NCBI RefSeq assembly: GCF_024643285.1
Contig: NZ_JAMSLW010000003.1
Span: 248,001-312,000, forward strand
Length of the DNA stretch: 64,000 nt
Source of the DNA: Parapedobacter lycopersici
GTDB taxonomy: Bacteria; Bacteroidota; Bacteroidia; Sphingobacteriales; Sphingobacteriaceae
Direction: 5' to 3'
In this document: piece after piece, positions 1 to 64,000 of the stretch
How the letters are laid out: each line of letters starts with the position of its first letter
How positions within the stretch are numbered: the stretch's first letter is position 1
Made by a program: the position numbers and the translations under genes
The notes under the pieces: model-generated
What the model was told of the DNA's origin: nothing
Databases searched by the model: none
The model's input: only the letters and a program-made list of their open reading frames with translations

Positions 1-49
1 AGTAGCAATTCGTTGTTGCCTAAACAGGTCCTGAACTTTTCAGGCATTG

Positions 50-81
50 GCCGGCGATGCGCCCACATTGCCGGCTTTTTT
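50..81 (+). terminator. Putative rho-independent terminator at the left edge
   Basis: GCCGGC (50-55) and GCCGGC (70-75) can pair around a 14-nt loop and are followed by six T residues on the plus strand. A second small hairpin, CCTGAA-CTT-TTCAGG, lies at 30-44, and TTGTTGCC (13-20) is complementary to GGCAACAA (84-91). The T tract suits a plus-strand gene ending just left of the window, convergent with fecR. Inferred from structure only. Confidence 0.4.
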
Positions 82-110
82 GTGGCAACAATTTTTTTGG
101 GTATGGGTAA

Positions 111-1256
111 TTACATGCTTACGATAACCCTCCTTTCCGATAACTGGAAATGCGCGCCACTGAGTGCTTCCAGGTGATTCAATAGTTCCTGCAGGCCTTT
201 CGACCGGAGGTAGGTACCTCCGATTTTCTTATAGTTGCCCTTGCCTTTATATTCAATATCCACGTTGTACCAGCGTGCAATATCGTTCATGATGGTCTTG
301 ATGTCCTGGTCTTCAAATACGAAATACCCCTTGGTCCACGCCAGCGCGTAAAACGGATCCACATTGAGTTTTTCGATCTCGTCGTTTTCGAAGTTACTGA
401 TCGCCTGCTGGCCCGGGGCCAGCACCAGCCGGGTTTTATTCTTGGATACGATGACACCGCCTTCGACCAGTGTGGTCTTTACCTGTTGCTGGTCGTTATA
501 AGCCGAAATGTTAAAATGCGTTCCCGTTACCTCGATTTCATTATCCAATGCCTGTACGATAAACGGCTGCTCGCGGTTGTGGGCCACTTCGAAATAAGCC
601 TCCCCGGTGAGGGTAACGGTCCTTGTTTTGCCTACAAATACCGCAGGATACACCAGCGTGGAGCCCGAATTGAGCCAGACCTTGGAACCGTCGGGAAGCG
701 TGAGCTGGTATTTGCCGCCACGGGGGATGCTGATGGTATTTTTGGCCACGTTGCCGTCTTTATCCAGCGGGATGGATTTGTCGACTTCGTAGACCAGTTC
801 GCCGTTATCCATTTTTTTGATCATTACCCCGTTTTTATTGGACAGCAGGCCATTATCCGCTTCATCCAGCCGGATGGTTGAGCCGTCGGCGAGCGTGAGC
901 AATGCCGCGCTGGATCCGGGATCCACCGCCTCGCTGGTATAGAATTGTTCGTATTGGTCTGTTGATTGCCGCCCGGCATACAGCCACGCCAAGGCACTGA
1001 ATAGGCAAAGTAAGCACGCTGCGGCGACGGGGCGTAACACCGTCTTCCGACGGTACCATGCCGGCGTAAAGAGCGTGCGGTCCAGGCGATGGTACAGCAT
1101 CTCCCGTACGGCCATGCGCTCTTCCTCGCTTTGCCATACCGGTTCGTCGCGTTCCGCTTGCCCGGCCAGCCATTGCAGGAGTAGTTTTTTCTCCGCCTTG
1201 GTGCAGGTATTCTCCTCGTACCGCTTTAATAACGCCAATACGTCTTCTTGCTTCAT
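111..1256 (-). CDS. FecR-family anti-sigma factor
   Basis: Inner-membrane anti-sigma factor expected to hold an ECF sigma factor and release it when an outer-membrane TonB receptor signals. The 381-aa protein has a cytoplasmic N-terminus (about 1-70), one membrane segment (about 74-94), a FecR domain in the periplasm (IPRGGKYQLTLPDGS, then the GEAYFEVAH motif) and a C-terminal DUF4974/STN-like region (about 300-381). It lies 139 bp downstream of the sigma gene at 1396-1983 on the same strand, the usual sigma-FecR order. No SusC or TonB gene follows within the 110 bp left in the window. The nearest receptor is the iron-type TonB gene upstream (5782-8187), so this pair may serve the siderophore operon, but that receptor lacks an STN domain. 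Family assignment is secure; the partner is inferred. Confidence 0.93.
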   Translation of the reverse strand: MKQEDVLALLKRYEENTCTKAEKKLLLQWLAGQAERDEPVWQSEEERMAVREMLYHRLDRTLFTPAWYRRKTVLRPVAAACLLCLFSALAWLYAGRQSTDQYEQFYTSEAVDPGSSAALLTLADGSTIRLDEADNGLLSNKNGVMIKKMDNGELVYEVDKSIPLDKDGNVAKNTISIPRGGKYQLTLPDGSKVWLNSGSTLVYPAVFVGKTRTVTLTGEAYFEVAHNREQPFIVQALDNEIEVTGTHFNISAYNDQQQVKTTLVEGGVIVSKNKTRLVLAPGQQAISNFENDEIEKLNVDPFYALAWTKGYFVFEDQDIKTIMNDIARWYNVDIEYKGKGNYKKIGGTYLRSKGLQELLNHLEALSGAHFQLSERRVIVSM

Positions 1257-1395
1257 TACCTTGGTTAGTTTTGTCAGCTATAGGTAAGTGTCATAAAACA
1301 CCGTTTGGTAGTAGGAAAAATTAAAATATTTTTAACCTATTGGTTATTCAGGATTAAAATGGCTTTTTAAGGGGCAGCCGGAGCGTGTAGGCGGT

Positions 1396-1983
1396 TTATT
1401 TGAACCACGCATTTACCATCAGGAAAACGAGCAGTGGCAGGTAGTGGTTGGTGATCTTCAACCGCAGGAGTTTCAGCGAGTTGCTGATCTGTTTCTTTAC
1501 TGTCTTATCCGAGAGCTGTAATTTTTCGGCTATTTCCTTGTAGGAAAGGTTCTCGTGGCGGCTCAGGGTAAAAATGACGCGCATTTTTTTTGGGAATCGT
1601 CCTATTTCATCATCAATAAGCTGCTGCAACTCGTCGGCCATCAGCAATTCTTCCGGACTTTGTTCGTGGTGGGTCAGGAAAGCAGCGAGGGAGTCTGCGT
1701 AATCTTCGCGGTGAATATGTTTCCGGATATATTGCAGGGATTTATAACGGGCAATCGCAAACAGGTACGCTTTCAGGGATTGTACGGTGGGTACTTGCTG
1801 GCGTTGTTCCCACAATGCGATAAATGTTTCCTGCACGATGTCAATAGCATCTTCTTTATTCTGGATTGCCCGGGCGGCATAAACGAACAGCGGTTCCCAA
1901 TACCCTTCATAGAGCAGTGCGAACGCCGACCGGTCGTCGCCATCCGCAAGGAATCCGATAAACTGTCTTTCAAAATGCTCCAT
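1396..1983 (-). CDS. RNA polymerase ECF sigma-70 factor (FecI-like)
   Basis: Directs RNA polymerase to a small regulon, probably under control of the FecR encoded next (111-1256). The 195-aa protein has sigma region 2 (about 20-95; DAIDIVQETFIALWE is the DNA-melting/core-binding helix) and region 4 (about 125-180; LSYKEIAEKLQLSDKTVKK is the helix-turn-helix). The last 17 residues are hydrophobic (HYLPLLVFLMVNAWF), a tail also seen in the other two FecR-linked sigma factors of this window. The gene lies 209 bp downstream of the iron-uptake operon in the same direction. No clear TAnnTTTG promoter is visible in the gap. Confidence 0.93.
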   Translation of the reverse strand: MEHFERQFIGFLADGDDRSAFALLYEGYWEPLFVYAARAIQNKEDAIDIVQETFIALWEQRQQVPTVQSLKAYLFAIARYKSLQYIRKHIHREDYADSLAAFLTHHEQSPEELLMADELQQLIDDEIGRFPKKMRVIFTLSRHENLSYKEIAEKLQLSDKTVKKQISNSLKLLRLKITNHYLPLLVFLMVNAWFK

Positions 1984-2192
1984 GAATGGACAATTGGTAA
2001 AAGGGCTTGCTTATTGCCAGCCCGGTTATTACCCCTCAGTAAACCACCATTTAATTCGTTAGGCCCGTATATATTGGCATTCAATATTACGAATTGATTT
2101 TTAAAACGGAAAAAATAAGCTGCAATATCTTTTTGCAGGCCGTCCGTCCGGCTGTCCGGTGCGTTGCGGAAAAGGGGTTTGTGCCGTGTCAT

Positions 2193-3818
2193 TTATCCCT
2201 GGGTTACGGCCCGCTCCATTGGCGTAGCGGTGTTCTTACGCACTGCATCTTTGGGTTTCCGTGTTTTCATTTTAAAGAAAGTGACCAGGCCAACCGCCGA
2301 GACGGTGATCCAGAGCAGGTCGACAGCGAGGATATCCACTGCGCCCTCACGCCAGGTATTCCAGAGCCAGTTATCACTGAAAATTCCATTGGCCAACGGC
2401 ACGAGGAAGCCCAGCAAGCTCCCCAGCAATAAGGTTTCCGCATGAGTACGTTGGATATTCCGGCGGGCAATGTAGTAGACCGACAGCGCCAGCCAGCTGT
2501 AAAAATAGAGCGGATAAAGAAAACCCTGACCGGAGAGGTGTGTTGCCTTAACCGCAATGAAGGTGAGCGCCGTTACGGGGAACATCGTTAAACAAACCGC
2601 CAGGAATACGTTGGCTGCCCAGAAGTTGAACTTCCTTTTGTGATTGGCTACGTTATTTTTATCCCGGGCAACCAGCCAGATCATAATGCCGGATGCGATA
2701 ATGATGCATCCCATGATACCCAATACAAAATAAATGATCTTTAAAGGGTATCCGCCGTAGTCACCAAAATGGAGACGGTATACCAGGGCACGGATCCAGT
2801 CGATGTAGCTGGCGTCGGTATTGGCTGGTTTATCGTATACAATGGAATCGCCGGCCACGTTATAAATCAGTTTTCCGGTAGCGGCAAAATCAGTGTGGGC
2901 GTGGGCCGCACCGCGGAAAATCAGGTGCATGCCGCTATCGCCGTAGTTTTTGATCTGTATGTTCGTGAGCCGTGTCGCCGGCCACCGATCGTCAATCTTT
3001 TGCATCACCGCGTTGAGATCCACCGGTTTTTGCAGGGGTTTATCCTGGTAGGCAAACTGTTCGTTACTGTAATTGTACACAGTATCGTACAGCTGATCCG
3101 GATTGTCGCGGTATAGCAGTTCGCTGAATGGCAAAAGCAGGGCGGTATTGAAAATCAGTACGATGCCCGTCACCGCGTAAATAAACTGATAGGGATAGCC
3201 GATTACCCCCAGCACCGTATGCACGTCGGTCCACACGGTTTTCCATTTGGACCAGGGCCTGAATACATAGAAATTGGAAACGATTTTATTCCAGTGCAGC
3301 AGCAGGCCGGTGATCAGCGCAAATAAAAACAGAAAGGACACCAGTCCGGCCAGAAAGTAACCGAATGGACCGGCCACACGGAGCGGGACGACGTTGAGTT
3401 GCGCCAGAAAGTGCAGCCGGTATAGAAACTCCCCGAGATCATACGACTCGGTATAGGTTGATTTCCGGTGATCGGCAAAGTTATAGGTGAGGGATGCCGG
3501 CTTGGCACCTGCGGCATTGGCAACGGTATCCTGCGACGGGGTAAGACTAACGTACGTCTGGTAGTTGTTTGCTTGCAGGTAGAGCTCCATATCCCGTCCG
3601 TGAAGGTGGTATTGGGTATCAATGGAATCGATGAGCGTGTTGTAATCGAAAGCCAGCGTACTGGCATGGGTGTAGGACTGGTCTTTTTCCCAAGCCTGTA
3701 TCTCCTTTTTGAAAAAAGAAAATGAACCCGCGAAGAAAATTACATACAAAATCGCACAGATCAGAATACCGCTGATGGTATGCGTATGAAAATAGATGTT
3801 ATAGTTCCGGTTATTCAT
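2193..3818 (-). CDS. PepSY-associated TM protein (ferric-siderophore reductase-like)
   Basis: Inner-membrane protein of 541 aa with a PepSY-associated transmembrane architecture: an N-terminal helix beginning HTHTISGILICAILYVIFF, a periplasmic region with PepSY-like segments, further helices around 135-160, 195-220 and 350-380, and several C-terminal helices. Conserved His residues near membrane helices (YFHTHT, RLHFLAQ, LLLHW, YRLHFGDYGG) fit heme or metal ligation. Related proteins such as FoxB of Pseudomonas reduce ferric siderophores at the inner membrane. It is the last gene of the minus-strand operon, 5 bp after the 93-aa membrane protein. The context of TonB receptor and DUF4374 supports iron release from an imported siderophore; the substrate is not visible. 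Confidence 0.85.
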   Translation of the reverse strand: MNNRNYNIYFHTHTISGILICAILYVIFFAGSFSFFKKEIQAWEKDQSYTHASTLAFDYNTLIDSIDTQYHLHGRDMELYLQANNYQTYVSLTPSQDTVANAAGAKPASLTYNFADHRKSTYTESYDLGEFLYRLHFLAQLNVVPLRVAGPFGYFLAGLVSFLFLFALITGLLLHWNKIVSNFYVFRPWSKWKTVWTDVHTVLGVIGYPYQFIYAVTGIVLIFNTALLLPFSELLYRDNPDQLYDTVYNYSNEQFAYQDKPLQKPVDLNAVMQKIDDRWPATRLTNIQIKNYGDSGMHLIFRGAAHAHTDFAATGKLIYNVAGDSIVYDKPANTDASYIDWIRALVYRLHFGDYGGYPLKIIYFVLGIMGCIIIASGIMIWLVARDKNNVANHKRKFNFWAANVFLAVCLTMFPVTALTFIAVKATHLSGQGFLYPLYFYSWLALSVYYIARRNIQRTHAETLLLGSLLGFLVPLANGIFSDNWLWNTWREGAVDILAVDLLWITVSAVGLVTFFKMKTRKPKDAVRKNTATPMERAVTQG

Positions 3819-3823
3819 GTTGA

Positions 3824-4105
3824 TCAGCGATTAAGGAGATAGGGTAGGGAGCATATTGCAGTAATTGCCAGGTAAATCAGCCAGATTTTCCACCAGCTCC
3901 GGGCCAGGAAGGCGCAGAGCAACAGGATGGCCCAAAGAATATAGCCCGAGAAAAAGGCGGTGGCCACTACCGCATCTTTGCTGAAAACCGATGCCAGCGC
4001 GAGGTGTGCCGAAATCATGACGGCATAGCCGCCGACAAAACCGGCCGTAATCTTCATGAACCGCTGGAAGGGGGATTTTGTAAGGTATTTTTTGTTGGCA
4101 GGCAT
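3824..4105 (-). CDS. Small membrane protein of the iron-uptake operon (DUF3649-like)
   Basis: A 93-aa protein with about three hydrophobic helices (roughly 18-38, 45-67 and 70-90). It resembles the small DUF3649-type proteins that accompany PepSY proteins in iron-uptake operons of other phyla. That assignment rests on size, hydropathy and position rather than a diagnostic motif. It sits 3 bp after the preceding gene and 5 bp before the PepSY gene, so tight co-transcription is nearly certain. Its role is unknown, probably assembly or support of the inner-membrane reductase. Confidence 0.7.
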   Translation of the reverse strand: MPANKKYLTKSPFQRFMKITAGFVGGYAVMISAHLALASVFSKDAVVATAFFSGYILWAILLLCAFLARSWWKIWLIYLAITAICSLPYLLNR

Positions 4106-4108
4106 GGG

Positions 4109-4441
4109 CTATACAATAAAATATTCACAGGCCAGTGCGGCCAGGTAAATCAATGCAAGTGAAAACATATTCAGGTATCGATAGGGAAAGAGAACCACGA
4201 CAAGGCACCCGATTCCCATCACGATGACGACCAGTGAAAAAATACCGGCACCGATCCCATCACGTTCAACCAGCGCCCACACGGCCAGTGCCATCAGCAG
4301 GCCGGCCAGTGATCTGGATAGCACCGGGCGTTGCTCCAGCCATTTCATCCATTGGCTTTTCCCGGGCCATCGCATGCGGTGCGAGGTGTTGTAAAAGAGA
4401 AAAAAGGCAAAGAATAAGATCAGAAAAACCGTACTGTGCAT
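4109..4441 (-). CDS. Small membrane protein of the iron-uptake operon (DUF3325-like)
   Basis: A 110-aa hydrophobic protein with about four membrane segments: an N-terminal FLILFFAFFLFY helix, one near 45-60, one near 65-88 and a C-terminal LALIYLAALACEYF. A hydrophilic stretch (HRMRWPGKSQWMKWLEQRP) follows the first helix. Proteins of the DUF3325 type occupy the same place next to PepSY genes elsewhere; I infer the relationship from length, topology and context. It starts 69 bp after the DUF4374 gene and is spaced 3 bp from the next gene. Function unknown. Confidence 0.68.
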   Translation of the reverse strand: MHSTVFLILFFAFFLFYNTSHRMRWPGKSQWMKWLEQRPVLSRSLAGLLMALAVWALVERDGIGAGIFSLVVIVMGIGCLVVVLFPYRYLNMFSLALIYLAALACEYFIV

Positions 4442-4510
4442 TGTTTTTGGATTATGGCTACCCCGGCCGGAGCCAAGGTAGCCAACTGTTTCTTGTTTTT
4501 TAGTTTCAAC

Positions 4511-5740
4511 CTATAATTTGCTTACGGCAGTGATGACACCGCCCTCCACCTGCAACCCTGGAGTAGCTGTAGCCGTGGCCGCGTTGACGTTATAGACCAC
4601 GCTTTTACTGTCGGCTGTGGTAATGCCGATGTATGCTGTTTTTCCATCCAGCGGCGTGTAATTATTGGTGGTCACACTCGTGATTTCGGCTGGCTGGGGC
4701 GCTCCGGTTACCCATTCGAATGTTTTGTTTACCAGGTTGATGCTCGCCAGCCGGTTACCACCGCCCCATTGGCTTTTATCGGCAGCAGCCTGCATCAGCG
4801 CAATTGCATTGCCATTGCCTACGTATACCCATCCCGTGATGCTGTATCCGCCCGAAGCCTGCTCGATGTTGAAATAGTAGTTTTGGTCAAAAGCTGTAGT
4901 ACCGGCATTTATCCGCACGATAGCTGATGGTTTGCTGGAGTTAAATTGCTGCTTTTTAATCGTATTTGAGGCCGAAAAGGCGTATAAATCACCCTGTTCA
5001 TCCAACGCCATCCCCCCTTCGAAATAATAGCCGATATTGCTAGTGCGGTTGTCGCGGATCACTTTGTTGAGTGTCATTTCGGGATAGTCGAATACCGCAA
5101 TCCAGGCGCTGTCGGGGTAGTCGGTGTCCCAGCCTCCCTCATCGGTTGCTTTGATGCAAAAGTAGGGTGCAAACACCTTGTTGCCCACTTGTTTGATCCA
5201 GCTGATGTGTGCCAGTTCGCCATTGCCGGCCAGCTTTTCCGAATCAAACTGCCCTTCACCGGTAATGAGCAGCTGATCGGTATTGACCTGGTACCAGTGG
5301 CTTACCGGAGACGCGAGGTTACGTGAGTTCTTAATGAGCAGGACGTCCTGGTCGGCGGGGGCAAAAGCCTGTACCGTTTCGGTCTGGAAATTAGTCAGCT
5401 TGTTCAAAGAACCGTCGCGCAGATCGTAGGCCGTCACCGCACCGGGATTTCCCTGGCCATACAGCATGCTGAAAAATTTATTGTTATGCGTTACGTAATA
5501 CCGGTAGGTACCATCCTGTTCCAGTCCATTCCCGGCGGTGGAAATGGTGCCGTTATCCAGTGATGGCGCATTAATCAGGTAGTCGGCAACCCCGGTGGTG
5601 GCCACCGGGGTAACGGCGACGATGTAGCTGCCTTTCGTTTTTCCGGTATTGTTGTCAATACTGTCATTTTTGGAGCAGGCACCCAGCGAAATAGCCAGGC
5701 TTAAGGCTGTCCATGCGTAGTAATGTGTTGAAATTTTCAT
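4511..5740 (-). CDS. DUF4374 lipoprotein, probable siderophore/iron-binding propeller
   Basis: Secreted lipoprotein of 409 aa: hydrophobic N-terminus ending in the lipobox LGAC with Cys at about 22, followed by a D/N-rich linker. The body carries recurring beta-strand blocks (VAVTPVATTGVADYL, NKFFSMLYGQGNPGAV, WYQVNTDQLL, MALDEQGDLYAFS) typical of the DUF4374 propeller family of Bacteroidota. Family members are regularly found beside TonB receptors of xenosiderophore uptake loci, where they are thought to bind ferric siderophore at the outer membrane. It begins 41 bp after the receptor gene and precedes three inner-membrane genes, giving an outer-to-inner membrane order. The specific ligand cannot be read from the sequence. 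Confidence 0.86.
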   Translation of the reverse strand: MKISTHYYAWTALSLAISLGACSKNDSIDNNTGKTKGSYIVAVTPVATTGVADYLINAPSLDNGTISTAGNGLEQDGTYRYYVTHNNKFFSMLYGQGNPGAVTAYDLRDGSLNKLTNFQTETVQAFAPADQDVLLIKNSRNLASPVSHWYQVNTDQLLITGEGQFDSEKLAGNGELAHISWIKQVGNKVFAPYFCIKATDEGGWDTDYPDSAWIAVFDYPEMTLNKVIRDNRTSNIGYYFEGGMALDEQGDLYAFSASNTIKKQQFNSSKPSAIVRINAGTTAFDQNYYFNIEQASGGYSITGWVYVGNGNAIALMQAAADKSQWGGGNRLASINLVNKTFEWVTGAPQPAEITSVTTNNYTPLDGKTAYIGITTADSKSVVYNVNAATATATPGLQVEGGVITAVSKL

Positions 5741-5781
5741 CTTTATTTGAGTTATTTATGAGTAATGGCGTATATAATGTA

Positions 5782-8187
5782 TTAATGGAGGGCGGTAATG
5801 AAATACCGGAATTTGAGGTAAAAACCACGGCTGGGTTTCTGCAGGCTGTAATTGTCGTAAAGCAGTGCATCCGTCAGGTTCTTGCATTCCAGTGCAATAT
5901 TGTAACGGCCGTCTTGCAGGGTGTATACGATGTTGGCATCGTGCGCGAGCTGGCGGGGTACGTCGAACTTCCCTGACCCGCGGCTTGGCCAATACAGGTA
6001 AAATGCATGTACGTACAACAGATTATAACCAATGCTGAGTGTATTGCCGGCTTTAACGAAGTTGTTGAAGAAGACCGAAGCATCTGCATTGCCAAACAGG
6101 AAGGGAATATTGGGCATTCTGTCTTTATACACCGGACTTACACCGGTATAATTCGGCTCGTATTTTTGGCGGTTCAGGATGTTCTGGTATGTTAGGTTTG
6201 CACCTAGTGTCAAGCGGTTTTTATACGAATAACGTACTTCTGCATCGCCACCCAGGTTGGATACACCCTCCAGGTTCTGGGCAACCAGTTTCGACTGGTT
6301 ATTATTGAGTACATAAAAAATATAATCCGTGGCATAGCGGTAAATGGCATTTCCCGAGAGTGAAAACCGGTGATGGCGGTTTACGGAAAAGTCGTACATA
6401 ATTCCCAGGTTAGCGTTATCGCTGCTCTCGGGTTTCAGGTCGAAGTTGCTTTCCAGGTTTTCGTAATCGCCGAAAAAATCTTCATTTTCCGGAAGGCGGT
6501 TGCTCCGTTCATAGGACGCTTTTAATTGCAGGTTGGGACTGAAAAAATAGCTGACGGCCGCCCCATATCCCGGCTTACTGGTCCGCTTAACCTCTTCCCG
6601 GTAATATTCATCGTTCCAGTCGCCTGTCGGACTGAACAGTCGGCCTGTCTTTGCATATTGCGAAATGAACTTTCCGAAGAGGGAGACGCTCCAGTGGGGG
6701 TTGGGATCGTATTTGTATCCGACGCCGAGTACATTCTTGTTTGTAAGCTGTGGCTGGGCATATTCTTCGCTTTGCGGGCGTGTCCGGTCGAATCCTTTTC
6801 GGTCAAACGTGGAAAAAACATTGTTTAATGTAAAGGCATGGCGCTCGGTAGGGGCGTAGTTAAAGGTAGCGGTGACTAGCCCGTTGTTATTCCCGTATTT
6901 ATACAGGCTGCGGGAACGTTCGCCACCGTTGCCGTTAAATTCTTTATAATTACCGAACCAGTCGTATCGGCGGAAGAGTGTGTCAATGTTCTGTTCTTTC
7001 CCGAAGTTGTAATTGGCATTAACCGTTACGTCCAGGCCCGTTACCAGGAGGTCTTTCTTTTGGTATTTTAATGTTGGCATCAACAAAGTGCCGCGGCGGT
7101 GCCATGCGCCAAAGGTGGATACCATCCTTGCTCCGGTCTGGATTTCCTTGTAATTGCGTCCGAGTGCTATACCCAGCATCAGCCGGTCGGCAAACGGGCG
7201 GTTCACTACCCCGACGTTGGCGATTATCGTTTCGTTGTGATACTGGTCGTGAAAGCGGCGGACGGTTTGGCCGGGGTAATATTGGCCGGTATTGATATCG
7301 GCGACATCCAACTGCACCCTGTAATCGTTGTCCGAATAGTTCTGGAAGGCATTGACCTGAATGGTAAACCCATTCCGTGCCGTGTAACCGGCATTGATTA
7401 CGCTGCGGTGTGTGTTGAACGAGCCATAGGAGTAGGAGACATCCAGGTAGCTTTTCGTATTGCTGGCCGTTACGATATTGACCGCTCCCCCGAGCGCATC
7501 GGAGCCCAGCCAGATGGGAACAACCCCTTTATATACCTCGATCCGCTCGGCGAGGTTGATGGGAATGTTATTGATCTGAAAGGAAGAGCCGAAATTATCC
7601 ATGGGAATTCCATCGATGAAAAACTTCACCCGGTTACCCGAAAAGCCGTTCAATGAAAAGTTGAAATTGGATCCTACACCACCGGTTTCCCGCACGCGTA
7701 TCCCCGACACCCGGTCGAGCGCATGCGAAAGGTCCAATGTCGAGTTGTGCAGTGCCGTCGCTTTGATGGCCGTTACATTGTAGGACTGCCGGTTTACCTC
7801 CTCTACTTTGGTGCGGCCGAAGACCTCGACTTCATCGATATAAGCGATGTCTTCCTCCAGATTGAAATTTTCGGTTAACTGGCGATTGACGGTTACCTGC
7901 CGCTCCAGCAGTATACTGCCGATGTGGGCAATGGTTAGCAGGTAGCTGCCGCCCGGCACGTCCTGGAATTCATAGACCCCGTTTTCATCGGTTGTGGTGA
8001 TGCGGTTATCCAGCTTTACCGTTGCGCCGATGGCGGCGTTGCCCGTGTTGTCTGTTACTGTGCCGGATATGCGGAAACCCGTCTGTGCAATCGCGATATG
8101 AACGCCGATCAACAGTAAGCCCCACGTGGCATAGTATTTTCGGGTGACCTGTTTCCGTATGTGTTGAAGATGATTGAAGCAATACAT
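5782..8187 (-). CDS. TonB-dependent outer-membrane receptor (siderophore type)
   Basis: Outer-membrane active transporter of 801 aa. After a signal peptide (about 1-35) comes a carboxypeptidase-regulatory-like domain (about 38-118, ISGTVTDNTGNAAIGATVKL), a TonB box/plug region (about 120-245; YIDEVEVFGR, NGFSGNRVKFFIDGIPM, LGSDALGGAVNIVTA) and a 22-strand barrel ending in aromatic FRYFITALH. It has no STN domain. The 801-aa size is that of a siderophore receptor and is shorter than a SusC (about 1000-1150). It is the first gene of the DUF4374/PepSY operon, with a strong Bacteroidota promoter at 8214-8243. The next two genes encode the likely lipoprotein and reductase partners. Family certain; substrate inferred as iron-siderophore. 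Confidence 0.93.
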   Translation of the reverse strand: MYCFNHLQHIRKQVTRKYYATWGLLLIGVHIAIAQTGFRISGTVTDNTGNAAIGATVKLDNRITTTDENGVYEFQDVPGGSYLLTIAHIGSILLERQVTVNRQLTENFNLEEDIAYIDEVEVFGRTKVEEVNRQSYNVTAIKATALHNSTLDLSHALDRVSGIRVRETGGVGSNFNFSLNGFSGNRVKFFIDGIPMDNFGSSFQINNIPINLAERIEVYKGVVPIWLGSDALGGAVNIVTASNTKSYLDVSYSYGSFNTHRSVINAGYTARNGFTIQVNAFQNYSDNDYRVQLDVADINTGQYYPGQTVRRFHDQYHNETIIANVGVVNRPFADRLMLGIALGRNYKEIQTGARMVSTFGAWHRRGTLLMPTLKYQKKDLLVTGLDVTVNANYNFGKEQNIDTLFRRYDWFGNYKEFNGNGGERSRSLYKYGNNNGLVTATFNYAPTERHAFTLNNVFSTFDRKGFDRTRPQSEEYAQPQLTNKNVLGVGYKYDPNPHWSVSLFGKFISQYAKTGRLFSPTGDWNDEYYREEVKRTSKPGYGAAVSYFFSPNLQLKASYERSNRLPENEDFFGDYENLESNFDLKPESSDNANLGIMYDFSVNRHHRFSLSGNAIYRYATDYIFYVLNNNQSKLVAQNLEGVSNLGGDAEVRYSYKNRLTLGANLTYQNILNRQKYEPNYTGVSPVYKDRMPNIPFLFGNADASVFFNNFVKAGNTLSIGYNLLYVHAFYLYWPSRGSGKFDVPRQLAHDANIVYTLQDGRYNIALECKNLTDALLYDNYSLQKPSRGFYLKFRYFITALH

Positions 8188-8213
8188 TATTTAGACTAAT
8201 TATAATTAAGGTC

Positions 8214-8243
8214 CAAAGATAGCGCTTGATCGGAATATGTCAA
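8214..8243 (-). promoter_or_regulatory. Promoter of the iron-uptake operon
   Basis: On the minus strand TTG (8243-8241, as part of TTGACA), then exactly 19 nt, then TATCTTTG (8221-8214). This matches the Bacteroidota primary sigma consensus TTG-N19-21-TAnnTTTG. Transcription would start near 8207, about 20 nt upstream of the receptor start codon. No Fur-like 19-bp palindrome was recognised. Confidence 0.65.
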
Positions 8244-8389
8244 GAGGAAATTTAAATTAATTCTAAATAAGCAATTGTATGCGGCTGGATGCCGGTAAAT
8301 GCTGGCGGAATTGATTATTTTTTTGTGTTTGTCCAATTCCAGCGGTTCGATTGTCATTGGGGTATAATTCATTTTTAAATTTTATACTC

Positions 8390-8842
8390 ATGGAACAACG
8401 GATCAATATCCAAGAACAAGGACAGGAAGCATTAAGGGCCCTCTTCGGCATTGGTGCCTATCTGAAGAAATCCCCGGTCGGACAACCCCTCCTGAACCTG
8501 ATTTATTTTCGGGTGTCGCAGCTGAACCAATGCGCTTATTGCCTGGACATGCACCATAAGGATGCCCGTGCCGAAGGCGAAACTGAACAGCGGTTATATG
8601 GGTTAAGCGCCTGGCGCGAGTCGCCGTACTACACCGACCGTGAACGGGCAGCCCTAGCCTGGGCGGAGGCAGTTACCGCATGTGCTGCACCGGATGCACT
8701 ATACAACGAAGTAACCGCTGTGTTCAGCGACCGGGAGGTAATTGACCTGACGCTGGCCATTACCACGATTAACACCTGGAACCGGATTAACCATGCCTTT
8801 TACAATGAACCGGGGATGTACCGTGCGGGACAGTTTGGATAA
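8390..8842 (+). CDS. Carboxymuconolactone decarboxylase-family (AhpD-like) protein
   Basis: A 150-aa cytoplasmic protein of the CMD/AhpD family. The family signature is CAYC-x2-MHHKDA (about residues 45-55): two Cys spaced CxxC and a following His, the redox-active site of alkylhydroperoxidase-like members. I start at the ATG at 8390 instead of the TTG 13 codons upstream, because homologues begin with short N-termini such as MEQRINIQ. It lies 62 bp upstream of the DGPF/ECF42 pair. CMD proteins are known companions of such sigma factors, so it may belong to the same stress module. Confidence 0.88.
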   Translation: MEQRINIQEQGQEALRALFGIGAYLKKSPVGQPLLNLIYFRVSQLNQCAYCLDMHHKDARAEGETEQRLYGLSAWRESPYYTDRERAALAWAEAVTACAAPDALYNEVTAVFSDREVIDLTLAITTINTWNRINHAFYNEPGMYRAGQFG

Positions 8843-8904
8843 GTTTATATTTGCGTATACCGTATGCGCTTGAATACATTAATTACCTATAAAAAACGAA
8901 TGTC

Positions 8905-9249
8905 ATGAACGAGTTTTTAATCGCGATCCATCGGGATCTCAAAAGCAAAGACGCTAAACCCTCTCCTGAACAGATGCAGGAGGCCATCAAACCATTCCAG
9001 GATTGGATCGGCAGTATTGCTGCACAGAACAAACTGGTGGCACCGCCCAAGCGATGGGACCTGGGTGGCCGTGTGGTCACTTCAGATACCGTGACAGACG
9101 GGCCCTATGCCGAAATCAAGGAATCCATCGGTGGCCTGGTCCTGATCCGGGCCGAGAGTTATGACGACGCCGTGGAAATTGCAAAAGGCTGCCCGGTACT
9201 GAAATGGGGTGCAACCGTGGAGGTACGCATGGCGCTGACGGCTGGATAG
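8905..9249 (+). CDS. YCII/DGPF-domain protein
   Basis: A 114-aa small alpha/beta protein of the YCII-related (DGPF) family. The family motif appears as VTDGPYAEIKESIGG (about 70-85), followed by the VLIRAESYDDAVEIAKGCP helix region. The function of DGPF proteins is not established. They are the hallmark genomic partners of ECF42 sigma factors, and an ECF42-type gene follows here after a hairpin. A possible -7 element TATATTTG sits at 8846-8853, but no good upstream box accompanies it. Confidence 0.88.
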   Translation: MNEFLIAIHRDLKSKDAKPSPEQMQEAIKPFQDWIGSIAAQNKLVAPPKRWDLGGRVVTSDTVTDGPYAEIKESIGGLVLIRAESYDDAVEIAKGCPVLKWGATVEVRMALTAG

Positions 9250-9266
9250 TGTTGTATTTACCTGAT

Positions 9267-9302
9267 TGCCAGGGATCTGAAGCACTGCGCAGCTCCCTGG
9301 CA
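9267..9302 (+). promoter_or_regulatory. Hairpin between DGPF gene and ECF42 sigma gene
   Basis: TGCCAGGGA (9267-9275) pairs perfectly with TCCCTGGCA (9294-9302); the 18-nt loop contains a further CTGCGCAG palindrome. The structure ends 10 nt before the sigma start codon and is not followed by a T tract. It may modulate translation or stability of the sigma message rather than terminate transcription. Confidence 0.45.
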
Positions 9303-9312
9303 TGATTAAGGG

Positions 9313-10563
9313 ATGATGGACAACCACGTATTGATACCCCACTTATTCCGTACGGAATACCGGAAGATGGTTTCCGTGCTGTGCCGTTTGTTCGGTATCT
9401 CCCACATTGAGGTGGCAGAAGATATTGTTTCGGATACGTTTTTGACGGCAACGGAAACGTGGAGCCTGGACGGTGTTCCGGCAAACCCCACGGCTTGGCT
9501 TTATACCGTGGCCAAAAATAAGACAAGGAACCAGCTGAAACGGCACCTGTTATTTGAGCAGAAACTGGCACCTGCCATCACCTATGAAACGGATGCCGCC
9601 GATACATTGGAAGTTGACTTTTCCGAAAAACACATCGCCGATAGCCAGCTGGCCATGCTGTTCACGGTCTGCGATCCCGCGGTTTCGACAGCATCGCAGA
9701 TTGCGCTGGCGCTGAATCTGCTGTGCGGCTTTGGGATCCAGGAAATTGCTGACGCATTCCTTACCAATAAGGAGGTGATCTATAAACGGATCAACCGGGC
9801 AAAGGATAAACTGAAAGCCGCGGCAATCAAAATTGAACAGCCTTCGCTGTCCGCAATTGATGCGCGGCTTGAAGTGGTACTCACCACCATCTACCTGCTG
9901 TTTTCCGAAGGGTATTATTCTACCTCGCACCATACCGTCCTGCGCCAGGAGTTCTGCGCCGAGGCTATGCGGTTGTGTGATCAGCTGATTGCTAACAGGC
10001 GTACCGCCACGCCGGCAGTCCATGCCCTTATGGCCCTTATGTGCTTCCATGCTTCCCGTTTTGACGCTCGGACAGGCGCCCACGGGGAGATTATCCTCTA
10101 TCGCGACCAAGATGACACGCGGTGGGACAAGGCATTGATCGAGCAGGGTCAACATTACCTGAACACGGCATCCACCGGCATCCAGGTTTCCAGGTACCAC
10201 CTGGAAGCGGGGATCGCCTATTGGCATACGCAGCGTGCCGATACCGAGGAAAAATGGGAAAATATACTGACGTTATATAACCACCTGCTTACCATTGCCT
10301 ATTCACCGATTGCTGCACTGAACCGTACGTTCGCGCTGGCGAAAGCCCGGGGGAAGGCCACGGCTATTGCCGAAGCCGAAAAGCTGCAGCTTACGGGCAA
10401 CCTATTCTACTACTCACTGCTGGGCAACCTCTACACCGGTATCGATAACCGGCAGGCGCTGGCCCATTACCGGGCGGCGTTGAAGACTGTCGGCACGGAC
10501 GCGGACCGCGAAATCATCCAGCGGCACATAACTGAGCTTTCTTCCGATATTCAGGATAGCTGA
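9313..10563 (+). CDS. ECF42-type sigma factor with C-terminal TPR/DUF6596 extension
   Basis: A 416-aa sigma factor, about twice the usual ECF length. Region 2 lies at about 10-75 (VAEDIVSDTFLTATETW, then NPTAWLYTVAKNKTRNQLKR), region 4 at about 105-175 (GFGIQEIADAFLTNKEVIYKRINRAKDKL). The remainder (about 185-416) is a helical repeat region with LLFSEGYY, RLCDQLI, LIEQGQHYL and YSPIAALNRTFALAKARG, the hallmark of the ECF42/DUF6596 group. That C-terminal domain replaces an anti-sigma factor as the regulatory element in characterised members. The upstream DGPF gene fits the known conserved context. Two ATGs (9313, 9316) are possible starts. Confidence 0.93.
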   Translation: MMDNHVLIPHLFRTEYRKMVSVLCRLFGISHIEVAEDIVSDTFLTATETWSLDGVPANPTAWLYTVAKNKTRNQLKRHLLFEQKLAPAITYETDAADTLEVDFSEKHIADSQLAMLFTVCDPAVSTASQIALALNLLCGFGIQEIADAFLTNKEVIYKRINRAKDKLKAAAIKIEQPSLSAIDARLEVVLTTIYLLFSEGYYSTSHHTVLRQEFCAEAMRLCDQLIANRRTATPAVHALMALMCFHASRFDARTGAHGEIILYRDQDDTRWDKALIEQGQHYLNTASTGIQVSRYHLEAGIAYWHTQRADTEEKWENILTLYNHLLTIAYSPIAALNRTFALAKARGKATAIAEAEKLQLTGNLFYYSLLGNLYTGIDNRQALAHYRAALKTVGTDADREIIQRHITELSSDIQDS

Positions 10564-10578
10564 GCGGGAAGCGATTGG

Positions 10579-10941
10579 CTACCGCAGCGCCAATTTTTCC
10601 AATGCCGCTTCGGTTGAGGCAACGAAATTAACGATCCGTCCCTTATTGCTTTCGTAAATAAAGTCGCGCAGGCTTTTGGATGGGAACCGGTCGAAATCAC
10701 CTACAATGGCCAGACGCACACGATAATTGGAAAACTTTTGCAGTAGTTCCCCCGCAATACCGTTTTGCAGATCGAAAAAGGCAGGTGTGATATTTTTTTG
10801 ATGGATAACAATGCTGTCGAATCCCTGATAATACAGGTTTCCCATTAGATCCAGGCCGTCAGCGGCATGGTGCAGCAGGATTTCGTCGGTGACAACCTCG
10901 GCGACTTTATTGTTACCCAGGAGATGTGTTACTATATTCAT
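10579..10941 (-). CDS. DUF4180 domain protein
   Basis: A 120-aa protein beginning MNIVTHLLGNNKVAEVV and ending in EKLAL-R, which matches the DUF4180 family in length and pattern (DGLDLMGNLYYQGFDSIVIH, RLAIVGDFDRFPSKSLRDFI). I place the start at 10941 rather than further upstream, because the upstream part of that open frame overlaps the real Ada-type gene in another frame. Its ATG overlaps the stop of that gene (ATGA), indicating translational coupling. DUF4180 proteins are often fused or adjacent to small regulators; the function is unknown. It converges on the ECF42 gene with a 15-bp gap. Confidence 0.85.
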   Translation of the reverse strand: MNIVTHLLGNNKVAEVVTDEILLHHAADGLDLMGNLYYQGFDSIVIHQKNITPAFFDLQNGIAGELLQKFSNYRVRLAIVGDFDRFPSKSLRDFIYESNKGRIVNFVASTEAALEKLALR

Positions 10942-11186
10942 ATCCGGTGATTCTTTTTCCAGTTGCGGTACGCCGTTTTCATGCAGTTCCCGCATGGCCG
11001 GTATCCCTGTTGCCGGGCTTCCTCCTCGGAACAAAAGAATACCCGGTTTTCCCTTTTCATATTTTTCCCTGATCCGCACCGCAGTGTACCATAAATCTTC
11101 AATGCACCATTACCGCCCCAGGAAATCTGTTTTTTCCGGATTAAACTTCGTAAGTTGCCCTCACTTATGTCGGTATGCCGTATCAT
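10938..11186 (-). CDS. Small Ada-type metal-binding domain protein
   Basis: An 82-aa protein resembling the N-terminal zinc domain of Ada: GALKIYGTLRCGSGK, then ENRVFFCSEEEARQQGYRPCGNCM. Cys residues at about 37, 54, 67 and 70 could bind zinc, but the first CxxxC pair of classical Ada is rearranged (C-G-S-G-K). The methyl-accepting role is therefore doubtful. Free-standing versions of this domain are common in Bacteroidota. It is coupled by a 4-bp overlap to the DUF4180 gene. Its upstream gap is shared with the divergent fecR at 11378. Confidence 0.82.
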   Translation of the reverse strand: MIRHTDISEGNLRSLIRKKQISWGGNGALKIYGTLRCGSGKNMKRENRVFFCSEEEARQQGYRPCGNCMKTAYRNWKKNHRI

Positions 11187-11327
11187 TGATTGCTGCCATT
11201 TACCACCTTTCCCTCGTACTGGCTGCGGTGGGATTTCGGTGGCTAAACAGCGAATGTATCAAAAATAATCGGGGATTATCGGTAAATGGGCGGGCATCGG
11301 AGCGAAAAAAAAAATGAAGATGCGACG

Positions 11328-11355
11328 TGTACCAATGGGCGGCTTTTGGTACTTA
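11328..11355 (+). promoter_or_regulatory. ECF-type promoter or operator dyad upstream of fecR
   Basis: GTACC (11329-11333) and GGTAC (11348-11352) form a dyad with a 14-nt spacer, inside TGTACC-N9-CTTTTGGTACTTA. The same elements with identical spacing recur before susC at 13423-13450. The fecR ATG lies 22 nt after this element. The spacing suits -35/-10 elements of an ECF sigma factor, probably the one at 12788. Confidence 0.55.
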
Positions 11356-11377
11356 TCTATATTAAGCGGAAGTACAC

Positions 11378-12502
11378 ATGGATGCGAAACGGGCAAAAGT
11401 GCTTTTTGATAAATATATTCGGGGAACCTGTTCTCCCCGGGAACGAGAGCTATTGGAGCGGTTTTTAGACTCGTTTCAGGAGCGCGACACGTGGCCGGAT
11501 GCTGAATTCGATGAGCCAACCCAGCGAAAGATCCTGGCAGGTATCCATGCCAAAATGGAAGACCGGCAACGGCGTAACAGGTCCCGTGGCATCTTTAGCC
11601 ATCGGTGGGCCGGTATATTGAAATATGCCGCGGTGTTAGCCGGCTTGGCAATCGGGCTTTGGTGGTGGAAAGGCGTAAACAGTCATCATAATCAGCCGGC
11701 CACCCAGCTGGATAAAATTGTGCTGAAAACGAGTGCGGATACCTATAACGAGCTCGATATGGGGGTGAATGGTGAAATCCGTAATGCGGCCGGTGAACCC
11801 ATCGCTTCCCAACAGGGCGATGTGGTAGTTTATCAATCGGGTAATACTACCGGTGAACCGGTGTATCACGAGCTGATTGTACCGATGGGCAAAACCTTTA
11901 AACTGATTCTTTCAGATGGAACTTCCGTCCACCTGAATTCAGGTACGGTTTTTCGGTTTCCGGTAAATTTTATTGCGGATTCCGACCGGCAGGTCTTTTT
12001 AAAGGGAGAGGCCTATTTTGAAGTTGCCAAGGATAAAAACCGCCCGTTTATCGTCAATGCCAATGACTTGGATATCCGGGTGCTGGGTACTCATTTTGTG
12101 GTGAGTTCGTATACCGGTTCGGTAAGCCACACCGTATTATTGGAAGGCAGTGTATCAGTAACTGAACATGGTAACGAGGATCAGCAGAATTCCAGGGTAC
12201 TTGTCCCGGGGCAGAAGGCGACGCTGGTTTCGGGAAATATCGCGGTGGAGGAAGTTGATGTGACAGACTATACGGGCTGGCGGCAGGGCCTGTTAATATT
12301 CAATAATGAGGCCTTCGCTGAAATTATAAAGAAGATTGAGCGGAAATATAATGTGGTTATTCAGAATAACGATCCGGCACTGGGCGCAACCCGGTTTAAT
12401 GGGAAGTTTAAGGATGAAACGCTGGCTGACTTATTGGAAACATTCAGGGCTAGTGCGGGATTTGATTTCCGTATCGCGGAAGATCGGGTAATTATAAATT
12501 AA
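11378..12502 (+). CDS. FecR-family anti-sigma factor of the PQQ/SusCD locus
   Basis: A 374-aa transmembrane anti-sigma factor. It has a cytoplasmic domain (1-78), a membrane segment at about 80-98 (ILKYAAVLAGLAIGLWWW), a periplasmic FecR domain (IVPMGKTFKLILSDGTSVHLNSG; GEAYFEVAKD) and a C-terminal DUF4974 region (FNNEAFAEIIKKIERKYNV). Unusually it precedes its presumed sigma gene (12788-13360) instead of following it. It carries its own promoter-like dyad at 11328-11355, shared with susC. Its expected partners are the STN domain of the SusC at 13591 and the sigma factor encoded between them. Confidence 0.92.
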   Translation: MDAKRAKVLFDKYIRGTCSPRERELLERFLDSFQERDTWPDAEFDEPTQRKILAGIHAKMEDRQRRNRSRGIFSHRWAGILKYAAVLAGLAIGLWWWKGVNSHHNQPATQLDKIVLKTSADTYNELDMGVNGEIRNAAGEPIASQQGDVVVYQSGNTTGEPVYHELIVPMGKTFKLILSDGTSVHLNSGTVFRFPVNFIADSDRQVFLKGEAYFEVAKDKNRPFIVNANDLDIRVLGTHFVVSSYTGSVSHTVLLEGSVSVTEHGNEDQQNSRVLVPGQKATLVSGNIAVEEVDVTDYTGWRQGLLIFNNEAFAEIIKKIERKYNVVIQNNDPALGATRFNGKFKDETLADLLETFRASAGFDFRIAEDRVIIN

Positions 12503-12787
12503 GAACCAATATAACCTACACAAACAGGTATTGTGTATGGTCGTTTAGATTGAACGGCAATATTAATGGTGGACAAGTATCGTCTCGATGTACTGCACTG
12601 TGCATTGCGGGCGATATAGGCTATTAGACCCACTTTAGTGGAAATTAGTAAATGGCATGCTGACCAGTTTTAAGCTATAATCCGGCGCTTGAAACAGCGG
12701 AAGTAATCCGTCTGGACCCTTCATGCTTGGAGTAATAGGTAAGGAACATGACAGAATTGATTCTGAAAGATCAAATTTTGAGCGAAA

Positions 12788-13360
12788 ATGGATGATAGGT
12801 ATACCGATCAGGCGTTGTGGGAGTTGATGCGCAACGACGAAACCGCCGCGTTTGAAGAAATTTATAATCGTTATTCCAAGCGTATGTTTACGTATGCTGC
12901 CAATGTACTCCATAAACAGGACGTATGTGAAGATATTATTCAGGATGTTTTCGTTGATTTTTGGTCTAAGCGGAAAACAGCGCAGATTACCAATATTAAA
13001 CCCTACCTTTTTCAGTCGGTCAAGTTTCAACTGCTTAAACATATGCGCAGCCAGCGGATTTCCGACGAGGACCTGACGCGACTGAATATCATTGATGTTT
13101 CCCTTGATGTTTCCCAACACCTTGAATTAGCCGAGCTGGAAGCGCTCATCCGTGACCGGGTTAATAAGCTTTCCCCGAAATGCCAACAAGTATTTGTAAT
13201 GAGCCGCTACGATTTTAAATCGAATAAAGAAATTGCACTGGAACTGGGCGTTACGGAGCAAGCGGTAAAAAACCAAATCAGTAAAGCGCTTAAGTTCATC
13301 AGGCAGGAGCTTTATCCCCAGGAGATTATATTGCTTCTCTTTTTCCTGCTGATTTTCTGA
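12788..13360 (+). CDS. RNA polymerase ECF sigma-70 factor
   Basis: A 190-aa ECF sigma factor. Region 2 is at about 15-95 (AAFEEIYNRYSKRMFTYA; EDIIQDVFVDFWSKR) and region 4 at about 120-180 (LSPKCQQVFVMSRYDF; KEIALELGVTEQAVKNQISKAL). The C-terminus ends in a hydrophobic tail (EIILLLFFLLIF) that could associate with the membrane. It lies between fecR (285 bp upstream) and susC (230 bp downstream) on the same strand. It is the likely reader of the dyad promoters preceding both of those genes. No such dyad precedes the sigma gene itself. Confidence 0.93.
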   Translation: MDDRYTDQALWELMRNDETAAFEEIYNRYSKRMFTYAANVLHKQDVCEDIIQDVFVDFWSKRKTAQITNIKPYLFQSVKFQLLKHMRSQRISDEDLTRLNIIDVSLDVSQHLELAELEALIRDRVNKLSPKCQQVFVMSRYDFKSNKEIALELGVTEQAVKNQISKALKFIRQELYPQEIILLLFFLLIF

Positions 13361-13422
13361 CCCCTGTATTTCACGTCTGACAAGCCTTATCTTTTAATTA
13401 ATAAAAAAAATGCGGAATGACA

Positions 13423-13450
13423 TGTACCGGTGCTTGTCTTTTGGTACTTA
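13423..13450 (+). promoter_or_regulatory. ECF-type promoter or operator dyad upstream of susC
   Basis: GTACC (13424-13428) and GGTAC (13443-13447), 14 nt apart, inside TGTACC-N9-CTTTTGGTACTTA. It matches the element at 11328-11355 in sequence and spacing. It lies about 140 nt before the susC start, implying a long leader. Confidence 0.55.
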
Positions 13451-13590
13451 CTATTGACAGCGCGCCAATGCGCTGCTGAAGGAACCAATTTTTATCTATC
13501 AATAAATGCCATGGAAAATAAATGATACCCTAGCTATTACACCTCTGTACAAATGAAACCAATTTTTGACCCTTATTTAAATTGACCATT

Positions 13591-16500
13591 ATGCAAAAAA
13601 ACAAGTCGGCTTTCCGGCACAGCGGCGAGCGTCTTATTAAGCTGTTTATGAAAAGGAGGTACCTGGTGCTGCCAGTACTTTTGTTTATGGGATTTTACGC
13701 TGAATCACATCCGCAGGATGATAAGATTACATTAAATGTAAATAACGCAACCATGGCGTATGTGCTTAACCAGATTGAATCCCAGAGCGACTTCTCCTTT
13801 TTTTACAAAACGGAAGAAATTGACCTTAACCGAAAAGTATCATTACACGTGAATCAAATGCCCATTGAGAAAATTCTGAAAATGATTTTCAACGATGGTT
13901 CAGTGTCATTCACCACGGTAAAAAATCAGATTGTTTTAAAAAAGAATGTATCCAATGTTTCCCGGGGAAGTGCCCGAATTGAAGAGGCACCGAATCAGGC
14001 CGTCCAGGTCGCGGTAAGTGGTACCGTCAAGGACGAAGGTGGAAACCCCATACCGAACGTTTCAGTCATGGAAGCCGGTACGGGTAATGGTGTCGGTACC
14101 AATAACGAAGGCAGCTATACGATTACGGTTTCAGGGAATGAGGCGGTACTGGTGTTTACCTCCGTAGGTTATACCAAACAGGAAATTATAGTGGGAAACC
14201 AGCGGTCCCTCCATGTGACCCTGTTGGACGATGTCCAAGCATTAAGTGAGATTATTGTGTTAGGCTATGCCTCACAGCAGAAGTCTGATTTAACGGGCGC
14301 AGTATCCACAGTGAATGCGGAAGATATTAATAATCTTCCCGCTACCAGTGTGGCTGAAACACTCCAGGGGCGTGTATCCGGCGTGCAGGTCGTTACCGGG
14401 TCCGGTGAACCGGGCGCAACCTCCGATATTGTGATCCGCGGTGGAGGATCTGTGAACGGGATGCCGCCTTTATTTATCGTGGACGGTATTCGCATGGGTA
14501 CTAACTATAGTTTTAATAACCAGGATATTGAATCAATCGAAATCCTGAAGGATGCCAGCGCGGCAGCTATTTACGGTGCCCAGGCTGCGGGCGGCGTGGT
14601 ATTGATACAGACCAAGCGCGGCGCGCGGGCCCAGGAAAAGATTAATGTGAATTTCGACGGTTATTACGGCATACGGAATGCCATTAATGTGATCCCGTTG
14701 TTGAATACCGAGCAGTATTTCAGGGCCCGCCGGGCTTTTGGTGCGGACGTATCGGCCTGGGGTAACCCGGCGGAATTACCCGATGTAAACTGGACAGATG
14801 TGCTGTTTAATCCGGGCGCTGACCAGAATTATTCCCTGTCACTTAATGGGGCCTCGGATAAGGCGAACTATTATGTGTCCGGTAATTATTTCCGGCAAAA
14901 AGGAGTCCGACTGGACAATTCCTTCGAACGTTATACGCTGCGGTTGAATTCGGACTACATCCTCGGTCCGAAATTAAGGGTAGGGGAGACCGTGTATCTT
15001 TACCGGAGTTATTCCAATCCGCCCGAGGCGGGCGGCACTTATTTCCGGTCGGTCCCGTCCATGGCTGTCCGGGATGCGGATGGCGCGTGGGGTGATTCCC
15101 CTGCAGGTGGTTATTTTAACGGCAGGAACCCTGCACAGCGCACATTGGGCGCACACGGAGGCACCGGTGAGCATGCTATAGAAGGCAACGTTTACCTTGA
15201 TTATAAAATACTGGACGGGCTCAGTTTCCGTGCAACACTCGGTGCGTCCATTGGCAGCAGCCAGTATTCCCTCTTCAATGAGGCTTACAATACAGGTGCC
15301 CAAACCGGTCCGGCAAACCTAACTAAAACCTTCACTGCATGGGAAAATTATACGGCAAACTTTGTATTAAACTATACTAAAACCTTCGGCCTGCACGATA
15401 TTAAGGCATTGGCGGGCTACGAGGTTTACCGTGAAGACCGTCATTATATGGAAGGTTATGCGGTTGATTTCGCAGTAAATGAGACACAATCGTTCTTTTT
15501 GAATACTGCGCTTGAGACACAGCGTGTTACCGGTGGTTTGTTTCCGGACTCACGGTTGCTTTCGCAATTTGGCCGGGTTAATTATTCCTTTAACAATAAA
15601 TACCTCTTTTCTGCTACCATCCGCAGGGACGGTTCCGACCGGTTTGGCGCAGAAAATAAATGGGGGATATTTCCCGCATTTTCTGCCGGGTGGCGGATCA
15701 GCGAGGAACCATTTTTTAACGTGGATGCCATTTCTTCCCTGCAGCTCCGTGCCAGTTATGGATTGTTGGGGAATATCGGCGCAATTCCGCAATATTTATA
15801 TCAGGGGTCATTCGGACCGCAGAACATTACCGGTTTAGCGGACGGATCCAAGGTCCAATCCTATGGCCGTAACCTGTCTATGCCCAATCCGCGGATCAAA
15901 TGGGAAGAAGTAAAGACCACCGATGTGGGCGTGGATATTTCCTTCCTGACTAATCGACTGACGGTGACGGCGGACTGGTATCGGCGTATTACCCAGGATA
16001 TGATCTATGCCGTTCCCGTGCCGCTATCAGCTGGATATGATGGAAATCCAGTGTTTACCAACATCGGCGAATTGAGTAACCAGGGTGTTGAGCTTGGTGT
16101 AAACTATCAGGCATCGATAGGTGATCTGACGATGAATTTAGGGGCTAACGGATCATATAATGAGAACAAGGTAATCAGTCTCGACGGTACGTCGAGCCAG
16201 GCGATCAATGCCGGCGAGGGAGGGCAATATTTGTCTAACCTGATTTCCCGGACTGTTCCCGGCCAACCACTTAGCCAATTTTATGGCTATGTTGTCGACG
16301 GTATTTTTGCGACGGATCAGGAAGTAGCTGACCGTGGCATCACGCAGACCGGTGCCGGAGCAGGTGACCTGATCTACCGTGATGTCAACGGTGACGGGAT
16401 TATCACCGAGGAAGACCGTGATTTTATCGGGAATCCATGGCCAAAATTCAATTATGGACTCAATTTCAGCTTTAACTATAAGCGGTTTGATCTTTCCATG

Positions 16501-16968
16501 GCCTTTCAGGGTGTATTTGATATGGATATCTATAATGCGAACCGACATTACTCTGATTTTCTGGCGGGCGACTACAATACTTCCCCAGCGGTATTTGATG
16601 CATCTTTCTTTGATGGCAATGGGTTGACAGACCGGCCAAGGCTTGGGTTTACCAATGGGGCAGGCGACTATGTTCGGGATCCCAATGCCAATTATACCAA
16701 GATATCCAGTTACTTCGTAGAGAATGCCTCTTACCTCAAACTCCGCAACATACAGCTTGGGTATAATTTTTCCGGGGATTTCCTGGAGAAGCTGAACATG
16801 ACGTCGGCAAGCATTTACGTTATGGCGCAGAATGTTTTCACCCTGACCAACTATACCGGAACTGATCCTGAAGTACTCGGAGAAGGGATTACGGCGAGGG
16901 GCATTGATAACAATAGCCGCTATCCTCAGACACGATTTGTCTCTTTGGGTGTCAAATTAGGCTTTTAG
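13591..16968 (+). CDS. SusC-type TonB receptor with STN signalling domain
   Basis: Outer-membrane importer of 1125 aa. Order: signal peptide (to about 40), STN domain (about 46-115; KITLNVNNATMAYVLNQIES, QMPIEKILKMIF), carboxypeptidase-regulatory-like domain (about 135-215), plug (about 220-345; IIVLGYASQQKSDLTGAVSTV, LFIVDGIRMG) and barrel ending in VSLGVKLGF. The STN domain is the part that contacts FecR, so this receptor should trigger the sigma/FecR pair upstream. I start at ATG 13591; a TTG three codons earlier is also open. It is followed 40 bp on by susD. The downstream enzymes suggest a sugar or sugar-acid substrate. Confidence 0.95.
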   Translation: MQKNKSAFRHSGERLIKLFMKRRYLVLPVLLFMGFYAESHPQDDKITLNVNNATMAYVLNQIESQSDFSFFYKTEEIDLNRKVSLHVNQMPIEKILKMIFNDGSVSFTTVKNQIVLKKNVSNVSRGSARIEEAPNQAVQVAVSGTVKDEGGNPIPNVSVMEAGTGNGVGTNNEGSYTITVSGNEAVLVFTSVGYTKQEIIVGNQRSLHVTLLDDVQALSEIIVLGYASQQKSDLTGAVSTVNAEDINNLPATSVAETLQGRVSGVQVVTGSGEPGATSDIVIRGGGSVNGMPPLFIVDGIRMGTNYSFNNQDIESIEILKDASAAAIYGAQAAGGVVLIQTKRGARAQEKINVNFDGYYGIRNAINVIPLLNTEQYFRARRAFGADVSAWGNPAELPDVNWTDVLFNPGADQNYSLSLNGASDKANYYVSGNYFRQKGVRLDNSFERYTLRLNSDYILGPKLRVGETVYLYRSYSNPPEAGGTYFRSVPSMAVRDADGAWGDSPAGGYFNGRNPAQRTLGAHGGTGEHAIEGNVYLDYKILDGLSFRATLGASIGSSQYSLFNEAYNTGAQTGPANLTKTFTAWENYTANFVLNYTKTFGLHDIKALAGYEVYREDRHYMEGYAVDFAVNETQSFFLNTALETQRVTGGLFPDSRLLSQFGRVNYSFNNKYLFSATIRRDGSDRFGAENKWGIFPAFSAGWRISEEPFFNVDAISSLQLRASYGLLGNIGAIPQYLYQGSFGPQNITGLADGSKVQSYGRNLSMPNPRIKWEEVKTTDVGVDISFLTNRLTVTADWYRRITQDMIYAVPVPLSAGYDGNPVFTNIGELSNQGVELGVNYQASIGDLTMNLGANGSYNENKVISLDGTSSQAINAGEGGQYLSNLISRTVPGQPLSQFYGYVVDGIFATDQEVADRGITQTGAGAGDLIYRDVNGDGIITEEDRDFIGNPWPKFNYGLNFSFNYKRFDLSMAFQGVFDMDIYNANRHYSDFLAGDYNTSPAVFDASFFDGNGLTDRPRLGFTNGAGDYVRDPNANYTKISSYFVENASYLKLRNIQLGYNFSGDFLEKLNMTSASIYVMAQNVFTLTNYTGTDPEVLGEGITARGIDNNSRYPQTRFVSLGVKLGF

Positions 16969-17008
16969 GCGCAACAGGTAAATCATCGTAACAACTTAAA
17001 GAAACACC

Positions 17009-18736
17009 ATGAAAAAATACATAGTACTGCTGATGACCGGATTATTACTCGGCTGTAGCACAGACTTCTTAGAGCTTGAAGACCCGAATAACCTGGTGGA
17101 GTCAAATTACCCGACTTCAGCCGCTGATATCGAACAGCTGCTCCAGGGAGCATACGGCACGCAGCACGCTTTTGGCTTATATGGCCATACCATGCTTGCT
17201 AAGAACCTTTTTTGCTGGGACCATACACAGGACATGGCCTGGCTGGGTACACAGACCTGGATCAACCTTGCTCAGAACGATACACGGGCATCCGATCCAT
17301 TTCTTCAGGATACCTGGAATGATTCCTACAAAGGGGTGCAACGCGCCAATACCATTTTGGAAATTGTTGAACGGTTCCGGACGGAGGATGCCCATGGGGT
17401 GACCCCGGAGCAGCTGAATACATTTGAAGGCCAGGCACATTACCTCCGGGCATGGTTTTATTTTAACCTGATATCGATTTGGGGCGAAACCTTTATTATT
17501 GATGGGCAGGGCAGGGATGGAGCAGGTGTGCCGCTGATTACCACGGTTGCCGGTTCTAATGACGAAACAGCGATTGGACGCTCATCCGTAGGGGAGGTCT
17601 GGGATTTTATTATTGGCGAACTGAAGCAAGCCGAATCATTGCTTGAAAACACTTCCTGGAGCGGTGCAGATATTTATAAAGTCAATGTCTGGTCAATCCG
17701 TGCATTTTTGGGTAAAGTGTATGCCTTTACGGATGATTGGCAATCAGCCCGAACCTATTTACAGGATGTTGTTGAAAACAGCGGCAAGTCCTTGGTGCCC
17801 TTTCAGGTATATAAGGATATGTTCAATGGTGAAAATGAATTTAACTCCGAGTCCCTGATTGAAATCCCGCTGACAGATGATGTTGGCGGCAATGCGAACA
17901 CCGATCTGACAACGGGTTCCTGGATCGGAATGATCATTGCACCTTCGTGGGCAAACGACGCCGGGTCGCCTGTTGGATCGGGATGGTCAAACGCATTTCC
18001 CCATCGGAAGAACCTCAGACGCTTTGGCTATGGCCTGGCCCACTATTTCGATGCCGGTGTCACTGAGGCAAATGCCAATAACGTGCGTGCAGGCTATGTT
18101 GATGAGGCGAACGCGGTCCGGGAAAATAAATCCGTGGACCCCCGATTATGGGTAGCCATGCTGCAGCCCTATGTCGATTTTATGACAGTAGGAGGCATAC
18201 AGCGTGCAATTTCCCATTACCATGACGGCGTCGAGGTTCAAATGGATGCCTGGAGTTTCCGCAAGTACGTATACTTAAAGAACAACCAGACTTCCGTGCG
18301 GAATTTCGGGGCGAATATTTATTTCCTGAGGCTTGCCGATGTGTACTTATTGTACGCGGAGGCGCTTATTGAGACCGGAGACCCTGTGCTCGGCCTGGAG
18401 TTTGTCAACAAGGTGAAAAGGCGGGCTTACGATTATCCGGTGGATGCCCCTTCTCCGGTGGATTATGCCAGTTTGACCAGTCAGACCATGGCCAATGATC
18501 CGGTATTGCAAAATGATCCGCTCAAATATGAACGATTTGCTGAACTTTTCGGCGAAGGTCATAAATGGTTTGATACCCGACGCTGGCAGACAGGTGCAGC
18601 AGAAGCCGCCTATTATGAAAGTGTCCGCGGTGGCAGCATAAACTGGGAAGATACGGATTATGCACAACCCATTCCGACGCTGGAAATCGAAACCAATCCG
18701 GCTATTGAGTTTGCTGATCAGAATCCTGGTTATTAA
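17009..18736 (+). CDS. SusD/RagB-family nutrient-binding lipoprotein
   Basis: Outer-membrane lipoprotein of 575 aa that caps the SusC barrel and captures substrate. The N-terminus MKKYIVLLMTGLLLGC is a lipoprotein signal with Cys at 16. It is followed by the RagB/SusD pattern (FLELEDPNN; AHYLRAWFYFNLISIWGE; YLLYAEALIE; ERFAELFGEGHKWFDTRRW near the C-terminus). It is coupled to susC with a 40-bp gap. A pairable AAAGCAGCC/GGCTGCTTT (18768-18776, 18804-18812) lies in the 90-bp gap before the next gene and may attenuate downstream expression. Family certain; ligand unknown. Confidence 0.94.
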   Translation: MKKYIVLLMTGLLLGCSTDFLELEDPNNLVESNYPTSAADIEQLLQGAYGTQHAFGLYGHTMLAKNLFCWDHTQDMAWLGTQTWINLAQNDTRASDPFLQDTWNDSYKGVQRANTILEIVERFRTEDAHGVTPEQLNTFEGQAHYLRAWFYFNLISIWGETFIIDGQGRDGAGVPLITTVAGSNDETAIGRSSVGEVWDFIIGELKQAESLLENTSWSGADIYKVNVWSIRAFLGKVYAFTDDWQSARTYLQDVVENSGKSLVPFQVYKDMFNGENEFNSESLIEIPLTDDVGGNANTDLTTGSWIGMIIAPSWANDAGSPVGSGWSNAFPHRKNLRRFGYGLAHYFDAGVTEANANNVRAGYVDEANAVRENKSVDPRLWVAMLQPYVDFMTVGGIQRAISHYHDGVEVQMDAWSFRKYVYLKNNQTSVRNFGANIYFLRLADVYLLYAEALIETGDPVLGLEFVNKVKRRAYDYPVDAPSPVDYASLTSQTMANDPVLQNDPLKYERFAELFGEGHKWFDTRRWQTGAAEAAYYESVRGGSINWEDTDYAQPIPTLEIETNPAIEFADQNPGY

Positions 18737-18826
18737 GTTACATGATCCACACACGTGCATACTCGTTAAAGCAGCCATCCGGTGATAGCTACATGACTCT
18801 ATAGGCTGCTTTAGCTTTTCAAAAAT

Positions 18827-19795
18827 ATGAATGCGTTAATGAAAATACTGCTGACCTCGATCGGACTGATTGGGTTGTGCAATGCGTGCCGGGCGCAGGT
18901 GCCGCCACCGGAAGCACGGCTTTCAAACGGCATCCTTGAAGCAGTGGTCTACCTGCCCGATCCGACGAACGGGTATTATCGTGGCGGGCGGTTCGACTGG
19001 TCGGGAGTAATGCCCGAGTTAAAATACAAAGGGCACACTTTTTTTGGGCAATGGTTTGAAACCTACGATCCGTATGTCCATGATGCCATCGTCGGACCAG
19101 TTGAGGCATTTGACCCTATCGGTTACGCGGAGGCCAACGTGGGCGGGCCGTTTATAAAGGTTGGTGTTGGCGCACTAAACAAATTGGATACACTGCCTTA
19201 TCATTTTGCTAAGCCTTATCCCATTGTTGATCATGGGACGTGGGATGTCGACACCGGTGAAGATTGCATTTCATTTACCCACGTATTGCGCAGGGGTCCA
19301 TTTCCTTATGAATATAAGAAGGTAATCCGGCTGGTCGAAAATAGGATGGTTATTACGCATATGCTGATAAATGAAGGGACGGAAACCATGGAAAGCCAGG
19401 TGTTTGACCATAACTTCTTTGTCATAGACCAGGACAGCATCGGCCCGGGATATGTGGTCCGCTTTCCTTTTGCGATTAGCGCGCAGACTAACAGACTTGC
19501 GCCATTCGCAACAATTGAGGGTAGAGAGATCAGGTTTATCAAGGCATTAGGTCCGACAGACCACCCCAACCTACGATACATTACGGGCTACCGGCCAATA
19601 GCCGCAGACAACGATATCACCATCGAAAACAGGAACACAGGCGTGGGTGTCCGGATTACCTGTGATCGGCCGATCACTAAGCTGGATTTCTGGTCGGCCG
19701 CCAAAACGCTTTGCCCCGAACCTTATATCGAGGTGAACGTCGGGCCGGGCGAATCTTTCTCATGGACCATCACTTATGCATATTACACGTTGTAA
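18827..19795 (+). CDS. Secreted galactose-mutarotase-like protein
   Basis: A 322-aa exported protein with a signal peptide ending near CRAQ (about 23). The body has features of the aldose-1-epimerase/galactose-mutarotase fold: RLSNGILEAVVYLPDP, GGRFDWSGVMPELKYKGHTFFG, VDTGEDCISFTHVL, EYKKVIRLVENRMVITHMLINEG, DHNFF and a C-terminal EVNVGPGESFSWTITYAYY. I do not recognise a named subfamily. It lies between susD and the PQQ dehydrogenase, only 13 bp before the latter. A role in presenting the correct sugar anomer or binding an oxidised sugar in the periplasm is an inference from fold and context. It could also be a non-catalytic mutarotase-like binding protein. Confidence 0.72.
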   Translation: MNALMKILLTSIGLIGLCNACRAQVPPPEARLSNGILEAVVYLPDPTNGYYRGGRFDWSGVMPELKYKGHTFFGQWFETYDPYVHDAIVGPVEAFDPIGYAEANVGGPFIKVGVGALNKLDTLPYHFAKPYPIVDHGTWDVDTGEDCISFTHVLRRGPFPYEYKKVIRLVENRMVITHMLINEGTETMESQVFDHNFFVIDQDSIGPGYVVRFPFAISAQTNRLAPFATIEGREIRFIKALGPTDHPNLRYITGYRPIAADNDITIENRNTGVGVRITCDRPITKLDFWSAAKTLCPEPYIEVNVGPGESFSWTITYAYYTL

Positions 19796-19808
19796 TCCAC
19801 TCATCACA

Positions 19809-21995
19809 ATGAACAAAGTATTCTTATATGCGTCCTTCGCTGTACTTAGTGTTTCTGCCTGCGATAACCCGGGTTCATCGCTGTATCAGACGGGCGATAA
19901 CTGGCCCGCCTACGGAGGTAACAAAGCGGGAAACCGGTATTCGCCCCTCGACCAGATTAACCTGGGAAATGTCCGCGATCTGGAAGTCGCATGGATGTAT
20001 CAGGCGCGAGACCCATTGGATTCCGCGGCTTCCGGGCAGCGCATCCGGGAGATACAATGCCAACCGGTTGTCATGGACGGTGTGCTGTATGGTACCACCC
20101 CTGAGCTGGCACTTTTTGCCGTTAATGCGGCAACGGGTGAGGCACTTTGGGAATTTTCACCGCCAATCGAAGGGAATCGAAACCGCGGTGTGATGTACTG
20201 GGAAAACGGCACCGACAAACGTATTTTTTATACGGTTGAAGCTGAACTTTATGGCATCGATGCCAAAACCGGTAAATTGATACCGACCTTTGGAACGAAA
20301 GGCGTTGTCGATCTGCGTGAAGGGCTGTCGACAGACCTGAAAAAGGACATCAGCAACGCACGTGTCCGGGCAACTTCGCCGGGTGTTATCTATAAGAACA
20401 CGCTGATTATCGGATCGGCTGTTTCCGAATCCGGTGATGCTGCACCAGGGCATATCCGTGCATTCAATGTCGTTACTGGAAAACTGGAGTGGGTTTTCCG
20501 GACTATACCACATCCCGGTGAACCTGGTTTTGAAACATGGCCCGCTGCAGCACATCAGGAAATCGGCGGGGCCAACAGCTGGTCGGGTATGGTACTCGAT
20601 GAAGCGAAAGGTGTGGTTTTTCTCGGTACCGGCTCGCCAGCGGCTGATTTTTACGGAGGTAACCGGCCTGGCCAAAATCTATTTGCAAATTGTATCCTTG
20701 CCCTGGATGCCAATGACGGCCGCTTAAAATGGTTTTTCCAGACCGTAAGCCATGATCTTTGGGATCGTGATATTCCGCTTCCGCCCAATTTTGCGTCGAT
20801 TGAGCATAATGGAAAGCAGCAGAATGTAGTGGTACAGGCTACAAAAGAGGGATTTGTATATGTGCTGGATAGTGAAACAGGTGAATCACTTTTCCCAATA
20901 GAAGAATTGCCGGTGTCTACTGAGGGGTTGCCAGGGGAAACACCGTGGCCGACACAGAAATTCCCAACAAAGCCGAAGCCTTTTTCGCGGCAGGTTTATA
21001 CCGAAGATGATATATCGGATATCTCGGAAACTGCCCGTGAGTATACCCGGAAAATCTATGAGCAATACCGTACCGATCATATGTATACCCCTCCAAGAGA
21101 GGGTGGTACGCTATTGTTTGGGTATAGTGGTGGTGCTGAGTGGGGAGGGAACGCGGTTGATCCTGATGGCATATTATACCAAAATTCGAATGATAATCCG
21201 TGGATCCTCGAAATGGTTGAGAATCCTCAATACAATAAGCGCAATACCGGGGAGCTACTTTCAGGTAGTGCACTTTATGCTGCTAATTGCGCAGCATGCC
21301 ATGGTGTCGACCGTAAAGGAAACGGAACTGATTTTCCCAATATCAGTAATGTGAAGAACCAGTTTAGCCGCCTGCAGCTGCTTAATACGGTTACTAATGG
21401 TGTGGGCCGAATGCCATCTTTCCAGCACCTGTCGGCATATGATCGGCAAGCGATTGTAGATTTTCTGTGGGACGGGACCTCGCCTGAGCCACCGGCTTCT
21501 ATTCTAAATGAACGGAATGAAGTAGTTAGCATTACTACCGATGTCGCTGATAGTGCTTTCGGATTCCAGCCAAGGTATGTGATCAAAGCCTGGACCAAGT
21601 TGTTCGACCCTGACGGGTACCCGGGAATAAAACCTCCGTGGGGCACACTGAATGCAATTGATCTGCGTACTGGCGAATACCTATGGCGCGTCCCACTGGG
21701 TGAATTTCCCGAGCTTACTGAAAAAGGGATACCGATTACCGGGACGGAAAGTTATGGCGGGCCAATTGTTACAGCTGGCGGACTTGTTTTTATTGCAGGT
21801 ACAAAAGATGAACGGATCCGTGCATTCAATAAGAAAACGGGGGAGGTTGTATGGGAATATCAACTTCCCGCCGGCGGGTTTGCCACGCCGGTCACCTATG
21901 CGGTAAACGACCGGCAATACATTGCCATCGCGGCCGGTGGTGCGCGGGGCCAGCAGGCAGGTCATTATTATATCGCATTTGCATTGCCTGAATAG
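19809..21995 (+). CDS. PQQ-dependent sugar/alcohol dehydrogenase with cytochrome c domain (lipoprotein)
   Basis: Periplasmic quinoprotein of 728 aa that should oxidise a sugar or alcohol and pass electrons to a built-in heme. The start at 19809 gives a lipoprotein signal (SVSAC). The eight-bladed propeller carries PQQ-enzyme signatures: WPAYGGNKAGNRYSPLDQIN, DANDGRLKWFFQTVSHDLWDRDIP (with the Asp expected at the active site) and TAGGLVFIAGTKDERIRAFN. A c-type heme motif C494-A-A-C497-H498 is inserted before the final blades, with a downstream Met-containing segment (GVGRMPSFQHLS) as possible axial ligand. Overall it resembles membrane glucose/quinate dehydrogenases fused to cytochrome c. No pqq biosynthesis genes are visible, so the cofactor would come from elsewhere. 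Confidence 0.9.
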   Translation: MNKVFLYASFAVLSVSACDNPGSSLYQTGDNWPAYGGNKAGNRYSPLDQINLGNVRDLEVAWMYQARDPLDSAASGQRIREIQCQPVVMDGVLYGTTPELALFAVNAATGEALWEFSPPIEGNRNRGVMYWENGTDKRIFYTVEAELYGIDAKTGKLIPTFGTKGVVDLREGLSTDLKKDISNARVRATSPGVIYKNTLIIGSAVSESGDAAPGHIRAFNVVTGKLEWVFRTIPHPGEPGFETWPAAAHQEIGGANSWSGMVLDEAKGVVFLGTGSPAADFYGGNRPGQNLFANCILALDANDGRLKWFFQTVSHDLWDRDIPLPPNFASIEHNGKQQNVVVQATKEGFVYVLDSETGESLFPIEELPVSTEGLPGETPWPTQKFPTKPKPFSRQVYTEDDISDISETAREYTRKIYEQYRTDHMYTPPREGGTLLFGYSGGAEWGGNAVDPDGILYQNSNDNPWILEMVENPQYNKRNTGELLSGSALYAANCAACHGVDRKGNGTDFPNISNVKNQFSRLQLLNTVTNGVGRMPSFQHLSAYDRQAIVDFLWDGTSPEPPASILNERNEVVSITTDVADSAFGFQPRYVIKAWTKLFDPDGYPGIKPPWGTLNAIDLRTGEYLWRVPLGEFPELTEKGIPITGTESYGGPIVTAGGLVFIAGTKDERIRAFNKKTGEVVWEYQLPAGGFATPVTYAVNDRQYIAIAAGGARGQQAGHYYIAFALPE

Positions 21996-22035
21996 CAATA
22001 TGGAAATCAATAACAAATTATAACAACGCATAATT

Positions 22036-23373
22036 ATGAAGACAACAAGCAACATGGATCGCAGGGATTTATTAAAAGCGCTCGGTATTTGCTCCGCAAC
22101 CGGAGCTATGGGACTATTTGGGCAGTCACGTGCACAGGGTGCCGTGGGGGAAACCCCAAACTACGGCAGAGGAATGGCTAAGGTAACAATCAGGGATGTC
22201 AAAGCAATAGCCACCGCGCCAAACAGAGCCAATTTGGTTGTTGTAAAAATTGAGACGTCCGAGCCGGGGTTGTATGGTTTAGGATGTGCTACATTCACAC
22301 AGCGTGCAGGCGCTGTAGTAACCGCAATCGAAAAATACCTGAAACCATTTTGTATTGGGAAGGATGTTGACAACATTGAGGATATGTGGAATTCGTTCTA
22401 TATCGATTCCTATTGGCGTAATGGCCCGGTATTGAATAACGCCATTAGTGGAATGGACCAGGCGTTATGGGACATCAAAGGTAAACGGGCTAATATGCCC
22501 GTTTACCAACTACTTGGTGGAAGATCGAGATTTGCGGTTCCAGCATACGCAGGAGCAGGAGGATCAACCCCCGAGGAAGTCGCCGAACAGGTACAGCAGC
22601 GTATGGAGCAGGGATTCCGTTACGTTCGGATGGGGACATCGGGTGGAGGCAATGCTCAGGGCGATTTTCAGGCTGCAGGTTATGGCTATGCAGGAGATCG
22701 TTACATGGATATCCCAGCTTACTTGCGAACAATGCCTAAGGTATTTGAGACCGTTAGAAAAGTGTGCGGTGATGAAATCGAATTGATGCACGACATACAC
22801 GAGAAGATCCAGCCGATGGAAGCCATTACCCTGATGAATAACATAGCGCCTTATCGTCCGTTCTTCCTTGAAGATCCAGTATCGCCTGAGAACATGGGTT
22901 GGTTTAAGGAGATTAGGCAGAGCACGAATGTGCCAATCGCCATGGGTGAGCTTTTCAATAACATCAATGAATTCCTCGAGCCGATGGCTAATCGTTATTT
23001 TGACTTCATTCGGTGTCATATTTCACAGATTGGTGGATTGACACCAGCTATGAAAGTTGCCCGGTTAGGTGAGTGGTTCGGCATACGTACGGCTTGGCAT
23101 GGTCCGGCTGATGTTAGTCCGGTTGGGCACGCTGTGCATGCGCATATCGATACAGCCATCTGGAATTTCGGTGTTCAGGAAATCCGTGATTTCACGGATG
23201 CGGAGCGAGAGGTGTTCCCAGGCGCACCAACTCACGAAAAGGGCTATATCCACATTAACGAGAATCCTGGTATCGGCGTCGACATAGATGAAAAAGAAGC
23301 AGCTAAATATCCGATCAGTTATCGGGGCTATTCACAGATCAGGAAGGCAGATGGTACGATTATCCGTCCATAG
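22036..23373 (+). CDS. Tat-exported enolase-superfamily dehydratase (ManD/RspA-like)
   Basis: A 445-aa sugar-acid dehydratase of the mannonate-dehydratase (ManD/RspA) branch. The N-terminus has a twin-arginine signal (DRRDLLKALGICSATGAMG, RR at 9-10). The three metal ligands fall at the canonical spacing: D253 (LMHDIHEKI), E279 (FFLEDPVSPEN) and E305 (MGELFNN). His355 lies in TAWHGPADVSPVGH, and IRCHISQIGGLTPA supplies the barrel strand between. Characterised ManD enzymes dehydrate D-mannonate, or weakly D-gluconate, to 2-keto-3-deoxygluconate, usually in the cytoplasm. Following a PQQ dehydrogenase by 40 bp, it would act on the aldonic acid that enzyme makes. It is the last gene before the terminator at 23431. 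Confidence 0.9.
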   Translation: MKTTSNMDRRDLLKALGICSATGAMGLFGQSRAQGAVGETPNYGRGMAKVTIRDVKAIATAPNRANLVVVKIETSEPGLYGLGCATFTQRAGAVVTAIEKYLKPFCIGKDVDNIEDMWNSFYIDSYWRNGPVLNNAISGMDQALWDIKGKRANMPVYQLLGGRSRFAVPAYAGAGGSTPEEVAEQVQQRMEQGFRYVRMGTSGGGNAQGDFQAAGYGYAGDRYMDIPAYLRTMPKVFETVRKVCGDEIELMHDIHEKIQPMEAITLMNNIAPYRPFFLEDPVSPENMGWFKEIRQSTNVPIAMGELFNNINEFLEPMANRYFDFIRCHISQIGGLTPAMKVARLGEWFGIRTAWHGPADVSPVGHAVHAHIDTAIWNFGVQEIRDFTDAEREVFPGAPTHEKGYIHINENPGIGVDIDEKEAAKYPISYRGYSQIRKADGTIIRP

Positions 23374-23430
23374 CTCAATTTAGTGCAGGCCGACGAATAT
23401 ATTAGTTAGTAGTAGTTAGTTAAAGTTGCC

Positions 23431-23475
23431 AGAGCGGAGTACACCAGATTTCTGGTACGCTCCGCTCTACTTTTT
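23431..23475 (+). terminator. Rho-independent terminator of the SusCD/PQQ operon
   Basis: AGAGCGGAG (23431-23439) pairs with CTCCGCTCT (23460-23468); after a 3-nt internal mismatch, ACCAG pairs with CTGGT (23452-23456). The stem is followed by ACTTTTT. It lies 57 nt after the dehydratase stop and close to the convergent barrel-protein gene. Confidence 0.75.
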
Positions 23476-23565
23476 GTATTGCCTTTTCCAGCAAACAGGC
23501 GGCATTCGTTTGATGGAAACAAGCCGGCTATTGCCGGTGCTAATCCATCGTCTGCGGCTTACGTA

Positions 23566-24048
23566 TTAAAACGTAAACCGCAGGCCAATGCCGAACCGCG
23601 CTGCCAGAAACTCACTGTCACCGTCATACAACAGAAATTTTGGCCGCCAGTCAAAAGACAGGGCAATCGGTGCCTTCGCAATTTTGTAATCAAGTCCTGC
23701 AGCAGGTACAATGCCAAAAGTGGCGTCGACATCTTCTTCAAAAAAGATATTTCCACCAATACCGAGGTACCATTGCAGTCCGTTCAGCTCACCAATGGGC
23801 TGATTGTACTGGTACATGGCCTGCAAGCTGGTTACCCCACCACCAAAGAGTAGCGCGGCCTCCCCGGCATGATTCGGTGCAAAAAAGTGCTTTACATGCG
23901 GGCCTACGAGGGTGACTCCCTCACCGACGTCAATGAGTAGGCCGGCTCCCGTGCGATACGGTTGTGCGGCGGATTGCGCAGTAGCGAAAAAGACAGTACA
24001 GATCAGGCAGCATGCCAGGGCAGCGCTAATAAACATCTTGGATTTCAT
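23566..24048 (-). CDS. Outer-membrane beta-barrel protein, unknown function
   Basis: A 160-aa secreted protein with a signal peptide cleaved near ATAQ (about 25). The rest alternates polar and hydrophobic residues in beta strands (GAGLLIDVGEGVTLVGPHVKHFF, LQWYLGIGGNIFFEE, FGIVPAAGLDYKI, ALSFDWRPKFLLY) and ends in GIGLRFTF. The terminal Phe is typical of proteins inserted by BAM. It is small, with about eight strands, and has no specific family motif I can name. It lies 26 bp downstream of the lipoprotein gene, so the two are likely one transcript. Confidence 0.78.
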   Translation of the reverse strand: MKSKMFISAALACCLICTVFFATAQSAAQPYRTGAGLLIDVGEGVTLVGPHVKHFFAPNHAGEAALLFGGGVTSLQAMYQYNQPIGELNGLQWYLGIGGNIFFEEDVDATFGIVPAAGLDYKIAKAPIALSFDWRPKFLLYDGDSEFLAARFGIGLRFTF

Positions 24049-24074
24049 GGTTGTTAATTAAAAATTAGTAAGGA

Positions 24075-24491
24075 TTATTTTCGGAAAATCAGTGCAAAGG
24101 GCTCACCATCAAAGGTGATACTCAGTTGTAACGTTTGGTTATCATCATTTAGGGAGATGCCCAGGGGTTCCCGTTCACCGTCGGTAATTACGTAATAGGT
24201 GCCACCGTCGTTTTCCCAGGCGGCCGACTGGGACTCCGTTTGACAAGAGGCATCCGGCTGACCTGATGGTACTGAAATAAAGAGCGTGAGGTTGTTTTCG
24301 TTTACATCGAAACGAGTATCCTGGAAACAGGGTTCGTTCGTGACCTCAATAACCTCTTCGCCATTGTAAATGGCGCGTAACTGCCATGCCCCAATTAATG
24401 GGTCTTGCTGACCATTCGGCCCTTCGTCATCTTTTGAACAGGAGAGCACTGTAAATGCGGCGAGCGCCATCATAAAAAGGAAACGTTTCAT
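24075..24491 (-). CDS. Lipocalin-like lipoprotein, unknown function
   Basis: A 138-aa lipoprotein with lipobox TVLSC (Cys at about 18) and an acidic linker. The pattern PLIGAWQLRAIYNGEEV at the start and the closing beta strands (QTLQLSITFDGEPFALIFRK) are those of small lipocalin-like proteins common in Bacteroidota. Two internal Cys (ACFQ-type segment near 55 and ASCQT near 85) may form a disulfide. It is transcribed from a clear promoter at 24534-24564 and precedes the barrel gene. Role unknown. Confidence 0.75.
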   Translation of the reverse strand: MKRFLFMMALAAFTVLSCSKDDEGPNGQQDPLIGAWQLRAIYNGEEVIEVTNEPCFQDTRFDVNENNLTLFISVPSGQPDASCQTESQSAAWENDGGTYYVITDGEREPLGISLNDDNQTLQLSITFDGEPFALIFRK

Positions 24492-24845
24492 AATCGTATG
24501 TTTCTGGGTTATGCGTTATTTATCTGTCAGATGCAAAGATAGTTTCCGGGAGTACACGGGTAAATCCCAGAAAACCAGTATTTCTTGTCCACGCAACGTA
24601 GTGGTTCAATGAAATGTCGGGACTGATATGCTGTAAAGCCTTCATTGCAAGCATGTTGGTTGATGTCGTCAGCACAGTGTTCCCGGTCGCACTGGGGAGT
24701 ATTTGCCGCTGATGGCGTCCGTTATTGCACCGTTTGAATGCGATAAATGCCTGAGTTTGCCGGCAATGAGGAAAAGGCAGTTCGGTAGATGCCGAAAATA
24801 AACGGTAACTTTAGGTATGGTGTAAATGATTAAAGGAACTGTGCA
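24492..24845. other. Divergent intergenic region before GH16 gene
   Basis: This 354-bp gap holds the minus-strand promoter at 24534-24564. On the plus side a poor promoter-like TTCG-N21-TAACTTTA precedes the GH16 gene. I see no gene or strong hairpin in the remainder. Confidence 0.5.
24534..24564 (-). promoter_or_regulatory. Promoter of the lipocalin-like/barrel gene pair
   Basis: On the minus strand TTTA (24564-24561), 19 nt, then TATCTTTG (24541-24534). The -7 box is identical to that of the iron operon at 8221-8214. Predicted start near 24527, about 35 nt before the lipoprotein start codon. Confidence 0.55.
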
Positions 24846-25673
24846 ATGAATAAAACGCATGTTGTATTGCTGTTAATGGCAACGTTATTTGCGGCCTGTA
24901 AGATCACGGAACGTATTGGGGACAACCGGTATATTTATGTGCAGCGGGAGGGGAGGGAAGCAAAAAACTGGAAACTTGTCTGGCATGACGAATTCGACGA
25001 AGCTGCACTCGATACATCCAAATGGTCGCGCATTACCCCGGGCACTTCCGACTGGAACCGGCACATGAGCATCGATGATCAGCTTTTCCGGTTGGATAGC
25101 GGGCAATTATACCTGTTGGGTATCAACAACCCGGATACGTCGGTTGACCATCGTCCGTATCTTACAGGGGGTATCCGGAGTAAAGGTAAATTTGCATTCC
25201 AGTACGGGAGGGTGGAAATCCGTGCAAAACTGGAAAATGCACAGGGAGCATGGCCGGCCCTGTGGATGCTTGCCGAACAGAACCGGTATGGCGCGTATCC
25301 GCGAAATGGTGAGATTGATATCATGGAACACCTGAACCACGATACGATTATTTACCAGACTACCCATTCCCACTATACACTCAATCTGAAGCAGACGGAC
25401 CATCCACCCCATTCCGGCATAGCACCGTTTCAAGGTGACGGGTACCATGTCTTTGGTATTAACTGGTACCCGGACCGGATTGTATTCCAGCTGGATGGCC
25501 AAGATACCTTTACCTATCCCCGTCTCGCAGGCGTAGATCCCTCACAATGGCCCTATGACCAGCCGTTTTACCTGCTGATTGACCAGCAACTGGGCGGCAG
25601 CTGGGTAGGTGAGGTGGATCCTGCACAGCTGCCGGTACAACTGATCGTGGATTGGGTTAGGATATACCAATAG
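24846..25673 (+). CDS. Glycoside hydrolase family 16 (beta-glucanase-like) lipoprotein
   Basis: A 275-aa secreted glycanase. The N-terminus is a lipoprotein signal (LFAAC, Cys at 18). The GH16 jelly-roll starts at WKLVWHDEFDEAALDTSKW and contains the catalytic motif E156-I-D158-I-M-E161, with E156 as nucleophile and E161 as acid/base. Flanking aromatic segments AWPALWMLAEQNR and FGINWYPDRIVFQLDG are typical of laminarinase/beta-glucanase members. The C-terminus QLIVDWVRIYQ completes the domain, so there is no carbohydrate-binding module. It could supply glucose or gluco-oligosaccharides for the PQQ operon nearby, but it is transcribed separately. Confidence 0.92.
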   Translation: MNKTHVVLLLMATLFAACKITERIGDNRYIYVQREGREAKNWKLVWHDEFDEAALDTSKWSRITPGTSDWNRHMSIDDQLFRLDSGQLYLLGINNPDTSVDHRPYLTGGIRSKGKFAFQYGRVEIRAKLENAQGAWPALWMLAEQNRYGAYPRNGEIDIMEHLNHDTIIYQTTHSHYTLNLKQTDHPPHSGIAPFQGDGYHVFGINWYPDRIVFQLDGQDTFTYPRLAGVDPSQWPYDQPFYLLIDQQLGGSWVGEVDPAQLPVQLIVDWVRIYQ

Positions 25674-25700
25674 CCATACATTGGGAATGCGCGCTAGCCG

Positions 25701-27278
25701 CTAATGGGCGGCGGATACGTCAATTTTGTCAGTTGACATGTTATTTTTTAACATCAGGATAAAGGGTACGCAAATCAGGAACATGATCCCGATGTACAGG
25801 AATACGTCCATATACGAGAGGACAGCTGCCTGGCCCATAATGGATCCGTCCAGCGCGTGTAGTGCAGCTGCCCGTGCTTCGTTCGCGGCCATCCCGTGCT
25901 GCATAAAATTGGCGACCATTCCCTGGTATTTTTGCTGGAAAACTTCGTTTTCCGGATTGATATAACCAATCATATCGTTTCGGTGCAATGCGTTCTGGCG
26001 GGTCATGAACGTCGTGATCAGGGCGATGCCGAAAGAGCCACCGAGCTGGCGCATCATTCCGGTAAACGCCGCACCCTGACCGATTTGTTTCCCCCGCAAG
26101 GTAGACAGCGATAACGTAGTAACCGGAATAAACAACATACTCATTGCCAGGCCCCGCAGCATCAACATCCAGAAAAATGCGTCGTCACCGGTATCGGGTG
26201 TCAAAATGTGGTATCCCCACATACAAAAGATGAAAAACAGAAACATACCGGAAGCCGCCAGGTACTTTTGCCGGACACCCCGTTGGATGGCCTGACCGAT
26301 GATGGGCATCATAAAGGCGGTCATCAATGAAGAAGGTACCATCAGCAGGCCTGCCTGGTAGGCCGTCCAGCCCAATGAATTCTGGGTGTATAACGGAATG
26401 ATAAATGTAGATCCGTATAAGCCGAACCCGAGAATGAAGGAGAGTATCGTCCCGACACGCAGGTTACTGTTTTTTAACACCCGTAACTCCACAATGGGAT
26501 TTTTATAGGTTAGTTCCCGCCAGATAAAGAGGTAGGCACATATACCGCATAAGATGGCGAATCCCAGAATCATGCCACTGGAGAACCAGTCTTCTTCCTG
26601 CCCGCGCTCCAGCACAAACTGGAGTGAGCCCACGGCACCGGCAAGAAACACGATCCCCCACCAATCGATCTGGCTTGCTGCCTGTTTTTCGCCGTATTTT
26701 GGACTTTTTATATACGTTAGCGTGAGCATGGTGGCGATGACACCAATAGGTAAATTGATGTAAAAGATATACGGCCAGCTGTAATGTTCCACGATATACC
26801 CGCCCAATGGCGGGCCAAGTGTGGGGCCTACAATAACCCCCAGGCCGTAAATTGCCTGGGCCATACCGCGTTTTTCTAACGGGTATGCCTCGGTAATAAT
26901 GGTTTGCGAGGTCACCAGCAACGCCCCCCCACCTACACCCTGGAGAAAGCGGAAAAGCACGAGTTCCCACATCGTCGTGGCGTTCCCGCATAAAAAGGAA
27001 CAGATCGTAAAAAGGACGATGGAGGCTGCGAAGTAATTACTCCGACCGAATTGCTGCGACAGAAAACTGGTTAACGGCACGACAATGACATTCCCAATCG
27101 CGTATGCCGTTATCACCCAACCAATCTCACTTAACGTGGCGCCCATGCTGCCGCGCATCTCGTTGAGTGCCACATTGATAATTGTAGTATCCACAATTTC
27201 CAGCAGGGCGCAGCAAACCGCAGTAATGGTCACTATTACCCTGCGGAAACCGTATTCGACTGTTAAGTCCTGTTGCAT
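25701..27278 (-). CDS. DHA2-family (EmrB/QacA-type) MFS drug exporter
   Basis: A 525-aa inner-membrane proton antiporter with about 14 helices. Helix 1 carries ALLEIVDTTIINVAL, with the membrane-embedded Asp of the DHA2 group. The motif A loop is FLSQQFGRSNYF. The antiporter motif C is GLGVIVGPTLGPPLGGYI in helix 5. The periplasmic domain near the C-terminus (about 420-480) is typical of tripartite MFS pumps. It starts 4 bp after the HlyD gene and forms a complete efflux system with it and the TolC protein, under the TetR regulator. Substrates unknown. Confidence 0.94.
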   Translation of the reverse strand: MQQDLTVEYGFRRVIVTITAVCCALLEIVDTTIINVALNEMRGSMGATLSEIGWVITAYAIGNVIVVPLTSFLSQQFGRSNYFAASIVLFTICSFLCGNATTMWELVLFRFLQGVGGGALLVTSQTIITEAYPLEKRGMAQAIYGLGVIVGPTLGPPLGGYIVEHYSWPYIFYINLPIGVIATMLTLTYIKSPKYGEKQAASQIDWWGIVFLAGAVGSLQFVLERGQEEDWFSSGMILGFAILCGICAYLFIWRELTYKNPIVELRVLKNSNLRVGTILSFILGFGLYGSTFIIPLYTQNSLGWTAYQAGLLMVPSSLMTAFMMPIIGQAIQRGVRQKYLAASGMFLFFIFCMWGYHILTPDTGDDAFFWMLMLRGLAMSMLFIPVTTLSLSTLRGKQIGQGAAFTGMMRQLGGSFGIALITTFMTRQNALHRNDMIGYINPENEVFQQKYQGMVANFMQHGMAANEARAAALHALDGSIMGQAAVLSYMDVFLYIGIMFLICVPFILMLKNNMSTDKIDVSAAH

Positions 27279-27282
27279 GGTA

Positions 27283-28398
27283 TCAGTTAAGGTATACGTC
27301 TACCAGCACATTCATCCCGGTCCGGATTTTCTCAATAAAATTTGCATTGCCCGGTTCCCGGTCAAAATCAATGCGGACCGGCAGCCGCTGCACCACTTTC
27401 ACAAAATTACCTGAAGCGTTATCCGGCGGCAAAAGCGACTGGACAGCGCCAGTAGCAGGGGAGAAGGAGGCGATCGTTCCCTGCAGTGTGGTGTCGGGAT
27501 ATGCATCTACCTGGATAGCTACTTTCTGTCCGACATGCATGTGGGTCAGCTGGGTTTCCTTAAAATTCGCAACAACCCACTTGTCTGTGGCCGGTACAAT
27601 ATGAAACAAGGATTGGCCGGTGGCCAGAAACTGGCCGGGCTGCAGGTTAACCTTGCCTACCTGACCGTCTACAGCGGCCGTAATTACGGTATACGAAAGG
27701 GTCAGGCGTGCGGCATCCACCTCGGCCTCGCGCTGTCTGATCAACGCATTGGCTACCTGGGTCTGGCTGCTGCTTACTGACTTCTGCCGGCTCACCGCAT
27801 CCACCTGCCGTGCGGCGGACTGTCGTTGTGACTCCAGAATATCGAGTCGTTTTTCAGCCAGCTGCCTGGTGGCCAGGGCCTGCTCATATTGCTGCTGGGT
27901 AATGCTGTGATCGGCGATGAGGTTGGCATACCGTTCAAAATCTTTTTCAGCGCGCCAAAGATCAATTTTCGCTGATTCAATCTGGGCCTCCACCGTCCCG
28001 ATATTGACTTCGGATGTGCTGATGTTCGCCTGTGCCACGGCTACGCCTGCGCCCGCTGCAATGACATTGCTTTTTGCCGATTCAAGCATTGCCTCTGCCT
28101 GCGCAAGTTTTATCTGGAAATCCCGGTTATCGAGAACTACCAGGGTGTCACCTGCATGTACTTGTTCATTATCCTTGACCCTGACTTCCCGGATGTAGCC
28201 CGATATCCGCGGAATTACCGGACTGATTACCGAGACTACCTGCGCGTCATCGGTTTCCTCGTGGTGCTGTGCATGGAGGTATTTGATAATACCATAAGTG
28301 CCGCCGGTTAAAATAAGTACGATAAAAACGAGGGCGAACCGCCTGTTTCCTGATTTTTTCCCGGCCGCTTCGGTCGGATGCTGTTGAGTTGTTTCCAT
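27283..28398 (-). CDS. HlyD/EmrA-family membrane-fusion protein
   Basis: Periplasmic adaptor of 371 aa linking the MFS pump to TolC. There is one N-terminal membrane helix (about 21-42, FALVFIVLILTGGTYGIIKYL). The first barrel/lipoyl half follows (VVSVISPVIPRISGYIREVRVKDNEQVHAGD), then a long alpha-hairpin (about 90-215) rich in Ala/Gln/Glu. The second lipoyl half (ITAAVDGQVGKVNLQPGQFLATG) and beta-barrel close the protein. It begins 3 bp after the TolC gene and ends 4 bp before the MFS gene. Confidence 0.93.
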   Translation of the reverse strand: METTQQHPTEAAGKKSGNRRFALVFIVLILTGGTYGIIKYLHAQHHEETDDAQVVSVISPVIPRISGYIREVRVKDNEQVHAGDTLVVLDNRDFQIKLAQAEAMLESAKSNVIAAGAGVAVAQANISTSEVNIGTVEAQIESAKIDLWRAEKDFERYANLIADHSITQQQYEQALATRQLAEKRLDILESQRQSAARQVDAVSRQKSVSSSQTQVANALIRQREAEVDAARLTLSYTVITAAVDGQVGKVNLQPGQFLATGQSLFHIVPATDKWVVANFKETQLTHMHVGQKVAIQVDAYPDTTLQGTIASFSPATGAVQSLLPPDNASGNFVKVVQRLPVRIDFDREPGNANFIEKIRTGMNVLVDVYLN

Positions 28399-28401
28399 TA
28401 C

Positions 28402-29814
28402 TTATTGTGATACCTGTTGATGGGATTGTTCGTTTTGCTGCGATGTTAACGGTGAATACTGGGCGACTGTGATGCCCGCGCGTTCATGAAGCTGATAGTA
28501 CGAAACCAGGGCATCGGCCTTCGCATATTCATAATCGATGTGGGTCTGTAACCTGGCTACGTCCGCATCCAGCAGATCAGTTGTGGTCGCCAGGCTATTG
28601 TCATATTTATTTTTGGTTATCCGGAAATTTTCATCGGCCTGCACCATCGCTTTCTGGCAGACGGTTATTTTTTTCAGGCTTTGATCCAGGTCCTGGTAGG
28701 CTTGATGAATTTCGATTTTGATGTCGTCCTGCAGTTGTTCCCGGTTCCAATTCAAGACTTCCTCCCGCGCACGTGCCCGCCGCACGGTTGCACCCGCTTT
28801 ATATAGCGAAGCCAGGTTATAGCTTAATCCTGCACCTGCATTCATGGCATTGGTCACGGTTAGCGCATGGGGGACATTAACTGCTACGTAGCCCGCACGC
28901 AACGCCAGGGTGGGGTAGTAACTGCTTTTTGCCCCCGTTACTGCGGCGTGTGCTGCAAGGATTCTGTTTTCCAGTGCTTTTTCATCGGCGCGATGGTCCA
29001 GCGCCGTTTGTTCCCAGTCCATGAGCGTACCGGTAGTTGCACGCCCCTCCACTGCGGTGCTGTCAAGTAGCAGCGGGGTATTTTCAGCGATCCCCAGCAT
29101 AAGGTCAAAATTGTAGTTGGATATCTGCTCCTCATTTTTTGCAGTCAACAACGCCAATTCCAGGTTGCTTTCCTGCAACTGTACCTTTAACAGGTCGTTA
29201 CGTGCTACCAGGCCGTTTGCCTCCATATTAATAAAGTCGGCCACCCTCCGGTTTGAAGACCGCAGGTTCTCTTCCACTAATTTGACAGCGGCCTGGGCCT
29301 TATACAGGTTAACGTATGCCGCAACGGTATTTTGTATTACCTGCTGCCTGTTGTCTTCGGCATCCAGTTCAGCCGCTTTTTCGAGGTATTTAGCTGATGC
29401 GATTCCACTGCTGATCCGCCCGCCAGAGAATAGGGGCAAGGTAGCAGTAGCCATTCCAAACATGGCCTGACTGACGTTTGGCGCAGCAGTACCCTGCTCT
29501 GCTTCACCGTCGGTCTCCTGGGTGCCGCCGATTTTCAGCTGCATGTTCGGCTTATTTACCCGGAGGTATTGCCCCGATACATCGATGTCGGGCAGCCGGT
29601 GGTTTTTTGCCTCTTTCACCGTTGCAATGGCCTCATCAATTTGGCTGTCTGCTATTTTCAACGCATGACTGTGGTCCAGGCTTAACGCAATGGCCTCTTC
29701 CAGGCCCAATGCCCGCGACTGGCCATAGGCCGTTGCCGCTCCAGGACCGATCAGGCTAACCGCAACCAGTAAGCCGGTACTGATTCGTCTACAGTATAAT
29801 TGGATTATCTTCAT
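28402..29814 (-). CDS. TolC-family outer-membrane efflux protein
   Basis: A 470-aa outer-membrane channel. The signal peptide ends near AYGQ (about 31). Two repeats of long helices follow, starting LGLEEAIALSLDHSHALKIADSQI and resembling a second half near the LYKAGATVRRAR/REEVLNWNREQLQDDIKIEI segment. YDNSLATTTDLLDADVARLQ near the C-terminus is a typical OEP motif. It is the first structural gene after tetR (23-bp gap) and lies 3 bp before hlyD. The three-gene set makes a tripartite pump. Confidence 0.93.
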   Translation of the reverse strand: MKIIQLYCRRISTGLLVAVSLIGPGAATAYGQSRALGLEEAIALSLDHSHALKIADSQIDEAIATVKEAKNHRLPDIDVSGQYLRVNKPNMQLKIGGTQETDGEAEQGTAAPNVSQAMFGMATATLPLFSGGRISSGIASAKYLEKAAELDAEDNRQQVIQNTVAAYVNLYKAQAAVKLVEENLRSSNRRVADFINMEANGLVARNDLLKVQLQESNLELALLTAKNEEQISNYNFDLMLGIAENTPLLLDSTAVEGRATTGTLMDWEQTALDHRADEKALENRILAAHAAVTGAKSSYYPTLALRAGYVAVNVPHALTVTNAMNAGAGLSYNLASLYKAGATVRRARAREEVLNWNREQLQDDIKIEIHQAYQDLDQSLKKITVCQKAMVQADENFRITKNKYDNSLATTTDLLDADVARLQTHIDYEYAKADALVSYYQLHERAGITVAQYSPLTSQQNEQSHQQVSQ

Positions 29815-29837
29815 TTGAACAGCTTAATTTGTTTACG

Positions 29838-30473
29838 TTATTGTCCTTCATCAATGGTCAGGTACGCGATGAACATGCGTTTCAGGTGTTTTCGTAATGC
29901 ATTTATACGGTTCTTTTTAGCGATTTCCTTTTCTTCAGCAGTCCATTGTGTATGTTCCATTTCATACCGGTGGTTGGCCAGATTCTGATTGACACTGCCG
30001 ATTAACACGGACGACATAAAAAAGACATCTACGTCTTTCCGGAATACGCCGAGACGCTGTCCGTTTTTCACGGCTTTTTCCACCAGCCTCCGGTTGGTTG
30101 TCTTCAACTCGTAGATCATGTCGAATAATGGCCCTTCTTTGATAACGCTCGATTCGCGCATCATCAGCCGGTGGAACAACTGATGTTGTACCAGCATGTC
30201 AATGAAAATATCAATGAATTTTTCGACCTTTTCGATGGGTGAATGCGTTTTCTCGTAAATGATGTCACGCAGTATCTCCCGCATCGTGCTGAAACGATGA
30301 ATAAAAATAGCTTCCAGCAACTTATCTTTTGAACCGAAGTAATAGGATACCATGGCAACGTTTACCTCGGCTGCCCGAGCAATATCGCGTATCGAGGTCT
30401 TATGATAACCATGATCCGCAAAAAGCGCCAGTGCGACGTCCATGATCTGCCGTTGTTTTTCACTATATTCCAT
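29838..30473 (-). CDS. TetR/AcrR-family repressor of the efflux operon
   Basis: A 211-aa regulator. The N-terminal HTH domain (about 5-50) contains IMDVALALFADHGYHKTSIRDIARAAEVNVAMVSYYFGSKDKLLEA-type spacing. The ligand-binding part follows and matches no named subfamily I can identify. It is the first gene of its own efflux operon, so autoregulation is expected. A palindrome overlapping the promoter at 30493-30522 is the likely operator. Inducer unknown. Confidence 0.93.
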   Translation of the reverse strand: MEYSEKQRQIMDVALALFADHGYHKTSIRDIARAAEVNVAMVSYYFGSKDKLLEAIFIHRFSTMREILRDIIYEKTHSPIEKVEKFIDIFIDMLVQHQLFHRLMMRESSVIKEGPLFDMIYELKTTNRRLVEKAVKNGQRLGVFRKDVDVFFMSSVLIGSVNQNLANHRYEMEHTQWTAEEKEIAKKNRINALRKHLKRMFIAYLTIDEGQ

Positions 30474-30807
30474 CTTGCTGACTTTGATGGTACAAAACTA
30501 AACAAACGTTTAATTTAAACAACTGTTTGATTTTTTTACTCAGACAAGTGTGTGTGGTAACGTGTTGTTTTATAGTATTTTAATATGTATTTTTATTTGT
30601 CAGATTAGCGTAAAATCGTACGGTAACTATTGGATACAGGATGATTACGCTGGAAGTTGCCTTTTAGTTTATGGTTGCGTGTAACGTTCAGCAGCACTGA
30701 AACCGGAAGGAATGGGTGCTGATTTTTTCCTGAGCGATATGCTGGATTAACAATTTAATAACGAATTGTTGATTATCCGTTCACCACGCACTTGATAGTT
30801 TTGCGTC
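30474..30807. other. Divergent intergenic region between efflux and second Sus locus
   Basis: This 334-bp gap holds the tetR promoter/operator at its left side. AACAATT (30749-30755) and AATTGTT (30764-30770) form an inverted repeat with an 8-nt spacer upstream of the sigma gene. A -7-like TAGTTTTG at 30796-30803 lies so close to the annotated start that it would favour the ATG at 30820, but no matching upstream box sits 19-21 nt before it. No gene is visible. Confidence 0.45.
30493..30522 (-). promoter_or_regulatory. tetR-operon promoter with overlapping operator palindrome
   Basis: On the minus strand TTG (30522-30520), 19 nt, then TAGTTTTG (30500-30493), a full Bacteroidota promoter. The spacer holds the palindrome GTTTAA-T-TTAAAC (30508-30520), flanked by CAAAC (30503-30507) and GTTTG (30525-30529). 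A repressor bound there would block the promoter. Confidence 0.6.
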
Positions 30808-31416
30808 ATGCGTAACATGCATGAATTGCCTAGTGAATCAGCCGAGCTGATCGCCCTTGCTTCGGGAGATGCCGCTGCATTTAATGCCGTTTACCGGCGT
30901 CATTATAAAGCGGTTTACGCCAATATTTTCAAACTGGTAAAAAAAACGGAACATGCCGAGGATATTTTGCAGGACGTGTTTGTGTCGCTTTGGCAAAATC
31001 GTTTTAAAATCCGGTCCGACCGGCCGGTAGCGGGGTGGCTATTCGTCGTAAGCTACCATAAGGCACTCACTTTTTTAAAACAGGCGGTACGGCGACCGGA
31101 GGAATACGTGGACAGTTATGTCCGGTTTGAGTCGTTACTGGACGACGAAACGCACGACGAGGCTGTCTTTGAACAGCGGTTGAATGCCATCGAAGAAGCA
31201 GTTGAATCACTTTCTGCCCGGCGTAAAGCAGTGTTCCGGCTGTGCCGGCTCGAGGGGAAGACAAACGAAGAAGCCGCGGACATGCTCGACCTCTCCACCG
31301 AGACGGTAAAAGATTATTTGAAACACGCTACCAAGGCCATAAAGGTATATATCGGTGCTAAATATCCGCAACACCTCGCGGAAATAGCGGTATTGTTCAT
31401 GCTACTGTCCAATTGA
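30808..31416 (+). CDS. RNA polymerase ECF sigma-70 factor of second Sus locus
   Basis: A 202-aa ECF sigma factor. Region 2 spans about 20-100 (AAFNAVYRRHYKAVYANIF; HAEDILQDVFVSLWQNR; VAGWLFVVSYHKALTFLK), region 4 about 130-185 (LSARRKAVFRLCRLEGKTNEEAAD-type HTH, then LSTETVKDYLKHATKAIK). A hydrophobic C-terminal tail (EIAVLFMLLSN) is again present. Starts at 30808 and 30820 are both possible. It is followed 81 bp later by fecR in the normal order. Confidence 0.92.
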   Translation: MRNMHELPSESAELIALASGDAAAFNAVYRRHYKAVYANIFKLVKKTEHAEDILQDVFVSLWQNRFKIRSDRPVAGWLFVVSYHKALTFLKQAVRRPEEYVDSYVRFESLLDDETHDEAVFEQRLNAIEEAVESLSARRKAVFRLCRLEGKTNEEAADMLDLSTETVKDYLKHATKAIKVYIGAKYPQHLAEIAVLFMLLSN

Positions 31417-31497
31417 TCTTTTTGTTAAGATAACTTAACGATTGTTTAACCTGATTACCCACCCCCTTTTTCCAGCCTTATCGTATTTATTATTGAA

Positions 31498-32553
31498 ATG
31501 ACAAACAGGAATCTACAGCAGTTGATTGAAAAGTTTTGGTCGGGAAAGGCTTCTGAAGAGGAAAGGCACATCTTGCTGGATTACCTTCACCGTCATCGGG
31601 AGCTGCGAACCCTGATGGAGCGTACATATATGCGGAACGACCATTCGGAAAAGCAACCCATCATCGACGTGCCGCAATCCGATACGTGGTTACAGCGTAT
31701 ACACGTTCGGGCGGGAATAACCGGTCAGACAGCCCAACGCACACGGATTAGACCAGTCCTGTGGATTTCTGCTGCTGCGATGCTTGTGTTAAGTCTGGCG
31801 GTTGGGCTAACGCTGCACATCGTGTCTCGCCCGGAACAAATCCCGCAGGAACAGGCGATGGTTGTTCCCGCACCGATCACTCATCAGAATACGGGACAGG
31901 AAGCGAAGCTGATTTCACTGCCGGACAGTTCTGTTGTCCGCCTTTCGCCGAACAGTGAACTCACGTATTCTTCCGAATACGGAAGCAACGCCCGGGGAGT
32001 CCGGTTAAGCGGTAGGGCCATTTTCAAGGTGATGCCGAATCGGGAGAAGCCATTTACCGTATATGCTAATGGGTTCGCCACTACGGCATTGGGTACCGAA
32101 TTCATTGTCAGCACCCGGGAAGCAGGTAAAACGATGATCCAACTGTTATCCGGAAAAGTTGTGGTCACTTCTACCCGGTCCGCCCCATTTGTGATGACAG
32201 CTACTTATCTCAAACCCGGTGATGAACTCCGCATCGATGCGCTGGAAGAGACACTTTCCATGACACATACCCCGTCACAGGGTTCCGGCAACGTCAGGGG
32301 CCCGCTAAAAAGCAGGGTAGTTGCCGAAACCCTGCAGTTCAGCCGGACTCCCCTGGTAGATGTATTCCAGCGGCTGGCCGAAGCACGGGGGATACGCATC
32401 ACGGTGCAGGGAACCCGTTTGAAGGGGCTGTCGTTTTCCGGTGCTTTTTTGCCAACGGATTCGCTTGAAACCATGCTGTCCATTGTATGCACCATGAATG
32501 ATTTGAATTATCGATATGAAAAAGATGACCACATTGTAATTACCAACAAGTAA
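31498..32553 (+). CDS. FecR-family anti-sigma factor of second Sus locus
   Basis: A 351-aa membrane anti-sigma factor. It has a cytoplasmic part (1-85), one helix at about 87-109 (VLWISAAAMLVLSLAVGLTL), a FecR domain (SLPDSSVVRLSPNSELTY; LSGRAIFKVMPNREKPFTV) and a C-terminal DUF4974/STN-like region (ETLQFSRTPLVDVFQRLAEARG). Its FecR core is more divergent than those of the other two copies (GRAIFKV instead of GEAYFEV). It lies 109 bp before susC, with a small hairpin (CAGCTT-TTT-AAGCTG, 32582-32596) in the gap. The adjacent SusC lacks an STN domain, so the signalling partner is unclear. Confidence 0.9.
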   Translation: MTNRNLQQLIEKFWSGKASEEERHILLDYLHRHRELRTLMERTYMRNDHSEKQPIIDVPQSDTWLQRIHVRAGITGQTAQRTRIRPVLWISAAAMLVLSLAVGLTLHIVSRPEQIPQEQAMVVPAPITHQNTGQEAKLISLPDSSVVRLSPNSELTYSSEYGSNARGVRLSGRAIFKVMPNREKPFTVYANGFATTALGTEFIVSTREAGKTMIQLLSGKVVVTSTRSAPFVMTATYLKPGDELRIDALEETLSMTHTPSQGSGNVRGPLKSRVVAETLQFSRTPLVDVFQRLAEARGIRITVQGTRLKGLSFSGAFLPTDSLETMLSIVCTMNDLNYRYEKDDHIVITNK

Positions 32554-32662
32554 ATACCGAGATTTTCCAGGTTGCAAAAGACAGCTTTTTAAGCTGAATG
32601 GGATGCCTTTGCACTACGAAAACCGGTTTGAAAACAAGTTTAAAAATTAACGGATTCAACTG

Positions 32663-35600
32663 ATGAAACAAAAAACACAACTAATTGACAGCTTCCGGTG
32701 GGTCGTATGCCTGCTTTACCTACTGGCGGTATTCCCGGCACATGGCCAGGAGGATGGGCGGATACAGGGCACGGTGGTAGACAGCAGGGGGAAGTTACTG
32801 CAGGGGGTAACGGTGACGGCAAACAACAGCAAAGGCGCGCGGATTGCTGTAACAACCTCCAATACCGAAGGGCTGTTCAGTCTGCACGGATTAACCGCTG
32901 GTGAACGTTATACCATCCGATTTTCCCTTATCGGCTATGCAGGCTATGAGGTTTCCGACTTTCTGGTGCAGGCAGGTGACACAAACTCCATTTTGGCCAG
33001 GTTAACGGAACAGGCAACGGATCTGGATGAGGTGATCGTCACTGCACTTGGAATCAAACGTGAAGAGAAAGCATTGGGTTATGCACAGCAGACCGTTAAT
33101 GCAGAAGCATTGGCTACGGCAGTTTCGACGAACTGGTCGGAAGGACTGAAAGGCAAAATTGCCGGCTTGAATATTATTTCCGGCAGTACCGGACCGATTA
33201 ACTCGCAGAGCATCCAGCTGCGTGGCACCACGTCGCTGGATCCGGGTGGAAACGCCGCATTGATTGTCATCGATGGCGTACCAATGAACCAGGAAACCAC
33301 GGCTTATGGCAATAACGTGGGGGCAGCCTACGGTACGGAGGCACCGGTTGACTATGGTAACGCGGTCTCCGAACTCCGGCAAGAAGATATCGAAAGCGTA
33401 ACGGTATTGAAAGGACCGTCGGCAGCGGCCCTGTACGGCTCCCGGGCGGCTAACGGCGCGTTGATTATCACAACGAAATCTGGACAGAAAAATCAGAAAA
33501 TAGGCATTAGTTTTAATTCTACCCTGCTAACGGACCACATTATCAACTGGCCGGACTATCAGTACGAATACGGCGAAGGAGGCATTGCCCGCGTTAATGA
33601 AGCCGGTGAGCAGTACTATTCGTGGAACGATTCAGAAGATGGCCCCAGCACCAGAACACCGGTAGCTTTTGGTCCGAAATTCAACGGCCAGTACTACTAC
33701 CAGTATGACCCTGTAACACAGGACCAGGGAGCGGAAAGGACGCTATGGAGGCCATACAAAAATAACATGAAAGATTTCTACCGCACGGGCATGACGTTTG
33801 AAAACTCATTGTCGTTTCAGGGCGGTGATTCGCGCGGTTCCATGCGGCTCAACCTGGGACGTACGGACAACCGGTATATCGCCCCTAACACAGGCTACGA
33901 ACGAAATACCGTGTCTTTCAATGGGAACTACCAAATTACCAATGCGATCCGGTTATCTTCGGTAATGAACTATAATAACCGAAGCAGCGACAACCTCCCC
34001 GGGTTTGGTATGAGCAACGGCTCGCTGGGCTACTTTATGATGTTCCTGCTGCCTAATGTGGATACGGATTGGTACAAACCAATCTGGGTAAAAGGCCGGG
34101 AAAACCTGGAGCAGTTAAATCCATTTTCTGCCTGGTCGACTAACCCCTATTACCTGATGTATGTAGATACGAACCCGTTAACGAGCAATCAGCTTGTCGG
34201 CAACGTCAAGGCAGATATCAAGCTATCGGATCACCTGGACCTGATGGGACGGGTTTCGCTGAACTCCCTGTCGCAATTGCGTGAAACGCACCGGGGTTAT
34301 TCCAGCAAAAAGCACCCCCGGGGATATTACGGCCGGCAGGACGTGACGAGCGAAGAAATCAACGCCGACTTTCTGCTAACCTATAAGAACACCTTTGCAG
34401 AGCGGCTTAATTATACATTGATGGCAGGCGGAAGCCGGATGTCTTATGATCATCGCAACGTGATGTCGGAAGTGGATGCATTGATTGTCCCCAACGTATA
34501 CAGTCTGGCCAACGGGGTCAACAATCCCCTCGTACGCACCAACGACAGGCGTAAGCAGATCAACAGTTTCTACGGTATGCTTTCGCTATCGTGGGATGAC
34601 AAGGTCTTCCTCGATGCTACCGGGCGTAACGACTGGTCGAGCACATTACCGGCGGGTAATAATTCCTACTTCTATCCGTCGGTGACAACCAGTGTCATCC
34701 TGTCGGAGTTGTTCGCCCTGCCGGAGCCGGTGAGCTTCTTTAAATACAGGCTTTCCTATGCCAAGGTGGGTAACGACGCCAACCCCTACCAAATTTCGAA
34801 GTATTACAGCCAGAGCGGATTTGCCAGCTCAGCAGTAGTGCCGGCAGCGATGTTCAATGCAAACCTTAAACCGGAAATTACATCGAGCTGGGAAACCGGT
34901 ATCGATTACCGGATGTTTGATAGCCGTTTGGGGTTAGATCTTACCTATTACGTTTCGACCACCGAAAACCAAATTCTCTCACTGCCGAGCGATATCGTAT
35001 CCGGTTACAGCAGCCGGGTAATCAATGCCGGTGAGGTGCGTAATAACGGTGTAGAAGTTGTCGTCACCGCCACTCCTATCCGGAACACCAATTTTGAATG
35101 GGACATCACGGCTAACTGGTCGACCAACCACAATGAAATTATCTCCCTGAACGACAACCTTGAGCGCCAGACATTGGCAACAGTATACCAAGGTTCCCTG
35201 ATCGGCACAGTCGGCGGCAGCACGACCGACCTGTATGGAACGAAGTACGTCAGGGACGACCAGGGTAATCAGGTATTCGAAAACGGGGTTCCGGTGCGGA
35301 CGGCAACGACCGAATACCTCGGCAACGTTGCACCCGACTGGCGTGCCGGGATAACCAACACGCTGCGGTATAAAAACTTCCGGTTTAATGCCACGATCGA
35401 CGGTTCATATGGGGGATTGATCCTGTCCAATACGTATAACCGTTCCTCCTGGGATGGCTTTATGGCCAACACCATACCGGGCCGGGATGAAGGGGTAATC
35501 ATTGGGAAAGGGGTGATGCCTGCCGAGGGTGGCGGGTACGTTGAAAATACCATCCCCGTAAATACACAGACGTATTATAGCCAGCTGCACCAGATCGCCG

Positions 35601-35863
35601 AAACCGGGGTATTCGAATCGTCATTTATCAAACTTAGGGAGGTTTCCCTGACCTATACGTTCCCGAAATCCCTTGTTCAGGGAGCTCATATAGACAACCT
35701 TTCCCTCAGTGTCTTCGGAAGAAATATTGCCGTGTTTGATAAGTTCCCGATGTGGGATCCGGAAGGTGGTACCATGAACGGAACATCCTTCGTACCCGGG
35801 CTTGAAATGGCACCGATGCCATACACGGCCACCTATGGGGCTACATTGAAAGTTGGGTTTTAA
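32663..35863 (+). CDS. SusC-type TonB receptor without STN domain
   Basis: A 1066-aa outer-membrane importer. The signal peptide ends near AHGQ (about 29). A carboxypeptidase-regulatory-like domain follows directly (about 33-115; GRIQGTVVDSRGKLLQGVTV; FSLIGYAGYEV). The plug spans about 120-260 (LDEVIVTALGIKREEKALGYAQQTV; LIVIDGVPMNQ; ALYGSRAANGALIITTKSG), and the barrel ends in ATYGATLKVGF. No STN domain lies between signal and regulatory domain, unlike the SusC at 13591. It is coupled to susD 18 bp downstream. The endonuclease/phosphatase-like enzyme next in line hints at a phosphate-ester or nucleic-acid-derived substrate. Confidence 0.94.
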   Translation: MKQKTQLIDSFRWVVCLLYLLAVFPAHGQEDGRIQGTVVDSRGKLLQGVTVTANNSKGARIAVTTSNTEGLFSLHGLTAGERYTIRFSLIGYAGYEVSDFLVQAGDTNSILARLTEQATDLDEVIVTALGIKREEKALGYAQQTVNAEALATAVSTNWSEGLKGKIAGLNIISGSTGPINSQSIQLRGTTSLDPGGNAALIVIDGVPMNQETTAYGNNVGAAYGTEAPVDYGNAVSELRQEDIESVTVLKGPSAAALYGSRAANGALIITTKSGQKNQKIGISFNSTLLTDHIINWPDYQYEYGEGGIARVNEAGEQYYSWNDSEDGPSTRTPVAFGPKFNGQYYYQYDPVTQDQGAERTLWRPYKNNMKDFYRTGMTFENSLSFQGGDSRGSMRLNLGRTDNRYIAPNTGYERNTVSFNGNYQITNAIRLSSVMNYNNRSSDNLPGFGMSNGSLGYFMMFLLPNVDTDWYKPIWVKGRENLEQLNPFSAWSTNPYYLMYVDTNPLTSNQLVGNVKADIKLSDHLDLMGRVSLNSLSQLRETHRGYSSKKHPRGYYGRQDVTSEEINADFLLTYKNTFAERLNYTLMAGGSRMSYDHRNVMSEVDALIVPNVYSLANGVNNPLVRTNDRRKQINSFYGMLSLSWDDKVFLDATGRNDWSSTLPAGNNSYFYPSVTTSVILSELFALPEPVSFFKYRLSYAKVGNDANPYQISKYYSQSGFASSAVVPAAMFNANLKPEITSSWETGIDYRMFDSRLGLDLTYYVSTTENQILSLPSDIVSGYSSRVINAGEVRNNGVEVVVTATPIRNTNFEWDITANWSTNHNEIISLNDNLERQTLATVYQGSLIGTVGGSTTDLYGTKYVRDDQGNQVFENGVPVRTATTEYLGNVAPDWRAGITNTLRYKNFRFNATIDGSYGGLILSNTYNRSSWDGFMANTIPGRDEGVIIGKGVMPAEGGGYVENTIPVNTQTYYSQLHQIAETGVFESSFIKLREVSLTYTFPKSLVQGAHIDNLSLSVFGRNIAVFDKFPMWDPEGGTMNGTSFVPGLEMAPMPYTATYGATLKVGF

Positions 35864-35881
35864 TTAACAAAAGAAAGTCAG

Positions 35882-37303
35882 ATGAAAACGATTACAATAT
35901 TAGCAGCATGCAGCTTATTATTAGGTGCTTCGAGCTGCGATAATAACTTTGAGGAAATCAATACCAATCCGAACCTGATTGACCAGATCAGTCCGGGTAC
36001 ATTGCTGAATGAGGTCATCTACAACATGGCCTCCAATAATGTCACCAATCACTATAACATCAACTGTCAGCTGATGCAGGTACAGCTGCCGTACCCTGCA
36101 TATTACGGTGGGATACAGCGGTATGAGATTCTGCCTACTACCGGGAATTCGCAGTGGAATGCTGCTTACAAATGGGCCAAAAACATCCGTGAGATGCGGA
36201 TTACTGCGGAAGCGGACCAGTCAACTAATTACCTTGCCATTGCGCTCACGTTAAATGCCTGGGTGTATTCCAATTTAAGTGATACCTTCGGGGATATCCC
36301 GTTTTCCGAAGCTTCGCAGGCGGAAGATGGCATTCTCCAAGCCAAGTATGATGATCAGGAGACGGTTTACACGCAATTGCTGGCCGATCTCGAAACCGCA
36401 AATACACTGTATGATCATAACATTGCAATGGCCTACGGTACCGATATCCTTTTCGCCAACGATACCCGCCTTTGGCAAAAATTCACCAACTCCCTGCGCC
36501 TGCGCCTATTGCTGCGGGTATCGGACGTCCGTCCATCCGCTTATCAGGAAATGGTAGCCATCATTAACGATCCCGCTGCTACACCGATCATCGATGCGTC
36601 CTCGGAAGCCGCGGTATTTCACGTAACCGGGGTTACCCCGAATATCTCGCCATGGTCACGGGCACTTGATTTCAGTAATCAGCACGCTGTGGGTCAGTTT
36701 TTTATTGAAACGCTAAATGCGCTGGAAGACCCCAGGAGGCCGATTTACGTGGGACAGGCCACGGAACAAGGAGACCCAATCGGTTATAAGGGGATCCCAA
36801 GTGGATATGACAACGAGCAATTTACTTATTCGCCCTCCTATATGAATAACCAGCAGGTAGTAGCACCCATGATCATTCCGATACTTACCTATGCCGAAAT
36901 CTGTTTCATCAAGGCAGAATTGGCACAAAAGGGACATCTGGATGATGTAGAAACCCATTATCAAAACGGCGTCCGGGCAGCGATTGAGCTGTGGACCGGC
37001 GAATCCGTGCCGGCAAGCTATTTTGAAACCAGCCAGGCTAAATACGACGGTACGCTTGAACGTATTATGCTGCATAAGTATCTGGCACTTTATTTTACCG
37101 ATAACCAACAGTGGGCAGAATACCGCCGCACCGGGTACCCCGAGCTGCCTACTACCCATTCGATGTTAAATGATGGAGTAATGCCCTCCCGGCTGCTTTA
37201 TCCGGATGTGCAGCCAATATACAACCGGACAAACTATGAAGCCGCTGCACAGGCCATGGGTGGCGACAATATCAATTCCAAAGTTTGGTGGGATGTCAAT
37301 TAA
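35882..37303 (+). CDS. SusD-like nutrient-binding lipoprotein (SusD_2 type)
   Basis: A 473-aa outer-membrane lipoprotein with lipobox GASSC (Cys at 19). It has the SusD_2 signature FEEINTNPNLIDQISPGTLLNEV near the N-terminus, later WVYSNLSDTFGDIPFSEA and YAEICFIKAELAQKG, and a C-terminal WWDVN. This branch of the family differs from the RagB-type SusD at 17009. It directly follows its SusC (18 bp) and precedes the secreted hydrolase (15 bp). Confidence 0.92.
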   Translation: MKTITILAACSLLLGASSCDNNFEEINTNPNLIDQISPGTLLNEVIYNMASNNVTNHYNINCQLMQVQLPYPAYYGGIQRYEILPTTGNSQWNAAYKWAKNIREMRITAEADQSTNYLAIALTLNAWVYSNLSDTFGDIPFSEASQAEDGILQAKYDDQETVYTQLLADLETANTLYDHNIAMAYGTDILFANDTRLWQKFTNSLRLRLLLRVSDVRPSAYQEMVAIINDPAATPIIDASSEAAVFHVTGVTPNISPWSRALDFSNQHAVGQFFIETLNALEDPRRPIYVGQATEQGDPIGYKGIPSGYDNEQFTYSPSYMNNQQVVAPMIIPILTYAEICFIKAELAQKGHLDDVETHYQNGVRAAIELWTGESVPASYFETSQAKYDGTLERIMLHKYLALYFTDNQQWAEYRRTGYPELPTTHSMLNDGVMPSRLLYPDVQPIYNRTNYEAAAQAMGGDNINSKVWWDVN

Positions 37304-37318
37304 TAGGAGAAAATAACC

Positions 37319-38194
37319 ATGAAAACGCACTATTTCTTTATTTTTCTTTTCCTGGCTGCAATCAATTGCAGTCAGGCACAACAGCAGGCCCAACCGGGAT
37401 TCCGGGTAGCTTCCTACAACATCCGCTATGCCGCTGAGGCTGATGAACAATCGGGTAACGGCTGGGACATACGCAAGCAGCCCCTGTCCGAACTGATTAG
37501 CAGCCACGGTTTCGATATTGTTGGCACACAGGAAGGCAACACCTCGCAGCTGGCCGATTTGAGCGAACTGCTGCCGGGATATGCTTACCTGGCGCATCCT
37601 TATGGCGGACAGGACGGGCTATTATCTAACTGCGCCATTTTTTATAAAGCAGCACGGTTTGATGCGCTGGACTCGGGTGTCTTCTGGCTTAGTGAAACAC
37701 CGGATATGCCAAGCATTGGGTGGGATGCCAGCGACCGCCGGATCTGCTACTGGACACAGTTCCGGGAAAAGGAAACGGGAAAGACATTTTTCTTCTTCAA
37801 TGTGCATTTCTACTGGCGGAAACACATCGCCAAGGAACAGTCAGGACCGCTGCTCGCTCGCAAGATCCGGGAAATCGCCGGTAGTCAGCCGGTCATTTGC
37901 ACTGGCGACTTCAATTCCCTTTCCGAAACCACTCAAATACAAGCGGTAAAGGGACTATTGTCAGATGCTTATGAAGTAACCCAAACCCCACGGGTCGGCG
38001 TGGAGGGCACCGGGTTTCCGGGAGGTGTGTTTCAGGGCCAGCCCGGAGGGCGGATCGACTACATCTTCGTAAGCCCGCACTTTCAGGTAGTAGATTACCG
38101 GGTGTTATCGGATACCTACAATGGCGATCATTATCCTTCCGATCATCTGCCCGTGACGAGCTGGCTTAGCTGGTCAACAGAAACAGCGCACTGA
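37319..38194 (+). CDS. Secreted endonuclease/exonuclease/phosphatase-family enzyme
   Basis: A 291-aa hydrolase of the EEP (DNase I/inositol-polyphosphatase) fold. The signal peptide ends near SQAQ (about 21). Catalytic motifs are in order: N34 (ASYNIRY), E72 (VGTQEGN), His in FFNVHFYW, Asp/Asn in CTGDFNSL and Asp-His in YPSDHLP. The family cleaves phosphodiester or phosphomonoester bonds with Mg2+. Following SusCD by 15 bp it probably processes the imported substrate at the surface or in the periplasm. The exact substrate (nucleic acid, inositol phosphate or sphingomyelin-like lipid) cannot be decided from motifs. Confidence 0.88.
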   Translation: MKTHYFFIFLFLAAINCSQAQQQAQPGFRVASYNIRYAAEADEQSGNGWDIRKQPLSELISSHGFDIVGTQEGNTSQLADLSELLPGYAYLAHPYGGQDGLLSNCAIFYKAARFDALDSGVFWLSETPDMPSIGWDASDRRICYWTQFREKETGKTFFFFNVHFYWRKHIAKEQSGPLLARKIREIAGSQPVICTGDFNSLSETTQIQAVKGLLSDAYEVTQTPRVGVEGTGFPGGVFQGQPGGRIDYIFVSPHFQVVDYRVLSDTYNGDHYPSDHLPVTSWLSWSTETAH

Positions 38195-38259
38195 AATTAT
38201 CCGGGGCGGGTAATTCCTTTCTTTTGGTTTGTATGTATTTTTTCGACTTTATGTAGAAA

Positions 38260-38742
38260 GTGACATCTTTTTTGGATATTGGCCGTGTGGATAATTCGAT
38301 TAAACAACACCTGCTGGAGGCGTGCAGACAGCATGTGACTGCGCGTATTGCGCATGCACAGCAGGCCATTGCCGCAGCCAGTGAAGCGGCCGCCAGCGAC
38401 GGCAAGAGCAGTGCGGGAGACAAATATGAGACGACGCGCGAAATGATGCAGCAGGAAATTGACCGGTACCAACAGTCGCTGGCCAATGCCAAACAGATGG
38501 AACAGCACCTGGCAGCCGTGGATATCCGTCCGCAATCGGGGCCGGCTACGCTGGGTAGCCTGGTTGAAACAAACCGCGGAACGTTTTTCATTGCCATTGG
38601 CATAGGCCGTCTGGAGGTAGATGGCCGGGCCTATGGCATCGTTTCCCCGGTTTCGCCCATAGGTGCCCAGTTGCTGGGTAAAACAATTGGCCAGCGCTTT
38701 GTGTTCAATTCACAGGAATATACCGTTAGTCAAATTGCTTAA
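38260..38742 (+). CDS. GreA/GreB C-terminal-domain protein with N-terminal coiled coil
   Basis: A 160-aa cytoplasmic protein. The N-terminal half (about 12-85) is a long charged helix rich in Ala, Gln and Glu (HAQQAIAAASEAAASDGKSSAGDKYETTREMMQQEI). The C-terminal half (about 95-160) has the Gre FKBP-like pattern: LGSLVETNRGTFFIAIGIG, then IVSPVSPIGAQLLGKTIGQRF. Such Bacteroidota proteins are often mislabelled as 3-oxoacyl-ACP synthase. They probably bind RNA polymerase, but the acidic tip residues of true GreA are not evident. The start is a GTG at 38260, or at 38287. An ATG at 38251 is followed at once by a stop codon. Confidence 0.78.
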   Translation: MTSFLDIGRVDNSIKQHLLEACRQHVTARIAHAQQAIAAASEAAASDGKSSAGDKYETTREMMQQEIDRYQQSLANAKQMEQHLAAVDIRPQSGPATLGSLVETNRGTFFIAIGIGRLEVDGRAYGIVSPVSPIGAQLLGKTIGQRFVFNSQEYTVSQIA

Positions 38743-38826
38743 TCGAAATTGCGCAATTGCGGCATCACGCCATTTTCACGGTAAGCAAAGTCTTCCTATA
38801 TTCGTACAATCCATAAGAGCCGCATT

Positions 38827-39591
38827 ATGTTATTGCCCATCGGAGACGAAAACCACGACCGGGAATCATTTCCTTTTGTCAATTACCTGCTGATCATCGC
38901 CAATATACTGGTATTTATATTTTTGCAGGGCTTCGGATACAACATTCACTTTACATATGCCTACGCGATCATCCCCGCAGAAATTCTTACGGGTAAGGAT
39001 ATCGTTACCGATAGCCAGTTGATCATCGACCCGGTTTTGGGCGGCTCATTTGAGATGCCGGGCCTGCAACCAACGGGAATTCCCGTATTCCTTACACTGA
39101 TTACTGCGATGTTTATGCATGGCGGAATCGGCCATCTGGCAGGTAACATGCTCTACCTTTGGATATGCGGTGACAATGTAGAGGACCGCATGGGGCACTT
39201 CCGTTATTTACTTTTCTATCTCCTTTGCGGTGTATTGAGTGGCCTGAGCCATGTATTCAGCACGCTGTTCTTCGGCCAGGACTTATTGATGCCTTGCTTA
39301 GGGGCGTCAGGTGCGATCTCTGCTGTGCTGGCTGGGTATGTCGTGCTGTTCCCCCATAAGCGGATTACGATCTGGATACTGTTTTTTATTATTTCGGTGC
39401 CTGCTATACTGGCTATCGGGCTCTGGTTTATCTTTCAGGTTAGCAACGGCCTTGGGGCACTCGGCGGCCAGCAGGCGGGCGGTGTTGCCTATGCAGCACA
39501 TATCGGCGGGTTTATTGCGGGGCTCTTACTCGTTGGCCGTTTTAAGGGGAAACGGCGTTACCGGAAATCCCGCGTGAGGAGCGGAAGGTGA
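38827..39591 (+). CDS. Rhomboid-family intramembrane serine protease
   Basis: A 254-aa membrane protease with about six to seven helices. The active site is complete: H103 and N107 in GHLAGNM for the oxyanion region, Ser161 in GASG, and His225 in AYAAHIGGF. Together these give the Ser-His dyad. A 50-residue extramembrane insertion (about 50-85) lies between helix 1 and helix 2. The basic C-terminus (KGKRRYRKSRVRSGR) is cytoplasmic. It stands alone, 84 bp after the Gre-domain gene; no substrate is apparent. Confidence 0.93.
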   Translation: MLLPIGDENHDRESFPFVNYLLIIANILVFIFLQGFGYNIHFTYAYAIIPAEILTGKDIVTDSQLIIDPVLGGSFEMPGLQPTGIPVFLTLITAMFMHGGIGHLAGNMLYLWICGDNVEDRMGHFRYLLFYLLCGVLSGLSHVFSTLFFGQDLLMPCLGASGAISAVLAGYVVLFPHKRITIWILFFIISVPAILAIGLWFIFQVSNGLGALGGQQAGGVAYAAHIGGFIAGLLLVGRFKGKRRYRKSRVRSGR

Positions 39592-39781
39592 TTCAGTTAA
39601 ACTAATCTCCCTTAAGTTAAGTGGTCAACATGGATTAAGGTCGGTATTTACGATCGTTTCTTAACTTGGATTAATAAATATGACCGTTGGATATAGTAAC
39701 TTGCATTCGTAACCGACAGGGATAAACATCAGTCCGTTGGCTGATTAAAATAAATCACATATAACAGGTAAAAACAGCATT

Positions 39782-40087
39782 ATGGAAAGAACAGAAGTCG
39801 TTATAAATCACAATAACCGGGGAGAGATCCAGTTATTCACTGATGACCAGAAGGCAGGGAAAATGGATATTGCCATCGCTGGTGGTAAGCTGATCGTTTA
39901 CCATACCGAAGTAAATCCTGCGCATGAGGGAAAAGGTTTTGCAAGGTTGCTGCTGGACAAGCTGGTTTCCCATGCTCGGGAACATGCGCTGAAGATCGTA
40001 CCCTTATGCCCCTACGTTTACGCACAGTTTAAGCGGCATCCGGAAACATACATGGATATCTGGTTCAACGAGCATGATCAGGATTGA
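39782..40087 (+). CDS. Small GNAT-type N-acetyltransferase
   Basis: A 101-aa protein of the compact GCN5-related acetyltransferase group (YidJ-like, pfam14542 type). The core is KLIVYHTEVNPAHEGKGFARLLLDKLVSHA, whose EGKGFARLL segment is the acetyl-CoA pyrophosphate loop, followed by KIVPLCPYVYAQFKRHPE. The substrate is unknown. Its last 10 bases overlap the end of the convergent gene at 40078-40551. Confidence 0.87.
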   Translation: MERTEVVINHNNRGEIQLFTDDQKAGKMDIAIAGGKLIVYHTEVNPAHEGKGFARLLLDKLVSHAREHALKIVPLCPYVYAQFKRHPETYMDIWFNEHDQD

Positions 40088-40551
40088 TCCTTAACAAATT
40101 CATCGCTGAAATGGGTGATGATGGCCGCCTTTAGTGCGGCTGTATCCGGGGTGCCGATCCGTAGCGTTTGCGTGCCATTTTTTCCATAGCGTATTTCCAC
40201 TGCTTTATTCCCTTGGATATTGTACAGCATACCTGAAGGGGTAATCCGGATACCAAACCCGGCATAGAACGGGATCTTCACTTCCCTTACGGCTGTAATG
40301 TTCTTTGGTGTTAAATTGAAGTGTATTAATCCAATGCCATAACTGATGTGAATGATGCCTTGTTCAACGATCGTTCTCATGCGGTAGAAACATAATAACA
40401 GCAAAAGCAATACAGCACTTATCAGGCATAATCCACCCAGGTCAATTGGCTTTTCACCCAGCTGGAAAATGTAGGCGACAACCAGGAAAACAATTGCGGG
40501 CACAAATACCGCAATCATAATCCAGCCGGGTTGAATGTGTTGATATTTCAC
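40078..40551 (-). CDS. Membrane protein with bacterial PH-like domain, unknown function
   Basis: A 157-aa protein with two N-terminal membrane helices (about 10-30 and 38-57). A beta-rich cytoplasmic domain follows (GIIHISYGIGLIHFNLTPKNITAVREVKIP, AVEIRYGKNGTQTLRIGTPDTAALKAAI) whose pattern matches small bacterial PH-like domains. That assignment is from pattern only. The gene has a good promoter at 40582-40612 and overlaps the convergent acetyltransferase gene by 10 bp. Confidence 0.7.
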   Translation of the reverse strand: MKYQHIQPGWIMIAVFVPAIVFLVVAYIFQLGEKPIDLGGLCLISAVLLLLLLCFYRMRTIVEQGIIHISYGIGLIHFNLTPKNITAVREVKIPFYAGFGIRITPSGMLYNIQGNKAVEIRYGKNGTQTLRIGTPDTAALKAAIITHFSDEFVKDQS

Positions 40552-40581
40552 GGGGATCTAATGATTTAGTCGCAAATAAAT

Positions 40582-40612
40582 CAAATATAGCAATACCTGA
40601 CCGGATTGCCAA
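40582..40612 (-). promoter_or_regulatory. Promoter of the PH-like membrane protein gene
   Basis: On the minus strand TTG (40612-40610), 20 nt, then TATATTTG (40589-40582). Predicted start near 40575, about 24 nt before the start codon at 40551. Confidence 0.55.
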
Positions 40613-40677
40613 GGTTATCCATGCCGCGCTCGTTTATTGTGACTGGCCGGTTTACAGTGATTCCGGCGCCGGCAAGA

Positions 40678-41238
40678 TTACCACCATTGTGCCGCAGGGA
40701 TTTCATAATACGTGGTGTCGGGCGCTTCCTGCCAGGGTGCCCGCCAGAATTTCCAGCTTTTCTTTTCTTGGTCGAACCATTTAGCTAAATCCAGCTTTCC
40801 CCAGGAATATTCCACCCGATAATCTTTGCCATTAATAGCTATCCATCCAAAGATACAGGGTGTTGAATGCCCGGACACCCCATTCGTGTAAACGATGGCC
40901 TTTTCAAACGTGATCGGGGTACCCGCGGGAATCGTATCCAATATCACCGTTTCCGGCGGGTCAATTACAGTCCGGTCGATATACCACTGAAAATTTTCAT
41001 GCTCGGGGTCCATTAGCACAAACGGGTAATCATCGTTGCGCGCCGGTATTTCCTGCATCAGGTAGGCCTCCCGGTTTAACCGGACAGTCTGCCCGATTAG
41101 CTTATCAAACGGAGCGACCTTATTCAGGCTTGATGTTTTTGTTTTTATCGTGGCATACAATATAACGCCGAACATCAGTAACCCAAGTACACCGACAAGC
41201 AGGATTATGCTGCCTATCTTCGATTTTCTTTTTTGCAT
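40678..41238 (-). CDS. Membrane-anchored protein of unknown function
   Basis: A 186-aa protein with one N-terminal helix (about 9-31, GSIILLVGVLGLLMFGVILYA) and a soluble domain of mixed strands (IGQTVRLNREAYLMQEIPARN, FGWIAINGKDYRVEYSWGKL). It ends in a Trp-rich segment. No family motif is recognised. It starts 12 bp after the 228-aa gene and is probably co-transcribed with it. Possible role in envelope sensing together with its neighbours is only a guess. Confidence 0.65.
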   Translation of the reverse strand: MQKRKSKIGSIILLVGVLGLLMFGVILYATIKTKTSSLNKVAPFDKLIGQTVRLNREAYLMQEIPARNDDYPFVLMDPEHENFQWYIDRTVIDPPETVILDTIPAGTPITFEKAIVYTNGVSGHSTPCIFGWIAINGKDYRVEYSWGKLDLAKWFDQEKKSWKFWRAPWQEAPDTTYYEIPAAQWW

Positions 41239-41250
41239 TTGCCAATCGGA

Positions 41251-41937
41251 TTACGGTTTCTTTTCGTCCAGGTAGTATTCCGTTTTCCCGTCCGTGGACA
41301 TCAGCCGGATGGTGTAACCGCTTTTCTCGGTTAAGGTAGCCGGAATCGTTTCCATTTCAAAGTCTGTACTGTTCAGTTTTTCACTGGACTGGTGATTTTT
41401 GCTCATAACTGTACTTTTCGCCACGTAGAACGTGTCCTGTTTCATGCTGACGATTTTGAACCAGCCAAAACCGATGCCGGAAGCTATTCGGTCTCCTTTT
41501 TCCTTATACGCTTCAAAGTGCCCGAAGAAGACATCGCCGGGAACCAGGGGCGCTTCCATGGCTCTCGTCTGTGCCGATTTCGGTACCGGTGGTTTGAACG
41601 AATCGTAAACCAGGCTGGCGAGAATACCGATACATAAGGTAAGGAATATCCAGCCGAAGATAGTGACTTTAATTAAATAGGGCGGTTTGGGGACTTCTTT
41701 TACACGATCTGCATAGTACATCCGCATCTCCTGTGTCCAGGCCCGTTTCGGAATTTTTTTATTTTCAGCGGTATCCCAGTATTCACCGAAAGTCTTCTTC
41801 GTATAAACCTTATAAATAACCGTTCTTACGTGATTCCTGTAGATGCCCAGTACCATGTCATTCCCGGCTTTTTGGGGATTTATTAAACCATCCGTGTGAT
41901 GTACGGACTGTTCCATTTTGTCGATCGCTAACCACAT
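41251..41937 (-). CDS. Membrane protein of unknown function
   Basis: A 228-aa protein with a cytoplasmic N-terminal region (about 1-90) and one clear helix (about 92-112, IFGWIFLTLCIGILASLVY). The C-terminal domain contains PGDVFFGHFEAYKEKGDRIASG and GFGWFKIVSMKQDTFYVAKS. No family is recognised. It lies 72 bp downstream of the lipoprotein gene and 12 bp upstream of the 186-aa gene, forming part of a run of four minus-strand genes from 42859. Confidence 0.65.
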   Translation of the reverse strand: MWLAIDKMEQSVHHTDGLINPQKAGNDMVLGIYRNHVRTVIYKVYTKKTFGEYWDTAENKKIPKRAWTQEMRMYYADRVKEVPKPPYLIKVTIFGWIFLTLCIGILASLVYDSFKPPVPKSAQTRAMEAPLVPGDVFFGHFEAYKEKGDRIASGIGFGWFKIVSMKQDTFYVAKSTVMSKNHQSSEKLNSTDFEMETIPATLTEKSGYTIRLMSTDGKTEYYLDEKKP

Positions 41938-42009
41938 ATTCCTTTGCGCTTAAATGATATATTTAATGTGTTGATACCGTGTCCTTTGCTGCCAGACTTC
42001 CAAAATCCG

Positions 42010-42522
42010 TTACCGTACCGAAAAGGATATATTATGCTTTTTGGCGTAGGCAATTGCCAATTGATCCAGCTTGTCAAATTTTTGAAAGAGGGTCTCTTCT
42101 GTATCCTCATACATTTTTGCGATTGCAGCATGAATCTCTTCCTCCGGTTTTCCGGTGTCGATCAGTTGGGCAATGGCGAGGTAATCGGTTTCAAAAATCT
42201 GCTGGCCGTATTCCATTACCTCCTTTGCCGTCGCAATTAACTCCTTCGCGTCGTCCGTTTTGCGGAGGCCGTCGACCTTCCCGATCGCTTTTTGTACCGG
42301 TTTTACCGCCCGTTCCATTACATATTCCTTTGCCGAACCCGTTAGCCGGCCATCGCCTTTAAGCGCTATCAATTCCGTGAAAAACATTGGCCGGTAAGCC
42401 GTTGATACTAAGTTGCTGTTCAAAGCCGTTACGGCGATGTACTTTTCGGGCGAAACTTGGTTGCAGGCCTGGTGTGCTGCCATTAACAATATACAGACGG
42501 CCGTGTAGTAAATTCCTTTCAT
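42010..42522 (-). CDS. Hypothetical lipoprotein
   Basis: A 170-aa exported protein starting at the ATG at 42522, which gives a lipoprotein signal (HQACNQ, Cys at about 20). The mature part is helical and charged (GKVDGLRKTDDAKELIATAKEVMEYGQQIFETDY; EEEIHAAIAKMYEDTEETLFQKFDKLDQLAIAYAKKH). No known family is recognised. It is 10 bp downstream of the DUF4870 gene. Confidence 0.7.
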   Translation of the reverse strand: MKGIYYTAVCILLMAAHQACNQVSPEKYIAVTALNSNLVSTAYRPMFFTELIALKGDGRLTGSAKEYVMERAVKPVQKAIGKVDGLRKTDDAKELIATAKEVMEYGQQIFETDYLAIAQLIDTGKPEEEIHAAIAKMYEDTEETLFQKFDKLDQLAIAYAKKHNISFSVR

Positions 42523-42532
42523 CGGGATGTGA

Positions 42533-42859
42533 TCAGTTATCCAAAAACGGAAATTGATTTTCAAAGCCCTTTCCGATTACGGGCAATGGTTTCTTTACCT
42601 CGTTTATTGCGTGAATAATTCCAAATATCATCAGCAACAGCAATAAAATACCAGCGTAGCTTACCGCCGAAGCGACGACGGGTGACACCAGACTGATAAT
42701 AAACACCGCGACGTTAAAAAAAATACCGATGACAAGGAGCCCCAGGCCCTGTTTGAGGTGGTAAGTACTCAACGAATCACGCTGGCCCTTTCCGGCAAAA
42801 TAGGCAATCAGCCAAAAAATGCCGAGATAACTTAAAATGGATTGGGTTCTGGTAGTCAT
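42533..42859 (-). CDS. DUF4870-like membrane protein
   Basis: A 108-aa protein with about three helices. The pattern ILSYLGIFWLIAYFAGKGQRD, HLKQGLGLLVIGIFFN and the final ILLLLLMIFGIIHAINEVKKPLPVIG is that of DUF4870/Tic20-like small membrane proteins. Its ribosome-binding site is unusually strong for this genome: AAGGAGG six nucleotides upstream of the ATG on the minus strand. It heads a probable operon with the lipoprotein and two membrane-protein genes. Function unknown. Confidence 0.77.
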   Translation of the reverse strand: MTTRTQSILSYLGIFWLIAYFAGKGQRDSLSTYHLKQGLGLLVIGIFFNVAVFIISLVSPVVASAVSYAGILLLLLMIFGIIHAINEVKKPLPVIGKGFENQFPFLDN

Positions 42860-43098
42860 GTTTCCTCCTTATTGATGATCAGGCAAAGTTGGACAGAAAA
42901 AAAAGAAACATTGTTTTTTTGGGCGCGACAAATCATATATGGGATCGCGTTTAATTGTATACAAAGTATCTACATAGGCCGAAAACGGTGGAATAACCGG
43001 GTTTTCAGATGCCCGGAGTTCCTGTTTCTCGCACCATGAACGTGCCACGTTACCGGAAAATATTTTATTATTGCATCGGAACCCATCCGGATAGCTAC

Positions 43099-44910
43099 AT
43101 GGATACTACCAAAATCATCAGATACCTTGTGTTATTGCTGTTGGCAGGTCCCCTGACTGCAATGGCCCAGGCCATCGACGCAGAGACAGCCGCCACACTT
43201 GAAAAAGTTGAACGACTGCAATTGGAAAACCAGACCGGTGCGGCCCTGAAAACACTGGAAGCTGCCATCCGGGCACACGCCGATAAGCCGGATGACCTGG
43301 CTTATCTATATGCACACCAAAGCGGAATCTACGTTGCCATGGATAGCCTGTTGTTGGGTAAACGACTGCTGGACAGCAGTATGAGGTACGCCACGGATCA
43401 GGCAGCGAAAGCAGTGGCCTATCGGGCAAAGGCCTTTCTGGCCAATTACCTCAATGAGCCCGATGAGGTGGTAAAAGATGCACTAACTGGCCTTACATAC
43501 CTCAATGGTAACGACGGCGAACTGATTACACGGTATCACCTGAATTACCTCCTATACCGTGCATACAGTAAATGGGGTGACCGTGAAAAAATGGAGAAAT
43601 ACATCCTGGAGTGTGCCGTGTATGCACAGCGCATCGGAAGGCCCAACCTATTAGCCAACGTTAACAACGGCCTTTCCAGTATGTACCTGGCTGATTACAG
43701 AAAGTCGAGGGACCGCGCCAGCCTCGACAGCATGTATCATTACCTGAAACAGTCTTTTATCATCCAGCAGGAACATGTGGGGGAAGTAAGCGGCAATACC
43801 TTTGCCATCACCTGTATCAACCTGGGCAATTTTTACCTGACTTATTCAGATGCTCCTGCAGCCGAACGGGAAAGGCAGGCCTATTTTTACCTCGGACTCG
43901 CTGAAGAAGAATTGGAACAGCACCGCGCCAGTGCGGAAAAGTGGGTAAATGTATACGGTATTAAAAGTGGATTTGCCCTCAGTAATGGAAACATTTTACA
44001 GGCGGAAAAATACCTGCTGCAGGGTTTGAGCCGCATCCAGCAAAGCGATCAGGCTCACGATAAGGAAGCATATGCGATTTTTAAACACTTGTCGGATATT
44101 GCTGTCAAGAAACAGGATTATCCCGCAGCCCTGAATTACCAGCAGCAGGCCGAAACCCGGCTCAGGCAGATCCTGGACCACGAGCAGATTTTCAATGCCC
44201 AGAAACTGGAAATCCAATATGAAACCGAAAAGAAGAACGAACAGCTGAAACTGCTTACTGAAACGGCTTCGCTCCGGAAACGGCAGAATTACCTTTACGG
44301 TGGCCTGGCACTGGCACTGCTTATCGGACTGGTATTTATGTTCAGTTCGTATCACTTTAGGCTTCGCTATTCCATTGAGCGGGAGAAAAAACTGGCCAAT
44401 GAAAAAGAAGAGGGCGAACGATATGCGGCCATGCAGTTGAAAATGGAAAAGGAGGAGCAGGCCCGCCTCCGTGCTGAACAGGAGCTGCTCGAACTGCAGC
44501 GGGGGCGGTTGCAAAAAGAAGCGCTGGCCAATTCGCTGATTATCGAACATAAAAACGATATGCTGAACCAGATCCGCAGCCAGCTCAAAACAGGTGACAC
44601 CCATCACGTGCGTAAACTGCTCAAAGAAGAGGCACTGCTTAATGCCGATTTTGAAGAGGTTAAATTACAGGTGCAGGAATTACATCCTGGTTTTTTTAAT
44701 CAGCTCACCGGAAAATCGGTACAGAAGCTTACACCGCTGGATCTGAAATACTGCACCTATATTTACCTAAAAATGAATGCCAAGCAGATGGCACAGGCAT
44801 TGCATGTGGAGGTACAGAGTGTGCGTATGTTCAAATACCGGCTCAAACAGAAACTCGGGCTTCCCAGGGAAAGTGACCTGGAACAGTTCATTCAGCAACT
44901 GGGCAACTGA
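43099..44910 (+). CDS. TPR sensor with membrane helix and C-terminal HTH
   Basis: A 603-aa regulator. The start at 43099 gives a signal peptide (cleavage near AMAQ). Periplasmic TPR-like repeats follow (about 25-385). A membrane helix (about 398-418, YLYGGLALALLIGLVFMFSSY) leads to a cytoplasmic coiled coil (about 420-495) rich in Glu/Arg/Gln. The C-terminal LuxR-like HTH is LTPLDLKYCTYIYLKMNAKQMAQALHVEVQSVR-type (about 545-590). This one-component architecture is common in Bacteroidota. It carries no kinase domain, so signal passes directly from TPR to HTH. It is divergent from the DUF4870 operon, a possible target. Confidence 0.88.
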   Translation: MDTTKIIRYLVLLLLAGPLTAMAQAIDAETAATLEKVERLQLENQTGAALKTLEAAIRAHADKPDDLAYLYAHQSGIYVAMDSLLLGKRLLDSSMRYATDQAAKAVAYRAKAFLANYLNEPDEVVKDALTGLTYLNGNDGELITRYHLNYLLYRAYSKWGDREKMEKYILECAVYAQRIGRPNLLANVNNGLSSMYLADYRKSRDRASLDSMYHYLKQSFIIQQEHVGEVSGNTFAITCINLGNFYLTYSDAPAAERERQAYFYLGLAEEELEQHRASAEKWVNVYGIKSGFALSNGNILQAEKYLLQGLSRIQQSDQAHDKEAYAIFKHLSDIAVKKQDYPAALNYQQQAETRLRQILDHEQIFNAQKLEIQYETEKKNEQLKLLTETASLRKRQNYLYGGLALALLIGLVFMFSSYHFRLRYSIEREKKLANEKEEGERYAAMQLKMEKEEQARLRAEQELLELQRGRLQKEALANSLIIEHKNDMLNQIRSQLKTGDTHHVRKLLKEEALLNADFEEVKLQVQELHPGFFNQLTGKSVQKLTPLDLKYCTYIYLKMNAKQMAQALHVEVQSVRMFKYRLKQKLGLPRESDLEQFIQQLGN

Positions 44911-44945
44911 TGCTATAGGGAAGATCTGCACGGGACAACACCTAC

Positions 44946-45965
44946 CTATAATTCCTGCTCATAGTAGATCTTATAGTATTTTCGGCCCTTTTCATCGACG
45001 CCCTGTTCAATCAGTTCGCGGTTGCCGTGGATATAGATGTGGAAGTTTTTATCCAGTTTCAGCACGCTTTTGAAAATCCGGGCCTGTTTCTTCACCACCT
45101 GCGATGCGATGTCAAAGCTATCCGATAAATCAAGTTCATGGTCCTGCTGATAATGCTTATCAAACCTGCGGAATGATTCAATTACACTAGGATCGCCAAA
45201 AACCGTTTCTTCAAATTCCTTTTTATCGAAGGTTTCACGTTTCTTGAAATAATCCACCGATCGATTCAGCAAATCAATCTGATCGGTTCTGGTTACTTCA
45301 AAGTCTTCCTGAATCTGTGTCGTAATGAAGTTTTTTGTCAGTGTCAAGAAGCTGTTTGTGTTATTGATGTCGTCGTTTTTCGGCCGGTGGTTAATAAAAT
45401 CGCGCTGCCAGTAGTCGGTTTCATTGGGGTTGCTGTCTACGACAAGCAGTGTATACGGTTCGTCGGAAAACAAGATCAGGCAAGCCTTATCGGGTTTTTT
45501 GTTCCCGATTCCCCTGCGGACATTCATCCCCACGCCACCGGCGTCCGTCGCTGTTTCAATAAAATGCTCCTTATCCTCAAATTTGTAAATCCCCAGCGCC
45601 GCATAAGCCTTGTTATTCATTAAAACGCCATCAAACTTCGCGATAAAAACATCGCCGTCTTTGATGTTGGGGTGCCTGGATGACGAGATCAGGTGCTGCG
45701 CAATATTTTCGGAACATTCCGTGAAATCATCGTTGGTGTAAATCCGCCTGGCAAGGCTAAACAGGATGTTATAGTCAATATTTACGTCGTGTTTAAATTC
45801 AAATGTCTGCGTTGTGGTGAGGAAGGGTTTAAGGAATATTTTTTTCAGTACCGTTGCTTCGTCGTCTGTATAATCAATGGGTGATTTGCCTATCACGGAA
45901 TTACCCTCTGCTGCTATCCGGTGCAGGATCAGCTTGCCGATCACGGCTTCTTCAAACTGGATCAT
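44946..45965 (-). CDS. Nucleoid-associated protein (YejK/NdpA family)
   Basis: A 339-aa cytoplasmic protein of the 37-kDa nucleoid-associated family. Typical segments are EEAVIGKLILHRI at the start, FIAKFDGVLMNNKAYAALGIYKFEDKEHFIE, NPNETDYWQRDFINHRP, DSFDIASQVVKKQARIFKSVLKLDKNFHIYIHG and the C-terminal GRKYYKIYYEQEL. Full length for the family. It is convergent with the TPR regulator (35-bp gap). Role in nucleoid organisation is inferred from the family. Confidence 0.9.
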   Translation of the reverse strand: MIQFEEAVIGKLILHRIAAEGNSVIGKSPIDYTDDEATVLKKIFLKPFLTTTQTFEFKHDVNIDYNILFSLARRIYTNDDFTECSENIAQHLISSSRHPNIKDGDVFIAKFDGVLMNNKAYAALGIYKFEDKEHFIETATDAGGVGMNVRRGIGNKKPDKACLILFSDEPYTLLVVDSNPNETDYWQRDFINHRPKNDDINNTNSFLTLTKNFITTQIQEDFEVTRTDQIDLLNRSVDYFKKRETFDKKEFEETVFGDPSVIESFRRFDKHYQQDHELDLSDSFDIASQVVKKQARIFKSVLKLDKNFHIYIHGNRELIEQGVDEKGRKYYKIYYEQEL

Positions 45966-46229
45966 GTGTTCTCTTCTTAAATTTTGATGCCGTTTCGCTT
46001 CTTTGGAATGTCATTCGCCGATAAAGGTATCAATCATTTTTTATTCGACCCTGTTTCACTTGTTATTCGCGATAACCCACGAGCGATCGGCTACCTATTT
46101 TTTAAATTAATTTATTGATAAACAATGTCTTATAATCTTTTTGCTCTTTTTTCAATATACCGGGGGTAACAACCACACCCGTGGACTGATATACCTACAA
46201 AGAACAACAAGTTTCACCTTTTAAATTAC

Positions 46230-47075
46230 ATGGTTATGAAAAAGAGAAATTACGTAAGCGTGCTGTTGCTCAGTTTCACTGTCGGTCTTGTCTCCTGCGA
46301 TAAGGGAGATCCGCTTGAGCCGGTCGCGGCACCAGAAAGCAGCATCAGCATCGAACAGATGGCCAATGCGCGAAACCCCGAAGATGGCACAGGCCGGATC
46401 CACAATGCGTACCTCGATTATTTTGCAGGTCAGGTCAAAGCCGGAGACGGAGTAGACCGGGAGAAATTAATGGCTGTCACGCGCGATTTTTACCGGGAGC
46501 AGGATGAAGCGTTCAACGAGCCGGAACAATACCGCCTGCAGTCGTTGCTCGGCCGATATGCCGAATTAACCAACGGACATCCCCGCGCGCTTGCTGCCCT
46601 GAATATCTGCGACATCATCCCATCGCTGTGCAATACGCCCCCCGGGTCCCCCGGCCCGTATAATCCATTTCCCATCGTATCGCTGTTAACCGGCAACGGT
46701 GATGGTACCGCCACTTCCGGTGTGCTCGAATTTATCCGGAAAATCAAATCCATGGAAGCGGACCTGATCAATAGCCGTGAAGTTAAGGAAGGAGACCGCC
46801 GCGTGCTGCTTCAGGCTTATGCAGTAGCCCGTTACTCGGCAGCATACTGGCACAATGCCACGCACGGTGTGGCCAAACACCCACTGCGCGAACCGTTGGC
46901 CGACCTGACGCCAGCTGAGCTGTCGGACGTGGTTGCCGCGGATATCGCGGGTGCAATAGTAGGCGGTTCAGCCGGTTCAGCAGGCGGTCCGATAGGCACC
47001 GTGGTTGGTGCCGGGGTCGGTGCCGGTGTAGCCAGCGCCTATGCGGTATTCAACAAATGGAAGTGGTCGTGGTAA
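46230..47075 (+). CDS. Lipoprotein A of a tandem paralogous pair, glycine-rich C-terminal tail
   Basis: A 281-aa lipoprotein (lipobox LVSC; start at 46230 or 46236). I do not recognise a named family. Domains: a motif block near the N-terminus (IEQMANARNPEDG-x3-HNAYLDYF), a helical body and a conserved block ARYSAAYWHNA (about 193-203). The C-terminal stretch from about 230 (VVAADIAGAIVGGSAGSAGG, then further Gly/Ala/Val) is a hydrophobic glycine-zipper segment ending FNKWKWSW. The gene next door encodes a paralogue with the same blocks in the same order. Two Cys in ICDIIPSLCNTPPG may form a disulfide. Such tails insert in membranes, so a surface or toxin-like role is possible but unproven. 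Confidence 0.7.
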   Translation: MVMKKRNYVSVLLLSFTVGLVSCDKGDPLEPVAAPESSISIEQMANARNPEDGTGRIHNAYLDYFAGQVKAGDGVDREKLMAVTRDFYREQDEAFNEPEQYRLQSLLGRYAELTNGHPRALAALNICDIIPSLCNTPPGSPGPYNPFPIVSLLTGNGDGTATSGVLEFIRKIKSMEADLINSREVKEGDRRVLLQAYAVARYSAAYWHNATHGVAKHPLREPLADLTPAELSDVVAADIAGAIVGGSAGSAGGPIGTVVGAGVGAGVASAYAVFNKWKWSW

Positions 47076-47128
47076 TACGGCCACCGGATTCAAAAGACAC
47101 TAATTTTTAACCATTAATACACATCATC

Positions 47129-47938
47129 ATGAAAAAGTTCAGCAAATTATCTTTAGCACTATTGGCAGGCATCCTGTTTATGTTCACTGCCTGCGACAAA
47201 AACCCGGCAACACCCATTGACGTTGCTGTAGAACGGGAAATTCCGGTCGATCAGATGGCCAATCGCCAAAACCCGTATGACGACGAAGGAAAACGGCATA
47301 ACGATTTCCTGCAATATTTCCAGGCAAATGTCGATGATCCGGCCGCATTGAACCAGGAGCGGATTATGGCACTGGTACGTGACTACCACGAGGCCAGCAA
47401 ACTTGAATACAACGAGTTTACCGCCCGGGCGTATGAACAGACCTTTGCCGAGTTTCAGGTAGCCGGTATCGGCGGACCGTATTACGACTTCAACTGGTGC
47501 AAGCGTTTCCCTATCCTATGCTCGTTCCTGCCCGGCCCGTTCTTGCCCTTTAACCTGTTACAGGCTTCCAATGGAGGTACAGCCACTGACCGGGTTAGCA
47601 AGTTCCTGGAAGCAGTTAAGAAGAAGGAAAGCGAATTGCTGGCCAGCAAGGAAATCGATGAAGATGCCAAAACGGCACTCCTGATTTACACAACCGTAGC
47701 GCGGCATTCCGCGGCCTACTGGCACAACGAGCTGGAGGTGAAAAAATCAGGAAGCAAATGGACCGGCTGGACGACCGGCGCCACCGCAGCTAAGGCCAAG
47801 CCCTGCCATACCTGCGATGTGATCGGTGCCGATGCATCGGGTGCCACGATCGGTTTCTTTTTCGGCGGTCCCTGGGGGGCCGGCATCGGCGGGGGTGTGG
47901 CCAGTGCCGCATCTATCATCGAAAAACTCTGGTTTTAG
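47129..47938 (+). CDS. Lipoprotein B of a tandem paralogous pair, glycine-rich C-terminal tail
   Basis: A 269-aa lipoprotein (lipobox FTAC, Cys at 22) starting 53 bp after its paralogue. Shared blocks: DQMANRQNPYDDEGKRHNDFLQYF, GGTATDRVSKFLEAVKKKESELLASKEI, and ARHSAAYWHNE. A CxxC (KPCHTCDV) precedes the C-terminal glycine-rich segment IGADASGATIGFFFGG that continues to EKLWF. The paralogue lacks the CxxC. A conserved Cys pair (WCKRFPILC) matches the ICDIIPSLC of protein A. The overall function is unknown. A perfect hairpin follows at 47975-48017. Confidence 0.7.
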   Translation: MKKFSKLSLALLAGILFMFTACDKNPATPIDVAVEREIPVDQMANRQNPYDDEGKRHNDFLQYFQANVDDPAALNQERIMALVRDYHEASKLEYNEFTARAYEQTFAEFQVAGIGGPYYDFNWCKRFPILCSFLPGPFLPFNLLQASNGGTATDRVSKFLEAVKKKESELLASKEIDEDAKTALLIYTTVARHSAAYWHNELEVKKSGSKWTGWTTGATAAKAKPCHTCDVIGADASGATIGFFFGGPWGAGIGGGVASAASIIEKLWF

Positions 47939-47974
47939 GTTGTCATAATTACGGTACTGAAGCACAGTGCCGGA

Positions 47975-48017
47975 GGGCGCCAACCGTGGAAAGCAACGCT
48001 TTCCACGGTTGGCGCCC
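47975..48017 (+). terminator. Perfect 19-bp stem-loop after the lipoprotein pair
   Basis: The left arm 47975-47993 and the right arm 47999-48017 are fully complementary (19 bp, beginning GGGCGCC), with a 5-nt loop CAACG. No T tract follows on either strand. It starts 37 nt after the stop of lipoprotein B and probably ends or stabilises the message. It could also be a small inverted-repeat element. Confidence 0.6.
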
Positions 48018-48217
48018 CTGGTATTTGATCTGATGGATGGCAGGTTAAGCCGGATGTGTGAAGTTATTCCCGGTTTTGCCGCTGCACCGGCAGAAACGGA
48101 TATCAATTTGGGATCAGGTGGTACAGGGAGATTATTTGCATTCGGATGTAAAAAATCGGGTGTAAGTAGTAACTTTATCAACGTGATTACCCGGGAACGA
48201 TAAAAACACATAACCAC

Positions 48218-48910
48218 ATGGAAATACGGCCAAGGGACAGCGCCCAACCGCCCATTGAAGAAATGTACCGGATCGCCAGGCAATATTCCCGCCGGGAAGA
48301 GGAGGTGGATGACCTGGTGCAGGACCTGTTGCTCGAAGCCGTCAGTACCGGACGGGATTTTGCAGACATCCGTTTCATGGCTTGGGGCAGGGGATTCCTC
48401 CGTAACCGTGCCGCTTTTGTCGCCCGCACCGAAGGCCGCCGTAGAAAAAGGGAAGCACAGTTTGACCCGCATGCCGAGGATTCCGGCATACGCGTCCGGC
48501 AGCTGCCCGAAAGGTTTATTACCACCCTCCGTCCGTCGCTGCAGCTTGTTGCACGGCTGGTTAATTGCGGTCTCGACCGGAAGGAAATCCGATACGTGCT
48601 GAACATTGCTGATACGGCGTTGCGCCAACGGATGACCGCCCTGCGCCAGGCGTGGCGCGCTTACCTTGTCGCTTCCGGGCAGCAGCCCGAATATGCGGAA
48701 GAATCTTCACGGATGTTACCCAGCGGACTGATCCGCCGTTCACTCACCGGCATGTTCAAGCAGACCGCTGCCCGTCACACGAATACACCCATCATCGGTA
48801 GCCACGATCCGGATGGGCATTTATTCACCATCCGCTCCATACCTGCTCACAAAACCGATCCTCACGGCAACAATACCCCCGATAAGCCGGGAAAGGCCCG
48901 GCATGTTTAA
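48218..48910 (+). CDS. Divergent sigma-70-like protein
   Basis: A 230-aa basic protein. Residues about 12-60 (MYRIARQYSRREEEVDDLVQDLLLEAV, FMAWGRGFLRNRAAFVAR) follow the sigma region 2 pattern, with VDDLVQDLL as the conserved core-binding helix. Residues about 95-150 (PSLQLVARLVNCGLDRKEIRYVLNIADTALRQRM) look like a diverged region 4 HTH. A 75-residue basic, low-complexity C-terminal extension has no match I can name. There is no FecR or anti-sigma gene beside it. It heads a plus-strand run with the VOC and ZIP genes (17-bp and about 21-bp gaps). The preceding lipoprotein pair may be its neighbour by function, which is a guess. Confidence 0.72.
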   Translation: MEIRPRDSAQPPIEEMYRIARQYSRREEEVDDLVQDLLLEAVSTGRDFADIRFMAWGRGFLRNRAAFVARTEGRRRKREAQFDPHAEDSGIRVRQLPERFITTLRPSLQLVARLVNCGLDRKEIRYVLNIADTALRQRMTALRQAWRAYLVASGQQPEYAEESSRMLPSGLIRRSLTGMFKQTAARHTNTPIIGSHDPDGHLFTIRSIPAHKTDPHGNNTPDKPGKARHV

Positions 48911-48927
48911 CTAAAAGAAAAACCACT

Positions 48928-49314
48928 ATGGGAGTACAACTAAAAAATGGAATTGGCATCGTCTTTAATGTTAGCGATCTTGGTCGGACCGAACGTTTTT
49001 ACCGCGACGTCTTAGGCGTGGAGGCCGAACGTCAACCCGGCGGGGATGGCGAACCGGAGTGGCTACTGGCCAAACTGAGTGAAAACATCGAACTGATTTT
49101 TTTCGAAGGTAAGGAAACTGTTGGCCGTTCACCGGTGGTCGTATTTGAGTTGTCGGATGGGTATATGGAAACCGTATTGGAAAAGCTGGCCAAAGAAGGA
49201 GTGGAGATCGTTACCCCGGTAACGGAAGCCCCCGGCGGCTGGAGTGCGGATATCCTGGATCCCGATGGCCATCTGCTGGCATTTTACCAGTCGGGTGAAC
49301 TGCCGCTGAAATAA
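48928..49314 (+). CDS. VOC-family (glyoxalase/bleomycin-resistance fold) protein
   Basis: A 128-aa cytoplasmic protein of the vicinal-oxygen-chelate fold. The two beta-alpha-beta-beta-beta halves start at GIVFNVSDLGRTERFYRDVLGVEAE and VVFELSDGYMETVLEKLAKEGVEIV. The C-terminal SADILDPDGHLLAFYQ provides one conserved Glu/His-type metal region (GHLLAFYQ). The number of metal ligands is uncertain because the usual N-terminal His is absent. Substrate unknown. It is probably co-transcribed with the sigma-like gene and the ZIP gene. Confidence 0.85.
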   Translation: MGVQLKNGIGIVFNVSDLGRTERFYRDVLGVEAERQPGGDGEPEWLLAKLSENIELIFFEGKETVGRSPVVVFELSDGYMETVLEKLAKEGVEIVTPVTEAPGGWSADILDPDGHLLAFYQSGELPLK

Positions 49315-49335
49315 GCGGTATTTAATTAGTTGTCT

Positions 49336-50094
49336 ATGCTTCCGATGTCGCTTCAAGCAGGTTTATGGGGGCTTTTGGCCGGCTCGGCACTTTTAATAGG
49401 TGCCGCAGCAGGCTATTTTATGCGCCTGGCCCCGCAATTTATCGCGGCTGTTATGGCCTTCGGCAGCGGCGTTCTGATCTCCGTGCTTTCCTTTGACCTG
49501 ATGGATGAAGCCTATGCCAAAGGCGGCTTTGATGCTACAGCAATCGGATTCCTTTCCGGGGCGGCCATATACACGATGGCCAATTGGTGGCTTGGACATA
49601 AAGGAGCCAGGCACCGTAAACGATCCGGAGATCAGCAGCCCACTGAGCATGAGGATAAAGGAAGTGGGCTGGCCATTGCGATCGGCGCCCTGCTCGATGG
49701 TATTCCCGAATCCATTGTTATCGGATTGAGCATGATTGCCGGCGGATCGGTAAGTACCGTGGCCGTGATCGGCATATTCCTGTCCAATATTCCCGAGGGA
49801 ATGTCGAGTTCTTCCGGCATGAAACGGTCGGGAAGGAGCGCTGGTTATGTATTTGGGATATGGCTGGTCATTGCCCTGCTGTCGGGACTGGCTTCTCTTT
49901 GCGGGTATGCCATATTCAGCGGCTTTTCACCCGACGTTGTTGCGGCCACTACTGCAGTGGCCGCGGGTGGTATCCTGGCTATGCTGGCAGACACGATGAT
50001 GCCCGAAGCCTTTGAAGAAGTACATGATTTCACCGGGCTTATCACGGTGATGGGATTTCTGGCTGCATTTATCCTGACCAAACTGGCGGGATAA
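49336..50094 (+). CDS. ZIP-family divalent metal transporter
   Basis: A 252-aa inner-membrane transporter with eight helices. Characteristic ZIP motifs are in helix 4 (AIGALLDGIPESIVIGLSMI, with the metal-binding D/E residues replacing the common H-N-x-P-E) and helix 5 (GIFLSNIPEGMSSSSGM, N-x-PEG). A His-containing loop (GHKGARHRKRSGDQQPTEHE) lies between helices 3 and 4. Helix 8 is GLITVMGFLAAFILTKLAG. I start at ATG 49336; TTG 49330 and ATG 49345 are also in frame. Zinc or another divalent ion is the expected cargo. Confidence 0.9.
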   Translation: MLPMSLQAGLWGLLAGSALLIGAAAGYFMRLAPQFIAAVMAFGSGVLISVLSFDLMDEAYAKGGFDATAIGFLSGAAIYTMANWWLGHKGARHRKRSGDQQPTEHEDKGSGLAIAIGALLDGIPESIVIGLSMIAGGSVSTVAVIGIFLSNIPEGMSSSSGMKRSGRSAGYVFGIWLVIALLSGLASLCGYAIFSGFSPDVVAATTAVAAGGILAMLADTMMPEAFEEVHDFTGLITVMGFLAAFILTKLAG

Positions 50095-50112
50095 ACCGGC
50101 ATACGTGCTGTG

Positions 50113-51159
50113 TTAAATTTTAACCAGCTCTACTCGCCTGTTCTTTGCCTTTCCCTCTTCCGAATCATTGGCTACCAGTGGCTTTTCGGCGCCGTAGCCC
50201 ACCGCTTTCAGCCGGGACCGGTTGATACCCGTTGCCGTCAGCGCTTCCAGTACCGCATTCGCCCGGTTTTCCGATAAGGTCTTGTTGTGGTCCGCATTTC
50301 CGGTATTATCCGTATGCCCCTCAATGCTCAGCGCCAGGGTTCCGTCATTATTCAGCACCTTGGCAATTTCCTGTACCGCTTCCTTGCCCTCGGGTTTCAA
50401 CGTCGCCTTGTCCACATCGAAATTGATGTAAAGTACGGCTTTCCCTTTTTCTGTCAGTTCCTGCTGTATCTGATCTGCTTTAAGCATTGTGATCGTCTGC
50501 TTAAAGGGTTCGCTTTGCAGCACGTTGAGGTAACCGCCGGCATTGTTTCCAACCAGCTGGATGAAAACATTACCGCCGTCGGCCCGGTGTATGGCGTAGA
50601 CTTTGATGTTTTGTCCGGCGTATCCTATTGAACCATCCTCCCCCAGATACGAGGCCTGACCATGATAACGGTCGTATTCTTCCTTGGTAATTTCACCATC
50701 GAAAATCTTTACGCCGCCCACGGCTTTGATCGCTTCGTCATAACTTTTTTCGAAATACGGCTGCGACCACTCCTCGGCAGCGTTCCGATTCATGGTAACG
50801 TTGGTTTTCCAAACCCGCCCTTCCAGCGGGGTCATTACCCCGTCGATGGGGAAAAAGAGGCGGTCAAACTTCCGTTCAACGGGTTTATTCTGGTTTGTCA
50901 TTCCTTCCGGAAAACTAAAAAACGGGAACATACCCAGGTCGTGGTCCGATACGGGGATGTTATTAATGTCAAATGTAGTTGCAGCGCTGCTGTTTTCCGA
51001 CTCACTTGGTGTGCCGGAGGTTTCCTGCTGGGTGCCTGTGGTATCTGTGTGGCCATTATTTTCCTGATTGCCACCACCACAGGAGATCGATAGCATGATC
51101 ATGGGCAGCGCAGCAATGAGGACGCCTGTTTTCAGCGATTTGATCTTATTCATTACCAT
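50113..51159 (-). CDS. OmpA-family peptidoglycan-associated lipoprotein
   Basis: A 348-aa outer-membrane lipoprotein (lipobox LSISC) starting at 51159 or at ATG 51153. An acidic, low-complexity linker (about 25-55) leads to a middle domain of unknown type (about 60-220). The C-terminal OmpA domain (about 235-348) is complete: INFDVDKATLKPEGKEAVQEIAKVL, IEGHTDNTGNADHNKTLSENRA, GYGAEKPLVANDSEEGKAKNRRVEL. This domain binds peptidoglycan. A -7-like element TACATTTG at 51208-51201 (minus strand) may be its own promoter. It lies just downstream of the DUF4412 gene. Confidence 0.92.
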   Translation of the reverse strand: MVMNKIKSLKTGVLIAALPMIMLSISCGGGNQENNGHTDTTGTQQETSGTPSESENSSAATTFDINNIPVSDHDLGMFPFFSFPEGMTNQNKPVERKFDRLFFPIDGVMTPLEGRVWKTNVTMNRNAAEEWSQPYFEKSYDEAIKAVGGVKIFDGEITKEEYDRYHGQASYLGEDGSIGYAGQNIKVYAIHRADGGNVFIQLVGNNAGGYLNVLQSEPFKQTITMLKADQIQQELTEKGKAVLYINFDVDKATLKPEGKEAVQEIAKVLNNDGTLALSIEGHTDNTGNADHNKTLSENRANAVLEALTATGINRSRLKAVGYGAEKPLVANDSEEGKAKNRRVELVKI

Positions 51160-51216
51160 TTTTATTTGTAATTTAATTAGCCGGCTCTTAATTCCAGGGG
51201 CAAATGTACCCATTTT

Positions 51217-52146
51217 TTAATCCTCTTCCCCGTCAATCCCCTGAAATGTGCCCATGCCGCCCATCATAATGCCCAGGAGCTGCATGCCATAATTTGTATC
51301 TGTCAGGCGGTACAGCGGCTCGGTTTTTTTTGCCTGCAGCAGACTGTCGTCGACCGCTGTCGGCTCAACCGACGTAATTTCGTATACCATGGTAGGCTGG
51401 TCGCTGTCATCCATGAATACGTCAATCCGCATCACACCATGGTCTTCGGGCAGGTAATACGGGTGAGAGAAATTAATGGTTTTGGGCAGGTCTTCGCTGG
51501 TATACACCACCAGTTTCCGGAGCTGAACCATGGGAATGCCCGGTATTGCCTGCTCCGTGGGCTGGGTTGTCTTTGGCGTATACACCGCCTTTACGCACGG
51601 ATGGCCCGCTATGGTAGCCGTTTCATTCGGTCGTTCAATGTGGAAACCTTCCGCCGTAATGCGTTTATCATCGGTAAACAGTTCATCATAACCTTCCGAT
51701 GGTTTATATGCGGCTGTAACCGCTTCGCCCGGACGGATCAATGAGGCCGTATATAAGAACGCCTCATCCGACTTCAGGTTGTGGTAGTGCTGTATTTCAT
51801 AACCAAAACCTTTCGTTTTGACCAGCGCAATACCCTCTTTAAGGTACATGGTCGCCCTGGGTGGCGTCATCATCAGTGCCATGCCCATCATCGGGTTCGC
51901 CTCCAGCATGGATTTTAATCGTTCCATGTCCTGGGGCGGGATATTTTTGAACAACGCCCGGGTTTGCTCACCCACATCCCCCTTGCTGTAATCAATCGAC
52001 TCCGTTAACGTGCCCAGGTCGACACCGCCCATGGAAATGCGCGTGGTCAGTATACCTTCAAAAGCGGCCCCGGACGATTGTGCGCTTACGATAACCGGGA
52101 TAATAAGTAAGAAAAAGAATAACAGGGGATAAATTTTCTTTTGCAT
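51217..52146 (-). CDS. DUF4412-like secreted protein
   Basis: A 309-aa secreted protein. The start at ATG 52146 yields a signal peptide (IYPLLFFFLLIIPVIVSAQ). The body has FEGILTTRISMGGVDLGTLTESIDYSKG, MYLKEGIALVKTKGFGYEI, TATIAGHPCVKAVYTPK and MVYEITSVEPTAVDDSLL, matching DUF4412-type proteins found in many Bacteroidota. The function is unknown. The gene has a clear promoter at 52203-52233 and is followed by the OmpA gene in the same direction. Confidence 0.85.
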   Translation of the reverse strand: MQKKIYPLLFFFLLIIPVIVSAQSSGAAFEGILTTRISMGGVDLGTLTESIDYSKGDVGEQTRALFKNIPPQDMERLKSMLEANPMMGMALMMTPPRATMYLKEGIALVKTKGFGYEIQHYHNLKSDEAFLYTASLIRPGEAVTAAYKPSEGYDELFTDDKRITAEGFHIERPNETATIAGHPCVKAVYTPKTTQPTEQAIPGIPMVQLRKLVVYTSEDLPKTINFSHPYYLPEDHGVMRIDVFMDDSDQPTMVYEITSVEPTAVDDSLLQAKKTEPLYRLTDTNYGMQLLGIMMGGMGTFQGIDGEED

Positions 52147-52202
52147 ATCAGATAAAATTAGGGTAATGGATATTCCTTTTACAGGCGATGATCCAAATCG
52201 GG

Positions 52203-52233
52203 CAAATATACTGGTAGGTTTGCTTTCTGTCAA
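52203..52233 (-). promoter_or_regulatory. Promoter of the DUF4412 gene
   Basis: On the minus strand TTG (52233-52231), 20 nt, then TATATTTG (52210-52203). Predicted start near 52196, giving a leader of about 50 nt before ATG 52146. Confidence 0.55.
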
Positions 52234-52409
52234 TTCATTCCGACTATTTAACGGTAATTTCATGTTATTGCGCATTGCCTGTAGCCAGCTTTTATGACAG
52301 CTGCTAAGTAATATAAAATGAAGGGGCTTATCAATCCATGAAAATAGGGATTTTTAACCAAAAAGATGGTATTTTTACTGCTGCGTACCTATTTCAGGCA
52401 CATAACATC

Positions 52410-52712
52410 ATGATTTACATTACGCAGCTTGTTTATATCCGGGATTCGAAAGCAGCAATATTCCATCAATTCGAGGAGTATGCGCTTCCCATTATTCCAA
52501 AATACAACGGGGTGTTGCTGTTGCGTATCCGGCCGGACCAGCCGGCATTTATAGAAGCCAACATGGAAACACCCTATGAAATTCATTTGGTTAGTTTTCC
52601 ATCTGATTCCGATTTTCAGCGCTTTATGCAGGACGAAGAAAGAAAACAGTTTCTACACCTCAAGGAAGACTCGATAAAATCCGTTGTGCTCATCAAAGGA
52701 GAGCAGCTTTAA
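52410..52712 (+). CDS. DUF1330-like protein
   Basis: A 100-aa cytoplasmic protein starting at ATG 52410 (MIYITQLVYIRDSKAAIFHQFEEYALPI). The ferredoxin-like alpha/beta pattern, the PIIPKYNGVLLLRIRP segment and LVSFPSDSDFQRFMQDEERKQFLHLKED match the DUF1330/dimeric alpha-beta-barrel group. The longer upstream open frame is not conserved in look and is left out. Function unknown; it stands alone. Confidence 0.8.
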   Translation: MIYITQLVYIRDSKAAIFHQFEEYALPIIPKYNGVLLLRIRPDQPAFIEANMETPYEIHLVSFPSDSDFQRFMQDEERKQFLHLKEDSIKSVVLIKGEQL

Positions 52713-52798
52713 TGCGTTTTGTGGGCAGCCCTGTCGCCGGACAATGGATGGCGTTTTTCCTATCAGGCCCGTACGATCGCTAAAATGGGATATAGCAG

Positions 52799-53467
52799 CT
52801 ATTCCACGTCGGCTGTCAATATTCGCTTCATTACATTTTCCACGATGGCATCACAATAAATTAAGTTAAACGCGAACAGCTCCCCAACAGCGTATTTTTT
52901 TTCTATTTCACGCCGCAACATTGCCCGTGATCGGTTGAGCCGGACTTTTACGTTTGATTCGCTGATATGCAACAGGCCGGCTGTCTCCGACACATTCAGG
53001 CCATTTATTTCCCGGAGAGAAAATACCATCCGGTAATCAAAGGGAATCCGGCGAAGTGCGTCTTCGATGATATGCGTCAATTCCCGGTTTTGCATCAATC
53101 GTTCCACATCATTATTCGGGTCGGTAAACATCGGTTTTGAATCGTCATGTACATCCTGTATGATTTCATTTTTAAAACTGGGTTTTTCACGTTTTCTGTA
53201 GCAGTTATTCATCATAATACGGATTATCCATGTCTTAAAGCTGGAACGGCCCTCAAAGCGTATCAAATCTTTGTATGCGTCAATGAAGGTTTCCTGCATT
53301 AAATCCTGGGTGTCTTCATGATTATAATTGTATGCCCTGCCGACCTTGTAGAGATACGGGTTGAACCGCCTTACGATAATTTCATAAAGTGATTTTTCTC
53401 CCGCTAGAATCTGTTGGATAATTTCTGTCTCCGTAATTTTTTCAAACGAAATCATTGCTATACCCAT
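52799..53467 (-). CDS. RNA polymerase ECF sigma-70 factor (RpoE-like)
   Basis: A 222-aa ECF sigma factor, different in type from the FecR-linked ones. Region 2: LYEIIVRRFNPYLYKVGRAYNYNHEDTQDLMQETF-like helices and FKTWIIRIMMNNCYRKR. Region 4: LRRIPFDYRMVFSLREINGLNVSETAGLLHISESNVKVRLNRSRAMLRREI. A C-terminal extension of about 30 residues (YAVGELFAFNLIYCDAIVENVM) follows. No anti-sigma gene is next to it. Its start codon overlaps by 1 base the stop of a DoxX-like membrane gene (TAATG), implying translational coupling. Confidence 0.93.
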   Translation of the reverse strand: MGIAMISFEKITETEIIQQILAGEKSLYEIIVRRFNPYLYKVGRAYNYNHEDTQDLMQETFIDAYKDLIRFEGRSSFKTWIIRIMMNNCYRKREKPSFKNEIIQDVHDDSKPMFTDPNNDVERLMQNRELTHIIEDALRRIPFDYRMVFSLREINGLNVSETAGLLHISESNVKVRLNRSRAMLRREIEKKYAVGELFAFNLIYCDAIVENVMKRILTADVE

Positions 53468-53850
53468 TACGCCATGACCCGGGATATCCTTGCCATTGCA
53501 AAAGCCGAAATTGCCATCACTAAATCACGCACGGCCACATCTGCATAGTTAAAATCAAGTAGCAGGGTCAGCGCAATCAACGTGAGCCATGCTGCAACAA
53601 TATATCCGCCAATTTCGGGTTTTTTCAGGACAATGAGGCCCGCAACAATTTCAATCACACCTACGATCGTCATGAAGGTGGTAGCCGAAAAAGGCAATAG
53701 TCCCGTTATTGATGGGTTAAGGTATTGCTCCCAGTGGGTAAGCAGATTGATGAACTTGTCCGCGCCGGCGACGACCGGTACAATTACAAATGTAAACTTT
53801 AATAGGTTGAAGGGCTGTGCAAGCAGCTGCTGTACGTTTTTGATTTCCAT
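53467..53850 (-). CDS. DoxX-like small membrane protein
   Basis: A 127-aa membrane protein with about four helices: FTFVIVPVVAGADKFINLL, TFMTIVGVIEIVAGLIVL, GYIVAAWLTLIALTLLL and the C-terminal VRDLVMAISAFAMARI. The pattern of helix 1 followed by GADKFINLLTHWEQYL resembles DoxX/tDoxX proteins. The function is unknown. It is coupled to the ECF sigma gene by a TAATG overlap, so it may modulate that sigma factor, which is an inference. Confidence 0.75.
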   Translation of the reverse strand: MEIKNVQQLLAQPFNLLKFTFVIVPVVAGADKFINLLTHWEQYLNPSITGLLPFSATTFMTIVGVIEIVAGLIVLKKPEIGGYIVAAWLTLIALTLLLDFNYADVAVRDLVMAISAFAMARISRVMA

Positions 53851-53939
53851 TTTTTGTTTTTTTAAGACGATTTATACTTCTTAGGGTATATGAAAAATGG
53901 AAAGGTTACAAAATCTGTAAAAATCCGTGTGGTGGCCCC

Positions 53940-55073
53940 TTACACCGGTATTGCTTTGCGCCGGAAATAGCACACGTGAAAAACGATATACGAGAGGGTA
54001 AACTGCATGGCGATGAGTAACTCACTGTGAGCATACAGGAGCAGTATCATCGTCACAATATACCATGCAAATGTATACCGGATGTACACCCAGGCGGCCG
54101 GTCCACTAAGGTAGTTCGCCATTTGTGTTACCAATGCACCACTTAACAAAATCAGCCCACCCTGTACTGCTATGGGACTATCGAACAAAACAAACAATCC
54201 GATCAGTTCGGGCAGCACCAATAGCAGTGTACTGATCACGGTAGCGCCGTAAACAGTCGCCCGCGGTATCGGAAGCTGCTGAAGGAAATACAGGTGCCGC
54301 TCCAAAAACAGTTGAACCGGATAGGCCAGTATGCTGTGCGCCAGCGCCATGCTGGCCACCATCGTATAGGCCACCAGCCATTGCCTGTCAGCATCGGCCA
54401 GAAAAGAGGCGCTTACCGCAAATAGCATCGCCGATAGGCCTTTCACCAATAAAAATGAAGCTTTGCGATGCAGTAATACTTCCAGCAGTGGAATAGCCGG
54501 CAACGGTTTCTTCCAGCGGCGGCTGAGCCGAAACAACCAGCCGGGACGCCCCCGCCCATACACATAAGTGTTAAACCGATAAACATAAACTGCCGCGCTG
54601 GCCAGTGCCAATAGCAGGATGACCAGTGCCGTGAGAACAAAAGCGCCATATTCCGCTATGGTCACCGCATAAATCCCTACCAGCAGCCAGTAGATCAGTA
54701 AAGGGATAAAGATAAACAGCTGATACAGGAACCACGCCGCAAACTGGGTGCGCCGCGGCAATGCGCTCGCACTGTATCGCCAGAACAAGTGTTCCGGTTC
54801 CAGGCTTTCTTTCCAGATAAATCGCCAGCTTTTTACGGTATAAAAAACCCATAAGGTATATACGACAATGCCAAAAACCGGCGTCTGGATAAACGCCAGC
54901 AGCATGGAAAAAACCAGGTAGCGGTGCTGTTCCGCATCGTGGATGTGCCCTGCCGTTTTAATGAACACACCGTAACCAAAGAGCAATATGGTTGCGTACA
55001 GCAGGAAAGTGCTGTTTACCCGGTAGAACTTTCCGCCGAATACTTTTACCAGTGCTTTAGCCAGTATAATCAT
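53940..55073 (-). CDS. ABC transporter membrane subunit (exporter-like), unknown substrate
   Basis: A 377-aa integral membrane protein with about ten helices. The long open frame reaches 55244, but I start at ATG 55073 (MIILAKALVKVFGG) because it overlaps the stop of the ATPase gene by 4 bp (ATGA). The upstream part would be antisense-like sequence inside that gene. No motif identifies the substrate. Pairing with one ATPase subunit suggests an ABC-2-like exporter or a Bacteroidota-specific permease. Confidence 0.78.
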   Translation of the reverse strand: MIILAKALVKVFGGKFYRVNSTFLLYATILLFGYGVFIKTAGHIHDAEQHRYLVFSMLLAFIQTPVFGIVVYTLWVFYTVKSWRFIWKESLEPEHLFWRYSASALPRRTQFAAWFLYQLFIFIPLLIYWLLVGIYAVTIAEYGAFVLTALVILLLALASAAVYVYRFNTYVYGRGRPGWLFRLSRRWKKPLPAIPLLEVLLHRKASFLLVKGLSAMLFAVSASFLADADRQWLVAYTMVASMALAHSILAYPVQLFLERHLYFLQQLPIPRATVYGATVISTLLLVLPELIGLFVLFDSPIAVQGGLILLSGALVTQMANYLSGPAAWVYIRYTFAWYIVTMILLLYAHSELLIAMQFTLSYIVFHVCYFRRKAIPV

Positions 55074-55708
55074 AAGGCGGCAGCAGGGTGTAAGCCACCG
55101 TCGAGCAACAGCCACTGTTCCTGTATGGAGATACCCGGTGGAAATGCCTGGTGGGAGGTAAGTACAAAGCTGGTTCCCTGTAACCGCCGTTCTTCCACCC
55201 ACAGCGAAAGACTGTTTATCGCCTGTTCGTCCAGTGTGATGCACGGCTCATCCAGCAGGATATAGTGCGAATCGTCAAGGAATGCCAATAATAACGATAG
55301 TTTTTTAACCATACCGGCCGAGTATTCCTGGACGGGGAATGACAGGTAGTCCGCCATGCCGAACTCGGCAATGAATTTCTGCTTCCGGGCAGTGTTTCCC
55401 CGCTTGGCCCGCATGAATAAACCAACCAGATCCAGCCCGGTCATAAACGCGGGGAATCTTGGTTCACTCTCCGCGAACGCGATCCTACGGCGATAGGCCA
55501 TCGGCTGTTTGCGGAGATTCAGTCCGCCGAGGATGACATCCCCCTCATAGGCCAGCAAGCCCGCCATTATTTTCAATAATGTGCTTTTGCCCGAACCATT
55601 CCTTCCCTGAATCCAGGTTACACCTTCACAGAATTGATGTGCTGGAATGTCCAGTACCGTTTTATAGCCGTATCGTTTGGAGAGCCTGCTTATGGTTAAT
55701 GCGTGCAT
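55070..55708 (-). CDS. ABC transporter ATP-binding protein
   Basis: A 212-aa nucleotide-binding subunit. Walker A is GRNGSGKST (35-43). The signature region is EYSAGMVKKLSLLLAF, a slightly degenerate LSGGQ (YSAGM). Walker B is HYILLDEP, followed by a switch His (LTSHQAFPP). It drives the permease encoded immediately downstream, with a 4-bp ATGA overlap. A hairpin with a T run on the minus strand lies about 115 nt upstream (55824-55839) and could attenuate the operon. Confidence 0.93.
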   Translation of the reverse strand: MHALTISRLSKRYGYKTVLDIPAHQFCEGVTWIQGRNGSGKSTLLKIMAGLLAYEGDVILGGLNLRKQPMAYRRRIAFAESEPRFPAFMTGLDLVGLFMRAKRGNTARKQKFIAEFGMADYLSFPVQEYSAGMVKKLSLLLAFLDDSHYILLDEPCITLDEQAINSLSLWVEERRLQGTSFVLTSHQAFPPGISIQEQWLLLDGGLHPAAAL

Positions 55709-55818
55709 GAATAGTAAAACTTGTCGGTAGGTAAGACGGCCGGACCATCATGTTGTTACACGATAATCGGCTGAGGGAGGTAGTACTTAGCTGTCACTGC
55801 ACCTGACTGAGTCGCCTC

Positions 55819-55839
55819 AAAAAACCCCCTTTGGGGGGT
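55819..55839 (-). terminator. Hairpin with T run upstream of the ABC operon
   Basis: Read on the minus strand: ACCCCCC, loop AAA, GGGGG, then six T. This is a compact intrinsic terminator or attenuator facing left. There is no minus-strand gene between it and 56003, so it may trim leader transcripts of the ABC operon or stop antisense read-through from the barrel gene region. Confidence 0.45.
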
Positions 55840-56002
55840 GTCGCCGCACTGTGGGCACCGCTAACTTTGCCTGCACTATCCCGAAGGAGTATCATTACAT
55901 CAACGGGTATTAAAAACTGAACATGATACCAGCTGTCAGAAAGCAATCACAATGATACTGTTGAAGAATAGGAAAATTAACCCTCAATAAACAATTATTT
56001 TT

Positions 56003-56539
56003 ATGAAAAAAGCAATCTTAATCTTAATGGCTGTCACCATGGTCACACTGGCCAACGCGCAGCCTTTCCAAAAAGGAACAACCATGGTAAATGCCGGTGT
56101 TGGCCTGGGTACCGCTTTGGGCGGACTCGGGAAGGCGCGCCCTGCCATCAGCGTTTCGCTTGATCACGGTTTCTGGGAAATCGGCGGCCCGGGAGTCATC
56201 AGCCTCGGCGGCTATATCGGAAACACGGGGTATAAATATACCGACCCCGGGTACACCGCCAAATGGAATTACATTATCGTTGGGGCACGGGGTGCTTACC
56301 ACTATAATGGCTTTGAGCTTCCTGAACTGGATGTTTATGGCGGCGCCATGCTGGGTTATAATATTGTCAGCTATTCCGCAGACGGTGGGGGCACGGAGCT
56401 AAGTAACAGTTACGGCAGCGGTCTCGGGTTTTCCGGCTTTTTGGGTGGGCGCTGGCTTTTCAATAGTAATTTGGGTGCGTATGCAGAACTGGGTTACGGC
56501 GTTTCCGTCCTGTCGGCGGGGCTAACGTTTAAATTCTGA
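56003..56539 (+). CDS. Outer-membrane beta-barrel protein, unknown function
   Basis: A 178-aa secreted protein with a signal peptide ending at NAQ (about 20). Gly- and aromatic-rich strands follow (TMVNAGVGLGTALGG, WNYIIVGARGAYHY, LDVYGGAMLGYNIVSY, FSGFLGGRWLF), and the C-terminus AGLTFKF ends in Phe as expected for BAM-inserted barrels. A specific family is not recognised. A TAACTTTG -7-like element at 55862-55869 may serve it, though its upstream box is poor. A bidirectional terminator lies 83 nt downstream. Confidence 0.8.
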   Translation: MKKAILILMAVTMVTLANAQPFQKGTTMVNAGVGLGTALGGLGKARPAISVSLDHGFWEIGGPGVISLGGYIGNTGYKYTDPGYTAKWNYIIVGARGAYHYNGFELPELDVYGGAMLGYNIVSYSADGGGTELSNSYGSGLGFSGFLGGRWLFNSNLGAYAELGYGVSVLSAGLTFKF

Positions 56540-56621
56540 CCATACTTATCAGCTTATTATCCAGATAATAGCACATTGGTTATGCAATGACCGTGTACTT
56601 GCGTGTTCGCACGGTTAAAAA

Positions 56622-56650
56622 GGGGGCTGTCTAAAAAGACAGCCTCTTTT
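56622..56650. terminator. Bidirectional rho-independent terminator
   Basis: GGCTGTCT (56625-56632) pairs with AGACAGCC (56637-56644) across an AAAA loop, extended by G-C and G-U pairs. TTTT follows on the plus strand, and the minus strand reads CCCCCTTTTT after the stem. It serves both convergent genes (56003-56539 and 56724-57062). Confidence 0.8.
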
Positions 56651-56723
56651 CATTTTGGTAGACCTGCTATTTTTAGCACCGGATGATAGGTCCGCTTGCC
56701 TTAGCAGCCCGACACGCGATGCA

Positions 56724-57062
56724 TCAGTCGGTATACTTGACGGCCTTTGCTTTTTGATACTTTTCTGTTTCATCTGACCCCGCATAATCAAAACCCAGAA
56801 TGATTACTGCATCCGCTCCCACTTCCTGGCCTTTCGCGATGATTTGTTTCTTGGCCCATTCGTCACCATTTAATCCCGGTGATTTTTCTGAAATGTGGCC
56901 GATCACCTTATATTCCCGCTTCACGTCTTTAGCCGAGTAGAATACCTCAATGGCCGTTGTCGGTGCATACCGGTCGCCCACATATGCCGTAGTCGCACAC
57001 GCGCCCAGCAGCAGTAAAATTCCCGCAATGAAAAGGGGTCGGCATCTTTTTGTAAATGTCAT
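56724..57062 (-). CDS. Small lipoprotein, unknown function
   Basis: A 112-aa lipoprotein starting at ATG 57062, giving the signal FIAGILLLLGAC (Cys near 22). The mature part has YAPTTAIEVFYSAKDVKREYKVIGHISEKS and AKKQIIAKGQEVGADAVIILGFDYAG, resembling small heavy-metal-binding-like (YbjQ-type) alpha/beta folds seen in envelope lipoproteins. This is by pattern only. It is monocistronic, ending at the bidirectional terminator. Confidence 0.75.
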   Translation of the reverse strand: MTFTKRCRPLFIAGILLLLGACATTAYVGDRYAPTTAIEVFYSAKDVKREYKVIGHISEKSPGLNGDEWAKKQIIAKGQEVGADAVIILGFDYAGSDETEKYQKAKAVKYTD

Positions 57063-57368
57063 CCAAGCAAACATAACCAAATCTGCCTTTATCTGCAAGA
57101 CATGGGTATATCTGAACGGCGCTAAATAACGAGACGATCGCTGAGGGGCAGAAAGCTTAGGGCAGACCAGAAGCCAGGCAATTCCGGCAATGCTGAAAAT
57201 AGCCTGCGCGGTAGGACAGGTCCCGCTGTCTTTGCACGGCTTTGAAATTTATGGAAAATAAGATATATTAGTCGCGGCCGGCGCGCAAAACACCGCGCCA
57301 TTAGCCCAATGGGTACCCACACGGTATTTATCCTGCTGGGATACCAGATTACCAAATATAAACGGAAA
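57063..57368. other. Divergent intergenic region before the GMC gene
   Basis: This 306-bp gap holds a candidate promoter at 57241-57271 for the GMC gene and a short hairpin GGCGCG-N8-CGCGCC (57280-57299) at the predicted start of its transcript. A palindrome TGGGTACCCA lies at 57310-57319. I see no gene in it; the open frame extending back to 57309 is not used. Confidence 0.45.
57241..57271 (+). promoter_or_regulatory. Candidate promoter of the GMC oxidoreductase gene
   Basis: TTTG (57241-57244), 19 nt, then TATATTAG (57264-57271), one mismatch from TAnnTTTG. Predicted start near 57278, giving a leader of about 90 nt. Confidence 0.45.
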
Positions 57369-59054
57369 ATGTCTTCAGATAAGCATACATACGATGCCAT
57401 CGTCATCGGATCGGGGATCAGTGGCGGATGGGCAGCAAAGGAATTGTGCGAAAAAGGATTGAAAACCCTTCTGCTGGAACGCGGGCGGAATGTGGAACAC
57501 GTGAAAGATTACCCTAACGCATCAAAACCGATCTGGGAATACCCTTACCGGCTCAACCGTTCGCAGGAGATGATCCGCGAGCGGCCACTCCAATCGAGGC
57601 ACTGGCCGATGAACGAACGCAATGTCCAGTTCATGGCTAATGATATCGAAAACCCGTACGAGGAAGTTAAGCGGTTCGACTGGATCAGGGGATACCAGGT
57701 GGGCGGCAAGTCGTTAACCTGGGGCCGGCAATGCTACCGCTGGAGCGACCTGGACTTTGAAGCAAACCTGAAGGATGGAATCGCGGTGGATTGGCCCATC
57801 CGCTATCAGGATATTGCACCCTGGTACAGCTACGTTGAACGTTTTGTAGGTATTAGTGGCAGCCGGGAGGGACTTTCCATACTGCCGGACGGCGAATTTA
57901 TGCCGCCGATGGAGATGAACGTGGTGGAGAAAGCCGTCGCCGCCCGCATACGTCAGCACTACCGCGATAGCCGGCGAATGTTTATCGGCCGGGTAGCCAA
58001 CCTCACGAAGCCGCTTCCGGGCCGTGTCAACTGCCAATACCAGAACCAGTGCGACGCCGGCTGCAATTTCGGTGGCTACTTCAGTACCCAGTCGTCTACG
58101 CTGCCGGCGGCGGTTAAAACAGGTAACCTGACGCTGCGTCCGTGGTCTATTGTGATGAATATCCTTTACGATAAGGACAGCGGAAAAGCGAAAGGCGTAA
58201 CGGTGCTCGATGCGCAAAACAACCAGACCTATGAATACTATGCCAAGGTGATTTTCCTGAATGCCTCCACATTGAACAGTGCCTGGGTGCTGATGAATTC
58301 CGCAACCGATGTGTGGGAAAGCGGTCTCGGCAGCAGTAGCGGCGAGCTGGGGCATAACATCATGGACCATACGCTGAACAATGGTGCATCAGGTACATTC
58401 GAAGGCTTTGATGACCGTTACATTTTTGGGCGTCGGGCCAATGGCATTTACATCCCCCGGTTTCAGAATGTAGGCGGGGATAAACGGCCCTATTTGCGGG
58501 GCTTTGGCTATCAGGGCAGTGCTTCGCGGACAGGTTGGAAGCGCGATGTCCGCGAACTGAGCATCGGAGCCAGCCTGAAAGAAGAGCTCTGTGAGCCGGG
58601 CATGTGGCAGATGGGGCTTACGGGTTTTGGCGAAATTCTGCCCTATCATGAAAACAAGGTTTACCTGAGCAAAAATGTCCGGGATAAGTGGGGACTGCCG
58701 GTGTTGGTGATGGATGCGGAAATCAAGGAAAATGAAAAAGCCATCATCGAAGATATCGTTAAAGAGGCCAGTGAAATGCTTACCGTCGCCGGCGCCACCG
58801 ATGTGCAGGAACGCAAAACCCCGTTCTACCTGGGGCAGGGTATTCACGAAATGGGCGCTGCCAGAATGGGGAGAGATCCAAAAACATCGGTTTTGAATGC
58901 TTATAACCAGGTCTGGGATGCTAAAAATGTATTTGTTACCGACGGGGCTGCGATGACATCAGCCGCATGTGTCAATCCCTCGCTTACCTACATGGCACTG
59001 ACTGCGCGGGCCGTGGACTATGCTGTCACTGCCTTAAAAAAGGGTGATCTTTGA
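57369..59054 (+). CDS. GMC-family FAD oxidoreductase
   Basis: A 561-aa flavoenzyme of the glucose-methanol-choline group. The FAD Rossmann motif VIGSGISGGWAAKELCEKG lies near the N-terminus (about 13-31). QVGGKSLTWGRQCYRWSDLDF is the typical substrate-side segment. The C-terminal GMC domain contains GQGIHEMGAARMGRDPKTSVLN and NVFVTDGAAMTSAACVNPSLTYMALTAR, with His in the active-site position. Start chosen at ATG 57369, which begins just before the FAD motif. No Tat signal is present, so it is likely cytoplasmic. Bacteroidota members act on sugars or polyols; the substrate here is unknown. It ends before the phased repeat array. Confidence 0.92.
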   Translation: MSSDKHTYDAIVIGSGISGGWAAKELCEKGLKTLLLERGRNVEHVKDYPNASKPIWEYPYRLNRSQEMIRERPLQSRHWPMNERNVQFMANDIENPYEEVKRFDWIRGYQVGGKSLTWGRQCYRWSDLDFEANLKDGIAVDWPIRYQDIAPWYSYVERFVGISGSREGLSILPDGEFMPPMEMNVVEKAVAARIRQHYRDSRRMFIGRVANLTKPLPGRVNCQYQNQCDAGCNFGGYFSTQSSTLPAAVKTGNLTLRPWSIVMNILYDKDSGKAKGVTVLDAQNNQTYEYYAKVIFLNASTLNSAWVLMNSATDVWESGLGSSSGELGHNIMDHTLNNGASGTFEGFDDRYIFGRRANGIYIPRFQNVGGDKRPYLRGFGYQGSASRTGWKRDVRELSIGASLKEELCEPGMWQMGLTGFGEILPYHENKVYLSKNVRDKWGLPVLVMDAEIKENEKAIIEDIVKEASEMLTVAGATDVQERKTPFYLGQGIHEMGAARMGRDPKTSVLNAYNQVWDAKNVFVTDGAAMTSAACVNPSLTYMALTARAVDYAVTALKKGDL

Positions 59055-59425
59055 AAATGCCAAGCTAAATATGGCGCGGGTCCCATGCACACCTTGAAAA
59101 TAGACATGGGCGAATGAACCGGTAGGTTCTTCTTCGAATGCTGGATGGTCTTCGAGTGGTCTTCGGGCGTTGTTCGAGTGCGCTTCGACTGTTCTTCGAG
59201 ACTTGTTCGACCCTTGTTCGAGTCGGCTTCGACTCCGCTTCGAGGTTGCTCGGCGTGCAACGCGTTGCGGTCCGAAGACTTCCGGGAAGATCCCCGAAGC
59301 TGCCCCGGAGGAATACCGAACCTGGGCCGAAGCCGACTCGAACATTACCCAAACATCTTCCGAACACGACTTAACGGTTTTTGGGCGCTTGTTTACATAG
59401 GCATTGCTACGGGAGATTGGCTCCC
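59055..59425. other. Convergent intergenic region holding a phased repeat array
   Basis: This 371-bp gap between the GMC and DUF2200 genes (tail to tail) holds the repeat array at 59151-59364 and no gene. Open frames that cross the array on both strands arise because the repeat contains few stop codons. Confidence 0.7.
59151..59364. repeat. Dyad-symmetric array of 11-bp-phased TTCGR repeats
   Basis: Left arm: TTCGA or TTCGG begins at 59151, 59162, 59173, 59184, 59195, 59206, 59217, 59228 and 59239, an exact 11-bp period. Right arm: the inverted motif (CCGAA, TCGAA, CCGGA or CCAAA) begins at 59272, 59294, 59305, 59316, 59327, 59338, 59349 and 59360, with a degenerate unit at 59283. The two arms mirror each other around 59257.5. 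Between them is the perfect palindrome GCAACGCGTTGC (59257-59268). The six bases between cores vary. An 11-bp period places each core on one face of the helix, so a DNA-binding or architectural role is likely. It is not coding. Confidence 0.85.
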
Positions 59426-59782
59426 TTACTTCCTTAAAATTTTCTCCATTACCTTTCCTTTCGCCAATTCATCCACCAGTTTATCCAAATAGCGGACCTG
59501 CTGTACGAGCTTGTCTTCAATTTCCTCCACCCGATACCCGCAGATTACCCCGGTAATTTTTGAAGCATCCGGATTCATCCGGGGTGCTTCGGCGAAAAAG
59601 GTTTCAAAGGTTGTCTTCCTGTCAATCTGCTGCTGCAATGTGTGTTCGTCGTAGCCTGTTAGCCAAAAGATAACCGTGTCCACCTCGGCTTTCGTGCGTC
59701 CCTTTTTTTCCGCTTTCTGTATATACATTGGATAGACGCCCGCAAAAGACATGTTATATATTCTTGCTTTATCCATTTTCAT
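59426..59782 (-). CDS. DUF2200 protein
   Basis: A 118-aa cytoplasmic protein of the DUF2200 family: [28 protein letters not shown] near the start, [52 protein letters not shown] at the end. The length is normal for the family, whose function is unknown. A start at the third codon (MDKARI) is also possible. It converges on the GMC gene across the repeat array. Confidence 0.88.
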
Positions 59783-59942
59783 TATTCATTTTGGTATTTT
59801 TTAATTCATTGCGTTTTAGCCTCTGATTACTGCCGTTATTTATAAACATCAAGTACGCATGTTGCTTTCCTTATGCTAATTTACGAAAAGTATGCGCTTT
59901 TATTTTTATATACTTGTGAACTACCATCGATATCAGACTTCC

Positions 59943-60686
59943 ATGAGATACCTGCCGTTTTTCTGCTGTATACTGTTGTGCGGGCTGTCTGCTTGCAAAA
60001 AGACACCCTCTACTGAACCTATTGACCCCGAAACACTGGATGAGGTATGGACGAAACTTGCCATCCCCGGTCAGCAGCGGGGTGTTTCTGCCATTTATGG
60101 CAATATCGATGACACGCTGGTAGTGGCCACGATGTATAAGATTTACCTGACAACGGATCAGGGAAATTCATGGCAGTTGGTGATGGATGCCGGGCGTGGA
60201 ATTTCAGGTTTCGCCAGGGTGGAAGGAGAACTTACCGCATTGGATACATTTACGGACGGTGAAGAGACTGCGCGGACCCCATTTTTGTATTCTACGGACC
60301 ACGGCAAAGCATGGGCTACCGAGGGGAAGTTTGATTACAGGGTATACGACAATATTAAAATCAACCGCAAGCGTGTCTTACTGACTGACGACCTGTATTA
60401 CCGGATTACACCCGGTGTCGTGCTGGTAAATGAATCGACAGGGGAGGAACTTGCGCGTCCGGATGAGATCCACCGGCCCCGCGATGGTGGGGAATATGCC
60501 ATATACTTTCCTTCGGCACGCCGGATGAACTGCTTATACCTGGACGATAACCAACGGCTCTACGTAGGTACGGAAGGCACCCGGTTTGTTTGGAGTATAG
60601 CAGGCAACACCCGGACGTTTCCCACGCATACCGATTTGGCATTCATCTATATTAGTAGGAAGCCGGTTGAGGTGAATGATCTCTAA
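59943..60686 (+). CDS. BNR/sialidase-repeat-like lipoprotein
   Basis: A 247-aa lipoprotein starting at ATG 59943 (signal ending GLSAC). Two Asp-box-like turns typical of BNR/sialidase propellers appear as TTDQGNSW (about 75-82) and STDHGKAW (about 120-127). VYGNIDDTLVVAT-like strands support a partial propeller. The protein is short for a full propeller and lacks enzyme motifs. Function unknown. It stands alone. Confidence 0.72.
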   Translation: MRYLPFFCCILLCGLSACKKTPSTEPIDPETLDEVWTKLAIPGQQRGVSAIYGNIDDTLVVATMYKIYLTTDQGNSWQLVMDAGRGISGFARVEGELTALDTFTDGEETARTPFLYSTDHGKAWATEGKFDYRVYDNIKINRKRVLLTDDLYYRITPGVVLVNESTGEELARPDEIHRPRDGGEYAIYFPSARRMNCLYLDDNQRLYVGTEGTRFVWSIAGNTRTFPTHTDLAFIYISRKPVEVNDL

Positions 60687-60828
60687 AGTATCCCTTTTTC
60701 CCTGCACTCACCTGGATTGCAGCAATCGCAAGAACCGAATAATATCAACATGTTGTTGAGGATTTGGAACGATTGATTACATTAGTGCATAAGTACTAAA
60801 TAACTTGGTTAACTAGAAGGACACCATC

Positions 60829-61296
60829 ATGAAAAAAGGCATTTTGATCATCGCGTTGGCAGTTGCGGCGGCAGCCTGCAATAATGCCAATACAGCGGGA
60901 ACCGACACACAGTCCACTGTGGCTGTGGAGGCAACACAGGAAACCGGAGAAAATGAACTGTTCGGAAAGGAATGGAAGCTGATTGCATTAAATGGCCAGG
61001 CCATTACGCTTGACACCACTTTTAACAAAGAGCCGCTTCTTGTTTTTGATAAGGAGAAAGGCAGCATAAACGGGAATGGTGGCTGCAATAATTTTATGGC
61101 AAGCTTCAAGTTAACGGACACGGGGGGCATGGAGATATCCCAGGGAGGAGCCACCCTGATGGCCTGTCCCAATCTGGAATTGGAGGGACAATTCTTTGAA
61201 GGCTTAAAACAAGTGACAAATTACCGTATTGCCGGTGATACGCTGTTCCTCGATAATGAAAAAAAGGAGGCAATTGCTACATTAGCGATAAAATAA
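60829..61296 (+). CDS. META-domain lipoprotein (HslJ-like)
   Basis: A 155-aa lipoprotein (lipobox AAAAC, Cys at about 17). The META domain covers about 45-150: LFGKEWKLIALNGQAITL, NGNGGCNNFMASFKLTD, GATLMACPNLELEGQFFEGLKQVTNYRIAGDTLFL. The NGxGGCN and MACP motifs are diagnostic. Related HslJ-type proteins are envelope stress proteins. It is monocistronic. Confidence 0.9.
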   Translation: MKKGILIIALAVAAAACNNANTAGTDTQSTVAVEATQETGENELFGKEWKLIALNGQAITLDTTFNKEPLLVFDKEKGSINGNGGCNNFMASFKLTDTGGMEISQGGATLMACPNLELEGQFFEGLKQVTNYRIAGDTLFLDNEKKEAIATLAIK

Positions 61297-61514
61297 CAGC
61301 GCTGCCGCTGCACACCATTATATGCCGCATGCGGTTAGGGTTACCCGCATAGGTTGTATTCCTCGTATAAATACCTTTTTCATACGGGCAGCAACGCAAT
61401 TCATTGTTTTGTAATGTGTTGCTGTTGATGCATGTATTTCAGGTTGTGTACCGCCTTTGTTGCGGCAGGAGTAAAGTTTTCGTTCAAAATATCAGCTAGT
61501 TATGTGTTTTATGT

Positions 61515-61541
61515 GCTATTTTATTTGCTAATTAAAATAGC
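61515..61541 (+). promoter_or_regulatory. Inverted repeat upstream of the polymerase cassette (possible operator)
   Basis: GCTATTTTA (61515-61523) and TAAAATAGC (61533-61541) form a perfect 9-bp inverted repeat with a 9-bp spacer TTTGCTAAT. A related sequence ATTTGCTAAAATAATTAG follows at 61557-61574, 15 bp before the start codon. There is no T run, so an operator (for example for a LexA-like repressor) is more likely than a terminator. Confidence 0.45.
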
Positions 61542-61589
61542 GTTTCCGATTATTGTATTTGCTAAAATAATTAGTTTATTGCAATCGAT

Positions 61590-62756
61590 ATGGAAAGGCA
61601 CGTGGTTCATTGCGATCTTGATTCGTTTTTCGTGTCGGTGGAGCGGTTGCAGCATCCGGCACTGGCCGGTAAGCCGGTGCTGATTGGTGGGAGCAGTGAC
61701 AGGGGCGTGGTAGCATCCTGTTCGTATGAAGCCCGGCGTTTTGGGGTGCACAGCGCCATGCCTATGAAACTGGCGCTCCGGCTATGCCCCGAGGCAGTGG
61801 TGGTGCGGGGCGATCACGACCGGTACAGCCGATATTCCGGTACGGTTACCGAAATCATTGAAGAATGCACACCCGTGGTAGAAAAGGCGAGCATCGACGA
61901 GCATTACCTCGACCTCACCGGCATGGACCGGTACTTCGGCTGCTGGAAATGGGCGCAGGAACTCAGGCAGCGCATCATGAAGGAAACAAAGCTACCCATC
62001 AGCTTCGGACTGTCTGTCAACAAAACCGTCAGCAAGATCGCCACCGGCGAGGCCAAGCCCTGTGGCGAGCATCATGTTGCAGGTGGTACGGAGAAGCCTT
62101 TCCTCGCCCCACTGTCCATCCGCAAGATTCCTATGGTGGGCGAGAAGTCGTACGTACTGCTGCGTAATATGGGCATCCACCGTATCCGCACGCTGCAGGA
62201 GATGGAGGTTTTCACGATGCGGCGGGTATTGGGCGAAAATGGGGTAACCATCTGGCGTAAGGCCAACGGGCTGGACGACAGTCCCGTGGTCCCGTTCCGT
62301 GAGCAGAAATCGATGAGTAAGGAAACCACTTTCCATCAGGATACCATCGACATTACCCTGCTGCGCCGTACGTTGGTCGGCATGGTAGATGCATTGGCAT
62401 TCGATCTCCGGCGCGATGCCAAGCTCACGGGCTGTGTTACGCTGAAAATCCGCTATTCCAATTTTGATACACATACGCAGCAGCTACGCGTCCCGTATAC
62501 CAACTCGGACCGGACACTCACCGACACCGTGATGGAGCTGTTCAAGAAGCTGTACAGCCGCCGGATGCTTATCCGGCTCGTCGGCGTCAAGTTCTCGCAC
62601 CTTATCCATGGCGCCTATCAGGTAGATTTGTTTAATGACAGCGAGGAGGAAGTGAACCTCATGCAGGCCATGGATCGTATCCGCACACGTTTCGGCGCGC
62701 AATACATCATGAAAGGGATCTGCCTGCCGGAGGAGGGGGGTATCCATGCTACTTAA
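61590..62756 (+). CDS. Y-family translesion DNA polymerase (DinB/UmuC type)
   Basis: A 388-aa lesion-bypass polymerase. Catalytic residues are in place: D9 (VVHCDLDSFFVS), and D103-E104 in SIDEHYLD, which differs from the common SIDEAYLD by His at 105. The palm and fingers (GGSSDRGVVASCSYEARRFGVHSAMP; RGDHDRYSRYS) are followed by an HhH region (KIPMVGEKSYVLLRNMGI) and a little-finger domain (EQKSMSKETTF to HLIHGAYQVDLF). Its end overlaps the next gene, a DnaE-type polymerase, by 11 bp. The pair resembles mutagenic (ImuB/DnaE2-like) cassettes, although this protein is a full Y-family enzyme rather than an inactive ImuB. SOS control is inferred. Confidence 0.93.
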   Translation: MERHVVHCDLDSFFVSVERLQHPALAGKPVLIGGSSDRGVVASCSYEARRFGVHSAMPMKLALRLCPEAVVVRGDHDRYSRYSGTVTEIIEECTPVVEKASIDEHYLDLTGMDRYFGCWKWAQELRQRIMKETKLPISFGLSVNKTVSKIATGEAKPCGEHHVAGGTEKPFLAPLSIRKIPMVGEKSYVLLRNMGIHRIRTLQEMEVFTMRRVLGENGVTIWRKANGLDDSPVVPFREQKSMSKETTFHQDTIDITLLRRTLVGMVDALAFDLRRDAKLTGCVTLKIRYSNFDTHTQQLRVPYTNSDRTLTDTVMELFKKLYSRRMLIRLVGVKFSHLIHGAYQVDLFNDSEEEVNLMQAMDRIRTRFGAQYIMKGICLPEEGGIHAT

Positions 62757-64000
62757 CGTGCATAGTTATTTTTCGCTGCGTTACGGCACCCTGTCATTGG
62801 AGGATTTACTACGCGGTATGCAGCAACACGGTTATGATACGGCCGTGCTCACCGATATCAACAACAGTACCGGTTCGCTGGATTTCCTGCAGAAGGGACG
62901 CAAGGAAGGCCTGAATATCCTCGGTGGAATGGAATACCGTAACGGTGATGCCCTGCTGTATATCGGTATTGCGCAGAACAGTGATGGCTTCAGGGAACTC
63001 AATGAACTACGTACGCAGTATAACCGAGCCAATCGCGACCTGCCTGCACGGGCACCGGAGTTCGATAACGTGTACGTTGTTTATCCCTACGGTACGGTCA
63101 ACCCGCGGCAGCTGCGTGACAACGAATACATTGGCGTCCGCCCGGCGGAGCTTACCCGCATCCGCGTGGAACCTGTGGCCCATCAGCAACGGTACGTTAT
63201 GCTGGCCCCCGTCACCTTTGACCCGCAGGAGTACAAGCTCCATAGGCAACTTAGGGCGATCGATCACAACCTGCTGTTCTCCCAGGTGGAACCGCAGATG
63301 CTGGCTGCGGAAAATGAGGTGTTGATACCCAGGACCGAGCTCCTGGCGCTATACCGCGATTTCCCGCAGCTTATCGATAATACCCGCAGGTTACTCGGCA
63401 ACTGCTGCTTCGATTTCGATTTCAAGGTGATAAAAAACAAGCAGGTATTTACGGACAGCCACTATGGCGACAAACAGCGTCTGTATCAGCATACGGCCGA
63501 CGGATTCGCGCGGCGTTACGGAAAAGAGGACCAGACGGCATGGGTGCGCATTACACATGAACTGGAAATTATCGAGCAGCGGCACTTCGCCAGCTATTTC
63601 CTCATCACCGACGATATCTGCCGTTATGCCCGTGAGCGGAACTTTCACTACGTCGGCCGCGGCAGCGGGGCCAACAGTGCCGTGGCCTATTGCCTGGGTA
63701 TTACCGATGTCGACCCCATTGCGCTGCACCTGCCGTTTGAGCGGTTTTTGAATCCCAAACGGGATTCTCCGCCCGATTTTGATATTGACTTCAGTTGGAA
63801 TGAACGGGATGATATATACCGTTACATTTTCAATAAATACCCCTGCACTGCATTAATGGGTACGATGAGCACATTCCGTAGCCGCAGCATCCTGCGCGAA
63901 CTGGGCAAAGTATACGGCCTGCCTAAAGCAGAGATCGACCGGCTTGTGCACGAACCGGAACACGTACTCAACAAGAATGAGGTTACCGATACAATTCTTT
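62746..64000 (+). CDS. DNA polymerase III alpha-type (DnaE) subunit, partial
   Basis: The reading frame starts at ATG 62746, overlaps the Y-family gene by 11 bp and stays open to the window edge (418 codons seen of about 1000). The N-terminal PHP domain is present (LNVHSYFSLRYGTLSLEDLL; AVLTDINNSTGSLDFL), but its metal site is degenerate: Asn replaces the first His of HxH, and Ile replaces the His of LTDH. Polymerase motifs are intact: GRGSGANSAVAYCLGITDVDPI and P343-D-F-D-I-D-F349, with catalytic Asp at 346 and 348. The N-terminal spacing is shorter than in replicative DnaE. It is probably an error-prone DnaE2-like partner of the preceding Y-family polymerase. Confidence 0.92.
   Translation, partial: MLLNVHSYFSLRYGTLSLEDLLRGMQQHGYDTAVLTDINNSTGSLDFLQKGRKEGLNILGGMEYRNGDALLYIGIAQNSDGFRELNELRTQYNRANRDLPARAPEFDNVYVVYPYGTVNPRQLRDNEYIGVRPAELTRIRVEPVAHQQRYVMLAPVTFDPQEYKLHRQLRAIDHNLLFSQVEPQMLAAENEVLIPRTELLALYRDFPQLIDNTRRLLGNCCFDFDFKVIKNKQVFTDSHYGDKQRLYQHTADGFARRYGKEDQTAWVRITHELEIIEQRHFASYFLITDDICRYARERNFHYVGRGSGANSAVAYCLGITDVDPIALHLPFERFLNPKRDSPPDFDIDFSWNERDDIYRYIFNKYPCTALMGTMSTFRSRSILRELGKVYGLPKAEIDRLVHEPEHVLNKNEVTDTIL

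Follow-up and report, generated by a model that had tools for sequence, protein, structure and literature searches.

The window analysed here, a stretch of 64,000 nucleotides from the soil bacterium Parapedobacter lycopersici, carries a phased array of short motifs at 59151-59364. As stated in the first-pass annotation, the array lies between two convergent genes. These are a GMC oxidoreductase gene that ends at 59054 and a DUF2200 gene that ends at 59426. The features of the locus are as follows.

57309..59054, + strand: left convergent gene, GMC oxidoreductase (context only)
59151..59249, + strand: forward arm, nine 11-bp units of TTCGR plus N6
59250..59271, no strand: centre, a degenerate unit (CTCGG) plus spacer, near 11-bp phase
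59257..59268, no strand: central dyad GCAACGCGTTGC, of the form GCAA-N4-TTGC
59272..59364, - strand: opposed arm, nine slots for YCGAA, one every 11 bp
59426..59782, - strand: right convergent gene, DUF2200 (context only)

The nine forward TTCGR cores start at 59151 to 59239 and follow one another in 11-bp steps without deviation, exactly as first described (positions 1752-1840 of locus L001, whose position p is window position p+57399). Among the nine opposed slots (59272 to 59360), YCGAA is exact at six, carries one mismatch at two and two mismatches at one, which makes the original wording of eight inverted positions matching well a fair one. The mirror axis of this copy had been placed correctly at 59257.5. 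The palindrome GCAACGCGTTGC is indeed present at 59257-59268, but it is not strictly central, as its own centre at 59262.5 lies 5 bp from the mirror axis. A 6-core pattern (up to three mismatches) matched ten times in the window, always inside 59140-59364, and gave no match in 100 dinucleotide shuffles. Within the window, the array site alone reached a lag-11 identity of at least 0.50 over 99 bp, and lags 22 and 33 pointed to the same site in a scan of lags 4-39. The sole other stretch above threshold in the window at these lags was a lag-12 periodic stretch at 46914-47046.

A BLAST search of the element against its own genome returned 49 rows at E≤10, merging to 22 loci at E≤0.001, and the matched parts of the latter were 71-88% identical. 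We examined 24 loci, namely these 22 and two weaker ones, with six short matches (E 0.7-8.8) left outside the set. The search demonstrated that the element is dispersed and not unique in the genome, the outcome on which the first-pass annotation had staked its reading. A CGAA chain of at least three cores was present at all 24 loci and a TTCG chain of at least four at 23 of them (one skipped unit allowed); across the loci, lag 11 and its multiples alone stand out. The number of cores per arm ranges from 3 to 14 and mostly differs between the two arms, so mirror symmetry is not a general trait and the window copy is exceptional in showing it. The central palindrome does recur, as the GCAA-N4-TTGC dyad was found at 19 of the 24 loci (perfect at 6, imperfect at 13). 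With regard to gene context, about 7 of 23 loci are convergent, 12 co-directional, 2 divergent and 2 in frame inside genes (L002 and L004), as judged from crude ORF calls (L013 corrected) in which short ORFs overlapping the element were dropped, so that 'intergenic' holds partly by construction. Positions at the 3' ends of convergent genes, like that of the window copy, thus account for a minority of the copies.

We then compared the units of the array, whose consensus is KSTTCGRSW+NN, repeated every 11 bp. Among the copies of the window's genome (19 of 24 loci; 72 of 171 pairs, with alignments of at least 75% identity; 600 unit comparisons), the per-site difference was 0.00-0.01 for TTCG, 0.20 for the purine and 0.23-0.40 for the remaining spacer sites. 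Core and spacer rates are thus more than 20-fold apart in this set, with the reservation that only units with the core kept in at least one of two sequences are counted, which understates core change. At other Parapedobacter loci (43 pairs) the core differed at 0.00-0.05 versus 0.11-0.33 for the spacer, and small Sphingobacterium sets followed the same trend, with single core positions differing by up to 0.09. Between species the contrast is weak: all forward cores were kept and one opposed core changed in the pair L042/L044, and two array-edge cores changed in the pair L036/L037. Because the own copies share ancestry, their core conservation may mirror constraint on a mobile lineage and not on each copy in place.

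The order TTCG-R-S-W-N-N-K-S recurred in five groups, namely the window's genome, other Parapedobacter, Sphingobacterium, G022 and Daejeonella/Pedobacter. In these groups position 5 is a purine, position 6 G/C, position 7 mostly A/T (weaker in the window's genome, at 0.65), position 10 G/T and position 11 G/C. The fit was partial at four Bacteroidales loci, where position 6 is free, and at the G378 and G176 loci, where position 11 is mostly A. Positions that admit C/G only or A/T only are what a minor-groove contact would tolerate. Together, the rates and the recurring consensus, common to several genera, demonstrate constraint on the core and on the 11-bp spacing, as had been supposed from the window copy. 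The helical phase is also kept across the inversion. Calculated from the inter-arm gaps, the start-to-start distance departed from a multiple of 11 by at most 1 bp at 23 of 23 own loci (23 of the 24 loci in the set, which are related copies and not independent) and at 25 of 26 other loci with a second arm of at least three cores, the exception being Marinilabilia L143. At 16 of 20 Sphingobacterium-type loci the junction reads TTCGR-N7-YCGAA, leaving no room for the central dyad of the window's genome.

We further studied the distribution of the element in other genomes. A DNA search found it in 6 of 60 genomes, a 4-core pattern in 10 of 60 and, over the phylum, a 5-core pattern in 5 of 395, the own genome being included each time. 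Presence in related Sphingobacteriaceae, the second point on which the initial reading hung, was borne out by both kinds of search, and the two-armed build was also seen in Sphingobacterium, Pedobacter and Daejeonella. Two of the five genomes with the 5-core pattern (G176 and G378) lie outside the class and carry TTCGAGAACTA-like units. In the same phylum scan, genome G268 gave 15 matches to the reversed control RGCTT at 11-bp steps, perhaps another phased family. A 400-kb lag-11 scan of S. gobiense identified no array there, its sole match being the S. wenxiniae locus L112.

A 7-core scan of named genomes gave at least 110 stretches, and 80 loci among the matches listed were analysed. These comprise 49 ordinary tandem repeats (mean spacer identity above 0.5) and 31 loci with divergent spacers (0.29-0.50); chains reach up to 16 cores among the matches listed. 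Of the divergent-spacer loci listed, 26 are labelled as Sphingobacterium, Parapedobacter, Daejeonella or Pedobacter, and the other five come from Breznakibacter, Marinilabilia, a Tannerella MAG, a Pirellula MAG and a MAG labelled Neobacillus, which is probably contaminated. Among 52 virus stretches with five cores, 14 had a mean spacer identity below 0.55, and in none of these 14 did an opposed arm exceed one core. The 80 loci bear on the reading that the array is a functionless tandem repeat left by replication slippage. Ordinary 11-bp TTCGR tandem repeats do exist, as the 49 loci show, and the arms differ in length by whole units, as slippage would have it. However, among the matches listed an opposed arm of at least three cores was present at none of the 49 tandem loci versus 22 of the 31 divergent-spacer loci, and both the gap between core and spacer rates in the own-genome set and a degenerate consensus common to several genera argue against slippage, which we consider improbable. 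To judge by their spacer identities, the divergent-spacer loci do not show the near-identical neighbouring units that an ordinary slippage repeat calls for.

The cores of the opposed arms are complementary to each other, which would also suit an RNA feature between genes, such as a long hairpin, a bidirectional terminator or an mRNA-stability element. The folding energy of the window copy's transcript is -95.6 kcal/mol, with z -2.14 and an equally good value in 7 of 200 shuffles, and against core-preserving shuffles 25 of 46 own-copy strands had z below -2, with mean z of -2.78 for own copies and -2.21 for others. However, when whole units were permuted within the arms, the mean z was -0.20 for 16 own copies and -0.01 for 22 others, and 0 of 16 and 3 of 22, respectively, lay below -2. 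As the better-than-shuffle folding disappears on unit permutation, we ascribe it to the S/W consensus that the units share. Moreover, the spacers of the two arms showed no clear complementarity, whatever the register (best 0.33-0.56, many registers tried), demonstrating that the arms lack register-specific pairing, and the hairpin was rejected on these grounds. For the window copy, a Rho-independent terminator was likewise rejected, since 58900-59900 contains no GC-rich hairpin with a T run (0 terminator-like sites, compared with a shuffle mean of 1.3), and so was a known structured RNA, with no Rfam match at E≤1 in 58000-60500. Altogether, we regard an RNA feature as very unlikely.

Some arrays lie within open reading frames. 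In SusC/RagA-type or thioredoxin-like genes, both of relatives and at L002 and L004 of the window's genome, arrays were located upstream of the part encoding the signal-peptide core, and several of the array-bearing leaders begin alike (MKxFYKGGRG-like, by eye). Pfam analysis of ten such proteins placed seven above the curated cut-off (Plug, CarbopepD_reg_2, AhpC-TSA or related) and two below it, and L142 had no match. In 16 of 16 leaders examined (14 from relatives, 2 own) the array can be read through without a stop in the frame of the gene that follows. These leaders, 155-585 codons long with L110 of S. paucimobilis at the upper end, hold 0 stops in the frame of the gene versus 7.5-33.1 expected and 2-53 in the other two forward frames, the zero being partly a matter of choice, as the leaders were selected for a long ORF overlapping the array (L134 and L138 not counted; L004 and L109 counted from the preceding stop, not from ATG). 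Of the 20 SusC-type loci read in S. paucimobilis, from a set of 30, seven begin similarly but are free of the array, and at two the leader stays open for 500 codons or more. Arrays thus appear to insert into an n-region that tolerates them, with the frame kept open, and the in-frame SusC-like and thioredoxin-like copies show that long unconserved n-regions can be kept open.

We observed a near-identical array-bearing leader (97% over 291 bp) at L036 703-1883 of P. defluvii and L037 1177-2345 of P. indicus. Leaders may be swapped between genes, as the thioredoxin-like gene behind this one has diverged. The SusC-type n-regions L309 and L312 of S. paucimobilis contain peptides such as RLLRRQAPRNDE, which resemble in-frame copies of a common CGTCATTGCGAG-type repeat.

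The open frames through all 16 leaders, chosen as they were for ORF overlap, speak for the array being coding sequence, or its remnant, for an 11-residue repeat protein. Nevertheless, an 11-bp pitch is out of frame, and of the 23 own copies about 21 fall outside called genes. In pairs that consist almost wholly of leader, the differences at the three codon positions show no third-position excess (46/54/55 of about 211 for L002/L004; 62/64/65 of about 322 for L122/L128), and such an excess is seen in pairs that extend into the mature gene, for example L037/L109 (65/49/85 of about 410). The coding reading was rejected for want of a codon-position signal in the nearly-all-leader pairs, and we give it almost no credence. 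The outcome that would have undone the first description, a decayed repeat-protein gene, did not emerge, though in relatives the array can sit in an ORF.

A lag-11 scan of 464 kb of the own contig C16 yielded three TTCGR loci, two weak stretches, one N run and three loci of a second 11-bp family, with the core TGGACTCA, which was first seen there. A pattern search for TGGACTCA (up to three mismatches) gave 53 rows at 25 loci of the own genome, three of which rest on one 3-mismatch row each, and the reversed control of the pattern had no match in that genome. The copies read (for example L335, L337, L339 and L346 of G000) hold 3-5 units. Two of the loci are given here.

C16:233360-233400: TGGACTCA locus
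C16:470546-470586: TGGACTCA locus

Further cores were recognised by eye in Sphingobacterium leaders (L110 3600-5400, L142 900-2500 and L106 1750-2750), which carry mosaic-like 11-bp arrays with differing cores, for example AGGTACT, GACACATGT, ACAGGCAAA and GACCTAAGGAT. One pitch combined with several cores is what we would expect from a protein family with a fixed protomer contact.

How the copies came to be dispersed was addressed at the site upstream of rimP, the only one tested, where the flanks are conserved in 8 of 8 congeners searched; the identity of rimP is supported by RimP_N and RimP C-terminal domains. The interval upstream of the gene is 360-385 bp with the array in the own genome and 31-45 bp in five of the eight congeners, demonstrating an insertion-type difference at this site. 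These empty sites, although at one locus, indicate that copies insert, and we read the array upstream of rimP as a gain in the window's lineage. The remaining three congeners carry 186-282 bp of other sequence (G007, 103 bp by short match). At the same spot, L399 of G006 has an insert of about 280 bp with TTGG/TTCGG-like cores, which may be a further phased array. For the window copy no empty site could be read, since in 11 relatives the flanks examined around the DUF2200 homologue contained no array and no neighbouring GMC gene.

The main rival to the scaffold reading set out below is that the element is selfish, a non-autonomous mobile sequence whose array would be the platform on which a recombinase or transposase provided from elsewhere assembles, the mobilising enzyme reading the array. 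The cores would then be conserved merely because copies lacking them would not be mobilised. The insertion-type difference at rimP fits this, as do the likeness of the dispersed copies at E≤0.001 and the in-frame arrays in signal-peptide regions with array-less paralogues in the same genome. Its expected hallmarks were not found. In 23 copies, no terminal inverted repeat was shared, an inverted repeat reaching p≤0.02 in two (L003 and L013), no direct repeats indicative of target duplication reached p<0.1 at the ends, and there was no clear duplication at the empty rimP site; MITE ends were rejected accordingly. Mobilisation of the RAYT/REP kind was rejected because no Y1/RAYT gene (PF01797) was matched in the assembly (G000; 22 contigs, 99% complete), with 5 of 14 control genomes positive. 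An origin from phage or plasmid was also rejected, no similar record having been found at E≤1e-5. In addition, two core families at one pitch would require two such machines. The selfish reading is unlikely on this evidence, if still a serious contender.

Taken together, these results lead us to propose that the arrays are a scaffold for a cooperative DNA-binding protein that would assemble head-to-tail, and that they have spread, a reading for and against which we would wager evenly. The element would be a dispersed, apparently non-coding sequence comprising two opposing tracks of oriented, putative protein-binding units, usually placed around a central dyad in the window's genome. On each unit a DNA-binding protein would sit on one face of the helix and touch its neighbour one turn on, such that a head-to-tail filament would run along each arm and the two filaments would meet head-on at the centre. 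That TTCGR, TGGACTCA and other cores share a single pitch suggests that the 11-bp step would be fixed by the protein-protein contact, and the core by the recognition helix. Between genes, the arrays would probably act as a local roadblock or boundary, or alter the shape of the DNA. Of the possibilities raised in the first pass, a putative multimeric DNA-binding protein fits best, and the REP-like alternative fell with the lack of register-specific pairing of the arms and of a Y1/RAYT gene. In a broader and tentative form, which we hold to be possible but doubtful, several core 'languages' (TTCGR, TGGACTCA and others) at a fixed 11-bp pitch would make up a new interspersed class, each read by its own member of a family of filament-forming proteins; the class would have spread through Sphingobacteriaceae chromosomes, in frame into signal-peptide regions as well, and would form dispersed nucleoprotein boundaries. 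If a filament-forming protein does read the arrays, they would be natural genome-wide binding tracks, and effects on transcription, supercoiling and chromosome shape would be directly testable.

Operators of known proteins offer the nearest parallel. CarH is described as binding tandem 11-bp repeats head-to-tail (PMC9304148) and BldC as binding direct repeats of varying number head-to-tail (PMC5859096), with one DNA turn between protomers on smeA-ssfA (PMC11963761). Like these operators, the arrays are runs of direct repeats in one orientation with a conserved core, spaced by roughly a helical turn (11 bp for CarH), and their number varies (as for BldC). Cooperative binding on one face is a trait of CarH and BldC (PMC9304148, PMC5859096, PMC11963761) and would hold for the arrays as well under the scaffold reading. 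Operators of the CarH/BldC type, for MerR-like and winged-helix proteins, are promoter sites with few repeats, whereas the arrays have up to 16 cores (among the matches listed) in two opposed arms and are dispersed. In ParR/parC and other iteron centromeres, too, a cooperative DNA-binding protein reads direct repeats of 10-11 bp set in arrays. ParR/parC, however, is a plasmid locus with its own par genes, whereas here two dozen chromosomal copies lie beside unrelated genes.

To our knowledge, the interspersed repeats of bacteria are either hairpins (REP, BOX, ERIC, RPE) or remnants of transposons (MITE). REP/BIME elements are also dispersed, mostly intergenic and of alternating orientation (PMC2817692, PMC3733652). 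They are built from a hairpin unit together with RAYT, in contrast to arrays with no register-specific pairing and an assembly with no Y1 transposase, and the 12-bp central dyad, seen at 19 of 24 own loci, makes up little of a 200-bp element. RPE and PARCELs are likewise repeats inserted in frame in protein genes (PMC10969869, PMC2996958). Such in-frame insertion was found for 2 of 23 copies in the own genome (L002 and L004), but the arrays are 11-bp phased cores and not a conserved coding motif, nor the palindromic hairpin of about 100-150 bp of RPE. MITEs are also short insertions without a gene of their own, and inserted copies facing empty sites in relatives were seen at the one rimP site (5 of 8 congeners); unlike the arrays, MITEs carry terminal inverted repeats and target duplications, neither of which is common to the copies here.

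We found no description of such a structure in the open-licence literature, as represented by the titles and abstract openings of the best matches, subscription papers being outside this scope. In the tests made here, one or more of the traits that define REP, MITE, RPE, terminators, structured RNAs and slippage repeats were found lacking in each case. We regard the architecture as a categorically new class of repeat. No fewer than two unrelated cores occur in one genome, and where the known classes bear the hallmark of a hairpin or a transposon, conservation here concerns a short core and its precise helical pitch, maintained for many turns along two opposing arms.
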